IMG/VR virus record: IMGVR_UViG_3300031974_001781
Location: 1-47,080 of that record
From: a virus
Reading direction: 5' to 3' (one strand)
Length of the DNA stretch: 47,080 nt
The position numbers and the translations under genes are program-made. The notes beneath the pieces were generated by a model. The model did no database searches, was not told where the DNA came from, and worked only from the letters and a program-made list of their open reading frames with translations. Positions 1-47,080 of this stretch are shown here, one piece after another. Position 1 is the first letter of the stretch. Each line of letters opens with the position of its first letter.

Positions 1-94
1 ACAAGTATGTTTTCACGAAAAAATTTTTAACGTATCTAAATGATATATTTAAGAATATTAATAATTATTATTAATTATTTTAAGAAAGGTTATT

Positions 95-166
95 ATGTTA
101 TTATATATGTTTAGAGAGTCAATTTTTTCTATCGTTCTACTTTTGTTCTTATTTACTTTAGCTTAA
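95..166 (+). CDS. Tiny hydrophobic membrane peptide (23 aa), putative
   Basis: An ATG follows a good Shine-Dalgarno-like AAGAAAGG at about 82-89. It opens 23 codons ending in TAA. The peptide has a short polar N-terminus (contains RES) and then about 14 consecutive hydrophobic residues (IFSIVLLLFLFTLA), so it would be a single membrane span if made. I recognise no family. It could be a toxin- or holin-like micro-protein, or a leader ORF for the gene at 247. Such short ORFs arise by chance in AT-rich DNA, and the ribosome-binding site is the main support. Confidence 0.35.
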   Translation: MLLYMFRESIFSIVLLLFLFTLA

Positions 167-184
167 AATTTTAGTAAAAAGAAT

Positions 185-232
185 TAACTTTAAAATTTAA
201 ATCTAAAAATATTTTTTAGAGTTTTAAAGTTA
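185..232. promoter_or_regulatory. Inverted repeat upstream of the orphan gene at 247
   Basis: TAACTTTAAAA (185-195) is the exact reverse complement of TTTTAAAGTTA (222-232). Inside it, CTAAAAA (203-209) pairs with TTTTTAG (213-219). The structure ends just before the purine-rich stretch preceding the ATG at 247. No T-run follows, so it looks more like a leader hairpin or operator than a terminator. AT-only arms are weak in RNA, so the function is uncertain. Confidence 0.4.
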
Positions 233-246
233 GAAAGAAGAATAGT

Positions 247-654
247 ATGAACGATAAGAAAAAAGAAAAAGTTACTTTAAAAGAAAATAAAGTCGCTTTA
301 TCATTTAGAGAGTACGAAAATAAAAAAGTTTTATTTCGTCTCTTTAATACGAAAAGAGAAAAGACGAAAGCGTTTAATATTTATGAAAAAGCTAGATTTT
401 CAACGAATATTAAAGACGCTTTTAATAATGATTATCGGAAAGTGGATATCGAATACGATACCACAAAAAATAATCGTTTTAAAAAAGTAAATCTATTAAT
501 AGATTTAAACTCTTATTTAGATAAAAATAAGAAAAATCTTTATTCAGATTTAATAGAAAGTAATAAGATTTTCATAAAAGAAAATAATATTACTAATAAA
601 GAAATAATTAATAATATTTCTTATTTCGAAAAAAGAATAAGCGAATTAAAATAG
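247..654 (+). CDS. Orphan phage protein, 135 aa, unknown
   Basis: This is a complete ORF starting at ATG, with a weak purine-rich RBS (agaaagaag, about 232-240). The protein is highly charged, rich in Lys, Asn and Glu, with no signal peptide, membrane span or Cys cluster. The C-terminal third looks helical. I recognise no domain. It stands alone between an inverted repeat and a strong intrinsic terminator at 671-708, so it looks like its own transcription unit, which suggests an early host-takeover or regulatory protein. That role is inferred from position only. Confidence 0.6.
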   Translation: MNDKKKEKVTLKENKVALSFREYENKKVLFRLFNTKREKTKAFNIYEKARFSTNIKDAFNNDYRKVDIEYDTTKNNRFKKVNLLIDLNSYLDKNKKNLYSDLIESNKIFIKENNITNKEIINNISYFEKRISELK

Positions 655-670
655 TCGCTTAATTATTATT

Positions 671-708
671 AGAGAGAGAGTTATTAATTTAACTCTCTCT
701 CTTTTTTT
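671..708 (+). terminator. Intrinsic terminator after the 135-aa gene
   Basis: A perfect 13-bp stem (AGAGAGAGAGTTA at 671-683 and TAACTCTCTCTCT at 690-702) has a 6-nt loop and is followed by a run of seven T (702-708). This is a textbook Rho-independent terminator. It lies 16 nt after the stop codon at 654 and separates this unit from the virion genes. Confidence 0.85.
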
Positions 709-790
709 ATTTCTAATTTTAATTATCTTTTAAAAAATTCGATTAAGTTTAAACGCTAAAAAAAACGAGAAAGTTTGCGGCGTGTGTGTC

Positions 791-804
791 TTATCTATAG
801 ATAA
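791..804. promoter_or_regulatory. 14-bp perfect palindrome, possible operator
   Basis: TTATCTATAGATAA is self-complementary over 14 bp. It lies in the roughly 180-nt gap between the terminator at 671-708 and the start at 885. A dimeric repressor could bind here to control transcription into the terminase block. No -35/-10 pair is clear, and AT-rich palindromes are common by chance. Confidence 0.3.
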
Positions 805-884
805 ACGACTAGATACAGTGTAGAATGACCGGTATCTATATAAATTTTGTAGAAAAAAATTTTGTTTTGTTTTATATCTTTACA

Positions 885-1532
885 ATGGCATTTTTAAATA
901 GTAGCATCCCACCTATATATTGTAAAATAAGAACGGAGTATTTGTATGATCTCAATCCAAAGTATAAAGGACAAAGCAAAGACTGTGTTATCTTCGGCCT
1001 TACAAGTATTGCAGGCCGTGCGATCCTTTTCAACATCATGCTACCCAATGGTGCGTGCTTTTGGCGATTGCCTATCTCAGCGTTTTTCAACCAACGTAAT
1101 GATCGTGCCGAAGTGCCTGATATGCCAGAGGACCAGCTCGAATTGTGGAATAGTTTTGATTATTGGCATAGCGTTAATCACTTTGCTTTTTTAACAGGAC
1201 AACGAGGAAAATTTCTTGGTAAAGATAAAAAATTCTATTCTGGTGAGTATCTATTTACCGTTGATTGGTGCCATGCTGATCCCAATCTACTTGATACTGA
1301 TCATTCTGAAATTCCTCAAGAGCATAAGTGTGCTCACATCTTGGAACTTGACAATGGTAATTTCGCTGCTCAACCAAATAACAGGATATTATGGAATGTT
1401 AATTCGTTCACAACAAAACGAGAATGGCCAGACTACAAAGTCCAAACATCATACTGGAACGTAGAAAATAAAGATTGGAGAACTGATGATACTGATCGTT
1501 TCTTCTACGAAATAGAAGAAAAGAAAAAATAA
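885..1532 (+). CDS. Conserved phage protein upstream of terminase (215 aa), unknown
   Basis: The reading frame is open from 825, but I prefer the ATG at 885. The 20 residues before it look like translated leader, and the sequence from MAFLNSSIPPIYCKIRTEYL onward looks like a compact conserved domain. The protein is rich in aromatic residues (Trp, Tyr, Phe) and contains His/Asp-rich stretches (DWCHADPN, DTDHSE), but no catalytic signature I can name. It lies upstream of a glycosyltransferase and the large terminase. The 1000-1150 part is visibly more GC-rich than neighbouring genes, with codons such as GGC, GCC, CGT and CTC. The product is likely soluble and its function unknown. Confidence 0.7.
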   Translation: MAFLNSSIPPIYCKIRTEYLYDLNPKYKGQSKDCVIFGLTSIAGRAILFNIMLPNGACFWRLPISAFFNQRNDRAEVPDMPEDQLELWNSFDYWHSVNHFAFLTGQRGKFLGKDKKFYSGEYLFTVDWCHADPNLLDTDHSEIPQEHKCAHILELDNGNFAAQPNNRILWNVNSFTTKREWPDYKVQTSYWNVENKDWRTDDTDRFFYEIEEKKK

Positions 1533-1575
1533 TTTTTTTGTTTTAATCACCTTTGATCCACGGTACATTCAACTT

Positions 1576-2430
1576 ATGACAATATCAATCTTACTTCCTA
1601 CCCGAAAACGTATCTCCCTCTTAAAAAAATCTGTAGCGTCATTAGTGGATAATGCAAAAAATCCAGATAAGCTACAGTTACTTTTCGGTGTCGATGACGA
1701 TGATCCAGGAACAGTAGAACACTTGAAGCGAGAAAAGTACCCGAATAAGACAGTCTTAAAGTTTAAACGTGCAGGGTACGAAAATTTACATGTCTATAAT
1801 AATTCTCTTGCAGCCTATGCTCAAGGAACATGGATCATGTTTTTTAACGATGACGCAATCATGAAAACGAAACACTGGGATAGTAAAATTGAAGAAGTAA
1901 AAACTTTTAGTGTTCTACGTGTTCAAGAGCAAACAGGCCACCCTTATTCTATCTTTCCTATTTTCCCCTGGGATTGGTTTCGATGTTTAGACCATATTAG
2001 TCTTCATGGACAAAATGATGCGTGGATCAGTGAGATTGCTTATATGTTAGGTATCATGAAAGATGTCGATATAGAAGTTACTCATGATCGTGCTGATATT
2101 ACTGGAAATAATAATGATACAACTTTTCAAGAAAGAGTTTACAAAGAAGGAAGTCCCGAAAAACCTGGAGACTTGCATCATATAGATATGTGGAATAAAA
2201 GAACAGGTGACGCTTCGAAACTTGCTTGGTATTTAAATAAAATAGGTCAAAAGTCTGTACATTGGGAAAGAATAGTGCGAAAAGAAATACCACCTTTACA
2301 CGGCCTCGCTGATAAATTTGAAGAGTACAGAAAAAAAGGTGGAGTAGGAGCAGGTAAACAAAATGCAAGAGTTTCAAATAAGGGAGAAGTTAAAGTCAGC
2401 TATAACGATTTATCAAAAGACAAGAGATAA
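1576..2430 (+). CDS. GT-A (family 2-like) glycosyltransferase
   Basis: 284 aa. The N-terminus MTISILLPTRKRISLLKKSV is the typical first strand and nucleotide-binding loop of family-2 glycosyltransferases. An acidic GVDDDDPG loop follows at about 38-45, and the DxD-like NDDA motif is at 91-94, where Asp would bind the metal and sugar nucleotide. The C-terminal part is basic and aromatic. The substrate is unknown: virion protein, DNA or host surface glycan are all possible. The end overlaps the terminase start by 68 nt, so the two are probably co-translated. No good Shine-Dalgarno is visible. The fold is likely and the specificity open. Confidence 0.7.
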   Translation: MTISILLPTRKRISLLKKSVASLVDNAKNPDKLQLLFGVDDDDPGTVEHLKREKYPNKTVLKFKRAGYENLHVYNNSLAAYAQGTWIMFFNDDAIMKTKHWDSKIEEVKTFSVLRVQEQTGHPYSIFPIFPWDWFRCLDHISLHGQNDAWISEIAYMLGIMKDVDIEVTHDRADITGNNNDTTFQERVYKEGSPEKPGDLHHIDMWNKRTGDASKLAWYLNKIGQKSVHWERIVRKEIPPLHGLADKFEEYRKKGGVGAGKQNARVSNKGEVKVSYNDLSKDKR

Positions 2431-3865
2431 ACGTGCTGCTGATGTTATCGAACATCTTACCAAAATTTTATCCACTGCAAAATCTCGTAAAAGTTTATTA
2501 AGTTACGCTAAACATATGTACCCAGGATACAAAGATCCTGCTCATATACAACTGATTTCAAAAAATTTAGAAAAGTTGGAAACTGGAGAAATAAAAAGGC
2601 TCGCTGTCTTTATGCCGCCAAGACATGGAAAATCTATGCTATGCTCAGAATTTTTTCCAGCGTGGTATCTAGGAAATAATCCAAACGAATTTGTAATTCA
2701 ATCTACATACGCACAAGAGTTAGCAGATGACTTTGGTCGTAAAGTAAGAAACCAAGTTCAATCTGATGAATTTAATCAAGTATTTCCAAAAGTGGCTCTT
2801 AGATCAGATTCAACGAGTGCGAAAAGATTTCATACAGTGCACGGAGGCACATATTCTGCTGTTGGTGCTGGTGGAGCAATTACTGGTAGAGGTGCGCATT
2901 TATTAATTATAGATGATCCGATAAAAGGAAGAGAAGACGCAGAATCAGAAGTTCAAAGAAGAAACCTATTAGAGTGGTATAAGTCAGTAGCATATACACG
3001 ATTACAACCTGGCGGTAAAATAATTGTTATTCAAACAAGATGGCACCAAGATGATTTGGCTGGTTACATCTTAAATGAAAGTGGAGAAGACTGGAAAGTT
3101 TTAGATTTACCTGCGATAGATAATAGCGGTAACGCTTTATGGCCAGAAGCATATTCAAAAGAAGATTTAGAAAAAATAAAAAATACAGTAGGTCAACGTG
3201 TATGGCAAGCTCTTTATCAACAGCAACCAGCTAATGAAGAAGGCAGTATTATCAAAAGAGATTGGTGGAATATTTATGATGGAGAAAAAATACCAACTCT
3301 GAGTTATGTTATTCAGTCTTACGATACAGCCTTTAGTACAAAATCCTCTGCTGACTTTTCTGCTTGTACAACATGGGGAGTGTTTACAGCAAGAGATGAA
3401 AACAATATGCCTTATGCTGCTGCAATATTATTAGACGCTTGGAAAGATAGATTAGAATATCCTGATCTACGGAAAAAAGCACAAGATAGTTTTTATGAAT
3501 GGCAACCTGATCAAGTCTTGATTGAAAAAAGAGCTTCAGGCCAATCGCTTATACAAGATATGCGTAGGTCGGGAGTTCCTGTAGTAACATATACACCAGA
3601 TAGAGATAAAGTCTCAAGAACACATAGTGTAGCAGCTATGTTTGAAGGTGGATTAGTGTTTACTCTTGATGAAGAATGGACTAAGAGTGTTATTGAGGAA
3701 AGTGCACAGTTTCCGTATGGCAAACATGACGACATACACGATACTTGTGTTCAGGCGTTATTAAGAATACGTGATGGTTTTTTAATAGCACACCCTGATG
3801 ATCCGGAGGACGATGAATATGAAACACGAAAACAACGCAGCGAAGTCAAACATTATTACTCTTAA
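2363..3865 (+). CDS. terL: Terminase large subunit
   Basis: 500 aa, the normal size for TerL, the ATP-driven DNA-packaging motor with a C-terminal nuclease. Walker A is MPPRHGKS at 84-91, and Walker B is LLIIDDP with acidic residues at 184-185. The QTRWHQDD stretch follows, as in many phage terminases. The nuclease domain begins near SYDTAFS (about 320) with further acidic positions downstream (LIEKRASG, HDDIHD). Its start lies inside the glycosyltransferase gene. I did not identify a small terminase with confidence; one of the small downstream genes, or a gene outside the window, may serve. Confidence 0.93.
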   Translation: MQEFQIREKLKSAITIYQKTRDKRAADVIEHLTKILSTAKSRKSLLSYAKHMYPGYKDPAHIQLISKNLEKLETGEIKRLAVFMPPRHGKSMLCSEFFPAWYLGNNPNEFVIQSTYAQELADDFGRKVRNQVQSDEFNQVFPKVALRSDSTSAKRFHTVHGGTYSAVGAGGAITGRGAHLLIIDDPIKGREDAESEVQRRNLLEWYKSVAYTRLQPGGKIIVIQTRWHQDDLAGYILNESGEDWKVLDLPAIDNSGNALWPEAYSKEDLEKIKNTVGQRVWQALYQQQPANEEGSIIKRDWWNIYDGEKIPTLSYVIQSYDTAFSTKSSADFSACTTWGVFTARDENNMPYAAAILLDAWKDRLEYPDLRKKAQDSFYEWQPDQVLIEKRASGQSLIQDMRRSGVPVVTYTPDRDKVSRTHSVAAMFEGGLVFTLDEEWTKSVIEESAQFPYGKHDDIHDTCVQALLRIRDGFLIAHPDDPEDDEYETRKQRSEVKHYYS

Positions 3866-4148
3866 TGTCATACCGAAAGGTAGACCTGTTAATAATCCAG
3901 AGATATTAGAACAGATAGAAGATGATAATTTAGTGAATAAATTTCATGATGCAGCAATGAGAATTACTGATAAAGTAGATATTAAAGGCTTTGCTCTAGT
4001 AGCATGGGACGAAAAAGGAGTACCTTGCGTAGCTTGGGAGACTGGCCATAGTAAAAATATTATAAGCGAAATGATGCTTCCTACCTTTACACAATCTTGT
4101 TTTCAAGGTATATTGAATAAAAAATTAAGTACACCGGAGGACTTATAA
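3819..4148 (+). CDS. Small conserved phage protein (109 aa), unknown
   Basis: The frame is open from 3798, but GGAGG at 3805-3809 is best spaced for the ATG at 3819 (9 nt). The ATG at 3813 is the alternative. The start lies inside the 3' end of terL. A Lys/Asn-rich N-terminus is followed by a compact domain (KGFALVAWDEKGVPCVAWETG) that looks like a beta-sheet segment, then a helical C-terminus. I know no function. The stop overlaps the next ATG at 4148. Confidence 0.65.
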   Translation: MKHENNAAKSNIITLNVIPKGRPVNNPEILEQIEDDNLVNKFHDAAMRITDKVDIKGFALVAWDEKGVPCVAWETGHSKNIISEMMLPTFTQSCFQGILNKKLSTPEDL

Positions 4149-4390
4149 TGAACCCATTTAAAAAAGCAAGCAAGTCACCTAGACTAGGCGTTAAACAATA
4201 TAGCGTTCAAGACGTTGCTGATGCGAATAAAAGATATTATGAGAAGTTTCCAGAACAAAAAGAAGACGCTGCAATGTTAAAAAAAGCAATGCAAAATCCT
4301 GGAGATGAAATAGTTAAAGAAGTTGAAAGAGAAAAACAAATGCAAATGAAAGTTGCAAAAGAAATGAAAATTGAAGTGGAGATTTCATAA
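4148..4390 (+). CDS. Small charged phage protein (80 aa), unknown
   Basis: It starts at an ATG preceded by GGAGG (4136-4140). The N-terminus is basic, then a Lys/Glu/Met-rich helix fills the second half (KEVEREKQMQMKVAKEMK), likely an alpha-helix or coiled coil. The stop overlaps the next start (taATGG). It is one of a run of tiny overlapping genes between terminase and portal. A small-terminase or scaffold-like role is possible but unsupported. Confidence 0.6.
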   Translation: MNPFKKASKSPRLGVKQYSVQDVADANKRYYEKFPEQKEDAAMLKKAMQNPGDEIVKEVEREKQMQMKVAKEMKIEVEIS

Positions 4391-4668
4391 TGGCAAGAAA
4401 AGATACTAAAGAAGTTACAAAAGAAATTTTAGATGTAGACTTTGATAATACTTCTAAAGCGATGGACTTCGATGACGATGGTTACGAAGAAGGCAAATCA
4501 AAAGAAAGAGAAATGGTTGCGCAAGGTCCTAAAGTAATAGATATCAAAGATAAAATATTATTTAAAAAAGCTCAAAGAGAAGGAACTAACATGAGAAAAC
4601 TTTTTGGTAATAAAAAATTTTCTGATGTAATGAGTAAAAGAGAATTTAATAAACTGAAAGAAAAATAA
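4390..4668 (+). CDS. Small charged phage protein (92 aa), unknown
   Basis: It has an acidic first half (DVDFDNTSKAMDFDDDGYEEG) and a basic, helical second half ending in FSDVMSKREFNKLKEK. The start overlaps the previous stop. There is no recognisable domain. The split acidic/basic design suits a DNA- or capsid-associated accessory protein, which is inference only. Confidence 0.6.
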   Translation: MARKDTKEVTKEILDVDFDNTSKAMDFDDDGYEEGKSKEREMVAQGPKVIDIKDKILFKKAQREGTNMRKLFGNKKFSDVMSKREFNKLKEK

Positions 4669-4670
4669 TC

Positions 4671-4883
4671 ATGAAAAAAAGAAAAAATAAAAAAATGAAA
4701 ATGACTGCTGGTGCAGGATCAGGCGAAGGCAGAATGCAAAACTCTAAAATCACTGGAAGAATGATGAAGAAAAAAGGTGATTTAAATAAAGATGGTAAAA
4801 TGTCTTCTTATGAAAAAAGACGTTCTATGGCTATCGCTAAAGCAATGAAAAAGCGTGGCAAGAAAAAAATGAAACGTGGCTAA
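4671..4883 (+). CDS. Lys-rich small protein with an EF-hand-like loop
   Basis: 70 aa, extremely basic at both ends (KKRKNKKMK, KKRGKKKMKRG). In the middle lies DLNKDGKMSSYE (residues 37-48), which matches the 12-residue EF-hand/dockerin calcium loop (Asp at 1, Asn at 3, Asp at 5, Gly at 6, Glu at 12). A Ca-binding loop in such a basic protein suggests a folded metal-binding core between DNA- or RNA-binding tails. I have seen similar short proteins in marine phages, but I know no function. Confidence 0.65.
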   Translation: MKKRKNKKMKMTAGAGSGEGRMQNSKITGRMMKKKGDLNKDGKMSSYEKRRSMAIAKAMKKRGKKKMKRG

Positions 4884-5004
4884 GAAAACTTTAATTGGTC
4901 TAAGCACTTTTCATAGAGAAACAAAAAAGAAAAGAGGACGATTAAAAAAGAAATATGGTCCTAAAGAACAAAAACCAAAAAAGTATAGAGGCCAGGGAAG
5001 ATAA
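4876..5004 (+). CDS. Tiny basic protein (42 aa), GTG start
   Basis: A GTG at 4876, inside the last codons of the previous gene, opens 42 codons. The stop TAA shares a base with the next ATG (TAATG at 5002-5006), a typical translational-coupling arrangement. The product reads MAKKTLIGLSTFHRETKKKR followed by more Lys/Arg (YGPKEQKPKKYRGQGR). It would otherwise be an unexplained 120-nt gap in a gapless gene run, which supports it being real. Unknown function, probably nucleic-acid binding. Confidence 0.6.
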   Translation: MAKKTLIGLSTFHRETKKKRGRLKKKYGPKEQKPKKYRGQGR

Positions 5005-5324
5005 TGCCAAGAAGAAGAACAAGAATAAGACCTAAGAGAAGACGAGATAATCCAATTAAAACATCTGTAAAATCTGGAAATTTTAGACCTACTAAAAAAG
5101 GCGCTGGTATGACACGTAAAGGTGTAATGGCATATAGACGTGCTAATCCTGGTTCTAAATTACAAACTGCTGTTACTGGTAAAGTAAAACCTGGTAGTAA
5201 AGCTGCCAAAAGAAGAAAATCATATTGCGCTAGAAGTCTAGGTCAATTAAAAAGAAGTTCTGCAAAAACTAGAAATAATCCTAATTCAAGAATAAGACAA
5301 GCTAGACGTAGATGGAAATGCTAA
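5004..5324 (+). CDS. DUF6321-like basic phage protein
   Basis: 106 aa, very Arg/Lys-rich. The core GMTRKGVMAYRRANPGSKLQ followed by KAAKRRKSYCARSLGQLK resembles the DUF6321 family found in many phages (ending here in RIRQARRRWKC). Two Cys (YCA and the C-terminal WKC) might bind metal. It is translationally coupled to the upstream 42-aa ORF. Its stop codon sits inside the terminator hairpin at 5316-5344, so it closes a transcription unit. Function unknown; it may be a DNA-binding virion protein. Confidence 0.7.
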   Translation: MPRRRTRIRPKRRRDNPIKTSVKSGNFRPTKKGAGMTRKGVMAYRRANPGSKLQTAVTGKVKPGSKAAKRRKSYCARSLGQLKRSSAKTRNNPNSRIRQARRRWKC

Positions 5325-5344
5325 ATTATAGCTAGCATTTTTTT
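5316..5344 (+). terminator. Intrinsic terminator overlapping a stop codon
   Basis: AAATGCTA (5316-5323) pairs perfectly with TAGCATTT (5333-5340) around a 9-nt loop, and seven T follow (5338-5344). The left arm contains the last codons and most of the stop codon of the DUF6321-like gene. It separates the terminase-side unit from the membrane-protein/portal unit. Confidence 0.7.
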
Positions 5345-5350
5345 ATTCCA

Positions 5351-5356
5351 TATAAT
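5351..5356 (+). promoter_or_regulatory. Candidate -10 box (TATAAT) after the terminator
   Basis: A perfect TATAAT lies 7 nt after the terminator T-run and 12 nt before the ATG at 5369, which lacks a Shine-Dalgarno. I see no convincing -35. The terminator-then-TATAAT order suggests a new promoter for the next unit. Confidence 0.4.
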
Positions 5357-5368
5357 ATAAAAAAATTT

Positions 5369-5584
5369 ATGGCAAAAAAACCACGCACTACAAGTGAACA
5401 TATTATAGCTTTATATGGCCACATTACAGGTCTAACTAGAGATGTTAACTCTATAAAAAATAATCATTTAAAACATATGCATGATGATATTGAAAAATTG
5501 GGCGGCAAGATAGACAAAATCTATTGGGTTTTATTAGTTGCGGTGGGGACTGTAGCTTTATTATTTTTTAGTAAATTATTATGA
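5369..5584 (+). CDS. Small tail-anchored membrane protein (71 aa)
   Basis: A polar, probably helical first part (about 1-50) is followed by a single C-terminal membrane segment (about 53-70, YWVLLVAVGTVALLFFSKLL). It would be anchored in the inner membrane with the N-terminus in the cytoplasm. It is the first gene after an intrinsic terminator and a -10-like box. It may work with the following membrane protein. A holin- or antiholin-like role is possible but not shown. Confidence 0.65.
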   Translation: MAKKPRTTSEHIIALYGHITGLTRDVNSIKNNHLKHMHDDIEKLGGKIDKIYWVLLVAVGTVALLFFSKLL

Positions 5585-5603
5585 TTCTTAGAGGAGTATT
5601 TAA

Positions 5604-6020
5604 GTGGCACTTAAAATAGGAGAGGAACAACAAGTACAAATGCCAATGAAGACAGTTGTATCATTAATCGCAATTGTCGCTATTGGTGTTTGGGGTTATT
5701 TTGGAATAATAGAACAGATTAATAAACATGAAACAAAATTAGAATTAATGAGTTCTGATTTAGAAAAAAATACAGAGTTTAGAATAAAATGGCCTAGAGG
5801 AGAAATGGGAAGTTTGCCTGCTGATAGTGAGCAATTCATGATGCTAGAGGATTTATATAAGCAGACAGACAAGATTAACAAACACCTTGAGAACATGTCT
5901 TTGAACAAAGTAAATATACAATTTTTAAGAAAACAAATGGATAAAGTTTTAGAAGATATTGAAGAACTAAAAGATAAAAATAGAGATATGTATTACAACG
6001 GAAATGGAGCAAAACAATGA
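5604..6020 (+). CDS. Membrane-anchored coiled-coil protein (138 aa), GTG start
   Basis: It begins with GTG at 5604 behind a strong GAGGAG (5591-5596). One N-terminal membrane span lies near residues 17-36 (VVSLIAIVAIGVWGYFGIIE). A long charged helical region follows, predicted coiled coil (LEDIEELKDKNRD at the end), so it has type-II anchor topology with a periplasmic or cytoplasmic coil. This resembles small i-spanin-like designs, but no partner lipoprotein is visible. It overlaps the next ATG (ATGA). Confidence 0.65.
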   Translation: MALKIGEEQQVQMPMKTVVSLIAIVAIGVWGYFGIIEQINKHETKLELMSSDLEKNTEFRIKWPRGEMGSLPADSEQFMMLEDLYKQTDKINKHLENMSLNKVNIQFLRKQMDKVLEDIEELKDKNRDMYYNGNGAKQ

Positions 6021-6229
6021 TAGAGGCTGTTGTAGGATTATTAATGTTTGTAAGTGGAGAAATTAAAGAAGCTCGTATACAAGATAGTATGGGAGTATGT
6101 TTGAAACATAAACGAGAAGCTGAGAGAAATTACAGTAAAAATGTTAGATATGAATGTTGGCGAGGAGAAGCTGAAATAGAGTTAAATATTGATGGAACAA
6201 AATCAATAAAAAAAATCATAGTTCAATAA
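6017..6229 (+). CDS. Conserved small phage protein (70 aa), unknown
   Basis: Begins MIEAVVGLLMFVSGEIKEAR. A hydrophobic N-terminal stretch is followed by a small domain with two Cys (MGVCLKHKREAERN and RYECWRGE) and a C-terminal beta-like segment. The N-terminus could be a signal-like sequence. I recall near-identical small proteins in many marine phages, without a known role. It is coupled to both neighbours by 1- to 4-nt overlaps. Confidence 0.65.
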   Translation: MIEAVVGLLMFVSGEIKEARIQDSMGVCLKHKREAERNYSKNVRYECWRGEAEIELNIDGTKSIKKIIVQ

Positions 6230-6285
6230 TGGAACCAATATGTTATATATTTTTTATGTTATGGCTTATAGGAGTAAGTAGTTAG
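6229..6285 (+). CDS. 18-aa hydrophobic peptide, putative
   Basis: The ATG overlaps the previous stop and the TAG overlaps the next GTG. The product is almost entirely hydrophobic (MEPICYIFFMLWLIGVSS). Perfect stop-start coupling on both sides in an otherwise gapless cluster is the only support. Confidence 0.35.
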   Translation: MEPICYIFFMLWLIGVSS

Positions 6286-6365
6286 TGGAAATAATAATAC
6301 CAGTAAATACAATACTTGCAATGATAGCTATCGCAGTAATGATTATTTGGACTCTCAGACCATAA
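6285..6365 (+). CDS. 26-aa single-pass membrane peptide, GTG start, putative
   Basis: A GTG overlapping the previous TAG opens 26 codons. Most of the peptide is one membrane span (PVNTILAMIAIAVMIIWTL) ending in a positive RP tail. It follows an 18-aa hydrophobic peptide and could form a two-component membrane pair with it. No known family. Confidence 0.4.
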   Translation: MEIIIPVNTILAMIAIAVMIIWTLRP

Positions 6366-6436
6366 TACATTTTACATATTAGTATTTTTGTTTTATAAAT
6401 CAATAGGATTAGATATGGTGTGAACCAGGAGGTATT

Positions 6437-6448
6437 ATGCACAAATGA
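6437..6448 (+). other. Three-codon minigene (Met-His-Lys-stop) behind a perfect SD
   Basis: AGGAGG (6427-6432) precedes ATG CAC AAA TGA. The TGA overlaps the ATG of the next gene at 6445 as ATGA. The strong SD may serve the downstream ATG (12 nt away), with the minigene being incidental, or the minigene may modulate initiation by terminating and restarting. Confidence 0.3.
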
Positions 6449-6567
6449 AAAAAGGCCTATATGCAAACATAAATGCCCGAAGAAAAAAAGGTATTAGTAG
6501 AACTAAGAAAAAATCTACTATATCTAAAAAGGCATACAAAAATATGAGAAAAGGATTTCCTAAATGA
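6445..6567 (+). CDS. Tiny conserved phage protein (40 aa), KKGLYANI type
   Basis: It starts MKKGLYANINARRKKG and ends KKAYKNMRKGFPK. The KKGLYANI opening and the KSTISKKAYKNM-GFPK ending match a short protein I recall from many marine and other tailed phages near terminase and portal genes. The known copies have no assigned function. It is preceded by AGGAGG and coupled to the next gene (ATGA). Strongly basic. Confidence 0.65.
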   Translation: MKKGLYANINARRKKGISRTKKKSTISKKAYKNMRKGFPK

Positions 6568-6716
6568 GAAAAACTAAAAAAGAAAAAAAGATTACTAAGG
6601 TAATGAGAGAATATAAAAAAGGTAAATTACCAATTGGTAAGTCTAAGAAAAAAGTTAAATCGAGAAAACAAGCAATTGCTATTGCTCTTTCTGAAGCGGG
6701 AAAAAAGAAAAAGTAA
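6564..6716 (+). CDS. DUF6496-like basic protein (50 aa)
   Basis: MRKTKKEKKITKVMREYKKG followed by SRKQAIAIALSEAGKKKK resembles the DUF6496 family: a KVM-EYK-GKL stretch, then a KSRKQAIAIALSEAG helix. It is basic, probably soluble and perhaps nucleic-acid binding. It overlaps the previous stop and shares one base with the next ATG. Confidence 0.65.
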   Translation: MRKTKKEKKITKVMREYKKGKLPIGKSKKKVKSRKQAIAIALSEAGKKKK

Positions 6717-6973
6717 TGGTATTAACAAGAACACAGTTTAAAAAAGAAATGACTACACCACAAAGAAGAAAATCAAAAAGTAAAAAAGTTAAAAAGCAAT
6801 ATCTTGCTGGAACATCTGGTAAGTTAAGAGCTAAAAGAAAAGCTGCATTAAAAAGATTAAATAAAGATAATAAAGGTTCTGGTGTTTTACCTGGAGATAA
6901 AAAAGGTGGAAAGTTTGTAGGTTCTAAAAAAGAAAGTAAACATAATAAAAAATTTAGGAGAATGTATGGCTAA
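6716..6973 (+). CDS. Lys/Arg-rich small protein (85 aa), unknown
   Basis: More than a third of the residues are Lys or Arg, with low complexity and no Cys. A central RAKRKAALKRLNKDNKGS helix is the only evident structure. It overlaps the next gene by 8 nt. It looks like a DNA-condensing or capsid-lumen protein, but no family is recognised. Confidence 0.55.
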   Translation: MVLTRTQFKKEMTTPQRRKSKSKKVKKQYLAGTSGKLRAKRKAALKRLNKDNKGSGVLPGDKKGGKFVGSKKESKHNKKFRRMYG

Positions 6974-7247
6974 AAAATCAAGTACAGCTACAGCGATTAA
7001 AAATAAAGCAAAAAAGACAGGAGTATCTGCTTCTAAAATTAGAGCAATCTATAATAGAGGATTAGCAGCATATAGAACAAGTGGTCATAGAAAAGGTGTA
7101 AGTCCACAAGCATGGGCGATGGCTAGAGTAAATTCTGCACTTACTGGCGGTAAAGCTGCAAAAGTAGATAAAGATATTTTGAAAGGTAGACGAGATAAAA
7201 ACAGAAGAGCAGACGGACGTAAGAAAAAGAAAACAAAAAAAGCATGA
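6966..7247 (+). CDS. DUF5824-like protein (93 aa)
   Basis: The central part (KKTGVSASKIRAIYNRGLAA, then RTSGHRKGVSPQAWAMARVN) matches the pattern of DUF5824, a small family frequent in tailed phages: repeated helix, Gly-His, P-Q-W-A-AR-N. The C-terminus is a Lys/Arg tail. It is probably nucleic-acid binding or virion-associated, with unknown function. The stop overlaps a further tiny ORF. Confidence 0.7.
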   Translation: MAKKSSTATAIKNKAKKTGVSASKIRAIYNRGLAAYRTSGHRKGVSPQAWAMARVNSALTGGKAAKVDKDILKGRRDKNRRADGRKKKKTKKA

Positions 7248-7315
7248 TATGGATTAAAAAAATAATTTGCAAAATATTTAAAATTAAAACATGTAAATGT
7301 GGAGATAAAAAATGA
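7244..7315 (+). CDS. 23-aa cationic peptide with CxC motif, putative
   Basis: The ATG overlaps the previous stop. The product has alternating Ile/Lys (IWIKKIICKIFKIK) and a C-terminal TCKCGDKK. The TGA overlaps the next ATG. Its existence rests on the continuous stop-start coupling. Confidence 0.35.
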   Translation: MIWIKKIICKIFKIKTCKCGDKK

Positions 7316-7383
7316 AAAAAAAATTTAAAAAATTTATAGATTGGTTAGAAAAATTAATACTTAAATTAACTGGTTGGAAATAA
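7312..7383 (+). CDS. 23-aa amphipathic cationic peptide, putative
   Basis: It opens with MKKKFKKFIDWLEKLILKL and ends TGWK; TAA overlaps the portal ATG as TAATG. On a helical wheel, Phe/Ile/Trp/Leu fall on one face and Lys on the other, as in membrane-active amphipathic helices. Two possibilities are a leader peptide coupling translation into the portal gene and a membrane-active peptide. GGAGATAAAAA (about 7301-7311) gives it a usable ribosome-binding site. Confidence 0.45.
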   Translation: MKKKFKKFIDWLEKLILKLTGWK

Positions 7384-9695
7384 TGGCATTAGAAGTTGAA
7401 TTAGAAAAAAAGAAACTTGAATACACAAACGAAAAAGGTGAGAAAGTTCGTGTAGATGTAGATCAAGAACAAACTGAAAAAGAGGAAGAAGTTTTTGAAT
7501 CAAATCATTATTCTAATTTAGCAGAAGAATTAGATCAAACAGAAATAAATAAAATTGGTAAACAACTAATCACAGCTTATGAAGATGATAAATCTTCAAG
7601 AAAAGATTGGGAAGATCAATATTCAAAAGGTCTTAAAATGCTAGGAGTAGTTGTTGAAGATAGAAGCGATCCATTCCCGGGAGCTTCAGGTGTTCATCAT
7701 CCATTAATGTCAGAAGCAGCAACTCAGTTTCAAGCAAGAGCAATATCAGAAATGTTTCCTGCAGGTGGCCCTGTTAAAACTCAAATAATTGGTAAACAAA
7801 GTAATAAAAAATTAGAACAAGCTCAAAGAGTTCAAGACTATATGAATTATCAAGTAACAAATCAAATCACTGATTATTTTAATGAATTAGATCAAATGTT
7901 ATTTTATTTAGCATTAGCTGGTTCTGCATTTAAAAAAATCTATTTCGATAATGGTTTAGATAGAATATGCAGTAAATTTGTACCTGCAGAAGAATTTGTA
8001 ATTTCATATCAAAATACTGATTTAGAAACTGCAGAAAGATATACACAAGTAATGAAAATGTCTTCTAATGAATTAAAGAAACAACAGATTGATGGTTTTT
8101 ATAGAGATGTACCATTAGCAAAATATTCTTCTAGCGATACTAAAGATCAAGATCAAGTAACACAGACTATGCAAAGACTTGAAGGTATGTCACCAAGTAT
8201 GGCAGATAAAATGCATACTCTTTTAGAAGTTCATGCAAATTTAGATTTAGGAGAAGATGAAAATGGAATAGCATTACCATATATTGTAACTATAGATTAT
8301 GATTCAACTGCAGTTTTAGCAATTAGAAGAAACTGGAAAGAGGAAGATACTTTAAAAAGAAAAAGAACTTATTTTATACACTATAAATATTTACCAGGTT
8401 TAGGATTTTATGGATTTGGATTAATTCAAATGATCGGCGGTCTTCAACATGCATCTACTGGTGCTTTAAGAGCTTTATTAGATTCAGCAGCTTTTGCTAA
8501 TTTAAACGGAGGTTTTAGGGCTAAAGGTGCAAGGATTGAAGGCGGTGATATTACCGTTTCCCCCGGAGAGTGGGTAGAAGTAGAAGCCTATGGCGATGAT
8601 TTAAGAAAGAGTTTTATTCCTTTACCTTTCAAAGAACCTTCACCTACTCTCCTTCAGCTTTTAGGAGTTTTAACAGAATCAGGCAGACGTTTTGCTTCTA
8701 TTGCTGATGCGATGGTTGGTCAATCTGCAGGATCAGGACCAGTTGGTACAACTATTGCATTAATTGAACAAGGTTCTAAAGTATTTAGTGCAATACATAA
8801 AAGATTACATCAAGCTCAAGGAAGAGAATTTAAATTAATATATGAACTAAATGGAGAATACTTAGATGATGAATATCCTTATGACGTTATTGGAGAACGT
8901 AAAACTATCAGAAGAAAAGATTTTTCAAGTGATATTAGTGTTGTGCCTGTTAGCGACCCTAACATTTTTTCTCAAGCACAGCGTATAGCTCTTGCTCAAA
9001 CTGGTTTACAATTAGCTCAACAAGCACCAAATATAATTGATGTTAAAGAAGCATATAGAAGATTTTTACAATCATTAAATATTCCTGATTATAATGATTT
9101 GATGATTCAAGAAGATGAAATACCAAGACGTGATCCAGTATCAGAAAACATGGCATTACTTAATGGTAAACCTATAAAAGTTTTTGAAGAACAAGATCAT
9201 GCTGCGCATATGGCTGTTCATCAACAATTTATTAATGATCCAAGATTTGCTGGAAACCCTGAAGCTAAACAAATTTTATATGGACAAATGTTAGCTCATA
9301 TTGGACAGCATATGGCATTTTTATATCAACAACAAATGCAATCTCAAGTTCCTGATGGTATGCCAACTTCTTCTGGAGAATTTAATAAAGAATTTAATGA
9401 TGAAAAACCTAAAGAAATTACTATTGAAGAAGAAAATAGAATTGCAGCAGCTGCAGCTCAGGCGGCACAAAATCTAATGGGAACGATGCCACCAAGTCCT
9501 GAGCAAGAAAAACAAAACATGGAAATGCAAGAGAAGCAAGCTAATTTACAATTAAAAGGAGAAGAATTGAGAATTAGAAAAGCTAGATTTGAAGAAGGTG
9601 TTAAAAACAACGAAAGACTTCAAAACAGAAAAGACGCTGAAACTAAAGCTAAAATAGTAGAAGCTGCATCAAGAATAGTTAAAAGAGAAGGTTAA
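7383..9695 (+). CDS. Portal (head-tail connector) protein
   Basis: 770 aa from the ATG at 7383. An upstream TTG at 7374 would add three residues, but the ATG overlaps the previous stop. The segment PFPGASGVHHPLMSEAATQF (about 100-120), followed by MFPAGGPVKTQIIGK, is characteristic of large portal proteins of podovirus-like marine phages. The C-terminal 150 residues are Gln/Glu/Lys-rich helices (EKQNMEMQEKQANLQLKGEEL), as expected for barrel or tail segments. A dodecameric ring would form the DNA gate at the capsid vertex and anchor the tail. It lies between the small-gene cluster and scaffold/capsid genes, the usual place. Confidence 0.88.
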   Translation: MALEVELEKKKLEYTNEKGEKVRVDVDQEQTEKEEEVFESNHYSNLAEELDQTEINKIGKQLITAYEDDKSSRKDWEDQYSKGLKMLGVVVEDRSDPFPGASGVHHPLMSEAATQFQARAISEMFPAGGPVKTQIIGKQSNKKLEQAQRVQDYMNYQVTNQITDYFNELDQMLFYLALAGSAFKKIYFDNGLDRICSKFVPAEEFVISYQNTDLETAERYTQVMKMSSNELKKQQIDGFYRDVPLAKYSSSDTKDQDQVTQTMQRLEGMSPSMADKMHTLLEVHANLDLGEDENGIALPYIVTIDYDSTAVLAIRRNWKEEDTLKRKRTYFIHYKYLPGLGFYGFGLIQMIGGLQHASTGALRALLDSAAFANLNGGFRAKGARIEGGDITVSPGEWVEVEAYGDDLRKSFIPLPFKEPSPTLLQLLGVLTESGRRFASIADAMVGQSAGSGPVGTTIALIEQGSKVFSAIHKRLHQAQGREFKLIYELNGEYLDDEYPYDVIGERKTIRRKDFSSDISVVPVSDPNIFSQAQRIALAQTGLQLAQQAPNIIDVKEAYRRFLQSLNIPDYNDLMIQEDEIPRRDPVSENMALLNGKPIKVFEEQDHAAHMAVHQQFINDPRFAGNPEAKQILYGQMLAHIGQHMAFLYQQQMQSQVPDGMPTSSGEFNKEFNDEKPKEITIEEENRIAAAAAQAAQNLMGTMPPSPEQEKQNMEMQEKQANLQLKGEELRIRKARFEEGVKNNERLQNRKDAETKAKIVEAASRIVKREG

Positions 9696-9886
9696 TGGCA
9701 ATTAAACCTGAAGATATTAGAAAGGCAAAAAAATTTCTTGAAAATAAAAAACTTTCAATTAAAGATGTTAAACCTAGAGAATTTGTACAAGTGTCTCAAA
9801 ATATGAATTTAAATTTTGAAAGTTTATTAAAATTACTTGTGAAGAAAGTTACAAATGGAACACCTAATACAAGCGATAAAAAATAA
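9695..9886 (+). CDS. Small phage protein (63 aa), unknown
   Basis: It is coupled to the portal stop (TAATG). Lys-rich and probably all-helical (EDIRKAKKFLENKK, NFESLLKLLVKK). There is no recognisable domain. Conserved position after the portal suggests a head-assembly accessory, but that is inference. Confidence 0.55.
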   Translation: MAIKPEDIRKAKKFLENKKLSIKDVKPREFVQVSQNMNLNFESLLKLLVKKVTNGTPNTSDKK

Positions 9887-10055
9887 AATAAAAAATTATA
9901 AAGAAGACTTAGGAAAAAATTTATTATCAAAAGGAGTTGATGATATACAAGAATTTAAACGTGTTCATGGAATGGGACAAGGTTTAGATAAATCACTAGA
10001 AATCATAAATGAAATGGTTGAAAAATATAAAAAAGGAGATATAGACGATGATTAG
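9855..10055 (+). CDS. Small phage protein (66 aa), unknown
   Basis: It starts 32 nt inside the previous gene and ends by overlapping the groES-like gene. Charged and helical with no motif; an MGQG turn near the middle. Possibly a head-assembly accessory. Confidence 0.55.
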   Translation: MEHLIQAIKNKIKNYKEDLGKNLLSKGVDDIQEFKRVHGMGQGLDKSLEIINEMVEKYKKGDIDDD

Positions 10056-10416
10056 TAAAGATATATGGGCAACAGATGATAGTGTACCAACACCAGAAAA
10101 AGTACCGCAACCTGTTGGTTATAGAATTTTAATTAGACCTAAAGGTGTAATTGAAAAAACAAAAGGTGGAATTTATTTAACTGATCAAAATAAAGAACAA
10201 CAAAGTTATTTAAATTCTGTAGGACAAGTAGTTGCAATGGGACCAGAATGTTTTTCAGATAGACCAAAACCTTGGTGTAAAATTGGCGATTGGGTTTTGT
10301 TTGGTAGATATGCTGGATCAAAAGTATCTGTACAAAAGGTGAAAATGGTAGTAATAAATGATGATGAGATACTTGCAACCTTAGACAGCCCGGAAGTAGT
10401 ATCTCAACAAATATAA
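10048..10416 (+). CDS. groES: Phage GroES-like co-chaperonin
   Basis: 122 aa. VGYRILIRPKGVIEKTKGGI followed by YLTDQNKEQQS matches the GroES first strand and mobile loop, whose hydrophobic tip (GGIYLT here, GGIVLT in E. coli) docks to GroEL. The later IGDWVLFGRYAGSKV and INDDEILATL match the conserved barrel and C-terminal strands. It probably replaces host GroES so that GroEL can fold the capsid protein, as T4 gp31 does. There is an insertion of about 10 residues after the mobile loop (AMGPECFSDRPKPW). No GroEL is present. Location just before scaffold and capsid genes supports the role. Confidence 0.85.
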   Translation: MISKDIWATDDSVPTPEKVPQPVGYRILIRPKGVIEKTKGGIYLTDQNKEQQSYLNSVGQVVAMGPECFSDRPKPWCKIGDWVLFGRYAGSKVSVQKVKMVVINDDEILATLDSPEVVSQQI

Positions 10417-10438
10417 TATACGTTAATTTTAATTAACG
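10412..10438 (+). promoter_or_regulatory. TATAAT plus short dyad before the scaffold gene
   Basis: TATAAT (10412-10417) overlaps the groES stop. It is followed by the dyad CGTTAATT/AATTAACG (10421-10438), then ATAGGAG and the scaffold ATG at 10457. It may be a promoter or leader hairpin for the capsid block. No -35 is clear. Confidence 0.3.
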
Positions 10439-10456
10439 ACAACATAGGAGAAAACT

Positions 10457-11377
10457 ATGGCAAACATAGAAGAACAGAAAGACATAGAAATCAAATTAGA
10501 TGAAGATAAATCTGAGAAGGAAATTGAGGTTCCTCAAAATCCTATTGATAAATATGTTAATGAAGCAGAAGAAAGACAAGAAGAAGAAAAAATAGAAGTT
10601 AAACAAGAACAAGAAAAACCAAAAGTTCCTGCATATTCAGATGATATGCCATATTCTGAAAAAGTTCGTAAAAGAATTGCTAAAGAAGTGGCTAAAAGAG
10701 CTGAAGCAGAACAAAGAGCTGTTAATTTAGAACAAAGAATTGCTGAATTAGAGTCAAAAACTTTTGATATAGCAAGTAAATCTTTGACTAATCAACATAA
10801 ATCTGTATCAGATCAACTTAAAATAGCAATTGAAGAAGGTAATACTGAAAAACAAGTAGAACTTTATGAAAAAATGGCTGATTTAAGAGGTCAAATACAA
10901 AAAACTTCTGAATTAAAAGCTGAAAAACCTAAATCTGAAGAAAAAAAGAAAGCTGATGCGCCACCTTTAGCAAGAGATTGGGTAAAAAGTAATGCACAAT
11001 GGTTTAATAAGCCTGGTTATAGAAAAGAAACAGCTATGGCTTATGGAATTGATGCAGAACTTACAGAAGAAGGTTGGGATGTGAATGATCCAGGTTATTA
11101 TGATGAAATGGATAAGCGACTTAAAGCAAGTGGTTTATCATATTTTACAAAATCTGAAGAAAACACTACTCAAACAGAAAAAAATGTGGTACAAAAGAAC
11201 AACAGAGTGCAATCTCCAGTTGCTGGAGTTAGTCGTAAGAAAACTAGCGATAGTAACAGAGTGAAGCTAACGCAGGATGATCTGGCAACAGCTAGAAATT
11301 TCGGCATTGATATCAATGATGAAGCGGCACTAAAGCGGTTTGCTAAAGAAGTAAAAAACTTTAGCACCAATACGTGA
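10457..11377 (+). CDS. Capsid scaffolding protein (putative)
   Basis: 306 aa, with an acidic, Glu/Lys-rich N-terminal half predicted to be long coiled coil (VAKRAEAEQRAVNLEQRIAE) and a more compact C-terminus (WDVNDPGYYDEMDKRLKASG). There are no Cys or enzyme motifs. Composition, size and position between portal/GroES and the capsid genes fit an internal scaffold that shapes the procapsid and is later removed. A good RBS (taggag) precedes the ATG. Confidence 0.75.
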   Translation: MANIEEQKDIEIKLDEDKSEKEIEVPQNPIDKYVNEAEERQEEEKIEVKQEQEKPKVPAYSDDMPYSEKVRKRIAKEVAKRAEAEQRAVNLEQRIAELESKTFDIASKSLTNQHKSVSDQLKIAIEEGNTEKQVELYEKMADLRGQIQKTSELKAEKPKSEEKKKADAPPLARDWVKSNAQWFNKPGYRKETAMAYGIDAELTEEGWDVNDPGYYDEMDKRLKASGLSYFTKSEENTTQTEKNVVQKNNRVQSPVAGVSRKKTSDSNRVKLTQDDLATARNFGIDINDEAALKRFAKEVKNFSTNT

Positions 11378-11393
11378 AGTAAGGAGCACGACT

Positions 11394-11849
11394 ATGGAAA
11401 AAACAAATAAAATAAAACATGAAACTCAAGTTGAGAAATCTACAAGAGTTTCAAATTGGCGCCCAGGTAATTTACTTGAAGCACCTGAAGCAAGACCAGG
11501 TTTCAAACAGAGATGGATTGCAACTATGGTTTTGGGACAGGAACAGCCAACAAACGTTGCTAAACGAATGAGAGAAGGCTGGAAGCCTCGTGACCCTAAA
11601 ACGGTTAAAGATGCCCAGAATTTTCCAACGATAGATCATGGCAAGTTTTCTGGCTACATTGGTATAGAAGGCATGGTACTCTGTGAAATACCACAAGAAT
11701 TGTGGAATGAACGTAATGCATATTACGCAAAAATGACTGATAACTTAATGAGATCAGTTCAACAAGATATTCACAAAGTAGAACAGCCAGGTCAACCTAT
11801 ATCACAGTCCTTCAAGACATCAGTTACTAGAGGCGGCTTTAAAGAGTAA
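11394..11849 (+). CDS. Conserved phage head-region protein (151 aa), unknown
   Basis: It has a strong RBS (aaggag). It contains WRPGNLLEAPEARPGFKQRW near the N-terminus and GYIGIEGMVLCEIPQELWNE in the middle. The compact mixed sequence looks like a conserved virion-morphogenesis protein, and I recall relatives beside scaffold genes of marine phages without a function. Candidate head accessory or assembly factor. Confidence 0.6.
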   Translation: MEKTNKIKHETQVEKSTRVSNWRPGNLLEAPEARPGFKQRWIATMVLGQEQPTNVAKRMREGWKPRDPKTVKDAQNFPTIDHGKFSGYIGIEGMVLCEIPQELWNERNAYYAKMTDNLMRSVQQDIHKVEQPGQPISQSFKTSVTRGGFKE

Positions 11850-11868
11850 CTAATAGGAGTAAATAACT

Positions 11869-12435
11869 ATGGCAAACGTAGACGCCCCTCAAGGTTTTAT
11901 ACCTTTGAGACACTTAACAGGTGGAGTTATCAGACCTCAAGAATATCCGATTGCAAATTCGTATGCTGCAAATTTAGCTTCTGGAGATTTAGTAACACTA
12001 GGAACTAGTGGAACTGTCATCAGAGCTTCAGCAGGCGGAACTGCTTTAGGTGTATTCTATGGAGTACAATACGAAGATAACTCTACAGGAGATGTCAAGT
12101 TCTCCAAAGTTTGGAACACAGGTACTACTGTGAAAGCAAATACTGCTATAAAAGCATTAGTATATGATGATCCAAACATCACTTATAAAGTACAATGTAA
12201 CGGTACATTCGCAAATGCTAACGTAGGTGAGTTAGCAAACGTGACTATCGGAACATTTAATTCTACTTTCGGTTATTCAACAGACGAATTAGACATTAGT
12301 ACACTAGCTACTACTGCTAAAGTCTTGAGAATATTAAGATTGATAGATGAACCAAACAACGCAGTCGGTGCTGATGCAGATGTAGAAGTTGTAATTAACT
12401 TACATTTCTACGGAACTCGTCAGGCTGGCGTATAA
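11869..12435 (+). CDS. Capsid decoration/head structural protein (188 aa)
   Basis: Rich in Gly, Ala, Thr, Asn and Val and poor in Lys, so a beta-rich structural protein is likely. NSYAANLASGDLVTLGTSGT followed by TALGVFYGVQYED looks like the repeated strand/turn pattern of capsid decoration proteins. It is directly upstream of the major capsid gene (12 nt gap) with its own RBS, the usual location for a decoration protein. It is less likely to be a minor tail protein. Confidence 0.65.
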   Translation: MANVDAPQGFIPLRHLTGGVIRPQEYPIANSYAANLASGDLVTLGTSGTVIRASAGGTALGVFYGVQYEDNSTGDVKFSKVWNTGTTVKANTAIKALVYDDPNITYKVQCNGTFANANVGELANVTIGTFNSTFGYSTDELDISTLATTAKVLRILRLIDEPNNAVGADADVEVVINLHFYGTRQAGV

Positions 12436-12447
12436 GGAGATTGAACT

Positions 12448-13356
12448 ATGGCACTAAATAGAGCACTATTTACCAAACAGCTCAATCTAGGTTTAAATAC
12501 CGTGTTTGGTATGGAATATGATAGATATCCAGAACAATGGAGAGCTATATATTCTGTTGAGCAATCACAAAAAGCATTTGAAGAAGATGTACAAAACATC
12601 GGCTTCGGTGCTGCACCAACGAAAGCTGAAGGTGCTGCAATATCTTATGAATCTGGCAGAGAAGGCTATGTATCAAGATATGTACATGAAACAATTGCTT
12701 TAGCATTTTCTATAACAGAAGAAGCTGAAGAAGATGGATTGTACGGATCATTAGGTGCAAGATATGCTAGAGCTTTAGCAAGATCAATGCAACACACTAA
12801 AGAAATCAAAGGTGCAAACATCCTTAACAATGCAACTACTTCTACAGTAGGTGGCGATGGTGTTACTTTATTAAACACTGCTCACCCACTAGGAGGTGGT
12901 GGAACTGCTTCTAACACTCTTGGAACAGCTGCAGATTTATCAGAAACTTCATTAGAAGATTTATTGATTCAAATCTCAACTACAGAAGATGACAGAGGCA
13001 TTCCAATAGCATTAACTGGACAAAAACTAATCGTTCCACCTCAATTGGTGTTTATCGCAGAGAGAGTTCTTAAATCTAATTTAAGACCAGGAACTGCAGA
13101 TAACGATATCAATGCAATGAGAAATATGGGTATGATTCCAGGCGGTGTAGTCGTTAACCAAAGACTTACTGATCCAGATCAATACTTCATTATGACTGAT
13201 TGTCCTGATGGAATGAAACACTTTGTAAGAGCACCAATCAAAAAAGCTGTTGAAGGCGATTTTGAAACTGGTAATCTAAGATACAAAGTTAGAGAAAGAT
13301 ACTCATTCGGTTTCACAGACTGGAGAGCTATCTTTGGTTCAGAAGGAGCTGCATAA
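12448..13356 (+). CDS. Major capsid protein
   Basis: 302 aa, the expected length. The sequence follows the gpT-like (Mu major head type) pattern: N-terminal LNLGLNTVFGMEYDRYPEQW, a helical E-rich segment (AFSITEEAEEDGLYG), the LLNTAHPLGGGGTASNT loop, DDRGIPIALTGQKLIVPPQL and the C-terminal RERYSFGFTDWRAIFGSEG. HK97 fold is expected. Strong RBS (aaggag) and the isolated hairpins downstream suit a highly expressed gene. Confidence 0.88.
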   Translation: MALNRALFTKQLNLGLNTVFGMEYDRYPEQWRAIYSVEQSQKAFEEDVQNIGFGAAPTKAEGAAISYESGREGYVSRYVHETIALAFSITEEAEEDGLYGSLGARYARALARSMQHTKEIKGANILNNATTSTVGGDGVTLLNTAHPLGGGGTASNTLGTAADLSETSLEDLLIQISTTEDDRGIPIALTGQKLIVPPQLVFIAERVLKSNLRPGTADNDINAMRNMGMIPGGVVVNQRLTDPDQYFIMTDCPDGMKHFVRAPIKKAVEGDFETGNLRYKVRERYSFGFTDWRAIFGSEGAA

Positions 13357-13366
13357 TAATAAAATT

Positions 13367-13418
13367 GTACTAGGCGTAGCAATACGCCTAGTGCTAAACC
13401 CTACGACTGCGAGAGCAG
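13367..13418 (+). promoter_or_regulatory. Two GNRA-tetraloop hairpins after the capsid gene
   Basis: ACTAGGCGTA (13369-13378) and TACGCCTAGT (13383-13392) form a perfect 10-bp stem capped by GCAA. One G-C and one G-U pair extend it to 13367-13394. A second small hairpin, CTGC-GAGA-GCAG, lies at 13407-13418. No T-run follows, so transcription would continue; 3'-end protection or RNase-processing control of the capsid mRNA fits better than termination. Confidence 0.6.
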
Positions 13419-13437
13419 ACTACTAAGGAGGTAGACT

Positions 13438-13914
13438 ATGGGAACAACTACATTTTCGGGACCGATTAAAGCGGGAACGATAAAAGAAACAACTGGTACA
13501 ACACTTGGCGCTAATGTTGTAAATACTGGTTTTGTTGTGATGGCACAATCTGCTAAAATCGACATTACTGGTGCTTCACACTTAAACCAAGTGATTGGAA
13601 CAATTCCAGCTAATTCACAAATTACAGATGTAATATTAAATGTAACAACAGTTAATAATGATACAAATGCTGCAACTGTTTCTGTTGGAACAACAGATGA
13701 TGGAGATGCATTTATTTCTTCTGCTAACGTGAAAGCTCTTGGAACAACTAGAGGTACTTTAGACACTGAAGCAACAAATATTGGTACTACTGATATTCAA
13801 GTTTTAGCTGACTTTACAGGTACAGATGGTGATGGAACAACTGGTAACGCAACTGTTACTGTAACTTACTTACAGAACAACAGTATTGCTGACGCAGGTG
13901 ATATTCCATCATAA
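13438..13914 (+). CDS. Virion structural protein (158 aa), beta-rich
   Basis: Thr/Gly/Ala/Asn/Val-rich, with almost no Lys after residue 50 and no Cys or Trp. The opening GTTTFSGPIKAGTIKETTG resembles structural proteins downstream of the capsid gene in marine phages. Strong RBS (aaggagg). Its position between capsid and adaptor genes suggests head decoration or fibre. No enzymatic motif. Confidence 0.65.
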   Translation: MGTTTFSGPIKAGTIKETTGTTLGANVVNTGFVVMAQSAKIDITGASHLNQVIGTIPANSQITDVILNVTTVNNDTNAATVSVGTTDDGDAFISSANVKALGTTRGTLDTEATNIGTTDIQVLADFTGTDGDGTTGNATVTVTYLQNNSIADAGDIPS

Positions 13915-13924
13915 TAATTGATTT

Positions 13925-13942
13925 GAGGGGCTTCGGCCCCTC
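13925..13942 (+). terminator. UUCG-tetraloop hairpin, partial terminator
   Basis: GAGGGGC (13925-13931) and GCCCCTC (13936-13942) enclose a TTCG loop, an extremely stable RNA hairpin. Only a short TTAT follows, so termination is probably incomplete and may step down expression after the capsid genes. The next RBS (aaggag) begins 5 nt later. Confidence 0.7.
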
Positions 13943-13956
13943 TTATAAGGAGATTT

Positions 13957-14442
13957 ATGAGTTTAGAGTTTTTTAGAAATATGATGAAAAGCACTAAAGA
14001 TAATGCTACCGCTTTAAAAAATTTTAAAGAAGATAAAGATTATGATTATCCTACAACAGAATCAGATTACAAATTAGAAGGTGAACAAGTAATTGAACCA
14101 GCAAAAAAGAAAGATGTTTTACCAACAACTTCGGAAGAAGAAGAAGAAAAAAGAGTAGAAGCAGAAAAAACTCAAGAAAAAATAGATGAATCTTCTGACG
14201 AAACTGAAAAAGATTTAGATAAAAGATTATCAGAAATAGATAAAGTTATTGATAGATATAGTGGTCAAGTATTATCAACTGGTAAAAAAATAGATGAATC
14301 AAGTAAAGATATCAATTTACCGGCATTAGATTTAGGAGCTGTAACTCAAAAACAAATGGTTACAGAATTAACAAAACCTAGTAGAAGTAGAGATAGAGTT
14401 AGTTTATTATATGACGAACTAAAAAAATATAATTTAATATAG
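13957..14442 (+). CDS. Charged coiled-coil protein (161 aa), unknown
   Basis: Rich in Lys/Glu/Asp. A central acidic stretch (TSEEEEEKRVEAEKTQEKID) is followed by heptad-like helices (DKRLSEIDKVIDRYS). There is no hydrophobic core obvious and no family recognised. It is first after the UUCG hairpin. It may be a head-interior or assembly protein. Confidence 0.6.
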   Translation: MSLEFFRNMMKSTKDNATALKNFKEDKDYDYPTTESDYKLEGEQVIEPAKKKDVLPTTSEEEEEKRVEAEKTQEKIDESSDETEKDLDKRLSEIDKVIDRYSGQVLSTGKKIDESSKDINLPALDLGAVTQKQMVTELTKPSRSRDRVSLLYDELKKYNLI

Positions 14443-14450
14443 GAGGAAAT

Positions 14451-14741
14451 ATGGCAGGATCAGATATATCGGCAAATAGCGTAACAACTACAGGTTCTAA
14501 TGTTGTAGCTTTTGGTGGACCTACAAGACTAAAAGGTTTTATAATTACACCAACAGCTAATGCAGGAACTGTAACTTTTGTAGATAACGCAACAACTAAA
14601 TTTGTAATAACAACAGGAGCTAGTGTCGATAGCGGACCTATTAATATCTCTTTACCAGATGAAGGTGTAAAATTTGGTACAAATTTGAGTGTTAATATTT
14701 CTGCAAATGGAGCTAGTGGCGTAACAGTATTTTTTGCATAA
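14451..14741 (+). CDS. Small beta-rich virion protein (96 aa)
   Basis: Gly/Thr/Asn/Val-rich with regular strands (TRLKGFIITPTANAGTVTFV), no Cys or Trp. Composition like small decoration, fibre or head-stabilising proteins. Good RBS (taggagg). The stop overlaps the next ATG (taATGG). Confidence 0.6.
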   Translation: MAGSDISANSVTTTGSNVVAFGGPTRLKGFIITPTANAGTVTFVDNATTKFVITTGASVDSGPINISLPDEGVKFGTNLSVNISANGASGVTVFFA

Positions 14742-15424
14742 TGGCTACTTCAAATACAGCTACATTTAACATTACAGTTAATGATGTTATTCAAGAAGCA
14801 TATGATAGAATTGGAGGAGATCCTATTCTAGGATATGATGTGCGTTCTGCACGAAGAAGTATGAATATTATGTTTAGTGATTGGGCTAATAGAGGTTACA
14901 ATCAATGGACAGTTGAATTAAAAGATGAAGCAATTTCTACTGGAACTACAGATTATACTTTAGATTATGATACTGTTGATATTATAAATGCTAATATAGT
15001 TGATAGTGATGGTGTCGAATATTCTATGACACGTTTAGGTGTAAATGATTATGCTGCTATTTCAAATAAAACTACACAATCAAGACCTACACAATTTTAT
15101 TTACAAAGATTAAGCACACCTGTAGTTAAAATTTATCCTGCACCAGATCAAGCATATACACTTAGATATTATAGAATGAGAAAAATACAAGATATTACTG
15201 CTTCTACTGTAGATGGTGTTCAACAAAATGTTGATGTGCCATTTAGAGCTTTTGAATGTATGTGTGCAGGGCTTGCATATTATCTTTCTAAAAAAAGAAC
15301 AAGTATTCCAGCAGCTACAAGAGCTGAATTAAAATTAGATTATGAACAAGCATATGAAAGATTAATAGCAGGAGATGACTCACCATCTACTAGAATATTA
15401 CCTAGTACGAGTTATTATAATTAA
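14741..15424 (+). CDS. Head-completion/adaptor protein (gp4-like)
   Basis: 227 aa. The N-terminal TVNDVIQEAYDRIGGDPI then SARRSMNIMFSDWANRGYNQ is a helix-turn-helix layout typical of podovirus packaged-DNA stabilisation/connector proteins (P22 gp4-like family), which bind under the portal and extend the channel. The middle is beta-rich (KIYPAPDQAYTLRYYRMRKI) and the C-terminus helical. It overlaps both neighbours by one base. The family call is by pattern and position. Confidence 0.7.
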   Translation: MATSNTATFNITVNDVIQEAYDRIGGDPILGYDVRSARRSMNIMFSDWANRGYNQWTVELKDEAISTGTTDYTLDYDTVDIINANIVDSDGVEYSMTRLGVNDYAAISNKTTQSRPTQFYLQRLSTPVVKIYPAPDQAYTLRYYRMRKIQDITASTVDGVQQNVDVPFRAFECMCAGLAYYLSKKRTSIPAATRAELKLDYEQAYERLIAGDDSPSTRILPSTSYYN

Positions 15425-15810
15425 TGCCTAGATACGCAGATAGAGGAAGAAGACCACATAGAGCACCGAGCAGTAAATTTGCTACTGGTAAAAATGTACC
15501 TGCCATATCAGATAGATCAGGATTAGCTTACCCATATACAGAAATGGTTTTTGAATGGAATGGTTCATTAGTACATAATTCAGAATTTGAACCAAAACAA
15601 CCACAATTAGATTTAACATATTACACTGATGCGCAATCTTTACAATACGCACGACCACAAGCAAATTTATCTTCTACAGGAGGAGTTCCAGATCAAATAG
15701 ATTTAATATTTCCTCCTTCATCTGGTAATGTTTCTAATAATGGAATTACATCAGCCACAACAAATTTGTTATCAAGTGCGCTAGGAAATGTTACAGTATC
15801 TACATCATGA
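15424..15810 (+). CDS. Conserved phage protein (128 aa), MPRYADRGRRPHRAP type
   Basis: Starts with an Arg-rich segment, then ISDRSGLAYPYTEMVFEWNG and FEPKQPQLD, a pattern I recall from short conserved phage proteins in the head-tail region. No function is known to me. The C-terminal half is Ser/Asn/Gly-rich. It ends overlapping the glycosyltransferase start (ATGA). Confidence 0.65.
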   Translation: MPRYADRGRRPHRAPSSKFATGKNVPAISDRSGLAYPYTEMVFEWNGSLVHNSEFEPKQPQLDLTYYTDAQSLQYARPQANLSSTGGVPDQIDLIFPPSSGNVSNNGITSATTNLLSSALGNVTVSTS

Positions 15811-16628
15811 AAAATAAAAAATTAGGTGTTATGGTCGCAACACCATGTTATGGTGGCCAATTAACTGAAGGTTATCTTCACGGTGTTTTAAGTGCAATTC
15901 AAGCAGCTAATAAATATAATTTTCAAATGCATTTAAATACAATGGGTAATGAAAGTTTAATAACAAGAGCTAGGAATACTTTAGTTACTCAATTTTTAGA
16001 TATTGATAAAAAAGATCCAGATAAATTTACTCATTTATTATTTATAGATAGTGATATAGGTTTTAATGGTGAACATATACATAGATTAATAACTCAAGAT
16101 TATGATATTTGTTGTGGTATATATCCAAGGAAATCTGTCGATTGGAAAGAAGTTGATAGATATGTTAAAGAAGGTGATACTAAAAATTTAGAACAAAAAG
16201 CATTAGGTTATAATTTAAATTTTGCAGATCCAAAAAATCTTAAAGTTACTAATGGTTTTATTGAAGTTTTAGATGCTGCCACAGGCTTTATGTGTATTAA
16301 AAAAGAAGTTTTTTATAAAATGCAAAAGGCTTATCCTAATTTAAAATATACAAGTGATCAAATTATTAATAATAAAAGGTTTCATAGCGATAATTGTTAC
16401 GCATTTTTTGACTGTATTATTGATGAAAAAAGTAATAGATATCTATCAGAAGACTATGCTTTTTGCAGATTATGGCAAAAAATAGGCGGTAAAATTTACG
16501 CTGATGTTCAAAGTCCTCTTACGCATTGGGGAACTTACGCTTTTGTAGGTAATGTCTGGAGTAAATTTAAAGTTGAAGAAGGAGTAAATAAAGAAAATGC
16601 CGATGACATACACAAGCCTGAAAAATGA
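15807..16628 (+). CDS. GT-A glycosyltransferase within the head-tail module
   Basis: 273 aa. MKNKKLGVMVATPCYGGQLT is the nucleotide-binding strand and loop; HLLFIDSDIGF carries a clear DxD (81-83) for metal-UDP-sugar binding; CGIYPRKSVDW and SEDYAFCRLWQKIGG fit the acceptor/catalytic region, and LTHWGTYAF the C-terminal His. It is coupled to genes on both sides and overlaps the adaptor gene by 32 nt. It could glycosylate a virion protein or modified DNA, or remodel host surface sugars; the sequence does not decide between them. Confidence 0.75.
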   Translation: MKNKKLGVMVATPCYGGQLTEGYLHGVLSAIQAANKYNFQMHLNTMGNESLITRARNTLVTQFLDIDKKDPDKFTHLLFIDSDIGFNGEHIHRLITQDYDICCGIYPRKSVDWKEVDRYVKEGDTKNLEQKALGYNLNFADPKNLKVTNGFIEVLDAATGFMCIKKEVFYKMQKAYPNLKYTSDQIINNKRFHSDNCYAFFDCIIDEKSNRYLSEDYAFCRLWQKIGGKIYADVQSPLTHWGTYAFVGNVWSKFKVEEGVNKENADDIHKPEK

Positions 16629-17256
16629 TATACAAACTTGGGCTGAAAATACTGGAACAGATTTTACAAATCAATTAGATACATTTATTGATAATACGCA
16701 AAATAAATTATCAAGAGAAATAGATCCAACTGGTTTTAATCAAAATGTAACTTCTTCTACTTCTATCGGCGATAGATTTATTACTTTACCATCTGCTATT
16801 GATCCTATGTTATTGAATTATTTTAATATAATAGTAAATGGCGAAAGACAATTTTTAGAAATCAAACCACTAGAATATGTACAAGAATATTGGCCTAATG
16901 TTTCTATAACATCTACGCCTAGATATTTCGCTAATTTTGATGATACTACTTTGTATATAGCTCCAACACCAGATCAAGTATATACAATAGAATTAGGTTA
17001 TCAAGGTAGAATTAATCCTTTATCAAATACTAATACTACTAATTGGTATACCGAGAATTGCCCAGATGCTCTACTTTATGGATCATTAGCTGAAGCAAAT
17101 CTCTTTACAAAGAACATGGAAGACTATAATATCTATAAACAAAGATATGCCGAAAGTGTGGCTGCTATAAATAATGAAGCTCGTAGAAACAGAAGAACTG
17201 ACTATAAGTTTCCTGGTAGTCCACTAGGCGAAAACACATTAACTGGAGGTCAATAA
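16597..17256 (+). CDS. Phage adaptor/tail-connector protein (SU10-adaptor-like)
   Basis: 219 aa. MTYTSLKNDIQTWAENTGTD plus FIDNTQNKLSREIDPTGFNQ at the N-terminus, a beta middle part (RYFANFDDTTLYIAPTPDQV) and WYTENCPDALLYGSLAEANL with a helical C-terminus match the adaptor family named for phage SU10, which joins the portal to the tail nozzle. A second start choice (ATG two codons later) exists. It overlaps the glycosyltransferase end. Confidence 0.75.
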   Translation: MPMTYTSLKNDIQTWAENTGTDFTNQLDTFIDNTQNKLSREIDPTGFNQNVTSSTSIGDRFITLPSAIDPMLLNYFNIIVNGERQFLEIKPLEYVQEYWPNVSITSTPRYFANFDDTTLYIAPTPDQVYTIELGYQGRINPLSNTNTTNWYTENCPDALLYGSLAEANLFTKNMEDYNIYKQRYAESVAAINNEARRNRRTDYKFPGSPLGENTLTGGQ

Positions 17257-17258
17257 AC

Positions 17259-17684
17259 ATGGCAATATCACAAGCGATAACAGTATCGTTTAAGCAAGAC
17301 TTAATGTCGCCTGGAGGCAATCTTGAGGCACAAACATTAAAATGTGCATTATACGATAATACTGCAACTCTCAATCAAAACACAACTGCATACATAACTG
17401 CAAATGAAATTTCTAGTAGTGGAACAAATTACACTACTGGAGGAGCAACTTTAACAAATGTTGCAATTTCAACTGATGGAACAACTGCTATTTTTGATGC
17501 TGATAATGTTTCGTTTGCTAACGCAACAATATCTGCTCAAGCTGCATTAATATACAATGCTAATAATAGTAATTCATCAATCGCAGTATTAGATTTTGGT
17601 GGTGTTAAAACATCAACTAACGGTACATTTGAGTTACAGTTTCCTAACGCAGACGCTACTAACGGTTTAATCAGAATTGCATAA
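17259..17684 (+). CDS. Virion/tail structural protein (141 aa)
   Basis: Composed largely of Asn, Thr, Ala, Ile and Ser in beta-like strands (VLDFGGVKTSTNGTFELQFP). I recall similar short proteins in tail regions of marine phages. No enzymatic motif. It lies between the adaptor and the repeat-containing tail protein. Likely a nozzle or tail-fibre-attachment component. Confidence 0.6.
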   Translation: MAISQAITVSFKQDLMSPGGNLEAQTLKCALYDNTATLNQNTTAYITANEISSSGTNYTTGGATLTNVAISTDGTTAIFDADNVSFANATISAQAALIYNANNSNSSIAVLDFGGVKTSTNGTFELQFPNADATNGLIRIA

Positions 17685-17700
17685 GGAGATAAATCCTTAT
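17681..17700 (+). promoter_or_regulatory. Hairpin sequestering the Shine-Dalgarno and start
   Basis: ATAAGGA (17681-17687) is the exact complement of TCCTTAT (17694-17700) around a 6-nt loop. The left arm holds most of the AAGGAG ribosome-binding site and the previous stop; the right arm runs into the ATG at 17699. Translation by ribosomes finishing the upstream gene would open it, giving coupling. Confidence 0.45.
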
Positions 17701-18784
17701 GGCAGCACCGTGGAGTAGTGGTAATTGGAACTTTGGTACATGGAATGACTCTGCTGGTGGCGCAGTCATTGATGGTCAAGGTGTTACTACTTCACTTGGA
17801 AGTATTACTGTTGAAGCAGAATTAAGAACTGGTTGGGGTAGACAAACCTGGAGTTCTTTTGAATGGAATAATGGTCCTGATGCTTTTATACCTCTTACAG
17901 GTAATGAAAGTAATGCTTCTCAAGGTAATCCTACTTTAACTGGAAGCGCAATAACTCCTATTACAGGAGATGTAATAAATGCATTAGTAAATAATGTAAC
18001 TGTATCTGGTTCAAAGACTTCTCAAATAACTGGTCAACAAGTAACTGCTACAGCAAATAATATTGTAGTTGGTGAAGGAACTTCTGCAACTATTACTGGT
18101 CAACAAATTGAAACTAATTTAAATGCTGGTACTGGATGGAGTAGAGATGAATGGAGTAATGGTCCTTGGAATACAGATTTAACAAGTATTGTTGTAGGTG
18201 ATGGAATTATATTTGTTGAAGATGGTCAAGCATTATCAATTAATTTAAATAATGTAACTGTAACAGGAAGTTCACCTATCTCTATAAGTGGTCAAAGTTT
18301 AACTTCGTCTTTAGGTGATACAACTTTAAATACTAATAATTTCATATCAATTGATGGAGAACCTTTAGTTGCTGCAACAGTTGATAGTTTTGCTGTAGCA
18401 GCTGGTGGGGCAATTACCATTAATACTCCTACGTTTGAAGCAAATGTAGAGGTAAGCAATGTTACTACTGGAAGTGCTTCATTTACAAGTATAACTGGTC
18501 AACAATTAAATGTTGTTGCAAATGATATTACAACAGCAACTGAAAACTTTATATCAATAACTGGCCAAGAAATAACTCCTAGTGTTAATACAGTAACAAT
18601 CAGCGCAAGTCAAATATTATCTATTACAGGAAATGGAGTTACTATTAGCTCTGCTAGTATAATACCTAAATCTGAAAACTTCCTAAGTATGCAAGGAAAT
18701 CAAGCAAATGTTAGTGTACAAACACTTAAATTTTGGGATCCAATTACTGGTAATATTACTGAAACTTGGACTAATATTCACTAG
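17699..18784 (+). CDS. Repeat-containing tail protein (361 aa)
   Basis: Two or three N-terminal Trp-rich modules (WGRQTWSSFEWNNGP, GWSRDEWSNGPWN) are followed by imperfect ~30-aa repeats, each with an ITGQQ-like core: QITGQQV, TITGQQI, SISGQSL, SIDGEPL, SITGQQL, SITGQEI, SITGNGV. Such repeats give beta-rich fibres and are common in marine-phage tail proteins. No enzyme motif. Probably part of a fibre or spike that meets the host. Confidence 0.7.
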   Translation: MAAPWSSGNWNFGTWNDSAGGAVIDGQGVTTSLGSITVEAELRTGWGRQTWSSFEWNNGPDAFIPLTGNESNASQGNPTLTGSAITPITGDVINALVNNVTVSGSKTSQITGQQVTATANNIVVGEGTSATITGQQIETNLNAGTGWSRDEWSNGPWNTDLTSIVVGDGIIFVEDGQALSINLNNVTVTGSSPISISGQSLTSSLGDTTLNTNNFISIDGEPLVAATVDSFAVAAGGAITINTPTFEANVEVSNVTTGSASFTSITGQQLNVVANDITTATENFISITGQEITPSVNTVTISASQILSITGNGVTISSASIIPKSENFLSMQGNQANVSVQTLKFWDPITGNITETWTNIH

Positions 18785-18799
18785 ACAATTATGAACAAA

Positions 18800-18815
18800 T
18801 TATATAATTATATAA
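18800..18815. promoter_or_regulatory. 16-bp AT palindrome with TATAAT, possible promoter
   Basis: TTATATAATTATATAA is a perfect palindrome in the 68-nt gap before the fibre gene at 18853 and includes TATAAT (18803-18808). A ribosome-binding site (TTAGGAG) lies downstream at 18835-18841. No -35 is visible; chance is possible in such AT-rich DNA. Confidence 0.25.
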
Positions 18816-18852
18816 CAATTTACAAAAAAGCAAATTAGGAGTATAAATAATT

Positions 18853-19899
18853 ATGCCATCAAGTTTTACATCGAGATTAAAATTAGAAAGACAAGCGTCT
18901 GGAGAAAATTCAGGAACTTGGGGTAATCTAGTTAATTATGTTTTCAATAGAGTTGACGCATCAGTTTCAGGTTATCAATCTGTTAGTGTTGCAGGATCTG
19001 CTAACGTAACATTAACATCAAATAACTCAACAAGTAATACTGATGATGACGCTACAGATGATCAAGTACATAACAAAGTATTAGAATTTACAGGATCACT
19101 AGGTGCTGACATTCATGTTTTTACTGATGCAGTAGAACAAAATTATATTTTATTTAATAATACAACAGGAAGTCAAACATTAACTTTTGCAAATACAGGT
19201 CATGCTGCAAATGGTGTAGCTCTTAAACAAGGAGCTAAAACAATGGTTTACTCTGATGGAAGTTCTATAACTGATGTAATGGCTGATCTAGGAGATATTA
19301 CAGCAACATCTGTAACTGCTTCTGGAAATGTTTCAGGTGCATTATTAACTTCTACAGGAAATGTTTCAGGTACAAATTTAAATGCTACTGCTAATGTAGT
19401 TTCTATTGCAGGTGCAGCACCTAACATAGCTTCAACAACAGCTAACGCTGATATACTTCTATCGCCAAATGGTGTTGCAGGTAGAGTTACATTTAATGGT
19501 GGTGGTAAAATTCAACAAACTGCTGAAAAAATTACTATTTCAGCAACTGCAGCTACAGGTACAATTAACTTTGATGTAACTACTCAAGCAATATTATATT
19601 ACACAACTAATGCTTCAGGTAACTACACTCTTAATATCAGAGGTGATGCATCAAACACTTTAAATAATATAATGGATACAGGTGAATCTTTAACTGTTGT
19701 ACATATGGTAACTAATGGTGGAACTGCTTATTATAATAACGCTGTTCAAGTAGATGGTTCAAGTGTTACTCCAGAATGGCAAGGTGGTTCAGCTCCAACA
19801 GGTGGAAATACAAACTCAGTTGATATTTATTCTTATACTGTTGTAAAAACAGGAGATGCAGCTTTTACAGTATTTGCTAGCCAGACACAATTTGCTTAA
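18853..19899 (+). CDS. Tail fibre protein (348 aa)
   Basis: The opening MPSSFTSRLKLERQASGENS followed by GTWGNLVNYVFNRVD is the N-terminal signature of a fibre family I know from cyanophages and pelagiphages. The middle has repeated TSTGNVSG units (ASGNVSGALLTSTGNVSG, GTNLNATANV), and the rest is Thr/Asn/Ala/Gly-rich beta structure. Attached to the tail, it would help recognise the host surface. Confidence 0.75.
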   Translation: MPSSFTSRLKLERQASGENSGTWGNLVNYVFNRVDASVSGYQSVSVAGSANVTLTSNNSTSNTDDDATDDQVHNKVLEFTGSLGADIHVFTDAVEQNYILFNNTTGSQTLTFANTGHAANGVALKQGAKTMVYSDGSSITDVMADLGDITATSVTASGNVSGALLTSTGNVSGTNLNATANVVSIAGAAPNIASTTANADILLSPNGVAGRVTFNGGGKIQQTAEKITISATAATGTINFDVTTQAILYYTTNASGNYTLNIRGDASNTLNNIMDTGESLTVVHMVTNGGTAYYNNAVQVDGSSVTPEWQGGSAPTGGNTNSVDIYSYTVVKTGDAAFTVFASQTQFA

Positions 19900-19917
19900 T
19901 AGGAGGATTTATAAATA

Positions 19918-20688
19918 ATGCCACTTCTTTCAACTAGAGCAGCTGGATCAGCAAGAGGATTTGGTTTCCAAGGCGGCGGTGAATTATTTTTAATTGGAAC
20001 TGGTGGAACTATTACTCAAGATGGTTCTTTTCAAATTCATACTTTTACTTCAGGTGGAACATTTGAAGTTACACAATTAGCAACAGACCCTGCAAATGAT
20101 GTAATTGAATATTTATTATCAGCAGGTGGTGCAGGTTCAGGATCAGGCGGAGCTCCAGATATGTGGGGTGGCGGCGGTGCTGGCGGTTGTAAAACTGAAT
20201 CTAGTCAACCTGTTGCTCAACAAACTTATCCAGTATCAGTAGGAACTGGCGGAGGTCAAGGCGGAGCAGGAGGATCATCTGCTTTTTACGGTCAAACTGG
20301 AAACGGTGGAGGCCGAGGTGGTGGACAGAACCAAAGTGGATCACCAGGAGGATCAGGCGGTGGCGGAGGCCAGGGCGCTGGATCACCAGGTGGCGGAGGC
20401 CAAGGAGGTTTTGGAAACTCTGGTGGAAGCGGAGGATCAGGTTGGTCATATGCTGGTGGCGGAGGCGGTAAAAACGGTTCTGGCGGAAGCGGACCAAAAG
20501 CAGGTGGAGCAGCATTACCATCATCAATCAGAGGAACTGCAGAGAATTTTTCTGGTGGAGGCGGAGGAGCAAGTCCAGGTTCAACTGGGCCTCAAGCAAC
20601 TTCTATTTTTGGAATGGGTGGAACTCGTGGAGCAACATCAGGTCAAGCAGGTGTGGTTATCGTTAAATATAGATATCAGGCGGATTAA
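19918..20688 (+). CDS. Glycine-rich tail fibre/adhesin (256 aa)
   Basis: Residues about 75-235 are extremely Gly-rich with Ser, Pro and Gln (for example GSGGGGGQGAGSPGGGGQGG), preceded by a beta segment (FQIHTFTSGGTFEV) and closed by GQAGVVIVKYRYQAD. This arrangement matches glycine-rich fibre-tip domains in marine phages, which form polyglycine-type lattices for receptor binding. Pro residues follow Ser/Gly repeatedly. It lies a short distance upstream of the hydroxylase-like genes. Confidence 0.75.
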   Translation: MPLLSTRAAGSARGFGFQGGGELFLIGTGGTITQDGSFQIHTFTSGGTFEVTQLATDPANDVIEYLLSAGGAGSGSGGAPDMWGGGGAGGCKTESSQPVAQQTYPVSVGTGGGQGGAGGSSAFYGQTGNGGGRGGGQNQSGSPGGSGGGGGQGAGSPGGGGQGGFGNSGGSGGSGWSYAGGGGGKNGSGGSGPKAGGAALPSSIRGTAENFSGGGGGASPGSTGPQATSIFGMGGTRGATSGQAGVVIVKYRYQAD

Positions 20689-20690
20689 TT

Positions 20691-21104
20691 ATGGTTTATT
20701 TTTGTGAAATAAATGATTCAAATGTAGTTGTAAATATAACTAATTGGGAAGATAGTATTTTAGGAAATCCTGCATCTGAAGCAAATGGAAAATCTTATCT
20801 AGCTACTTTCTTTAGTAAATCAGCTGATAAATTTGTTCAAACATTTACTGATGGAACAAGAAAACAACAAGCAGGTGTAGATTACACATGGGACTCAACA
20901 AATAATGTTTTTATACAACCAAAACCTTTTTCATCTTGGACTTTAGATTCAAATTATGATTGGCAACCACCAGTAGCTGACCCTGAAACAGAGGGTTATA
21001 GAAGAAGATGGAATGAAGATTTACAAACATGGGACGGATTAAAAATTTCTGATAATTCTAATTGGTTATGGAATACAACTACTAATCAGTGGGATAGCCA
21101 GTAA
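20691..21104 (+). CDS. Small fibre-associated protein (137 aa), cyanophage type
   Basis: Trp/Asp/Asn-rich, with YTWDSTNNVFIQPKPFSSWT then LDSNYDWQPPVADPETEGYR, and a C-terminal WNTTTNQWDSQ. The motif order (Y-W-D-S-N-F-PPKP-F-SW) is shared with cyanophage structural proteins beside tail fibres. Probably a fibre connector or chaperone. Starts 3 nt after the Gly-rich gene. Confidence 0.65.
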   Translation: MVYFCEINDSNVVVNITNWEDSILGNPASEANGKSYLATFFSKSADKFVQTFTDGTRKQQAGVDYTWDSTNNVFIQPKPFSSWTLDSNYDWQPPVADPETEGYRRRWNEDLQTWDGLKISDNSNWLWNTTTNQWDSQ

Positions 21105-21108
21105 AAAT

Positions 21109-21138
21109 TTGTTTTTCTTTTCTTAAAGAAAATATAAT
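21109..21138 (+). promoter_or_regulatory. Candidate sigma70-type promoter for the oxygenase island
   Basis: TTGTTT (21109-21114) and TATAAT (21133-21138) are separated by 18 nt. The first ATG of the island is at 21148, only 9 nt after the -10 box, and no Shine-Dalgarno is present, so the mRNA would be leaderless or nearly so. A TTTTCTTT/AAAGAAAA hairpin (21113-21132) fills the spacer. Confidence 0.5.
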
Positions 21139-21147
21139 TTACAATTA

Positions 21148-21765
21148 ATGCAACTTAAAAACAATTTTTGGTTTTTCGAAAAGGCTTTGTCAGAAAGTTT
21201 TTGTAACGAAATTATAAAGAGTGGTTTTGATGCTAATCCTAAATTAGCTAAAACTCATAAATATCATAATAAAAAAATAACATCAAAAAATAAAAAAGAT
21301 TTAAAAAAACTTAGAGATTCAAATGTAGCTTTTTTAGATCATCCTTGGATTTATAAAGATATAGATCAAATATTTAAAGCAGCAAATCATAACGCAAGAT
21401 GGAATTTTCAATATGATTTTTATGAAGCAACTCAATTTACTGTTTACGAAAAAAATCAACATTATGGTTGGCATGTAGATGCAAATGTTGATCCATATTC
21501 TAATAATGTTTATGAAAACTATAAAGGTAAAATTAGAAAATTATCTGCAACAATAGCTCTTAATGATGCAAAAGATTATAAAGGAGGTGAATTTCAAATT
21601 GATTTAAGCACTCCTACAGAAAAAAGATTATTTAAAGTACCCTCTTTAAAAAAGAAAGGGTCTATAGTAATATTTCCTTCTCATCTACAACATAGAGTTA
21701 CTCCAGTTACAAAAGGAATTAGATATTCTTTAGTTATTTGGGCTTTAGGATTACCATGGCGATAG
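21148..21765 (+). CDS. 2OG-Fe(II) oxygenase (PKHD-type hydroxylase-like)
   Basis: 205 aa with the facial triad and co-substrate Arg in place: YGWHVDA gives His109 and Asp111, LQHRV gives His182, GIRYSLVIW gives Arg192. Spacing matches PiuC/PKHD-type dioxygenases, which hydroxylate a carbon using 2-oxoglutarate and O2. The substrate is unknown; protein side chains (fibre or host protein) or small molecules are possible. First gene of the island, behind a candidate own promoter. It overlaps the next gene by 10 nt. Confidence 0.82.
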   Translation: MQLKNNFWFFEKALSESFCNEIIKSGFDANPKLAKTHKYHNKKITSKNKKDLKKLRDSNVAFLDHPWIYKDIDQIFKAANHNARWNFQYDFYEATQFTVYEKNQHYGWHVDANVDPYSNNVYENYKGKIRKLSATIALNDAKDYKGGEFQIDLSTPTEKRLFKVPSLKKKGSIVIFPSHLQHRVTPVTKGIRYSLVIWALGLPWR

Positions 21766-22352
21766 TAAAATATAAAATTATAAGAAAAGCTATTAATAAA
21801 GATTTAGCTGAATTTTGTTTTAATTATTTCAATTTAAAAAAACAAGTTGTGTCTTATTTATTTGAAACTAATTTTATATCAAAACATAATCCTTTATTTG
21901 GCACATATGCAGATCAACAAGTTCCAAATACTTATTCTCATTATGCAGATTTTGTTATGGAAACTTTATTATTAAAATGTCAAGATATATTAGAAAAAGA
22001 AATTAAAGTAAAATTACAGCCAGCATACTCATATGCTAGAATATATAAAAAAGGAGATATTTTAAAAAAACATAAAGATAGATTTAGTTGTGAATTATCA
22101 GTAACTTTGAATTTAGGTGGAGATGCATGGCCTATATATTTAAAAGATAAAAAAACAATTAAAGTAGATTTAAAACCTGGAGATATGTTATTTTATCATG
22201 GTTGTGAATTAGAACATTGGAGAGATGCTTTAAAAGGAGAAAATTGTACACAAGTTTTTTTACACTATAATAGGTCGACAAAAGATAATAAAAATAATAT
22301 ATATGATCGTAGACCTATGCTAGGTTTACCAGCAGAATACAGAAGAACATGA
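21756..22352 (+). CDS. 2OG-Fe(II) oxygenase-like protein (198 aa)
   Basis: The true start is likely the ATG at 21756, because the frame upstream only has a TTG. SYARIYKKGDILKKHKDRFS supplies His106-x-Asp108, and PGDMLFYHGCELEHWRDA supplies His154. The co-substrate Arg/basic position near HYNRS is less certain. A typical jelly-roll (ELSVTLNLGGD, WPIYLKDKK) sits between. Same superfamily as the upstream gene but clearly another branch. Substrate unknown. Overlaps the next gene by 4 nt. Confidence 0.78.
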   Translation: MAIVKYKIIRKAINKDLAEFCFNYFNLKKQVVSYLFETNFISKHNPLFGTYADQQVPNTYSHYADFVMETLLLKCQDILEKEIKVKLQPAYSYARIYKKGDILKKHKDRFSCELSVTLNLGGDAWPIYLKDKKTIKVDLKPGDMLFYHGCELEHWRDALKGENCTQVFLHYNRSTKDNKNNIYDRRPMLGLPAEYRRT

Positions 22353-22822
22353 AAGTAAAATTAATACAACCAAAACTTTTTACATCTCCTTTTTCTTTTT
22401 TCTTTAGATTTTTTATAGGAATTAAAAAGTTAAAAATTAAATCAAATAAAATAGATAAAAACTTTGAATTTGAATTAAGACAAGCATATACTGAATATTG
22501 TACCTCAGTAAAAATTGTCCCTGAAACTTGTTATTACGAAATAACTGATAAGCCAACTCCATCTGATATTCATCAATGGTCTTATTTAAAAGGTGTAATT
22601 AATTTAGATAATATAGGTCAAACGATATTTAGATTACCATTTCAATTCAATGGCAAATATGGAGAGTTAAAAATCAAAAATAAAAAAAATCAAATTTTAA
22701 TAGGAGAAGAAAATTTAGATATTACAAGTCGTGGTAAAAATATTTTCTTTAATCTTCATTATCATAAAAATCCTAAATCTAAAAAACATAAATTATTAAT
22801 AGATTTGTCATCAGGCAATTAA
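22349..22822 (+). CDS. Unknown protein (157 aa) in the oxygenase island
   Basis: Basic, aromatic and probably beta-rich (SYLKGVINLDNIGQTIFRLP). It lacks an HxD...H triad, Cys cluster and membrane span. Sandwiched by 1- to 4-nt overlaps between two 2OG-oxygenase genes, it must be cotranslated with them and may be an accessory or substrate-binding protein. The N-terminus (FTSPFSFFFRFFIGIKKL) is hydrophobic and could be membrane-associated. Confidence 0.6.
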   Translation: MKVKLIQPKLFTSPFSFFFRFFIGIKKLKIKSNKIDKNFEFELRQAYTEYCTSVKIVPETCYYEITDKPTPSDIHQWSYLKGVINLDNIGQTIFRLPFQFNGKYGELKIKNKKNQILIGEENLDITSRGKNIFFNLHYHKNPKSKKHKLLIDLSSGN

Positions 22823-23355
22823 TGAATTTATTTGAAATACCTTATTTGAAACTAAGCTGTTCTAATTGGAAACAAAAGAAAAAGAAATTAGATAAATTAA
22901 CAAAGAATCAAAAACTATCTAGGCAAAGTCATAACATATTTTCAACTACTAAAAATGTTAATTTTAAAGGACGAGAAAATTATGTTGATCAATTTACTGA
23001 TATTTTTAAAGAGGAGTTTGAAAAATTTGGCAATCAATTTAAATTTAAAAAATTACATATAAAAGATATATGGACAGTTGTTTATGATCAACACGATTAT
23101 CAAACACCTCATCATCATGGTATGATGGGTTGGTCAGGTATTTTATATTACGATTATATACAAGAACAACCATCAACAATATTTATTCAGCCTTGGCATT
23201 GTTTAAAAGAAGGAGTTACTAAGTTGAAAAGTTTAGATACGAAAGAAGGAGATATGATTTTCTTTCCAAGTTTTATTTTGCATTTTTGTCCAAGTAATCA
23301 TTTGAAAAAGAAAAGAAAAATTATTTCTTGGGACTTAACCAGTGAATCTATTTAA
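22822..23355 (+). CDS. 2OG-Fe(II) oxygenase-like protein (PF13759-type)
   Basis: 177 aa. YQTPHHHGMMGWSGILYYDY matches the N-x-H-x-H...SG-YY pattern of the 2OG-FeII_Oxy_5 group, with His97/His99 as metal candidates. EGDMIFFPSFILHFCPSN gives the distal His154, and Arg165 in KKKRKIISWDL is a candidate co-substrate ligand. The first metal site is H-x-H rather than H-x-D, as in that group. It ends 8 nt inside the convergent - strand gene. Confidence 0.72.
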   Translation: MNLFEIPYLKLSCSNWKQKKKKLDKLTKNQKLSRQSHNIFSTTKNVNFKGRENYVDQFTDIFKEEFEKFGNQFKFKKLHIKDIWTVVYDQHDYQTPHHHGMMGWSGILYYDYIQEQPSTIFIQPWHCLKEGVTKLKSLDTKEGDMIFFPSFILHFCPSNHLKKKRKIISWDLTSESI

Positions 23356-23866
23356 AAGTATAAACTAAGACAACTCTCCTATTCTTTTTAGGAGATGTTC
23401 CAATATGCCAGCATTTAGGAAAACTAACAGCTCTAAATTGTTTTGGTTTTATTTTTTTAAATACTGTTTTTTTATCATCTTTAAATAAAAGAGTTTCACC
23501 ATCTTTGTTTTTAGTTAAATAAATTAATAAGTGATTGTAATTAGTATCGTGATCAGTATGCATAAATGATTTATTTTCTTGAGGAAAATTAGTATTTAAA
23601 CAACATCTTAATATCTTTTCATATCTAATTTTATGTTTTTTACAAAATTTATCTAATAAGGATACACAAAAACTAGATATGTGAGATGTGTGTCCACCCC
23701 CTAATTCTATTCTTTGAATAATGCAATGTGAATAAAACCAATAATTATCTCCTTTGTTTGATTCTTCATTATAGTACCAAGGAAAATTATGATCTAATAT
23801 TGTTTTATTAATAAAATTAATTTCTTTTTTACTTAAAAAATTATCGTCTTGAATAAATTTTTTCAT
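23348..23866 (-). CDS. Prolyl-4-hydroxylase-like 2OG-Fe(II) oxygenase
   Basis: 172 aa. SFMHTDHDTNYNHLLIYL provides His103 and Asp105 (HTD), FPKCWHIGTSP the distal His154 and NRRVVLVYTF the Arg164. The jelly roll between carries GETLLFKDDKK. Layout fits prolyl- and lysyl-hydroxylase-like enzymes in giant and marine viruses. Its start shares a base with the upstream - strand stop (TAATG), so it is the third gene of a halogenase operon. Confidence 0.82.
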   Translation of the reverse strand: MKKFIQDDNFLSKKEINFINKTILDHNFPWYYNEESNKGDNYWFYSHCIIQRIELGGGHTSHISSFCVSLLDKFCKKHKIRYEKILRCCLNTNFPQENKSFMHTDHDTNYNHLLIYLTKNKDGETLLFKDDKKTVFKKIKPKQFRAVSFPKCWHIGTSPKKNRRVVLVYTFK

Positions 23867-24543
23867 TAAAGATATCTTTTAGTATTAGGTATAGGAAGAC
23901 GTTTAGCTCCATGAATATTACTAAAAAATGTAATTAATGTTATTCTGTCTTCTTTCACTTTAGGATCATAAAAATTTTCAACGCCATGATATTGAAAACT
24001 ATCAAATATAAACAAACGATTGTATACAGATTCAACTTTTACTGTTCTTTCAAAATCTTGGTTTTGTTCATCTCTTGCTTTAAAATATCTTTGATCGTAT
24101 TTTTTATTTGATCCGTAATATTCTTTTTTAATAACATTATTTTTAATATGATATTCTCTTTGAAAAGGAAATTGTCCTTCTTTTCTTTTATATAAAGAAG
24201 TTCCACAATTTTTATGTTTAGAAAGATATACTATCGCTGTAAATTCAAAATCATTATCATTATGTATCCAGCCATGACCTTCTTTTGGATTTGGTTTTAT
24301 AAATTGAAATGTTTGATAAGCATCAAAACTTAATCTAAAATCTTCTGGTTGATTATTAAACACTGCAGATGCAATTTTATTTGTACTCCAACTAAAAAAA
24401 TCTTTCTTAACTAAGTGTAAAGGTTTTGTTCTTTCTCCAGGATAAGCATTCATATTTTCTGCTTTTTCTAAAGAAAGACCTATATCTCTAATTTCATCAG
24501 GATCATTAAAAAAATTATCTATAATTATACTTGGATATATCAT
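23866..24543 (-). CDS. DUF6445-like 2OG-Fe(II) oxygenase-fold protein
   Basis: 225 aa. The N-terminus (IYPSIIIDNFFNDPDEIRDI, then YPGERTKPLH) fits DUF6445, and the body keeps a dioxygenase layout: GHGWIHNDNDF gives His94-Asp96, SFQYHGVEN gives His186, EDRITLITFFS gives Arg200. DUF6445 genes accompany flavin halogenases in bacteria and phages, as here. It probably hydroxylates the same or a related substrate. It overlaps the halogenase end by 29 nt. Confidence 0.78.
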   Translation of the reverse strand: MIYPSIIIDNFFNDPDEIRDIGLSLEKAENMNAYPGERTKPLHLVKKDFFSWSTNKIASAVFNNQPEDFRLSFDAYQTFQFIKPNPKEGHGWIHNDNDFEFTAIVYLSKHKNCGTSLYKRKEGQFPFQREYHIKNNVIKKEYYGSNKKYDQRYFKARDEQNQDFERTVKVESVYNRLFIFDSFQYHGVENFYDPKVKEDRITLITFFSNIHGAKRLPIPNTKRYL

Positions 24544-25663
24544 TCTTTTTAGTTACTCCTTCTTTCCATAAGTTTATATTCCATGTTTCCCATTGAGCAT
24601 ATTCAATATCATTATTAGTTTTACTTCTTAAATAAGGTTGATCTTTATCTTTTAAATTTTTTAAAATTAAATCTAAATCTTCACCTCTATTATTTTTTGC
24701 TAGTTTTGTAGCATGTTTCCAAAAAGGTGTTTTATAAATTGATCCTGTTTCATAATGCCATAAAATAAAATTTTGAACTTTATTTATATAATCTTTTATT
24801 CTTTTAGTTGATTGTTCTAAGGTACATGTTTTATCTATAATAGCATCCCAAATATATTGACACCAAACTTGATATGTATTTACAGCTGTTGCTTCTAAAG
24901 GCTCTAAAAAGAAAAATCTATTTCCATTTAATATAACTCTATTATCTATAATTGGATTTTTAGCCATATATTGTTTAAAAGAAAAATCAGCATTAATTTT
25001 ATCAATGCCAAAAAGTTCTTTAAAATTATTTTTCGCTTTTTCTATGCTTGTAATTTTATTATTAAAATTATAACCTAAAGATACTCGTTCTTGTAAAGGT
25101 ATGTAAAAACACCAACCATCTTTCGTAGCTATTGTTCTTGTCCAAGATACGTCATTTAATTTTACAGGTAGAGAACCTAATAAAACATGGTTTAAAGGAT
25201 TAATTAATTTATCATAACCTTTAAATGATTTTGGAGTTCCTCTACAATCAATAATATAGTCAGCATCAATTTCATCATAAGTTACAATATTTTCATCTTT
25301 TTCTATAAAATTTACTTTTAAATTATCTAATACAAATCGTTGAAATTGTGATGGATTAAAATGTATAGAATACGAACCAAATGGAAAATGATGCATAATT
25401 AATTTATTTTTATTGCCCCAATTCTCATACATAATTCCAGTCTTTTGTGTATATGAAAATTTAGATGTTATATCAGCTCCAATTGCTTGCCAAAGTAATC
25501 TAGGTAAAGGTAAAGTTGTGGCTTGTCCAACTGGTACAGGAGCTATTTTACTATCATGTATAGTTTCTATTTCGATAGGTTTATTAAGGAATTTACCATA
25601 ATGATGAAAATGTAATGCTGAAACACAACCAGCGTTTCCTTTTCCAATAATACTTATTTTCAT
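24515..25663 (-). CDS. Flavin-dependent (tryptophan-type) halogenase
   Basis: 382 aa. GKGNAG (7-12) is the FAD-binding GxGxxG; PVGQATTLP (44-52) is the halogenase GxATxP segment; Lys74 in QKTGIMYENWG aligns with the catalytic Lys (FKxGIxFxNW) that forms the halogenating species; GWCFYIPL (183-190) is the WxWxIP motif with Phe for the second Trp; Glu257 in FLEPLEATAV aligns with the catalytic Glu of EPLESTG. It is shorter than typical tryptophan halogenases (about 500 aa). Reduced FAD must come from a host reductase; none is in the window. Substrate unknown: free or protein-bound aromatic. Viral halogenases such as cyanophage VirX1 are known. Confidence 0.85.
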   Translation of the reverse strand: MKISIIGKGNAGCVSALHFHHYGKFLNKPIEIETIHDSKIAPVPVGQATTLPLPRLLWQAIGADITSKFSYTQKTGIMYENWGNKNKLIMHHFPFGSYSIHFNPSQFQRFVLDNLKVNFIEKDENIVTYDEIDADYIIDCRGTPKSFKGYDKLINPLNHVLLGSLPVKLNDVSWTRTIATKDGWCFYIPLQERVSLGYNFNNKITSIEKAKNNFKELFGIDKINADFSFKQYMAKNPIIDNRVILNGNRFFFLEPLEATAVNTYQVWCQYIWDAIIDKTCTLEQSTKRIKDYINKVQNFILWHYETGSIYKTPFWKHATKLAKNNRGEDLDLILKNLKDKDQPYLRSKTNNDIEYAQWETWNINLWKEGVTKKNDISKYNYR

Positions 25664-25730
25664 AGAGAGAACTTAATATATCTAACTAATTTTAAATACA
25701 AAATATAGTTTAAATATTGTTTTTTTGTTA

Positions 25731-25736
25731 TATAAT
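25731..25736 (+). promoter_or_regulatory. TATAAT 8 nt before the tail-gene ATG
   Basis: A perfect TATAAT is followed by ATTGATT and then the ATG at 25744 with no Shine-Dalgarno. A T-rich TTGTTTTTTT run lies immediately upstream, but a well-spaced -35 is not obvious. Same layout as at 21133-21148, pointing to a leaderless-type start after the island. Confidence 0.45.
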
Positions 25737-25743
25737 ATTGATT

Positions 25744-27591
25744 ATGCCATTAACACAGTTAAATTTTCAACCAGGATTAGATACCGAAAACACAGAAACA
25801 GGTGCGGAAGGTAGATGGATTAATTGTGATAAAGTTAGATTTAGAAAAGGTTTACCTCAAAAGATTGGTGGCTGGATTAAATTTAGTCAAGATTATTATG
25901 TTGGAGTAGGTAGAGCTTTAGAGCAATGGTTTGCTAATGATGGTAATCGTTATGAAGGTTTAGGAACAGATAGAAAAGTTTATATTTATAGAGCAGGAGA
26001 TAATCAAGATATTACTCCTATTCGTCAGTCTAATACATTATCTAATGTATTTAACACAACAGCTTCAAGTGCTAATATCACAGTAAATCATTCTTCTCAC
26101 GGTGCAGTTGAAGGTGATTTTGTTACGATATCTAATTGTAGTCTTACAAGTGTAGGAGGAATAGCTAATTCTAGTATTGACGCAGAATACCAAATTGCTT
26201 CAATCACAAATGCTGATGCATATGTAATTATATCAAATGATACAGCTACATCAAGCAATACGACTATTGCTAATGCTGATTTTTCTTATCAAATAAGTAC
26301 AGGGCCAGATAAGCAAACTTTTGGTTTTGGTTATGGTACAGGTACTTGGAATTTAAGCACGTGGTCTACTCCAAGGTCTACATCTAATGTGACACTAGAT
26401 ATGAGACAATGGTCTATGAATAATTGGGGAGAAGATTTAATTTTTACAGCGAGAGATGGAGCTACTTATTTATGGGATACATCAAATGGTATGAGTAGTA
26501 ATCCTGCAACAATAATTGCAAACGCTCCTACGGCAAGTACGTTATCTGTAATTTCTACAGAAACAAGGCATTTAATTTGCATGGGAACTGAAACTACAAT
26601 AGGAGATACGAGTACACAAGATAAAATGTTTATTCGTTTTAGTGATCAAGAAAACTTTGACACTTTTATACCAAACACAACTAATTCTGCTGGTTCACAA
26701 AGAATAGCAGGCGGAAGTGAAATTAGATGTGCTAAACCTGCAAAAGGAACTATCTTAGTATGGACAGATACAACATTACATTCAATGTCTTTTATTGGTC
26801 CACCTTTTATATTTGGTTTTAGACAATTAGGTAACGACTGCGGAGCTGTTGGTCTTAACTCTGCGATAGTAATAGATGATATTGCTTATTGGATGTCCGA
26901 TGGTCAATTTTTTAGATTTGCAGGCGCTGTTCAAGAATTACCTTGTCCGATACTTAATCATGTATTTAACGATATTAATAAAGGCCAATATGCGCAAGTC
27001 TATGCAGGTCTAACATCAGACTTTTCTGAAGTAATATGGTATTATTGTTCAAGCTCCTCGGATCAAATAGATAAATATGTTATTTTTAACTATATGGAAA
27101 ATAGTTGGTACTTTGGTAGTTTAGCAAGAAGTACCTATCAAGATAATGGTGTTGAATTAAATCCACTAGCTACTGAGTATTTAGAAAATTCTACAGCAAA
27201 TACTTATACTCAAATAAATGGTTTAACAGCAGGCAGAAGTTTAATCTATCGACATGAATCAGGCGTAGATGCTGATGGAACTGCTTTATCAGCTTTTATT
27301 GAATCCGGCGATGGAGATATTGCAGATGGAGAAACATTTAGTTTTATTAATAAAGTAATACCAGATTTTAAAAATCAAACAGGTAACGCTGTTATTACTT
27401 TAAAAGCAAGAGATTATCCAAATGATACAAAAACAACTGGAGAAGCTATTACAGTATCTAACACAACATCTTTTTATAATTCAAGAATAAGAGGACGACA
27501 GGCGTCTATTAAGATAGAAAATTCAGAATTAGGTAGTAATTGGCGATTTGGTACATTAAGAATCAACGTAAGACCAGATGGAAAAAGATAA
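25744..27591 (+). CDS. Tail/structural protein (615 aa), gp10-like candidate
   Basis: The frame opens at 25717 with a TTG, but the ATG at 25744 (MPLTQLNFQPGLDTENTETG) is the likely start because it fits the conserved N-terminus QLNFQPGLDTE...GRW. Trp/Asn/Ser-rich beta structure throughout, with a C-terminal half resembling P22-type tail-stabilisation (gp10-like) proteins that close the portal channel. No enzyme motif. It restarts the virion block after the - strand island. Confidence 0.7.
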   Translation: MPLTQLNFQPGLDTENTETGAEGRWINCDKVRFRKGLPQKIGGWIKFSQDYYVGVGRALEQWFANDGNRYEGLGTDRKVYIYRAGDNQDITPIRQSNTLSNVFNTTASSANITVNHSSHGAVEGDFVTISNCSLTSVGGIANSSIDAEYQIASITNADAYVIISNDTATSSNTTIANADFSYQISTGPDKQTFGFGYGTGTWNLSTWSTPRSTSNVTLDMRQWSMNNWGEDLIFTARDGATYLWDTSNGMSSNPATIIANAPTASTLSVISTETRHLICMGTETTIGDTSTQDKMFIRFSDQENFDTFIPNTTNSAGSQRIAGGSEIRCAKPAKGTILVWTDTTLHSMSFIGPPFIFGFRQLGNDCGAVGLNSAIVIDDIAYWMSDGQFFRFAGAVQELPCPILNHVFNDINKGQYAQVYAGLTSDFSEVIWYYCSSSSDQIDKYVIFNYMENSWYFGSLARSTYQDNGVELNPLATEYLENSTANTYTQINGLTAGRSLIYRHESGVDADGTALSAFIESGDGDIADGETFSFINKVIPDFKNQTGNAVITLKARDYPNDTKTTGEAITVSNTTSFYNSRIRGRQASIKIENSELGSNWRFGTLRINVRPDGKR

Positions 27592-28033
27592 ATATAGAAT
27601 TAGACAGGCTCGAATTGATGAGGCTGTTAAAATAAGAGAATTATTAAAAACTTGGTTAAAAGAAGCGCCTTTTAACTTTGGCAATACAAATAATAAAAAA
27701 TCTCTTGAAAATATAGTATTTTACATTAAGAATAGTTTTGTTATAGTAGTAGAATATGAAAATGTTATTGTTGGCACACTCGCTGCTACAATAGACGAAA
27801 CTTGGTACAGTGACAAAAAGTTTTTAAGAACTCTTTGGCTACATGTGCATCCTAAGTATCGTAATTTTCATGTCTTTAGAGCTATGATGTTAGTTTTTAA
27901 AGAATACGCTTTAACTAAAAAGGTTACTGCGATTTGTGAAATTTTTCAGGGTAAAGACGTTGGCAGAAAACACAACGCTTTTACTAAATTAGGATTTGAA
28001 GTTATTGGAGGAACATATATAGTCAATGGGTAG
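27578..28033 (+). CDS. GNAT-like acetyltransferase (151 aa)
   Basis: It begins YRIRQARIDEAVKIRELLKT, followed by FVIVVEYENVIVGTLAATID and LRTLWLHVHPKYRNFHVFRA; this strand-helix order and the VHPKYRN-(x)-R acetyl-CoA loop fit the GNAT fold. Acceptor unknown (virion or host protein). It overlaps the tail gene by 14 nt and the next by 8. Several podoviruses carry a GNAT between tail genes. Confidence 0.65.
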   Translation: MEKDKYRIRQARIDEAVKIRELLKTWLKEAPFNFGNTNNKKSLENIVFYIKNSFVIVVEYENVIVGTLAATIDETWYSDKKFLRTLWLHVHPKYRNFHVFRAMMLVFKEYALTKKVTAICEIFQGKDVGRKHNAFTKLGFEVIGGTYIVNG

Positions 28034-28814
28034 TATTTTTAAACCAAGTGTTACAACAGTTCAAGCACCACAACAATCAACTGTAACTCAGCAGATACCA
28101 GAATATTTTAAAGAGATACAAGAAAGAACTTTAAGACGTGCAGAAGAATTAGGTAATAGACCATATGAAGCATTTACTGGTCAGCGTATTGCTCCGTTAT
28201 CTACATTAGAACAACAAGCTCAAGCAATACCTGCACAGATAGGAACTATTGGTGCACAAACATTTGATACTGCTACTGCTCAACAATATATGAATCCATA
28301 TACAAATGTTGTAATACAATCAACACTTGCTGATCTAGGAGAACAGTTTGGTCAACAAGAACGAGCATTATCTGCAAGAGCAATAGGAGCAGGAGCTTTT
28401 GGTGGTTCAAGATTTGGAGTAGAAAGTGCATTAGGAAGAGAAAGATTTATAGATCAAGTTGCTGATGTATCAAGTAGATTAAGACAAGCTGGTTTTGAAT
28501 CAGGCGCACAAAGATTTGCTGCTGATAGAGCAACTCAATTATCTTCACAACAAGCACAACTACAAGGACTTGCTAGTTTAGGAGCACAAGAAAGAGGTAT
28601 CAGACAAGCTGGTCTTGCAGAAGCATACAGAGATTTTATTGAAGAAAGAGAATATCCAGTAGAACAAGTAAGACAAGTTGTAGGAGCATTAGCTGGTGCA
28701 CCTATTAGAACTTATGGAGAAGAAAGATCAGGTTTTGTTGGAACACCAATTGCTGCACCTAGTCCATTTGGTCAAATTGTTGGTGCTGCAACTGCATTAG
28801 GAGGATTCGCTTAA
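28026..28814 (+). CDS. Internal virion/ejection-related protein (262 aa)
   Basis: Gln/Ala-rich, long helical segments (VSSRLRQAGFESGAQRFAAD), the conserved YMNPYTNVVIQSTLADLG core, and AIGAGAFGGSRFGVESALGR. I recall this YMNPY...GAFGGSR protein from many marine podoviruses next to large ejection proteins. Possibly packaged inside the capsid and injected with DNA. Confidence 0.65.
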   Translation: MGSIFKPSVTTVQAPQQSTVTQQIPEYFKEIQERTLRRAEELGNRPYEAFTGQRIAPLSTLEQQAQAIPAQIGTIGAQTFDTATAQQYMNPYTNVVIQSTLADLGEQFGQQERALSARAIGAGAFGGSRFGVESALGRERFIDQVADVSSRLRQAGFESGAQRFAADRATQLSSQQAQLQGLASLGAQERGIRQAGLAEAYRDFIEEREYPVEQVRQVVGALAGAPIRTYGEERSGFVGTPIAAPSPFGQIVGAATALGGFA

Positions 28815-28816
28815 TT

Positions 28817-29983
28817 ATGGTAACAGTAGATCAAACAAATAATTTACCGGACGCAGAAAAAGATAACGAAAAAAATGAAAGTGAACAAAAAGGTTCTGCT
28901 TTCAATAAGTTTGTTACTGCAGTAGGTGACGGACTATCTGGTGTTGCATCAACTTTATCTGATAAAGTTTCTGAAGTTTACAATGATAGAGATAAAAGAG
29001 CACAAGTTCTTACTGGTTTAAAAATATTAGAAGAATCATCTGGTTATGCGCCAATTACTCAAGCTAAATCTCCTTTAGGTAAAATAGCAAAAGGAGCTGC
29101 TGAAGGTTTAAAAACTGCAAGTGTATTAGATATTAAAGAAAAAGAAGCTGAAGCTAAAAAATTACAAGCTATGAAAAATGAAAGAAGATATGAAACTCTT
29201 GGAGAAAAAGCAGCATTTGAACAATTAAAAAATTACAATAAAAATTATGAAGATTTTGAAAAAACAATTAATGCTACTAATGCAAGATTTGATTTAATTA
29301 AAAGACACGCAAGAAAAAATAAAGGTGAGATACCAACAGGATTAGTAGAAAACTTTTTAACTCCTTATCAAGAGATTGCAAGTTTTTTTGTTGGAAAAGA
29401 TAATAAGTTTGGAAATATTGGAGATAAATATATTAAAGATGGAAAATTAACTTTTGAAGATTCAGTATTATTTAAAAAAGAACTTGATGCTGCAAGTAAA
29501 GAATTAATTATTGGTATGGCAAAAAATCTTTATCCTGTTTCAGAGAATGACGTAAATAGATTACTTGAATCAGTTGGATCTGCTCAAACACCTGGTGAAA
29601 CTTTAATACGATTAGCTTCTGCTCAAAAAGCAATGGCTGATTTAAAAATGGGACAAAAAAAATATGTACAATCTGATGTAGCTGAAGGTGTAGATTTTAT
29701 TGGTGGTGGTATGAAAAAAGCAGAAACAGATGTATTTAATGAATTAAAAGACGATGTTGAATTAAATGAAATTACAAGGAAAAATTACGCTTTAACAGAT
29801 GATGAAAAACCTACTGCTTTTCAATTGTTACAAACTAAATACCAGTTAGATTTACAACCAATAGCAGACAACTTTACTAGTGAAACACTTACTGCTGCAC
29901 AACAGTTTAAGAAGAAAAAAGAAAAAGACGAAGAAACTATGAAAAAAGAAACTGAAAAAATTTTAGAACAGATAACAAACTAG
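28817..29983 (+). CDS. Internal/structural protein (388 aa), Lys-rich
   Basis: Charged and helical, with a Gly-rich N-terminal segment (SAFNKFVTAVGDGLSGVAST) and long Lys/Glu-rich stretches. No known domain. It precedes the 1155-aa protein and lies in the typical ejection-protein block, so it may be injected with DNA or line the capsid. Confidence 0.6.
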   Translation: MVTVDQTNNLPDAEKDNEKNESEQKGSAFNKFVTAVGDGLSGVASTLSDKVSEVYNDRDKRAQVLTGLKILEESSGYAPITQAKSPLGKIAKGAAEGLKTASVLDIKEKEAEAKKLQAMKNERRYETLGEKAAFEQLKNYNKNYEDFEKTINATNARFDLIKRHARKNKGEIPTGLVENFLTPYQEIASFFVGKDNKFGNIGDKYIKDGKLTFEDSVLFKKELDAASKELIIGMAKNLYPVSENDVNRLLESVGSAQTPGETLIRLASAQKAMADLKMGQKKYVQSDVAEGVDFIGGGMKKAETDVFNELKDDVELNEITRKNYALTDDEKPTAFQLLQTKYQLDLQPIADNFTSETLTAAQQFKKKKEKDEETMKKETEKILEQITN

Positions 29984-29997
29984 AAAATAATGTATGT

Positions 29998-32900
29998 ATG
30001 GCAGAATTATCACAAGAACAAATAAACGCAAAGAAAAAATTAGTAGGTATTGGTTATTCAGAAAATGAAGCTGATTCTTTAGTTACAGGATCTAAATCAG
30101 TAGATCAAATTTTAGCAGATAGACGACCTAAGAATGATACAGGTCAAAATAATTTAGCAGCAGATGAGTTCGGTTTAGACTTAGGTCTAATGAAAAAATC
30201 TAGTGATAATGTAAAAAAAGAAGAAGACAGATATAAAAGTGATTATGACTTGATTGGTTCTGATGTAGAATATGAAGGTTTTTTAACTCCTGATTTTAAA
30301 CCTAAATTTAAAGATATTGTAGGTTCATATGGTATTAGATATGATAAAGGCGCTCCATCTGAAGTTAGAGCAGCGTTAAGTTATGGAATAAAAGAAGACG
30401 CTTATGTTATTGATAATGCAAAAAAAGTATGGAGTGAATATTTAATAGGTAATAAAAAAATATCAAAAGAAGATTTTGAAAAGTACAAAGATGAATTAGA
30501 TGTAAGTTTTGCTACAGTAGGTAGTGGAGATAACGAAAAAAGAATTTTAACTTATAGACTTGGTAAAAATTTAGGTGGAGATAATTTTAGATATACTTTT
30601 AACGAATTAGAAGGTGGCCTTTTTGGAACTGGAACTACAACAGGAGATTTTAGAGCAATAGAAGGAGAAGCAATACCAGTTGCTTTATCAATTGCCGGCG
30701 GTACAATAGGATCAGGTGCAGGACCAGCAGGAACAGCAGTAGGTACTGGATTAGGAGATGCTTTAGGAGAATATACAAGACTTATGATTGGTAGAAAGGT
30801 ATATGGTCTTCAATCTAATTTAGATGATCAACAATTTTTAGATTACGTTCAATCTACTATGATTAAAAGAGGTTTGCTTTCTACAGCAACTGCGGGAGTA
30901 TTTTTAAAAGTAGCTCCTGCAATTACATCTTTAATAAATAAAGCTAAAGGCGAACAATTATCTGGTCAAGCATTAAAAGAATTTTTAAAATCAGGTGGAG
31001 AATTAGATACAGCATTACAAAAAGAATTAAGTAAAGCAAAAAATATACTTGTTAAAAATGGTGTTCCAGAACAACAAGCTGATGATTACTTAGCTACAAA
31101 TGTTGCAAAAGCATTACCTAGTTCAAGTCAGTTTATTAAAGCAGCAGACGAAGGAGCAAGTTTAATTAAAGGTGATCCAAGTAAAGTATTAGGCAATGCA
31201 TTAAATAAGCAAGCTCTTGTTGCCAAGAATGCAGAAAATCAAGTTTTAAAATCATTAACAGGTTTAAATAAAGTTGATGATAAAATTGCAGATGACGCCA
31301 TAGAAAAATTAAAAACAAGAGCTGTTAATATCATAGACGATGAAACAACTCTTATAGATGACGGTATAAAAGCAGCAAACGCTGATCGTATGGTTAAACT
31401 AGAAGGAATGGGTTTTGAACCTTTTGTTAATTATATAGATAATTTTGGAATAAACATAAGCAAATTTACAGGTTCCGTTAATCAAAGATTAGGTAGATTA
31501 GATAGAAAAATTGAACAATTAGCTAAAGCAAAAGGTTTAAAAGTAAGAATAAATCCTGCAGAAGATAAAGAACTTTTTAGAGTATTTAGAGATATTTTAA
31601 AAAAATATAAATTTGATAATAAAAAACAATTTACTGTTCAACCATTAATAAAAACTAAAAATCTAAAAGGCGAAGCATTAAAAAAAGCTCTAGCTAAAAA
31701 TGCTGAACGACAAGAAAAAAATAATTTTTTAAATATATTTAATGTACCAGAATATGCTAACACAAGAGTTATAGTAGAAAGTATTAAAAAAGGTCTTGCT
31801 GATTTAGGAGAAGTAAGTTATGGTGACGCTACAAGATTAGTTAATATAGTTAGAGATGCTTCAGAAACTAAATATGCAAATAACCCTGGCGTACAAGCTT
31901 CATTAAGAAAACTTGCGAATAAATTACAAGAAAAATTAAATAATCCTGGTATAAATGGTGGAGAGATTGGTTCACTTAAACAACAATTTTTAAATCTGTC
32001 TACAGAATATAGAAACAGTTATATGAAACAGTTAGCCAATAATTTTGGCTATATTCCGACAACAGGTGGTGGAGCAACAACAAGAACTGCATTAGCTACA
32101 GAAGGTAGAAATATTTTTAATAAATTTACAGATGGAAGTGCTCAAAGTATTACCAATGCAAAAAGATTAAGAAATATGATTGATGAAACTAATTTTTCTA
32201 ATAAAGATCAATTCAAAGGTAGTCTTTTAGAAAATTATTATTCTAAAGTTGTAAAAGTACCTGAAGGCGTAAAGCCATTAAGTCATAATGAATTTATAAA
32301 TAAATTTGGCGAAAATTATAGAATATTATTAGGTGATGATGTTTTTAATCAATTTCAAAAAAATGTTGGCACTGCAACTAAAACATTTGAAAATTTTGTT
32401 AAACAAAAAGCTGATCAAGTAATAGGAGTATCTAAAGCTCTACCAGGATTTGGTACAAACATAAAAGATTTAACTCCTACTGGAATATACAATAAACTTA
32501 TACAAGTAGGTGATGGTTTTGATGGCAATGCTTTAAGAAAAGCACTTGGACCAGGAGCTACAAAAGATTTACAAACTAAATACTTAAATGGTATGTTCGA
32601 AAGAACTAAAATTCAGTCAAGACTACCTAATGTTGGAGATGTCGAAACTTTTAATGGAACAGCACTTTTAAATTATATCAAGAATAACAAAGATCAAATT
32701 ATGAAAGTTTTTGGTGATAAAACAGGTAAAGAATTTATAGATGCACATCAAGCTTTAGGTAAAGCTCTTGAATTAATACAAGCTCCTACAACAATTGGAA
32801 AAACTGCTGGAGTTACAGAGGCTGCTAATAAAGCAGGATTATTTGTTGATATATTTGCAGGACCTCTTAACCATAAGCGATTAGTATTAAATAGACTTTC

Positions 32901-33465
32901 AAGATTGTATGATGGATTTGATGTATCTGGTAATAGTTTAAGATATTTATATGATTATAAAAAATTTACAGAAGTTGCTAAAAAACAATTTTTAGGTGGT
33001 AATTATCCTAGATGGTTTGACGAATTATCTCCGCCTGCTAAAATGAATTTTTTATCTAAACTATATGAACAAGGAGCTAAGAATATTAAAAAAGGTGTTA
33101 CGTTTATAGGAAAACCAGTTACCGAGACAATTGAAAAAATTCCAGGCGGTGGCCTTGTTACAGCAATTCCTAAAAAAATAGCTAAAACTTTAGATCCTAC
33201 AAAAGCTAAACCAATTGATAAAACACCATTAGTAATCAATCAATACATACAAGATAGAGTAATAGACCCTATGTTTAATGAAGAAGATGAGATTGCTGGT
33301 TCAGCAGATATTTTTGCACCTATTGATATACCATTTCAATTAGGTAATGAAGCGAGAAAAAAAGTAAGTGCAAGTATTGGAAAAGTTTTAAGAGCATGGA
33401 AACAGAAAAAAGCAACACGAAAAGAGATTGAAGAAAAAGAACCAGAAATTGAAAAAATTAATTAA
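29998..33465 (+). CDS. Large internal/ejection protein (1155 aa)
   Basis: The largest gene in the window. It is mostly charged helices, with one striking Gly-zipper segment (SIAGGTIGSGAGPAGTAVGT, about residues 230-255) that could insert into the inner membrane. Size, low-complexity helical content and position after the tail protein fit T7-gp16/P22-type ejection proteins that make the periplasmic channel. I see no transglycosylase or polymerase motif. The C-terminus is a Lys/Glu coiled coil and overlaps the nuclease gene. Confidence 0.7.
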   Translation: MAELSQEQINAKKKLVGIGYSENEADSLVTGSKSVDQILADRRPKNDTGQNNLAADEFGLDLGLMKKSSDNVKKEEDRYKSDYDLIGSDVEYEGFLTPDFKPKFKDIVGSYGIRYDKGAPSEVRAALSYGIKEDAYVIDNAKKVWSEYLIGNKKISKEDFEKYKDELDVSFATVGSGDNEKRILTYRLGKNLGGDNFRYTFNELEGGLFGTGTTTGDFRAIEGEAIPVALSIAGGTIGSGAGPAGTAVGTGLGDALGEYTRLMIGRKVYGLQSNLDDQQFLDYVQSTMIKRGLLSTATAGVFLKVAPAITSLINKAKGEQLSGQALKEFLKSGGELDTALQKELSKAKNILVKNGVPEQQADDYLATNVAKALPSSSQFIKAADEGASLIKGDPSKVLGNALNKQALVAKNAENQVLKSLTGLNKVDDKIADDAIEKLKTRAVNIIDDETTLIDDGIKAANADRMVKLEGMGFEPFVNYIDNFGINISKFTGSVNQRLGRLDRKIEQLAKAKGLKVRINPAEDKELFRVFRDILKKYKFDNKKQFTVQPLIKTKNLKGEALKKALAKNAERQEKNNFLNIFNVPEYANTRVIVESIKKGLADLGEVSYGDATRLVNIVRDASETKYANNPGVQASLRKLANKLQEKLNNPGINGGEIGSLKQQFLNLSTEYRNSYMKQLANNFGYIPTTGGGATTRTALATEGRNIFNKFTDGSAQSITNAKRLRNMIDETNFSNKDQFKGSLLENYYSKVVKVPEGVKPLSHNEFINKFGENYRILLGDDVFNQFQKNVGTATKTFENFVKQKADQVIGVSKALPGFGTNIKDLTPTGIYNKLIQVGDGFDGNALRKALGPGATKDLQTKYLNGMFERTKIQSRLPNVGDVETFNGTALLNYIKNNKDQIMKVFGDKTGKEFIDAHQALGKALELIQAPTTIGKTAGVTEAANKAGLFVDIFAGPLNHKRLVLNRLSRLYDGFDVSGNSLRYLYDYKKFTEVAKKQFLGGNYPRWFDELSPPAKMNFLSKLYEQGAKNIKKGVTFIGKPVTETIEKIPGGGLVTAIPKKIAKTLDPTKAKPIDKTPLVINQYIQDRVIDPMFNEEDEIAGSADIFAPIDIPFQLGNEARKKVSASIGKVLRAWKQKKATRKEIEEKEPEIEKIN

Positions 33466-33748
33466 TAAAAATAAAGGCTGCTATGCTGAAAATTTAGCAG
33501 TTTGTTATTTACAAGAAAAAGGTTATTTTGTTTTTAAAGGTTGTCAAACTCAATCAGCTATAGATTTGATTACCGTGGATCCTAAAACATTTAAAGCTCA
33601 ATATTATGATGTAAAAACTCTTAACCATCGAAAAGATGGCTCAGAAATATATAGAGTACCTAGAATAAAAGACAAAGGTATACATATTATTTTAGTAGAT
33701 ATTTCTAAAAAAATATGTAAAATAGTCAAATATGAATCCAAGAACTAA
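33428..33748 (+). CDS. PD-(D/E)XK nuclease-like protein (106 aa)
   Basis: No ATG is available near the start. TTG codons at 33428 and 33449 are the candidates; the former is used. GCYAENLAVCYLQEKGYFVF with Glu21, then TQSAIDLITVD with Asp46 and QYYDVKTLN with Asp61-x-Lys63 match the small PD-(D/E)XK/Holliday-junction-resolvase core. It could resolve recombination intermediates or degrade host DNA. The overlap with the ejection-protein end (38 nt) implies coupled translation. Confidence 0.7.
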   Translation: MKKKNQKLKKLINKNKGCYAENLAVCYLQEKGYFVFKGCQTQSAIDLITVDPKTFKAQYYDVKTLNHRKDGSEIYRVPRIKDKGIHIILVDISKKICKIVKYESKN

Positions 33749-34166
33749 AACAGATACTATTGTTATTCATTGTGCCGCTACTAAACCATCAATGAATATT
33801 GGTGCGGAAGAGATTAAAAAATGGCATGTAGAAGACAATGGTTGGTCAGACATTGGTTATCACTTTGTAATTACTCGTGATGGTACAAAAGAATTAGGTA
33901 GAGGATTAGATTTATCTGGCGCACATGCGAGAGCAGTAAATGGAACAAGTGTAGGGATATGTTTAGTCGGTGGTTTATCTCAAGATAATAAACCTGAAAA
34001 TAATTTTACTTTAGAACAATTTTTAACTCTTAAAGATTTAATAAAAGAATTAAAATTAAAATATCCAGATGTTAAAAAAATTATTGGTCACTATCAAGTA
34101 GAACCAGCTAAACCACATTGTCCAGGTTTTAATGTACCAGAGTGGTTAAACAAGGAAGGTTTATAA
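33732..34166 (+). CDS. N-acetylmuramoyl-L-alanine amidase (T7-lysozyme-like endolysin)
   Basis: 144 aa, close to T7 gp3.5 (151 aa). TIVIHCAATKPSMNIG gives zinc ligand His13; IIGHYQVEPAKPHCPGFNVP gives His120 and Cys130. WSDIGYHFVITRDGT carries the catalytic Tyr region. It cleaves the sugar-peptide link of murein and should lyse the host. In T7 the enzyme also inhibits the phage RNA polymerase; no such polymerase is in this window. Confidence 0.92.
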   Translation: MNPRTKTDTIVIHCAATKPSMNIGAEEIKKWHVEDNGWSDIGYHFVITRDGTKELGRGLDLSGAHARAVNGTSVGICLVGGLSQDNKPENNFTLEQFLTLKDLIKELKLKYPDVKKIIGHYQVEPAKPHCPGFNVPEWLNKEGL

Positions 34167-34543
34167 TGTGGATTAGTGCAATTAAACTTGCAATGCAAGC
34201 CGGATCAAAGATTTACGCTAATAGACAAAAAGCAAAAATGGCTATGTCAGAAGCACAATTATTACATGCAGAAAGACAAGCTAGAGGAGAAGAAGCATAT
34301 CAAGGCAAGTTACTAGAAGCAAGACAAAATGATTGGAAGGACGAATTTATTTTGGTACTCCTGTCGGTGCCGATAGTAATGTTAGGATTTGCTGTATGGT
34401 CCGATGATCCAACGCATATGGAAAAAATGAAATTATTTTTTGAGTATTTTAGTCAGTTACCTTTTTGGTATCAAACTATATTTGTAGGTGTAATAGCAAG
34501 TGTATATGGTCTTAAAGCAACAGATTTAATCAAAAGAAAATGA
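34166..34543 (+). CDS. Two-span membrane protein, holin candidate (125 aa)
   Basis: The ATG at 34166 (MWISAIKLAMQAGSKIYANR) overlaps the amidase stop and is preferred over the upstream GTG. A cationic helical N-terminus is followed by two membrane spans (about 65-82, EFILVLLSVPIVMLGFAV; about 98-117, WYQTIFVGVIASVYGL). Position immediately after the amidase and topology suit a holin; similar proteins occur widely in marine phages next to endolysins. Function inferred. Confidence 0.7.
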   Translation: MWISAIKLAMQAGSKIYANRQKAKMAMSEAQLLHAERQARGEEAYQGKLLEARQNDWKDEFILVLLSVPIVMLGFAVWSDDPTHMEKMKLFFEYFSQLPFWYQTIFVGVIASVYGLKATDLIKRK

Positions 34544-34656
34544 TAAGAAAAATTTTAGGTATATTAGCAGTATATTTTAGTAATTTACTTTTTCAATACG
34601 AAACAGTTCAAAGAAAAAAAAGATATAAAAAAATTAAAAGATTAAATATCAAATAA
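34540..34656 (+). CDS. Tiny membrane/basic peptide (38 aa)
   Basis: The ATG overlaps the preceding stop (ATGA). One hydrophobic N-terminal segment (ILGILAVYFSNLLF) is followed by a strongly basic tail (QRKKRYKKIKRLNIK). It could be a lysis regulator, or remnant sequence. It ends 15 nt inside the convergent helicase gene, a tail-to-tail overlap. Confidence 0.45.
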   Translation: MIRKILGILAVYFSNLLFQYETVQRKKRYKKIKRLNIK

Positions 34657-36120
34657 TTCTTTCCATTTATCGCCGGTAATTTGATCAGCAAGTTTTTTCT
34701 TATTGCTTAAAGTTTTAATTATTTTTTCGTCAATAGTGTTTGGAGCAACAAAATCTATATATGTAACTTTATCAGTTTGACCTATTCGATGTGCTCTATC
34801 TTCAGACTGTAATCTAACTTCCATATCATATGTATTATTAAAATAAATAACAGTTTTAGCTTTAGTTAAAGTAAGACCATAACCACCTGTTCTTGGTTGT
34901 CCTATAAAATATTTAATCTCACCTTTTTGAAAACCTTCTACAATATCTTGTCTTACTTCTGATTCTGTTTCTCCATAATATTTAGCAACTCTACTAGCTC
35001 CATATTTTTTAGCAAGAGCATCATAAATCATTTGTATCGTTCTTCTAAATGTAGCCCATATAATTACTCCGCCTTGTGTTTCTTCCAATACATTTATGAG
35101 TTCTTCAAGCCTTGGATTGCTTCCAGGTAACACTTCTTCTTTTCCATCATCATATTTAATAAATCCACATAGTATCTGCTGTAAACGCAAAATTCGTGTG
35201 ATAATAAGAGGCGCAGTCACTAATTTAGACTGTTCTAGTTCTAGTATAGCTCGTTTTCTCAGTGTGTGATACATGACCTTCTGATCACGATTAAGCTCTA
35301 TTTCTCTTGTTTGTCTTATTTTAGGTGGTAAATCTAAGCATTCGTCCTTAGTTACTCTAAAACTATAAGGTTGTAATGTTTCTTGTAGTTCATCTAGTCT
35401 TTGATAACTCACTACTTCTTGAAAGCTATGAGTAGATGTTCTTCTTTTTCTCATAACGCAGTAAGCATTTCTATATGCATAGAAACTACTTTGAAAAATA
35501 TACTCATCAAGAAAATGTATTTGAGACCATAAGTCTAACGGACCTTGGGTCACAGGTGTACCAGTTAATATTCTTCGATACTTAGCTAATTTACCTAATT
35601 TTAAAACTGCTTTAGTTCTTCTTGCAGTTCTATGTTTTATAGTTGTGCTTTCATCAATACAGAAAAAAGACGAACCTGTATTTAATAATCTATGTAAATA
35701 ATTTTTACCTTTATCACTTGAAAGAGCTTCTATATTAATAATAAAAAATCTTAACTTATCTGATATTTTTAAAAAATTGATTAATTCTTCTATATTCTTT
35801 TTAGTTTCAGTAGGTGTCCATATACAAACTTGTGAAAAATGTTTAACATCTTCAGGCATATGAGTATTATATTCTGAAGCAAACCAATTACGATATACGC
35901 CTTTTGGCGCTGCAATTATTGCAGTATCAATTTTACCTTTTCTAAATAGATAAGCAATATTATCTATTATAACTTTAGATTTACCTGTACCTTGTTCCAT
36001 AAATAGAGCATAAGCAGGCTCATCTTTACTTTTTATAAAAGCATCGTACTGATGTTGATATGGTTTAGTTTTAAATTTGTATTTAATATATTTTTTTTCT
36101 TCTATAAATTTTACTTGCAT
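34642..36120 (-). CDS. SNF2-family DEAD/DEAH-type helicase (492 aa)
   Basis: Walker A is MEQGTGKSK at 41-49. Motif II is FFCIDEST (Asp156, Glu157). Motif III is RILTGTPVTQGPLDLWSQ, and motif VI is SEDRAHRIGQTDKVTYIDFV, close to the SNF2/RapA consensus. It would translocate on duplex DNA or displace bound proteins, possibly at replication initiation or transcription restart. It is the only replication-side gene on -, divergent from 36206 with a dyad between. The C-terminal end overlaps the lysis-side ORF by 15 nt. Confidence 0.9.
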   Translation of the reverse strand: MQVKFIEEKKYIKYKFKTKPYQHQYDAFIKSKDEPAYALFMEQGTGKSKVIIDNIAYLFRKGKIDTAIIAAPKGVYRNWFASEYNTHMPEDVKHFSQVCIWTPTETKKNIEELINFLKISDKLRFFIINIEALSSDKGKNYLHRLLNTGSSFFCIDESTTIKHRTARRTKAVLKLGKLAKYRRILTGTPVTQGPLDLWSQIHFLDEYIFQSSFYAYRNAYCVMRKRRTSTHSFQEVVSYQRLDELQETLQPYSFRVTKDECLDLPPKIRQTREIELNRDQKVMYHTLRKRAILELEQSKLVTAPLIITRILRLQQILCGFIKYDDGKEEVLPGSNPRLEELINVLEETQGGVIIWATFRRTIQMIYDALAKKYGASRVAKYYGETESEVRQDIVEGFQKGEIKYFIGQPRTGGYGLTLTKAKTVIYFNNTYDMEVRLQSEDRAHRIGQTDKVTYIDFVAPNTIDEKIIKTLSNKKKLADQITGDKWKELFDI

Positions 36121-36147
36121 ATAAACTTTCTGTTTTCTAAATATAAT

Positions 36148-36180
36148 TTTACTTATATAGAAAATTAGTTTATAAGTAAA
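36148..36180. promoter_or_regulatory. Inverted repeat in the divergent promoter region
   Basis: TTTACTTATA (36148-36157) and TATAAGTAAA (36171-36180) are perfect 10-bp inverted copies 13 nt apart in the 85-nt gap between the divergent helicase (-) and early (+) genes. Each arm includes TATAAG (on opposite strands), a weak -10. It may be an operator for a dimeric regulator or a bidirectional promoter element. Confidence 0.45.
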
Positions 36181-36205
36181 TCGCTAAATGAAGAAAGGAG
36201 AAAAT

Positions 36206-36535
36206 ATGGGTAAAGTCTATGTAGTACAAGAAAATCCTAAAGTCAATGTAATTGGCGCTGCTCGTTTTGGCGAGTTAGTACCATTATTGAGACCAGGTAC
36301 ACAAATAACTTTATCTTCCTCTCCTGTTGTACATTCTCTTAGAATAAAATTAAAAGATTTTTCTGATGAAGATTATCTTTTAGCAATGGGAGATCCAGCT
36401 GCAATAGCAATTGCTTCTATGGTAGCTAGTGAAATAAATAACGGATTTGTTAATATATTAAAATGGGATAGAGAAAATCATGCCTATTATAATGTAGAGA
36501 TAGATTTGTTTAAAAGAAAGGAGAAAGATGTCTAA
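36206..36535 (+). CDS. Conserved early phage protein (109 aa), unknown
   Basis: The ATG at 36206 is preferred over 36188 because AAAGGAG lies just before it. MGKVYVVQENPKVNVIGAAR, then FGELVPLLRPGTQITLSSSP and a helical/beta middle (AMGDPAAIAIASMVASEIN). First gene of the replication operon; I recall relatives in early regions of marine phages but no function. It overlaps the next gene by 8 nt. Confidence 0.6.
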   Translation: MGKVYVVQENPKVNVIGAARFGELVPLLRPGTQITLSSSPVVHSLRIKLKDFSDEDYLLAMGDPAAIAIASMVASEINNGFVNILKWDRENHAYYNVEIDLFKRKEKDV

Positions 36536-37115
36536 ACAAGCATGGATATTTGATGAAGTAGAAAAACATCAAAAGAAAAAAGAATTACCAAAAGTAGGAC
36601 TAGAAGTAGTCACTAAAATTGGTAATAAACTTTTAGACAAACAAAAAGTTCTTGCGAAAAAAGAAGAAGAATTAAAAACTCTTAAATCTGAAATTCGTGA
36701 GATACAAGAAAAAGAATTACCAGATGCTATGCAAGCGTGTGGTGGTTTAACTCGTTTTGACTTAAAAGATGGAAGTTCAATTAATGTTAAAGACGAGATA
36801 TTTTGTTCAATAAGATCAGATAAAAAAGCAGATGCTTTAAAATGGTTAGAACAAAATGGACATGCGGAGCTAATTAAACACGATGTTAAAGTTAGTTTCC
36901 CTAAAGGTAAGTATGATCAAGCTGATAAACTGATTGATGTATTATCTAAAAAATTTAAAGATATACCTTATGATGAGAAATCAGACGTTCATTCTGGAAC
37001 TTTAAAAGCCTTTGCTAAAGATCAATATAAATTAGGTGAAACATTACCTGAGGAATATTTTTCTGTATACGAAGCAAGTATAGCAAAGATCAAACTCGGA
37101 AAGGAGAAAAAATGA
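36528..37115 (+). CDS. Conserved phage replication-region protein (195 aa), unknown
   Basis: An N-terminal coiled-coil part (about 25-70, KVLAKKEEELKTLKSEIREI) is followed by a compact domain (FDLKDGSSINVKDEIFCSIR, ALKWLEQNGHAELIKHDVKV, LPEEYFSVYEASIAKIKLG). The ALKWL-NGH-LIK...VKVSF and F-VYE--IAKI features recur in podovirus proteins next to SSB and polymerase genes. Function unknown; an accessory to replication is likely. It overlaps the SSB-like gene. Confidence 0.65.
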   Translation: MSKQAWIFDEVEKHQKKKELPKVGLEVVTKIGNKLLDKQKVLAKKEEELKTLKSEIREIQEKELPDAMQACGGLTRFDLKDGSSINVKDEIFCSIRSDKKADALKWLEQNGHAELIKHDVKVSFPKGKYDQADKLIDVLSKKFKDIPYDEKSDVHSGTLKAFAKDQYKLGETLPEEYFSVYEASIAKIKLGKEKK

Positions 37116-37906
37116 GTAAACATCAACTGAAAAAGAAAGACAGTGGAGAATTAGCCGTAGGCGATATTTCTGCTGATCTTATTCTGAAATCAGCTGGTAA
37201 AGGTTTAGAAAATATTACTAATGATGATATTACTATTCCTAGATTAGCGATTGTTCAGTCCGGCTCTCCACAACGTAAGAAGAAAGACGAAAAATACATT
37301 GAAGGAGCTGAAGAGGGTAATATATTTAATACTGTAACCAACGAATTGTATGGTGAAGGTATTACTGTAATTCCTTGTGGATATCGTAAAAGCTATGTAG
37401 AATGGGTACCTAGAGAAAAAGGTGGCGGTCTTGTAGCAGTTCACGATACAAAACCTGAAGGTAGTAAAACTGATGCTTCAACTAGAAAAACTTTTTTAGG
37501 TGAAAATCAGATAGTAGATACTGCAGAGCACTTTGTACTTGTTAAAAAAGATAAGTCTTATGAACCTGCAGTTCTTACAATGACTTCAAGTAATTTATCT
37601 GTTTCAAGAAAGTGGAATACACTTTTAAAAATGAAACGAATGAATGTAAAAGGTCAAACTGTTGAAACACCTTCTTTTATGTATGAGTTTAAATTATCTA
37701 CAGTCGAAGCAGAAAACGACTTAGGTAATTGGCACAAATATAAAATAGAAGAAATTGGTCAGATTGAATCTAAAGATGTCTTTAAACAAGGACAAGGTTT
37801 AGCTGAATCAGTTACAACAGGTAAAGTAAAAGCATCAGAACCATTAGATACTGATGTTTCTGAAGAACAAGATGATGAAGGAGACGGTAAAAAAGTTCCA
37901 TTCTAA
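37112..37906 (+). CDS. ssDNA-binding protein candidate (264 aa)
   Basis: The C-terminus ends in an acidic stretch and an aromatic tip (EEQDDEGDGKKVPF), the same design as E. coli SSB (acidic tail ending IPF) and T7 gp2.5 (acidic tail ending Phe), which recruits polymerase and helicase. The body is beta-rich (DITIPRLAIVQSGSPQRKKK, GITVIPCGYRKSYVEWVPRE), compatible with an OB fold. It is followed by primase and precedes the exonuclease, helicase and polymerase. Not recognised by a direct family motif; the tail and context decide. Confidence 0.6.
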   Translation: MSKHQLKKKDSGELAVGDISADLILKSAGKGLENITNDDITIPRLAIVQSGSPQRKKKDEKYIEGAEEGNIFNTVTNELYGEGITVIPCGYRKSYVEWVPREKGGGLVAVHDTKPEGSKTDASTRKTFLGENQIVDTAEHFVLVKKDKSYEPAVLTMTSSNLSVSRKWNTLLKMKRMNVKGQTVETPSFMYEFKLSTVEAENDLGNWHKYKIEEIGQIESKDVFKQGQGLAESVTTGKVKASEPLDTDVSEEQDDEGDGKKVPF

Positions 37907-37908
37907 TT

Positions 37909-39414
37909 ATGTTGTTCGAAGATTTTTACAAAGTCTTTCCAGGCTTAACTCGTGTTTATGGTAAATTTACTGTAACAGGTAAAAAAGGTCTTAAACTAGA
38001 AGGCTATGGAAAGACTATAAGAGAACCTTATGTAAAAGAACTATGGAAAGAACACCTAGACGGTAAGATAGGTCTAGGTGTTGTTCCAATAAACGAAGAC
38101 AATAAGTGTAAATGGGGTTGTCTTGACGTTGATGATTACGCAGTAGATTTAGAAAAAATTTCAAAAACATTTGTAAATAAGAATTTAATTATATGTAGAT
38201 CAAAAAGTGGTGGTGCACACATTTTTATCTTTACGAAAAAATTTGTACCAGCATCTAAAATGATTACAAAATTAAAAGAAATAGCTGACTCTTTTGGTTT
38301 TGTTAAATATGATTTAAGACCACAACAAACTAAATTAATAGACGATAACGACTGCGGTAGTTGGCTTAATATGCCATACTTTGGATCTGATGAAACAGAT
38401 AGATATGCATTATACAATGGCGAAGTTTTAATTGCAGATCATTTTATAAAATGGATAGAAAAGTTTTCAGTAAATAGTTTAGATGAAATAGATTTAAGTT
38501 TTATTAAAAAAGTAAATGACGTAGAAGAAAAATTACCAGGTGGACCGCCTTGTTTACAACATTTACTTTCTGCCGGCGGTATATCAGAAGGTGGTAGAAA
38601 CAATGGTTTATTTAATTTAGGTGTATATCTTAGAAAGTCAGATGAAGAACATTGGCAAGAAAGATTAGAAGAATTTAACGAAAAGTTTATAGAACCGTCA
38701 CTTAAACCTAGAGAATTTACAACAGTTCTAAATTCTTTAGATAAGAAAACTTATAATTATAAATGTAATGATTCTCCAATTAATTCAGTATGTCAAAGAC
38801 CTAAATGTTTAACTTGTAAATATGGTATCAATGACGATGGTCAAATGCCTATTTTAAATAGTGTTACTAAAATGTTAACTAAACCACCTACTTATTATTT
38901 AACTTTAAATAGTAAAAGAATTGGTCCGTTAAGAGCAAAACAAATTTATAATTTTTTAGATTTTAAAGAAATAGTTTTTGAAAATTTAGATATGTTATTA
39001 CCAAAAGTAAATGACAAAATATGGACAGAGACAGTAAATGATTTAATGCAAAAATTAGAAGCTGTAGAAGTTCCAGATGATAGTAGTAATGAAGGTAGAT
39101 TATACGAATTATTAGAAAGATTTTGTACTGGTTCAACAAGTTCTACAGAATACGAAGATTTATTACGAGGTAAAGCTATTATTCAAGAAGAAAAAACATT
39201 ATTTAGAATAAATGACTTTATGGAATTTTTAGATAGACATCGTTTTAAAGAGTTTAAATTACATGAAATTACTGCTTATCTTAAAAATTTAGGTGCTACA
39301 CACTCAGGAAAAAAGATAAAAGGTAAATTTACTAACGCTTGGTCTATTAAAAACTTCGAAACTCAAAACGAAGAATTTAAACAACCAGAAATAACAAAGG
39401 AAGCATATGAATAA
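37909..39414 (+). CDS. Archaeo-eukaryotic-type primase (AEP-like, 501 aa)
   Basis: GCLDVDDYAVDL gives Asp73-x-Asp75 metal ligands, SKSGGAHIFIF the His104 nucleotide-binding strand, and NMPYFGSD a further AEP motif (TOTE-primase-like order). A C-terminal Cys-rich patch (SVCQRPKCLTCKYG) looks like a zinc site. It would prime phage DNA in place of a T7 gp4-type primase-helicase. It overlaps the next ORF by 8 nt. Reads like phage primase/PrimPol enzymes, although polymerase activity cannot be told from sequence. Confidence 0.78.
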   Translation: MLFEDFYKVFPGLTRVYGKFTVTGKKGLKLEGYGKTIREPYVKELWKEHLDGKIGLGVVPINEDNKCKWGCLDVDDYAVDLEKISKTFVNKNLIICRSKSGGAHIFIFTKKFVPASKMITKLKEIADSFGFVKYDLRPQQTKLIDDNDCGSWLNMPYFGSDETDRYALYNGEVLIADHFIKWIEKFSVNSLDEIDLSFIKKVNDVEEKLPGGPPCLQHLLSAGGISEGGRNNGLFNLGVYLRKSDEEHWQERLEEFNEKFIEPSLKPREFTTVLNSLDKKTYNYKCNDSPINSVCQRPKCLTCKYGINDDGQMPILNSVTKMLTKPPTYYLTLNSKRIGPLRAKQIYNFLDFKEIVFENLDMLLPKVNDKIWTETVNDLMQKLEAVEVPDDSSNEGRLYELLERFCTGSTSSTEYEDLLRGKAIIQEEKTLFRINDFMEFLDRHRFKEFKLHEITAYLKNLGATHSGKKIKGKFTNAWSIKNFETQNEEFKQPEITKEAYE

Positions 39415-39601
39415 AGAAAGAGCAATAAATATTTTACTTGAACACGCAAGTAGAAGTTTATCAAATGATGATAGTTATGCGCCTAACAGAGATAGTATAA
39501 CTGCAGCAATTTTATTTTTAGAACAAGATAGAAATAAAAATAAAAAAAATTCTAATGTAGAAATTAAAGGTATAGGATTTGACGTAAGGAAAGGATTATA
39601 A
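39407..39601 (+). CDS. Small conserved phage protein (64 aa), unknown
   Basis: Helical N-terminal half (AINILLEHASRSLSNDD), then an Asn/Lys-rich linker and a short strand. It is coupled to primase and exonuclease genes (8- and 1-nt overlaps). No known function. Confidence 0.5.
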   Translation: MNKERAINILLEHASRSLSNDDSYAPNRDSITAAILFLEQDRNKNKKNSNVEIKGIGFDVRKGL

Positions 39602-40398
39602 TGATATTATTTTTTGATACAGAAACTAATGGTTTATGGAGAAGGGACTTAGGTCCTAATCATAGTGACCAACCACATTTAGTAAGTTTAGCTTTTCAAG
39701 TTTGTGATAATGAAGAAAAAGTTATAATGCAATATTCTTCTCGTATTCAACCAATGCATGGCGGATATTTAATTCCAAAAGATGTAGAAAAAATTCACGG
39801 TATATCTACTGATATTGCAAATGAAACAGGTGTACCTTGTAAGTCTGCTCTATGGATATTTCAAGAATATTTAGAAAGATGTGATTCAATAGTTGCTCAT
39901 AATACAGCGTTTGATATTCAAATAATGAAAAGAGAATTTGATGCATATGGAATGAAATGGTACGAACCTAAGAAAACTTATTGTACTATGATGACTTCTA
40001 AAGATGAGTTAAAATTACAAGGTGAATACAAAGATTTTAAATTTCCTAAGTTACAAGAATGTTTTGATCATTTCTTTCATAGAGGTGTTCAAAATTATCA
40101 TGACGCTTTATTAGACGTTCAGCTTTGTAGAGAGTTATTTTTTCATTTAAAAAGAAAAGGTATAGAACTAAAAGGACCACAAGATATACCTAAAGAACTC
40201 TTATTAAGAATAGATGGTGAAAGATATAAAAGTTTAGTTAAGTTTTTAAAAGAAATAGATGCAACTAAATTAAATGAATGGGAGTTAGACTTCTGTAAAT
40301 CTGTCATAGATAAATTAGATAAATATGATGAGCATATTTTATTAAGTAAAAAACAGCATTCTGTTTTAAGAAAAATTTATGGCAAGTTCAACAGTTAA
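39601..40398 (+). CDS. DEDDh 3'-5' exonuclease (DnaQ-like, 265 aa)
   Basis: Exo I is FFDTETNG (Asp6, Glu8), Exo II is IVAHNTAFDIQIM (about 98-110), and Exo III is YHDALLDV with His/Asp in the DEDDh spacing (H-x4-D). This is the proofreading/repair exonuclease fold. It may degrade host DNA, process recombination ends or act in mismatch correction. Its start overlaps the preceding stop (TAATG) and its end overlaps the helicase by 20 nt. Confidence 0.85.
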   Translation: MILFFDTETNGLWRRDLGPNHSDQPHLVSLAFQVCDNEEKVIMQYSSRIQPMHGGYLIPKDVEKIHGISTDIANETGVPCKSALWIFQEYLERCDSIVAHNTAFDIQIMKREFDAYGMKWYEPKKTYCTMMTSKDELKLQGEYKDFKFPKLQECFDHFFHRGVQNYHDALLDVQLCRELFFHLKRKGIELKGPQDIPKELLLRIDGERYKSLVKFLKEIDATKLNEWELDFCKSVIDKLDKYDEHILLSKKQHSVLRKIYGKFNS

Positions 40399-41890
40399 AA
40401 TATTTGGTTCACCAGGTACAGGTAAAACTACAACACTCTTAAATATTCTTGAAGCAAGAATAGCAGAAGGTTATAATCCTTTAAAAATTGGTTATTTTTC
40501 TTTTACACGTAGAGCAATTAAAGAAGCAAGATCAAGAATAATAAAAAAGTTTAAATTGTCAGATGATGATTTAGAATATTTTAGAACTATACATAGTCTA
40601 TGTTATAGATTTTTAAATATTAATTCTGGTCAAGTATTCAAAGGTGAAAGACTAAAAGAATTTTCAGAACTTGTAAGAGTAGAAATGACAGGTGTTACTG
40701 ATGAAAATACTACTGGTTTAACAGTAGGAAGTAAAAAAGGTGATTTACTTTTATTTTGTGATGAAGTTGCACGTTCAAGCGAAAGAGATTTAAAACATGT
40801 ATGGTACGAATTAGAATGTGATCATACATGGGAAGAACAAAAGTTTTTTTCTAAAGCATTAAAAAACTTTAAAAAAGAAAAGAAACTTTTAGATTTTACA
40901 GACATGTTAGATGTTTTTATTTCTCAAGAAAATGTACCACACTTAGATATTTTATTTGTAGATGAAGCACAAGATTTAACTACAAAGCAATGGAAAGTAA
41001 TTGATAAATTAACACGGCATTCTAAGTTTAGATATATAGCAGGTGACGATGATCAAGCAATTTATAAATGGGCTGGTGCTGATGTTAAAAAATTTTTAGA
41101 TATAAAAGGTGAAGTACAAGTATTGCCAATTAGTTATAGGTTACCTAAAGTGGTACATAAATTAGCTTGTGAAATAGCACATAAAATTTCTATGAGACAA
41201 TATAAAGAGTGGACTTGTAAAGATGAAGAAGGATCAATAACTGAAATATCTACAATTGAAGATGCTGATATGTCAAATGGTGAATGGTTAGTTTTAGCAA
41301 GATCAGGTTATCAATTAAATAGAGCAGAGGCTTATTGTAAAAGAATGGGTTGGTTCTATGAAAAAGGATATCAAGAATTTAGAACTAATAGATTTGTAAT
41401 AGCAATAAGAGCATGGATAAAATTAAATAAAGGCGAAACTATTAAATTTTCAGAACTGAAAAAATTATATCAATGTCTATATGGTAAAGTTTCTATTAAG
41501 AGAGGATTTAAAAAATTAGAAGGTGTTGACGAAAACTTAGATTTTTCATTAAGTTATTTAAGAGATAATTGTGGATTAATAGCAGAAGGAGAATGGCAAA
41601 ATGTAATTTACGGTTTAGACCCTGAAGATGTTTTAATGTTCGAATCATTAGAAAAATCTGGAGATTTATTTAAAAATAAAGCAAGGATAAGATTATCTAC
41701 AATACACGGAATAAAAGGTGGAGAAGCTGAAAATGTAGTTGTAATTTCTGATATTTCTTATAAAACTTGGAGAAAGATGAATACAGAACCTGACGATGAA
41801 CATAGAGTTTTTTATACTGGCATAACAAGAACAAAAACAAATTTGTTTATTATTCAGCCTGAAACGAAGTATAGTTACGAATTAAATTAG
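40379..41890 (+). CDS. UvrD/Rep-like SF1 helicase (503 aa)
   Basis: Motif I is GSPGTGKT at 10-17; Ia FSFTRRAIKEARS; II LFVDEAQDL; III IAGDDDQAIYKWAGAD; IV SYRLPKVV; V TIHGIKGGEAENVVV; VI RVFYTGITRTK. These are the SF1A signatures in the right order, with a short 1B/2B insertion compared with UvrD (about 720 aa). It should unwind 3'-5' on ssDNA during replication, and probably pairs with the AEP primase and SSB. Confidence 0.9.
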   Translation: MASSTVKIFGSPGTGKTTTLLNILEARIAEGYNPLKIGYFSFTRRAIKEARSRIIKKFKLSDDDLEYFRTIHSLCYRFLNINSGQVFKGERLKEFSELVRVEMTGVTDENTTGLTVGSKKGDLLLFCDEVARSSERDLKHVWYELECDHTWEEQKFFSKALKNFKKEKKLLDFTDMLDVFISQENVPHLDILFVDEAQDLTTKQWKVIDKLTRHSKFRYIAGDDDQAIYKWAGADVKKFLDIKGEVQVLPISYRLPKVVHKLACEIAHKISMRQYKEWTCKDEEGSITEISTIEDADMSNGEWLVLARSGYQLNRAEAYCKRMGWFYEKGYQEFRTNRFVIAIRAWIKLNKGETIKFSELKKLYQCLYGKVSIKRGFKKLEGVDENLDFSLSYLRDNCGLIAEGEWQNVIYGLDPEDVLMFESLEKSGDLFKNKARIRLSTIHGIKGGEAENVVVISDISYKTWRKMNTEPDDEHRVFYTGITRTKTNLFIIQPETKYSYELN

Positions 41891-41894
41891 AAAT

Positions 41895-42953
41895 ATGAAA
41901 GCATTAGGAACATACATTTTTGCTGGTGGTTTTACCATTGGTGTTAGTAAACATTTTGATGTAGAAGCACATTTCGAGGGTAAGCCTGCTGCATACAAAA
42001 AAACTTTTCAAGCTAATTTTCCTAAAATACCTATTTATGAAGGTGTTGAAAATTGGCCAAGAGAAAAATATAAAAATAAAATAGACTTTGTATATTGTAA
42101 TCCACCATGTGCACCGTGGTCTAATTTAGGTGGAGCACAAAAAGGTGCAGGAGCATGGAGAAATGATCCTAGAATTAAATGTTGGCGAGATAGTTTTAAT
42201 TTACTTAAAGAATTAAATCCTAAAGCTATTGCTATTGAATCAGTACCTAGAGTTTATAGTAAAAATGGTGGTCGACCGATGATCATGGAGTTATCAGAAG
42301 AAGCAAATAAATTAGGTTATCAAGTAACACACTTATTAATTGATGGCGGTTTTACTGGATTAAATCATTCAAGAAAAAGATTTTTCTTTATTGCCACTAA
42401 ATATAATTTAAATGCAGGCGGATTAAATTTTCAACCATTACCTACTACAGGTGAAGTATTAAGTTCTTTTAAAAAAGAATATGGAAAAGACATAGGTCAT
42501 CTTATGAAACTTGGTAAAAACGAAATACCTTATTTAAAACATTGTAAACAAGGTGAGAGTTTAAGAGTTACATGGGAAAGATATAATCCACCAGAAACTT
42601 GGGTAAGAGGAGGTATGAGAGGCGGAGTAAAAGGAAGACCTCAATTTATGAAATGGAGATTAAAGTCAAATGCTCATATACCAGTTATCGCAGGAGGATT
42701 TTACATACATCCTACAGAAGATAGATTATTTGGTCATAAAGAATTAGCATATATGGCAGGATATCCAGTAGATTATAAATGGGAAGGACCTTCTTCTAGT
42801 ATTGGTTCACAAATCGCAAGAGGAGTAATGCCGCCTGTAGCTGAATATGTAGCAAGAATAATTAAAAATAGTATAACTGATAAAAAAGAAAAAGAAGAAA
42901 AATTACAAATAGTAGATTATCGAAAGGCACCAGAACAAGATACTTTATTATGA
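41895..42953 (+). CDS. C5-cytosine DNA methyltransferase-like protein (352 aa)
   Basis: YIFAGGFTIGV (7-17) is a motif-I-like SAM site; YCNPPCAPWSNLG (68-79) is motif IV with the catalytic Cys72; AIESVPRV (114-120) stands for motif VI (Glu115 kept, ESV instead of ENV); NHSRKRFFFIA (157-167) is motif VIII (Arg160/Arg162); GSQIARGVMPPVAEYV is motif X. It would methylate cytosine C5 in DNA, or be a C5-acting relative working on modified cytosine, given the neighbouring hydroxymethylase gene. No restriction partner seen. It overlaps the MazG gene by 4 nt. Confidence 0.8.
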   Translation: MKALGTYIFAGGFTIGVSKHFDVEAHFEGKPAAYKKTFQANFPKIPIYEGVENWPREKYKNKIDFVYCNPPCAPWSNLGGAQKGAGAWRNDPRIKCWRDSFNLLKELNPKAIAIESVPRVYSKNGGRPMIMELSEEANKLGYQVTHLLIDGGFTGLNHSRKRFFFIATKYNLNAGGLNFQPLPTTGEVLSSFKKEYGKDIGHLMKLGKNEIPYLKHCKQGESLRVTWERYNPPETWVRGGMRGGVKGRPQFMKWRLKSNAHIPVIAGGFYIHPTEDRLFGHKELAYMAGYPVDYKWEGPSSSIGSQIARGVMPPVAEYVARIIKNSITDKKEKEEKLQIVDYRKAPEQDTLL

Positions 42954-43390
42954 CAGATATAAATATGTTTGATGACAATGATAAATTATTAAAAGATATT
43001 GATTCTTTTCATAAAAAATTTGGCTTTGCAAAGAACGAAAAAGTTGGTATACCTGATGATAATGAATTAGTAAATTTTAGAACTTCTTTTTTAGCAGAAG
43101 AATTTGCAGAATATACAAATGCTATTACTAAAAAAGACGCTGCTGCAGCACTAGACGCTTTAGTTGATATTGTTTACATAGCACTAGGTACAGCTTGGCT
43201 TTTCAATCTACCTTTTGAAAAAGCATGGGAAGAAGTTCAAAAAGCAAATATGAGTAAAATTAGAGCTAAAAGTAAATCAAAAAAACGTGGAACTAAATTT
43301 GATGTAATAAAACCAAAAGATTGGAAAGCACCGAATATAGAGAAAATTGTGGAAGAAGAAAGAGAATGGAACGAAAGCAAAAAGTATTAA
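42950..43390 (+). CDS. MazG-like nucleoside triphosphate pyrophosphohydrolase (146 aa)
   Basis: FLAEEFAEY (48-55) supplies the E-E-x-x-E metal site (Glu50, 51, 54) and ALDALVDIVYIALGTAW the D-x3-D pair (Asp69, Asp73), typical of the all-alpha NTP pyrophosphatase family that also includes T4 dCTPase. Next to a putative dCMP hydroxymethylase it may hydrolyse dCTP to dCMP, feeding hydroxymethylation and keeping plain dC out of phage DNA. Substrate is inferred. Confidence 0.78.
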   Translation: MTDINMFDDNDKLLKDIDSFHKKFGFAKNEKVGIPDDNELVNFRTSFLAEEFAEYTNAITKKDAAAALDALVDIVYIALGTAWLFNLPFEKAWEEVQKANMSKIRAKSKSKKRGTKFDVIKPKDWKAPNIEKIVEEEREWNESKKY

Positions 43391-44406
43391 TAACAGGATT
43401 TAATGCATTAGCAATAGGTACAGCTAAAAGTACATTAAATATTGCAACATCAGCTAGAATATTACCAAGAGTTTTAAAAGAAATAGGATATGATGTAGTA
43501 CAAAAACCTATAACTCCTGGTGAAGATGTAAGTCAATATGATAAAGTAATCGTATATGTATTTGGTCCAAACAGTTTATCTGCAAGATTTTGGTATGGTG
43601 CAGCTTATACACTTATTAAAAGACCTGATGCAATAGTTTCTATTGATGATTGGCAAGTAAAACAATCTGTATCAGGATTTGGTACATTCGCAAGAGGTCA
43701 TTGGAGAATATGGAAAAAATTAAGTAAAGCAGGAAATCCTGTAGGAAAAGTTAATTGGGAAGAAGCACAACCATATAAAAAAGAAATAGAGGATTTAGTT
43801 GATCACTATGCTTTTGATACATGGCCAAAATTATTAATTCCAGCATATGATGGCGGAGATTATTCAACTTTAGGTGTAAAGAGTAAAGAAATAATAAATT
43901 GGGATCCTACACCTTATACTGATACTTATTTGAATAATCCAAATGTAGACTTATTTTCGACACAATTACCAGTTAGAGTTAAAGGTAAGCATTGGGTTAT
44001 GGCTAGTTTATTAAATAAAATGAATTGGTTGAAAGATAATAATTTTCAATGGGAAGTTAAAAATTTTGGTAATGTAAAATTAAAACAAGAAAGATTGAAA
44101 GAACATGAATTATTTGAAGAATATAGAAAAGCATGGGCAATACTTAGTCCTCCTCACTATCATACTGAAAAAGGAAGTGCGTGGTGGAGAGTAAGATATA
44201 AAATGGCTAGTGATGCTAAAAATATTGTAGTAGCTCATCCAGAGGAGATGAAAAAATTATATGGTTTTAGTTTAAATATTTCAGATATAGAAAGTAAAGA
44301 TAAAGAAGAATTAAAAGAATTATTTAAGAAACAAGATGATGCTTTTAAAAATAAAATATGGACTAAAGAAAAAACGAAAGAATATTTTAAATGCTTGCTA
44401 GGATAA
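43366..44406 (+). CDS. T4 beta-glucosyltransferase-like GT-B protein (346 aa)
   Basis: ATG at 43366 (the frame before it only offers TTG). Compared from memory with T4 BGT (351 aa): QYDKVIVYVFGPN resembles BGT's NDYDRLIVV; VSIDDWQVKQS (Asp94/Asp95) sits where BGT has its catalytic Asp100; and WWRVRYKMASDAKNIVVA resembles BGT's RVWETMASDAVML, so Arg275 falls on the UDP-binding Arg269. BGT's Glu272 is replaced by Tyr278, so the donor or mode may differ. Between a MazG-like enzyme and dNMP kinase/hydroxymethylase, it is a good candidate for glycosylating modified cytosine in phage DNA. Confidence 0.65.
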   Translation: MERKQKVLITGFNALAIGTAKSTLNIATSARILPRVLKEIGYDVVQKPITPGEDVSQYDKVIVYVFGPNSLSARFWYGAAYTLIKRPDAIVSIDDWQVKQSVSGFGTFARGHWRIWKKLSKAGNPVGKVNWEEAQPYKKEIEDLVDHYAFDTWPKLLIPAYDGGDYSTLGVKSKEIINWDPTPYTDTYLNNPNVDLFSTQLPVRVKGKHWVMASLLNKMNWLKDNNFQWEVKNFGNVKLKQERLKEHELFEEYRKAWAILSPPHYHTEKGSAWWRVRYKMASDAKNIVVAHPEEMKKLYGFSLNISDIESKDKEELKELFKKQDDAFKNKIWTKEKTKEYFKCLLG

Positions 44407-44984
44407 TAATATTTGAAGGTCCTGATGGCGTAGGTAAAACTACATTAATAAATCATCTTAAAAAAGAATACGGTAAAGACGCCTATTATATGCATTTAAG
44501 AGTTCATAAAGATATGGAGTTATGGCATACAGCTAGTGCTAGATTAGCAATAAGAAAAAAACAAGAAGGTAAATTAGTTTTAATAGATAGACATTGGCCT
44601 AGTGAACAATTTTATTCTCATATTTATAGAGAAGGACCTAGTTATAATCCTGAAAAAATTTATAAAGTATTAAAATTGGAAGGCGCATTATATGTATGGT
44701 GTTTACCAAAAGATATAGAAAAAGTAAAAGAAAATCATAAAATTAACAGAGAAAAAAGAAAAGAAGAATATTATGATATTGATAAGGTAATTGAGTTATA
44801 TAATGATTATTGGAATTATTCAACATCTACTTCAATTGATTTTCATAAGAATAATTTAATGGATATGTTAGCACCATTAAAAAGAAGACCTGATTTTATT
44901 AGATACGATATGTTTGAAGAAGGTCGTGATTTAAATGCAGTAACGGATAGGATAGTGGATAAATGCTTCGCAATGAATTTATAA
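44391..44984 (+). CDS. Deoxynucleoside monophosphate/thymidylate kinase-like protein (197 aa)
   Basis: IIIFEGPDGVGKTTLINHL carries the P-loop (10-17); LVLIDRHWPSEQFYS (63-75) holds the DR(H/Y) motif of thymidylate kinases; a lid with KINREKRKEEYYD follows. In T4 the equivalent step phosphorylates hydroxymethyl-dCMP as well as dTMP. It may feed modified dCMP towards the triphosphate here. It overlaps both neighbours by 16-22 nt, which supports stoichiometric coexpression. Confidence 0.82.
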   Translation: MLARIIIFEGPDGVGKTTLINHLKKEYGKDAYYMHLRVHKDMELWHTASARLAIRKKQEGKLVLIDRHWPSEQFYSHIYREGPSYNPEKIYKVLKLEGALYVWCLPKDIEKVKENHKINREKRKEEYYDIDKVIELYNDYWNYSTSTSIDFHKNNLMDMLAPLKRRPDFIRYDMFEEGRDLNAVTDRIVDKCFAMNL

Positions 44985-45799
44985 ATTACTTAAATATAGA
45001 TTACAAGAAAAAGATACATGAAATAGTACAAACACCTGAGTTCGTTTGTTCTCCTCGTGGTATGAAAATTTTAGAAATACTTAATGATTCTTTTCATGTA
45101 GATATGGATTGTCCTGTAATTCTAAATGTAAAAAGAAAATTAAATTATTCTTTTATGTTAGGTGAAGCAGCATGGATGTTAGACGGAAGAAATGATGTAA
45201 AAACAATAGCAAAATATTTAGGTGGTATAAAAAGATTTAGTGACGATGGTGTTACTTTTTTCGGTGCTTATGGACCGAAGATCATTACTCAAACAAGTTA
45301 CATAATTAAAAAGTTAAAAGAAGATCAAGACAGTAGACAAGCAGTATTGACTATATGGAGAGAAAATCCGATAGCAAGTAGAGATGTACCGTGTACATTA
45401 TCAATGCAATTTTTTTTAAGAAAAGCAAGCGATGAATTATTTTTACATTGCATAACTAATATGAGAAGTAACGATATTTGGTTAGGAACACCTTATGATT
45501 CTTTTAATTTTTCAGCGATTAGTTTTTATATTGCTCTATTTTTAAATAGAGAAGGTATTAAATGTAAATTAGGAAAACTTACAATTAATGCAGGTAGTAG
45601 ACATCTTTACGAAGAAAATTTAAAAAGAGCAGAGGAAGTTGTAACTTGTTCAGATTTTTTTCCTTTAGATTTTAGTTTTAATGATCTTATTGAAAAATAT
45701 CAAGATAGACCTCATAAATTTATTTTCAACTTGTATTCAGGCGCAGAAGAACATAAAAATATACCACAAACTAAATTAAATTACATTAAGAATGGTTAG
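44963..45799 (+). CDS. dCMP hydroxymethylase-like member of the thymidylate synthase family
   Basis: 278 aa with the thymidylate-synthase fold: LGEAAWMLDG (Glu68, Trp71), DSRQAVLTIW, catalytic Cys144 in DVPCTLSMQF, MRSNDIWLGTPYD, and the ribose-binding HLYEEN near the C-terminus. Two features favour dCMP over dUMP: Cys is followed by Thr as in T4 gp42, not His; and the Asn that reads dUMP in TS is Asp179 (TPYD versus LPFN), the same change as Asp179 in T4 gp42. It should add a one-carbon unit to dCMP via methylenetetrahydrofolate, giving 5-hydroxymethyl-dCMP. A TS with altered specificity is the alternative. Confidence 0.78.
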   Translation: MLRNEFINYLNIDYKKKIHEIVQTPEFVCSPRGMKILEILNDSFHVDMDCPVILNVKRKLNYSFMLGEAAWMLDGRNDVKTIAKYLGGIKRFSDDGVTFFGAYGPKIITQTSYIIKKLKEDQDSRQAVLTIWRENPIASRDVPCTLSMQFFLRKASDELFLHCITNMRSNDIWLGTPYDSFNFSAISFYIALFLNREGIKCKLGKLTINAGSRHLYEENLKRAEEVVTCSDFFPLDFSFNDLIEKYQDRPHKFIFNLYSGAEEHKNIPQTKLNYIKNG

Positions 45800-46271
45800 T
45801 CGAATTCCACGTCAATGGTATTTTTTAAAGATGGCTAATCTAGTTTCAGAGAGAGGAACTTGTATTAGAAGAAAGGTAGGTTGTGTTTTAACAAATAAAC
45901 TTGGTCACGTCTTAGCCACAGGATATAATGGAGTGCCTTCTAATTCTAAACACTGTATAGATAAACCTTGTAGTGGTGCTATGTATAAATCAGGAGAAGG
46001 TTTAGATGAATGTCAAGCAATTCACGCTGAACAAAATGCTTTAATACAATGTAAAAATAATTTTGAGATTGATTCAATTTATTGTACATTAAGTCCTTGT
46101 ATTACTTGTGTAAAATTATTTTTAAATACATCTGCTAAACATATTTACTTTATAAAGAAGTATGTAAAAGAAGAACCCGCAAAAGAATTATGGTTATCTA
46201 ATGGTGGAGAATCATGGACTTATATTAGAAAGGAATTAATATTACCTGAATGTTCAAAATCTCTGAATTAG
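45792..46271 (+). CDS. dCMP deaminase-like protein (159 aa)
   Basis: Zinc/catalytic motifs are complete: HAEQNAL (His78, Glu80) and SPCITCVK (Cys103, Cys106); CIRRKVGCVLTNKLGHVLAT begins the deaminase fold. It makes dUMP from dCMP, supporting thymidylate supply. Together with the hydroxymethylase it competes for dCMP, as in T4. Starts inside the hydroxymethylase end and overlaps the polymerase start by 22 nt. Confidence 0.9.
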   Translation: MVSRIPRQWYFLKMANLVSERGTCIRRKVGCVLTNKLGHVLATGYNGVPSNSKHCIDKPCSGAMYKSGEGLDECQAIHAEQNALIQCKNNFEIDSIYCTLSPCITCVKLFLNTSAKHIYFIKKYVKEEPAKELWLSNGGESWTYIRKELILPECSKSLN

Positions 46272-47080
46272 AAAAAGCTAAAATAATAGCAATTGATACT
46301 GAAACATACGATCCTCGATTAAAAACTCACGGACCTGGTGGATTTAGAAAAGATGGAAAATTAGTCGGTATTTCTTTAGCAACAGATACTGGTTACAATG
46401 AATATCTTCCAGTAGGTCATCAAGGCGGTGGTAATTTAAATAATTCTAAAGTTGTTGATTTTTTAGATACTATACTTAAATTAAATAAACCTATGGTATT
46501 TGCTAATGCTATTTATGACATGGAATGGCTTTATTCACACGATAATAGATTAGACTTTGATAGATATAATAAAATTTACGATATACAAGGAATTGAGCAT
46601 TTACTTGATGAAAACAAATTAAAATATTCTTTGAATAGTTTAGCAAAATATTATTTAAAAAAATCAAAATATGAAGTTGAATTAGAGCAAGCGGTACAAG
46701 TAGAATTTGGTAAAAGAGCTAAAGTTAAAGATAATTTATGGAGACTACACGCAAATCATGTTGCTGAATATGCTAAAGAAGACGCTTTACTTACACTTCA
46801 AATTTTTCAAAAACAACAAGAAAGAATTGATAAAGAAGACGTTAGAGCAGTTGTAGAATTTGAATCAAAACTAATAACTCTATTATTTGAAATTAGAAAA
46901 AGAGGAGTAAGAATAAATCTATCAAAGGCAGAAAAATTATATTATGAGTTAGAAAAAAAGCAACAAGACACTCAACAAAGACTAAATAAACTTGGAGGAG
47001 GAGAAGTAAATGTATGGGCAAACGCTTCTCTCAAACAAGCATATGATAAAAATAAAATTAGTTATAATTACACAGCAAAA
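46250..47080 (+). CDS. Family-A DNA polymerase, N-terminal part (truncated by window)
   Basis: The ATG at 46250 opens a frame that stays open to the end of the window (277 codons). It has the 3'-5' proofreading domain: AIDTETYD (Exo I), ANAIYDMEWLY (Exo II, N...YD) and YAKEDALLTLQIF (Exo III, Y...D). KYYLKKSKYEVELEQAVQVE lies between Exo II and III. The polymerase palm should lie beyond 47080. Replicates the phage genome; operon partner of the modification genes just upstream. Confidence 0.85.
   Translation, partial: MFKISELEKAKIIAIDTETYDPRLKTHGPGGFRKDGKLVGISLATDTGYNEYLPVGHQGGGNLNNSKVVDFLDTILKLNKPMVFANAIYDMEWLYSHDNRLDFDRYNKIYDIQGIEHLLDENKLKYSLNSLAKYYLKKSKYEVELEQAVQVEFGKRAKVKDNLWRLHANHVAEYAKEDALLTLQIFQKQQERIDKEDVRAVVEFESKLITLLFEIRKRGVRINLSKAEKLYYELEKKQQDTQQRLNKLGGGEVNVWANASLKQAYDKNKISYNYTAK

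Follow-up and report, generated by a model that had tools for sequence, protein, structure and literature searches.

Sequence comparison of the tail region of the window, by which we mean the whole 47,080-nucleotide stretch of viral DNA analysed here, is best explained if this region is one variant of a host-recognition module open to exchange. The module would comprise the C-terminus of a fibre protein, a glycine-rich tip, f137 as a tip-associated protein, and putative tailoring enzymes. Across related loci, inheritance of the enzymes follows the tip-associated protein rather than the phage backbone, a result in which we have high confidence. The source is a marine phage, probably a relative of SAR11-infecting phages.

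A seven-gene enzyme block between tip and tail genes

The enzyme block (21148–25663) is flanked by fibre-tip genes and a tail gene. Its products are five proteins resembling 2OG-Fe(II) oxygenases, an orphan and a compact flavin halogenase, and its genes are arranged in two convergent groups (Table 1). The initial annotation had described such a set between fibre and tail genes; all seven ORFs are present, and six of them match known families. The reported 8-nt overlap of the converging strand groups was likewise recovered (23348–23355). The seven ORFs are more than chance would provide, because they are long, overlapping and catalytically conserved, and have relatives in hundreds of viral contigs. 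Candidate promoters proposed for both outer ends did not hold up, with 34 sigma-70-like sites against 39.8 ± 6.3 in shuffles. Terminator-like sites at the borders numbered 3, compared with 1.4 expected from shuffles. The ORF of the tail gene TAIL is open from a TTG at 25717, the ATG at 25744 being its likelier start.

Table 1. Genes and features of the tip module and its right flank in the window.
Feature	Position	Strand	Matches, residues and remarks
f348, fibre protein (putative fibre role, from position)	18853..19899	+	residues 1-200 backbone, residues 201-348 exchanged module
GLY, glycine-rich protein, candidate receptor-binding tip	19918..20688	+	phrog_2295 4.9e-25; PF21722 Gly_rich_2 0.0028, below cut-off
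f137, tip-associated protein (phrog_7759)	20691..21104	+	phrog_7759 3.3e-19; conserved Pro/Trp motif in alignment
OG1, PKHD/P4H-like 2OG-Fe(II) oxygenase	21148..21765	+	PF13640 8e-16; H109, D111, H182, R192
OG2, putative divergent 2OG-like oxygenase, family annotated 'ferrochelatase'	21756..22352 (start approximate)	+	phrog_2954 1.9e-52; H110, D112, H158 (alignment numbering)
UNK, 157-aa orphan	22349..22822	+	window and 3 other loci only
OG3, PF13759-type oxygenase-like protein	22822..23355	+	PF13759 6.8e-7; phrog_81 1.5e-30; H97, H99, H154
OG4, P4H-like 2OG oxygenase	23348..23866	-	phrog_274 6e-32; PF13640 6e-4, below curated cut-off; H103, D105, H154, R164
OG5, DUF6445-type 2OG oxygenase	23866..24543	-	DUF6445/PF20043 1.9e-13; H94, D96, H186, R200
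HAL, compact, predicted flavin-dependent halogenase, 382 aa	24515..25663	-	PF04820 1e-31; phrog_2928 2e-68
Divergent intergenic stretch with right border of exchanged module (about 25664-25695)	25664..25743	.	homology end points
TAIL, virion structural protein of backbone, right flank	25744..27591	+	phrog_3287 2e-78

The module is exchanged between conserved flanks

Three loci (L085, L086 and L088) share the fibre C-terminus, the tip genes and most of the enzymes with the window at 54–86% identity, whereas the backbone genes around the module reach 22–47%. This transition runs through the fibre protein itself: the N-terminal 200 residues of f348 are 30–40% identical to those of the three loci and the C-terminal part 66–82%. 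GLY is 72–75% identical in these loci compared with 31–46% in loci of the same backbone, and TAIL is 74–89% identical across 80 syntenic loci compared with 32–41% in near-twin loci. In the closest syntenic relative, L005, TAIL is 89% identical, yet the enzyme set is different; the comparison of syntenic tail loci suggested by the initial annotation identifies the enzyme set as a gain or exchange relative to L005. On the right, homology to the three loci stops at 25664 and homology to same-backbone loci begins at 25695–25741. The borders of the exchanged block lie inside f348 and at the start of HAL; distal fibre and tip are replaced together within conserved flanks, as expected of a host-range (fibre/tip) module.

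The slot is present in nearly all relatives and its content is variable. Carbamoyltransferases, sulfotransferases and other halogenases replace or join the set, and several different oxygenases, up to 11, occur per genome. This variation between relatives, together with the conservation of catalytic residues, argues against the enzymes being core virion genes devoid of such residues.

The earlier proposal of a mobile cassette was correct in that the enzymes and the fibre tip move jointly between conserved flanks, but the exchanged unit is larger than the enzyme island and takes in the fibre C-terminus and two tip genes. Pfam, PHROG and NCBIfam profile searches recognised no integrase, transposase or homing endonuclease in the slot, and its borders show no convincing terminal repeats. 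Insertion of a self-mobile genetic element among the tail genes would account for the sharp borders, the lower G+C of the enzyme genes (0.24–0.25 versus about 0.31) and the occurrence in distant backbones. However, with no recombinase recognised in the slot and with borders inside or at conserved genes, the fibre C-terminus included, this explanation is largely refuted and in our view extremely improbable. A defence system was also considered and rejected, as matches were limited to a generic '2OG' model and weak hits.

The enzymes track the tip

Across 75 loci, the sharing of enzymes follows the identity of f137 (partial rho 0.37, p = 0.001), whereas for the adjoining TAIL gene the partial rho is –0.01. 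The association with f137 is robust to four subsets and also holds for OG1, for OG2 and for the short halogenase taken individually. Among loci with sufficient upstream DNA, oxygenases are found in 79/79 with a glycine-rich/f137 tip, in 26/26 with a Collar tip and in 0/5 with a LamG tip (about 3 lineages). Four short loci (L060, L077, L223 and L247) have f137 adjoining TAIL and no oxygenase in view. Greip, CRP-143, CRP-207, Melnitz, zth2-2 and two Manatee Spring phages carry f137 and glycine-rich proteins without recognised oxygenases. The f137 alignment proved too poorly conserved to serve for scanning viral contigs.

Block exchange between conserved flanks would, by linkage alone, co-transfer tip and enzymes without any functional tie. 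Such linkage would be enough for joint exchange if the enzymes were auxiliary metabolic genes, acting on the 2OG pool, iron or secondary metabolites and hitch-hiking with the tip in an exchangeable region. A role in host metabolism is the published view of marine phage 2OG genes (PMC3037559, PMC9599517, PMC9602691). We nevertheless consider it unlikely here. TAIL also adjoins the slot, yet does not track the enzymes. If the TAIL-adjacent enzyme may be paired with an enzyme at any position of the second locus, it follows f137 rather than TAIL (0.23 versus 0.02); in a stricter position-to-position test it weakly follows both. Moreover, the tip/f137/oxygenase grouping recurs in T4-like SAR11 and cyanobacterial phages in a different order and strand (S-SM1, S-SSM5, S-MS29, S-CAM8 and HTVC008M), and the enzymes are absent from the LamG-tip loci.

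The oxygenase-like proteins

OG1, OG4 and OG5 carry the signature of the 2OG-Fe(II) superfamily, an HxD...H iron triad and a distal Arg, with all four residues invariant in 41, 8 and 9 aligned sequences, respectively. The nearest solved relatives of OG1 in the PDB are PKHD/PiuC and P4H. In OG3, which matches PF13759 above the cut-off, HxH...H replaces HxD...H; a wide alignment contains 98 HxH, 84 HxD and 28 HxE sequences. OG2 matches PF13532 weakly, and its HxD...H is invariant in 41 relatives. Its putative membership of the 2OG-Fe(II) oxygenase fold rests on the match of its profile to that of the OG1 family (94%, 1.8e-7; small alignments reached 2.6%). We rejected the alternative of a ferrochelatase, as no ferrochelatase profile is among the Pfam/NCBIfam hits and only PHROG names say so. 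The 157-residue UNK has no convincing family match in Pfam, NCBIfam or PHROG and no PDB relative, and structure prediction gave a model without confidence.

Modification of phage DNA, by TET/JBP/AlkB-like chemistry or repair, could be suspected from the weak similarity of OG2 to TET-like dioxygenases (0.03) and PF13532, and DNA repair was once proposed for cyanophage 2OG proteins. The position beside the tip genes, the diversity of the enzyme set, the presence of sulfo- and carbamoyltransferases and halogenases, and the lack of a link to replication genes here make this reading very unlikely.

HTVC023P-type pelagiphages, the same phage type, likewise carry OG2-family genes alongside several 2OG genes that are non-orthologous; these oxygenases and their 'ferrochelatase' partner genes have been described as auxiliary metabolic genes (Wittmers et al. 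2022, PMC9599517). The cultured relatives HTVC023P and HTVC033P each have f137, OG1 and OG2. In contrast to that account, the text of which does not contain the word halogenase, we read OG2 as oxygenase-like and tie the set to the tail tip, to halogenases and to other tailoring enzymes. T4-like cyanophages and HTVC008M have the same enzyme families as the window, with 2OG clusters and PrnA-type halogenases, which the available sections of Sullivan et al. 2010 (PMC3037559) explain by host 2OG and nitrogen status or by DNA repair; a link to the tip is not drawn in those sections.

A compact, predicted viral halogenase

The GxGxxG motif for FAD binding is present in HAL (G7, G9 and G12, invariant in 61 sequences). 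Equally invariant are K74 and E257, which align with the corresponding positions of solved halogenases; we take their counterparts in PrnA to be K79 and E346. The WxWxIP motif is altered to W184-x-F186-x-I188-P189, the second Trp being Phe in all 61 sequences. The AlphaFold model (pLDDT 90) gives TM-scores of 0.75–0.81 (query length) to PrnA, PyrH, RebH and others. By fold, profile and catalytic residues, we file HAL under the flavin-dependent halogenase superfamily, with a predicted activity, and not as a canonical tryptophan halogenase: it shares the predicted fold, FAD motif and catalytic Lys and Glu with PrnA, PyrH and RebH, but is about 120 residues shorter, has WxFxIP instead of WxWxIP and carries an Ala after the catalytic Glu. 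The cyanophage flavin halogenase VirX1 (PDB 6qgm; Gkotsi et al. 2019) is also viral and of the same superfamily, but has 531 residues compared with 382 and matches HAL only locally (residues 175–322, E 3.6e-8).

The HAL family is compact and mostly viral. Hundreds of marine viral contigs encode relatives, and some halogenases sit elsewhere, in a second slot that has head genes on one side and tail genes on the other. A cellular origin was considered and rejected, since a scan based on two peptide patterns yielded only a distant match in Actinomadura and 4 marine MAG contigs with 34–45% relatives, which may themselves be viral.

Possible tailoring of the receptor-binding tip

Inheritance and exchange of the enzymes go with the tip, and not with the remainder of the phage, which suggests that they decorate the part that contacts the host. 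Modification of a virion protein, as the initial annotation supposed, is the best reading; the co-inheritance with the tip is seen, and the tip proteins would be the substrate. We tentatively propose that the enzymes chemically tailor the receptor-binding tip of the virion. The oxygenases would act during virion assembly and hydroxylate side chains in f137, the tip or both, the halogenase might halogenate aromatic residues (Trp or Tyr) of tip proteins, and in other versions of the module carbamoyl or sulfo groups could cap such sites. Every tip would thereby be given its own chemical finish, which may stabilise it or tune and diversify receptor binding. The likeness of OG1 to PKHD and prolyl 4-hydroxylases, families whose known members include protein hydroxylases, counts for tip tailoring. 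Against it count the occurrence of f137 without recognised oxygenases, the halogenases in the second slot and the linkage that block exchange alone would give; moreover, a search of tip, f137, fibre and tail for residue patterns that would mark a halogenase substrate yielded nothing convincing after correction (32 comparisons).

The target could instead be the host, with the enzymes modifying its surface, a receptor or the glycan, lipid or peptide from which a surface component is made; this might, for instance, keep out competing phages or prevent progeny from binding again. As the same receptor would concern both enzymes and tip, this accounts equally well for their co-inheritance, and also for the carbamoyl- and sulfotransferases. 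However, the enzymes are small and soluble-looking, match no glycan- or lipid-modifying families and differ from one another within a genome, and we regard a host-surface target as rather unlikely.

Marine phages often carry 2OG oxygenases and halogenases, as 'auxiliary metabolic genes' that remain unexplained. Both 2OG clusters and halogenases were already known from such phages, and we found no earlier report in the literature that connects them with the tail tip. Explanations published so far invoke host metabolism or DNA repair; a set that tracks the tip points to virion tip proteins instead. If tip tailoring is correct, phages apply enzymatic chemistry to their receptor-binding parts, and the compact halogenase family gains a natural protein substrate. 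More broadly, and just as tentatively, marine phages may possess a modular virion-decorating chemistry, in which each tip comes with its own oxygenases, halogenases and carbamoyl- or sulfotransferases and receptor binding is diversified chemically as well as by sequence. A precedent for how this could work is Mimivirus, which encodes a 2OG-dependent collagen lysyl hydroxylase and glycosyltransferase as well as fibrous, collagen-like proteins of its own (PMC9546862); virus and enzymes are unrelated to those of the window, where the substrate is only inferred. As in the fibre and tip swapping of other phages, the distal fibre and tip are exchanged here between conserved flanks but, unlike in plain swapping, a set of putative modifying enzymes travels with the tip.

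Exchange of the tail tip and its enzymes

The initial annotation described seven genes, which we recover as a + group and a convergent – group sharing an 8-nt overlap (see table); its candidate promoters at the island borders find no support above shuffled sequence. This gene combination is rare, with near-twins only in L085, L086 and L088. The full set of seven is present in L088; OG3 and OG5 are missing from L085, and in L086 OG3 is replaced by two other oxygenases. The backbone of these three loci differs from that of the window, flanking structural proteins being 22–47% and TAIL 32–41% identical. Identity amounts to 45–52% over the full length of f348, 72–75% for the glycine-rich tip, 54–77% for f137 and 62–86% for the island proteins.

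Features of the window and borders of DNA homology
Feature	Position	Strand	Description
Ferredoxin-type protein	825-1532		left end; phrog_3704, 2.6e-75
Fibre-like protein	17699-18784		upstream of the exchanged unit
f348	18853-19899		candidate fibre protein
Near-twin homology, start	19449-19480		inside f348
Same-backbone homology, stop	~19899-19916
Glycine-rich tip	19918-20688
f137	20691-21104		tip-associated protein
OG1		+	2OG-Fe(II) oxygenase-like
OG2	21756-22352	+	2OG-Fe(II) oxygenase-like; phrog_2954, T4-GC 615
UNK		+	157-aa orphan
OG3	22822-23355	+	2OG-Fe(II) oxygenase-like; PF13759-type
Overlap of convergent groups	23348-23355
OG4		-	2OG-Fe(II) oxygenase-like
OG5		-	2OG-Fe(II) oxygenase-like
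HAL		-	compact flavin halogenase
Near-twin homology, stop	25664		HAL start
Same-backbone homology, restart	25695-25741
TAIL	25744-27591		virion structural protein
GNAT acetyltransferase	27578-28033		directly after TAIL

DNA homology to the near-twins spans the interval that same-backbone loci skip, apart from an extra short L018 patch in the tip gene and patchy OG1/OG2 matches. Within f348, residues 1–200 track the backbone and residues 201–348 track the module. These borders and the split f348 indicate that the exchanged unit comprises the distal fibre, the tip, f137 and the enzymes, between conserved flanks. The proposed mobile cassette is partly borne out, as block exchange; neither a recombinase gene nor convincing terminal repeats were found at the exchanged unit.

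Across 80 contigs related by TAIL, and in sets retrieved through the halogenase or through a second tail gene, the tip-to-TAIL stretch is an enzyme slot of hypervariable content, in which oxygenase genes number up to 11 and may point either way. Carbamoyltransferases occur in 15 loci and sulfotransferases in 6, most inside the slot; these families (PF02543/PF16861 and PF13469/PF00685) lie among the slot oxygenases of L050, L073, L082, L084, L105, L171, L175, L184, L218, L234 and L239, and of L023, L067 and L181. A protein of ~109–117 aa without known function recurs at the slot end or beside TAIL (L005, L016, L096, L110, L114 and others), and the GNAT acetyltransferase is conserved, up to 99%, in same-backbone loci.

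The enzymes follow the tip

Among 75 non-redundant loci, with slot genes counted as shared at 60% identity, the shared fraction correlated with f137 identity (partial Spearman 0.37 given TAIL, permutation p 0.001) but not with TAIL identity (–0.01, p ~0.6), though both genes adjoin the slot. Pairs with similar f137 and distant TAIL shared 45% of slot genes, and those with distant f137 and similar TAIL 2.5%. The f137 correlation persists when the window's group is left out, within every backbone set and on thinned data. Taken one by one, OG1, OG2 and the short halogenase also track f137.

Where a locus extends 3 kb or more upstream of TAIL, oxygenases accompany all 79 glycine-rich/f137 tips, all 26 Collar tips and none of five LamG/SPRY tips; the last represent only ~3 lineages, so that the Fisher p overstates the significance of this contrast. 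The length rule leaves out four short loci (L060, L077, L223, L247) with a visible f137 and no oxygenase; once it is dropped, oxygenases are present in 92 of the 96 loci with a tip. Oxygenases without a recognised tip occur in another 25 loci.

The tip/f137/oxygenase grouping also occurs, in different gene order and strand, in the T4-like phages HTVC008M (SAR11) and S-SM1, S-SSM5, S-MS29 and S-CAM8 (cyanobacteria); a carbamoyltransferase starts the cluster in the last three. In other phages f137 adjoins glycine-rich or fibre-like proteins and no oxygenase is recognised; the enzymes are therefore not an invariable requirement of the tip.

We tentatively propose, at somewhat below even confidence, that the enzymes tailor virion tip proteins: the oxygenases would hydroxylate them, the halogenase would halogenate them, and carbamoyl or sulfo groups would cap them in other module versions. 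The analysis shows that catalytic residues are conserved, that the block is exchanged and that enzymes and tip are inherited together; the substrate, timing and effect of such tailoring are what we infer here. If the enzymes instead modified the host surface or the receptor, the co-inheritance would be explained just as well; we consider this unlikely. That metabolic genes hitch-hike with the tip seems rather improbable. In HTVC023P-type phages, 2OG clusters with 'ferrochelatase' partners have been read as auxiliary metabolic genes, in an account that leaves halogenases unmentioned (PMC9599517). Passages in PMC3037559, PMC2984593 and PMC9602691 tie cyanophage 2OG enzymes either to 2OG levels in the host or to DNA repair and, as speculation, cyanophage halogenases to antibiotic protection. 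A search of one open-access library, outside which most subscription papers fall, gave no earlier report of an enzyme–tail tip link.

Oxygenase families and catalytic residues

Pfam, PHROGs and NCBIfam together back the family assignments of OG1, OG3, OG4, OG5 and HAL, and catalytic residues are invariant among relatives of OG1, OG2, OG4, OG5 and HAL. In OG3, HxH replaces HxD, and this HxH form is the commonest across its wide family (98 of the 217 members aligned carry HxH...H rather than HxD...H); judged from the alignment, PF13759-type proteins possibly hold a three-histidine iron site.

The PHROG of OG2 is named 'ferrochelatase', yet no ferrochelatase profile in Pfam or NCBIfam matched OG2, and HxD...H is invariant among its relatives. 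Its family profile matched the OG1 family with 94% probability, and only 2.6% with two small alignments alone. By its motif and missing ferrochelatase profile, this pelagiphage and cyanophage family looks like a 2OG oxygenase, and the published iron/heme partner reading may be based on the name.

Annotated phages include only partial DNA relatives of the island (60–80%). The structural genes of the 47-kb viral contig are distantly akin to those of SAR11-infecting HTVC023P and HTVC027P; thus a SAR11-type host is likely.

The compact halogenase

The HAL model, built from a 61-sequence alignment, is confident (pLDDT 90) and shows the PrnA/PyrH/RebH fold, although HAL is ~120 residues shorter than these enzymes. 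HAL keeps the FAD motif and the catalytic lysine and glutamate, with Phe at the second Trp of WxWxIP and Ala after the catalytic Glu. Relatives occur in at least 570 viral contigs; in cellular genomes, scanning for two peptide patterns gave five, of which four lie on marine MAG contigs, and these may be viral sequence.

We detected no residue signature that would mark a halogenase substrate. The fibre-like protein upstream of the exchanged unit has Trp-rich repeats (GWGRQTWSSFEWNNG, GTGWSRDEWSNGPWN) and is, by composition only, a possible substrate. The ferredoxin-type protein is a possible electron source with no tie to the island.

Some compact halogenases sit in a second slot, which lies between the head genes and those tail genes that are upstream of f361 (L109, L133, L135, L141, L148, L154, L159), often followed by a ~158-aa protein without known function; this weakens an exclusive halogenase–tip link. 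Two halogenase genes per locus, either compact alone or compact plus a ~490–512 aa type, are present in L101, L104, L106, L108, L120, L143, L145 and L147.

Follow-up and report, generated by a model that had tools for sequence, protein, structure and literature searches.

A compact operon in a viral genome raises the question of which modified base, bearing which sugar, the virus could place in its DNA. It lies in IMGVR_UViG_3300031974_001781, whose 47,080 nucleotides form the whole stretch analysed here (the window), and the initial annotation had read it as a T4-like cytosine-hypermodification pathway. T4 obtains its glucosylated 5-hydroxymethylcytosine (5hmC) through gp42, gp56, gp1 and the alpha- and beta-glucosyltransferases. 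The same logic, i.e. removal of dCTP by a candidate dCTPase, hydroxymethylation of dCMP, a dNMP kinase and a post-replicative transferase of the beta-glucosyltransferase (BGT) fold, is recognisable in the window, and the sequences, together with a modelled fold, lend good support to a T4-like pathway for glycosylated hydroxymethylcytosine as the probable function. The window differs from T4 by an extra C5-methyltransferase, a polA-type polymerase and the compactness of the operon, and its relatives carry donor-making genes.

Organization and conservation of the operon

As had been proposed, six intact open reading frames follow one another on the + strand at 41895-46271, directly ahead of a DNA polymerase gene. 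Taking 43366 as the start of the glycosyltransferase (GT) gene, overlaps of 4-25 bases occur at all six junctions from the methyltransferase to the polymerase; the last one joins the deaminase gene (45792..46271) to a polA-type polymerase gene (46250..47080, +; PF01612 5.1e-12, PHROG 17 2.3e-37), of which the window end leaves the N-terminal part. In relatives the operon extends beyond the equivalent of this end. All six family assignments were confirmed, by Pfam and PHROG profiles or, for the GT, by the predicted fold. A scan for promoters and terminators gave a site count not above that of shuffles, and no tRNA gene was found. With PADLOC, the methyltransferase is matched by models from known restriction or defence sets, and the deaminase receives a dCTPase-labelled match, while the GT, the TS-family enzyme and the MazG-like protein have no match.

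The operon is more than a chance assembly, since its gene order is common to dozens of viral contigs and dN/dS between the window and its nearest relative is 0.05-0.19 for eight genes, values indicating that the compared genes are under purifying selection. The description as podovirus-like also fits: a DNA-ejection-protein family is matched in the window, and the nearest named terminases (44-45% identity) are those of HTVC023P-type pelagiphages, which are podoviruses and likewise have TS-family and hypermodification genes near polA, but for a thymine route with a pyrophosphorylase partner (PMC9599517, available in part). These pelagiphages are absent from the 42 records carrying the window-type GT; the records compared may all be fragments. 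If our reading is true, T4-style sugar coating of DNA would be placed in small marine-type phages. The Manatee Spring podovirus MW202510 (ct3Et533) likewise has, in this order and as judged from gene annotation alone, a methyltransferase, a MazG-like protein (ntP-ppase), thymidylate kinase, pyrimidine hydroxymethylase, dCMP deaminase and DNA polymerase; unlike the window, it has no GT between the MazG-like and kinase genes.

The glycosyltransferase

The GT (43366..44406, +, 346 aa) is a BGT-fold DNA glycosyltransferase candidate, an assignment that holds while being the weakest of the six. At E 0.1 neither Pfam nor NCBIfam yields a match for it, and a single PHROG is hit, 14998, labelled "unknown function" (E 2.9e-26). 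Structure prediction had been named as the check that could disprove its homology to BGT; instead, the model (pLDDT 90.6) has T4 beta-glucosyltransferase 1qkj as its top Foldseek match (E 2.6e-5), the only one below 0.001, and VIA-align also places T4 BGT first (Z 18.1 over 290 residues, 15.9 for the next family). By sequence the two are not detectably related, the comparison of profiles being not significant (hhalign probability 4-12%). D95 and D96, both invariant, are mere candidates for the counterpart of the BGT catalytic Asp100. The gene most likely starts at ATG 43366 rather than at TTG 43321, because relatives start there. If its function is as proposed, PHROG 14998, a family of viral proteins lacking annotation, would gain one; among the matches listed, the literature had none for this GT family, for uronic-acid 5hmC or for a methyltransferase-GT fusion.

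A cellular origin of the GT was considered and not retained: in the scan of species genomes 66 stretches were matched by one pattern, none of them a relative, which does not thereby prove absence. The GT also has basic residues specific to the clade (R32, K233, K246 and H248); these might suit a carboxylate donor, but they were not counted as evidence for one.

The sugar donor

The route to glycosylated hydroxymethylcytosine was initially specified as glucosylation. Glycosylation stands, but the donor-making genes found in the window clade and in its sister clade suggest that the sugar is glucuronate or a pentose and not glucose. A nucleotide-sugar dehydrogenase is found in all 25 clade loci that extend 5.9 kb or more beyond the GT, and 22 of them also have an NAD synthetase; in the sister clade a UDP-glucuronate decarboxylase takes the place of the dehydrogenase (absent from 4/4 records). 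The dehydrogenases of L003 and L002 reach 215 and 201 bits with TIGR03026 (cut-off 189.8); that of L003 matches UDP-glucose (1.2e-28) and GDP-mannose (9.1e-28) enzymes equally, equivalog cut-offs being unreached. The decarboxylase of L037, from the sister clade, is nearest to known UDP-glucuronate decarboxylases (2.8e-91; the next family reaches 1.3e-33), and the match of L065 is 8.2e-93. No clear decarboxylase was found in the window clade, so that the step to a pentose would have to be supplied by the host. The SDR gene of L014, L016 and L045 was not counted as a decarboxylase; the L014 copy is ambiguous between epimerase and decarboxylase.

The same GT family and a TS-family enzyme with Asp177 are also found in remote loci of T4-like Aeromonas phages (Aes508) and of the Actinomycetia phage DSL-LC01, whose gene layouts are separate from that of the window. 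There the GT adjoins a gene annotated in the records as UDP-galactopyranose mutase; TIGR00031 is the best match of the two proteins tested, but at 134.3 and 276.5 bits, below its cut-off of 303.75. Donor-modifying genes thus recur beside the GT in separate lineages, as dehydrogenase, decarboxylase, both, or galactopyranose mutase. On the GT tree the donor labels are clustered (13 changes against a shuffled mean of 18.2), with a long-branch warning for L070 and a label "none seen" that is partly due to short contigs.

This recurrence, differing by lineage, speaks against the best of the alternatives, namely that the pathway is the same but attaches plain glucose, taken as in T4 from the UDP-glucose of the host, and that the dehydrogenase and NAD synthetase serve surface sugars, redox balance or NAD-based counter-defence. 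The nearest folds of the GT are indeed those of glucosyltransferases, none of the donor-gene types looked for, dehydrogenase included, is present inside the window, and the sister-clade records have no dehydrogenase. Given the repeated company of donor-modifying genes, we nevertheless consider host glucose unlikely. A more specific version of our preferred reading is that the base is 5hmC with glucuronate and that a virus-only GT, partnered by the methyltransferase, swaps donors (glucuronate, xylose, galactofuranose) via its neighbour genes; this we propose only tentatively, the odds being rather against it. Unseen DNA sugars would then be predicted, with donors readable from neighbouring genes. 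Glucuronate on 5hmC would be a negatively charged sugar, and cytosines coated with a charged sugar or a pentose would matter for restriction and CRISPR, for sequencing and for modification-dependent defence.

Two known phages offer parallels. Shewanella phage Thanatos has a pentose on cytosine and shares with the present system a TS-family enzyme, a dCMP deaminase and, if the proposed functions hold, a dCTP pyrophosphatase and phage-made UDP-pentose; its UDP-xylose comes from a pyrophosphorylase, whereas the relatives of the window have nucleotide-sugar dehydrogenase or decarboxylase genes (PMC12838424, available in part). In Bacillus phage SP-15 a phage UDP-glucose dehydrogenase has been assigned the task of producing the uronic acid carried by a DNA base, but the glucuronolactone is carried by a modified uracil replacing thymine, through a phosphodiester link and different enzymes (PMC5977210, available in part).

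The TS-family enzyme and the nucleotide genes

The TS-family enzyme (44963..45799, +, 278 aa; PF00303 5e-19) has the hydroxymethylase MilA as its nearest PDB relative, and Cys144, Thr145, Asp141, Asp171 and Asp179 were noted in it. The catalytic Cys, Thr147 and Asp177 (E. coli numbering) are present in 82/82 homologues, none having His at 147; the Asp three residues before the Cys (Asp141 in the window, Asp145 in T4) is kept in 81 and is Asn in one. As anticipated by the initial annotation, these residues support a hydroxymethylase-like enzyme of the cytosine type, not of the uracil type. The hydroxymethylase signature includes T4 Asp145 (PMC6400193, available in part); Ser (or Thr) at T4 94 was compared as well. 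While Asp179, Cys148, Asp145 and Asp171 of T4 gp42 are kept in the window enzyme, Ser94 corresponds to Gly101, as it does to Gly in 22 of the 24 viral rows and in M6; the Tyr two residues later (T4 Tyr96) is kept. Because of Gly101 the enzyme is not filed as gp42-type, only as probably working like one. In the tree of the family the deep forks are weak and the branches of RB69 and of true TS long, so that only residue classes were used.

The missing Ser94 would also suit an enzyme making 5-hydroxy-dCMP, with the sugar joined directly to C5 through that oxygen. The RB69 group reportedly forms this nucleotide, presumably with ORF048c, the sole TS-family gene in RB69 besides td, and ORF048c shares Thr147 and Asp177 with the window enzyme. 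However, it has Glu and Asn where the window has Asp141 and Asp171, and the nearest solved relative remains MilA; such a product appears quite improbable.

Among the 35 well-covered GT loci, all but three contain the TS enzyme. These three belong to T4-like Aeromonas phages, and Aes508, the one checked, has a gp42-type enzyme elsewhere, with Thr147 and Asp177. This company also weighs against a methylation-only reading, in which the enzyme would make 5-methyl-dCMP and the GT would act on a surface sugar, not on DNA. GTs and sugar dehydrogenases do act in surface polymers, and a separate GT2-type gene is present in the window at 1576-2430. Asp177 by itself makes a true TS a dCMP methylase (PMC8670742, available in part). 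But the hydroxymethylase Asp is kept, the GT gene overlaps the kinase and MazG-like genes, and the nearest fold of the GT is a DNA glycosyltransferase, which makes methylation alone very unlikely. The set PF00303, PF01503 and PF00383, present in the window, is linked to cytosine-modified phage contigs in PMC8670742 and favours the main reading.

The other nucleotide genes had also been correctly assigned. The MazG-like nucleotide pyrophosphohydrolase (42950..43390, +, 146 aa; PF01503 47.8 bits, cut-off 21.3, 2e-12; PHROG 671 3.1e-29) is a candidate dCTPase. The P-loop dNMP kinase (44391..44984, +, 197 aa) is best called kinase-like: the thymidylate-kinase model PF02223 gives 25.8 bits, just below its cut-off of 27, and in Pfam the general PF13521 alone passes (2.7e-7), with which PHROG 761 agrees (6.9e-17). 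The dCMP deaminase (159 aa, +) has a PF00383 zinc-deaminase domain (66.2 bits, cut-off 25, 2.7e-18; PHROG 174 5.6e-34).

The C5-methyltransferase and the proposed pathway

The C5-cytosine methyltransferase-like protein (41895..42953, +, 352 aa), a divergent subfamily member with PPC, ESV and RKR motifs, had been seen as an addition to the T4 scheme. It scores well above the PF00145 cut-off (97.8 bits, cut-off 22, E 1.1e-27), and it is no stray extra: a C5-methyltransferase occurs in 30/35 well-covered GT loci, forms a single fused protein with the GT in L052 and L051, and is thus a regular partner of the GT family. A degenerate enzyme was suspected when a motif regex suggested loss of the Cys in several members; the alignment has the catalytic Cys and the RxR motif in all 19 GT-linked methyltransferases, and the fold agrees. 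We keep the label methyltransferase-like because ENV and PCQ are altered: motif VI is ESV in 13 of these relatives, ECV in 6 and ENV in none, and Ala, Ser or Thr follows the Cys of motif IV in place of Gln. Control methyltransferases (13 readable genes) have ENV in 12 cases and EEV in one; the scan of species genomes gave one distant Blastococcus match, used only to reach the control genomes. The window also has two 2OG-Fe(II) oxygenase genes, at 21148-21765 and at 22822-23355. That the methyltransferase-like protein and such an oxygenase would form 5hmC after replication, by methylation then oxidation, for the GT to act upon is hardly credible, as the oxygenases are distant, sit in a different gene neighbourhood and are matched by broad 2OG families, and the operon already has a hydroxymethylase-like enzyme. 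Tet_JBP matches 0/16 records, in a search where no control genome gave a match either.

We therefore return to glycosylated 5hmC, with UDP-glucuronate or a derived pentose as donor and the methyltransferase working with the GT, a complete pathway that we hold to be rather probable. The MazG-like enzyme would convert dCTP to dCMP, and the TS-family enzyme, by its diagnostic residues, dCMP to 5-hydroxymethyl-dCMP, which the dNMP kinase and a host kinase would bring to the triphosphate for insertion by the phage polymerase. The deaminase would direct left-over dCMP towards dTMP. The GT, by its predicted fold, would then add the sugar to the hydroxyl in DNA, the donor in this clade most likely being made via a phage dehydrogenase whose gene would follow shortly after the window end, and NAD+ being supplied by the phage NAD synthetase. 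At the weakest step, the methyltransferase-like protein might either methylate the unreplaced cytosines or guide the GT to its bases; the proteins in which the two are fused offer an immediate starting point for learning how the sugars may be directed to their sites.

Carboxymethyl transfer was also considered for the methyltransferase and rejected, the DNA cytosine carboxymethyltransferase 8yf3 being no nearer than ordinary methyltransferases by fold or profile. In L093, the methyltransferase has PRC in place of PPC.

Operon content and known systems

Within the 47,080 bases of this virus record, six overlapping genes run in one direction (41895-46271) into a polA-type polymerase truncated by the window end. 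Pfam and PHROG place the first two as a C5-methyltransferase and a MazG-like pyrophosphohydrolase; the third, which matches nothing in Pfam, is read here as a glycosyltransferase (GT); the last three are placed as a kinase of the P-loop type, an enzyme of the TS family and a dCMP deaminase. The initial annotation, which proposed a T4-like cytosine-hypermodification operon, had named every one of them rightly; this includes the glycosyltransferase, although no family library names it as such and it has no match in Pfam. Between the window and its nearest relative, L003, dN/dS is 0.05-0.19, which indicates purifying selection on these genes. The same phage also carries a primase of archaeo-eukaryotic type (37909-39414; AEP-TOTE PF22548, 2e-10, and PriCT_1).

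Glycosylated 5hmC in T4 and arabinosyl-cytosine in the RB69 group are known modifications. Pentosyl-cytosine has been described in Thanatos (PMC12838424) and uracil with glucuronolactone in SP-15 (PMC5977210). Among named phages, the closest relatives of the window terminase are found in HTVC023P-type pelagiphages. These are reported to carry, close to the polymerase, genes for thymine hypermodification together with a putative glucosyltransferase (PMC9599517), but the partner set described there differs from that of the window, and none of these phages appears in the organism counts of our GT-family search (50,697 phage records). The logic of the operon is of a known kind; what is new in this variant lies in the GT family together with the donor modules and the methyltransferase that accompany it.

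The glycosyltransferase

The GT (43366..44406, +) was modelled with AlphaFold2 from a 36-sequence alignment (mean pLDDT 90.6). Its top Foldseek match in the PDB is T4 beta-glucosyltransferase (BGT) 1qkj, with E 2.6e-5 and probability 1.00, the only one with E below 0.001; a second BGT entry and the glycosyltransferase of phage HY126 follow (1.2e-3 each), then T4 alpha-glucosyltransferase (5.5e-3). VIA-align likewise places BGT entries at ranks 1-4 (Z 18.1 to 16.9), the selenosugar synthase SenB coming lower (15.9). The closest viral structure model, at 67% identity, is an uncharacterised protein. Taken alone, sequence comparison by profile falls short of establishing a relationship to BGT: hhalign gives a probability of 4-12%, and a profile search of PDB sequences returned zero matches at E 1. 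Seven polar positions, including D95, D96, R278 and E310, are conserved in at least 35 of the 36 rows. Of 50,697 phage records, 42 contain a member of the family, and most of the 40 matches listed carry a hypothetical-protein annotation; a scan of species genomes with one pattern found no relatives. A second, GT2-like glycosyltransferase lies directly ahead of the terminase (1576-2430; PF00535 7.4e-6, PHROG 14945).

Relatives were collected by viral-contig scans, two with the GT (the second giving 80 of 101 relatives) and one with the TS-family enzyme. Domains were tallied over 80 GT loci, three copies of the window or L003 being dropped. Among the 35 loci with at least 7 kb on each side, which include near-identical contigs and some members that seeded the profiles, we found the TS-family enzyme in 32, C5-methyltransferase and deaminase in 30 each, kinase in 29, MazG in 24, dehydrogenase in 16, NAD synthetase in 13, SDR in 8 and galactopyranose mutase in 5. 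The three loci lacking a TS-family gene in range are T4-like Aeromonas phages; in Aes508, the one checked, a gp42-type enzyme with Thr147/Asp177 is encoded at another place in the genome.

The TS-family enzyme

The closest solved relative of the TS-family enzyme (44963..45799, +) is the CMP 5-hydroxymethylase MilA (7.9e-21), true thymidylate synthases being far behind (4.8e-10). Its diagnostic residues were read against fetched reference enzymes (E. coli numbering). RB69 td, a true thymidylate synthase, has His147/Asn177; the enzymes of SPO1, M6 and PhiW-14 have Asn147/Asn177, the last two being presumably of the same class as the dUMP hydroxymethylase of SPO1; T4 gp42 and RB69 ORF048c have Thr147/Asp177. 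The Cys, Thr147 and Asp177 are present in every row of an 82-row homologue set, window included, a set which contains duplicates and loci retrieved with the window's own enzyme. The SPO1 activity is documented together with a hydroxymethylation signature that includes Asp three residues ahead of the Cys (PMC6400193), and this Asp is found in 81 of the 82 homologues. At another position of this signature, T4 Ser94, the window has Gly, which counts against the hydroxymethylase reading. Asp177 and position 147, as well as the co-occurrence of PF00303, PF01503 and PF00383, have been tied to phage contigs surviving modified-cytosine selection, and the same source indicates that Asp177 by itself can yield a methylase (PMC8670742). 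The RB69 group reportedly uses a homologue of the hydroxymethylase that acts as a 5-hydroxy-dCMP synthase (PMC13390438); we take it to be ORF048c, since apart from this gene and td no TS-family member was found in RB69. ORF048c differs from the window enzyme by a Glu in place of the Asp preceding the Cys by three, and by an Asn at Asp171.

The C5-methyltransferase

The C5-methyltransferase model (pLDDT 87.9) has the ordinary fold of such enzymes, and the catalytic Cys, the Glu and RxR are all retained. In all 19 aligned representatives, window included, Ala, Ser or Thr follows the catalytic Cys, and motif VI reads E[S/C]V (13 ESV, 6 ECV). Cellular controls, read by regular expression at 30 loci from 60 genomes (13 loci unreadable), gave 13 distinct genes with 12 ENV, 1 EEV and 13 PPCQ; the aligned PDB enzymes 3g7u, HaeIII, HhaI and MET1 have ENV and, except in an engineered HaeIII with its Cys mutated, PCQ. 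In locus L052 (8420-11032) a single 870-aa frame joins a C5-methyltransferase-like domain to the BGT-fold GT in the same operon order, and L051 (2-2428) shows the two fused likewise, in a frame truncated by the end of the contig; since the two are thus joined in one frame, they very likely act together. On DNA already hydroxymethylated, the methyltransferase could possibly mop up escaped cytosines, or guide the transferase. At five other loci (L093-L097) a C5-methyltransferase-like protein with PRC in place of PPC lies beside an Asp177 TS-family enzyme, no GT of the PHROG 14998 family being detected.

The donor sugar

Four kinds of donor genes were sought by profile in the window, which ends inside the polymerase, and none was found. 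In L003, whose GT is 93% identical, genes for a nucleotide-sugar dehydrogenase (TIGR03026) and an NAD synthetase (TIGR00552), both above cut-off, come after the polymerase. All 25 loci of the window clade with at least 5.9 kb of DNA past the GT have the dehydrogenase, and 22 the NAD synthetase; the 8 lacking the dehydrogenase all stop within 3.6 kb of the GT. Such dehydrogenases consume two NAD+ per sugar, which would explain the presence of the synthetase.

The sister clade, with GTs about 50% identical, has within the operon a UDP-glucuronate decarboxylase (2.8e-91; next family 1.3e-33). Counted over whole records, the dehydrogenase is present in 9/9 window-clade relatives versus 0/4 of the sister clade, and the decarboxylase in 4/4 of the sister clade versus 0/9 of the window clade, save one weak 29% match in the L014 record; one locus, L065, has both. 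More distant members of the family, from actinobacteriophages and Aeromonas phages, adjoin an annotated UDP-galactopyranose mutase (12 of the 80 loci); the two mutase proteins tested fall below that family's cut-off.

On the simplest reading, these loci carry a single family of DNA glycosyltransferases whose donors can be exchanged. In the window clade this donor would be expected to be UDP-glucuronate or a product of it. The dehydrogenase matches UDP-glucose and GDP-mannose enzymes equally well, so its substrate could be either. A uronic-acid coat on cytosine, which we regard as possible but less likely than not, would be a new modification.

In decarboxylase-carrying sister-clade loci (L040, 7920-8588, and relatives), an extra SAM-dependent methyltransferase-like gene, its best NCBIfam matches under cut-off, lies between UvrD and the C5-methyltransferase.

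Other window genes

On the minus strand, two genes of the 2OG-Fe(II) oxygenase family score above cut-off (21148-21765 and 22822-23355) and a third gives a weak match (23348-23866); such genes are likewise reported in HTVC023P-type pelagiphages (PMC9599517). A tryptophan halogenase family protein (24515-25663, -; PF04820, 1e-31) is encoded amid structural genes; phage DSL-LC01 likewise has a halogenase, there adjoining a glycosyltransferase.
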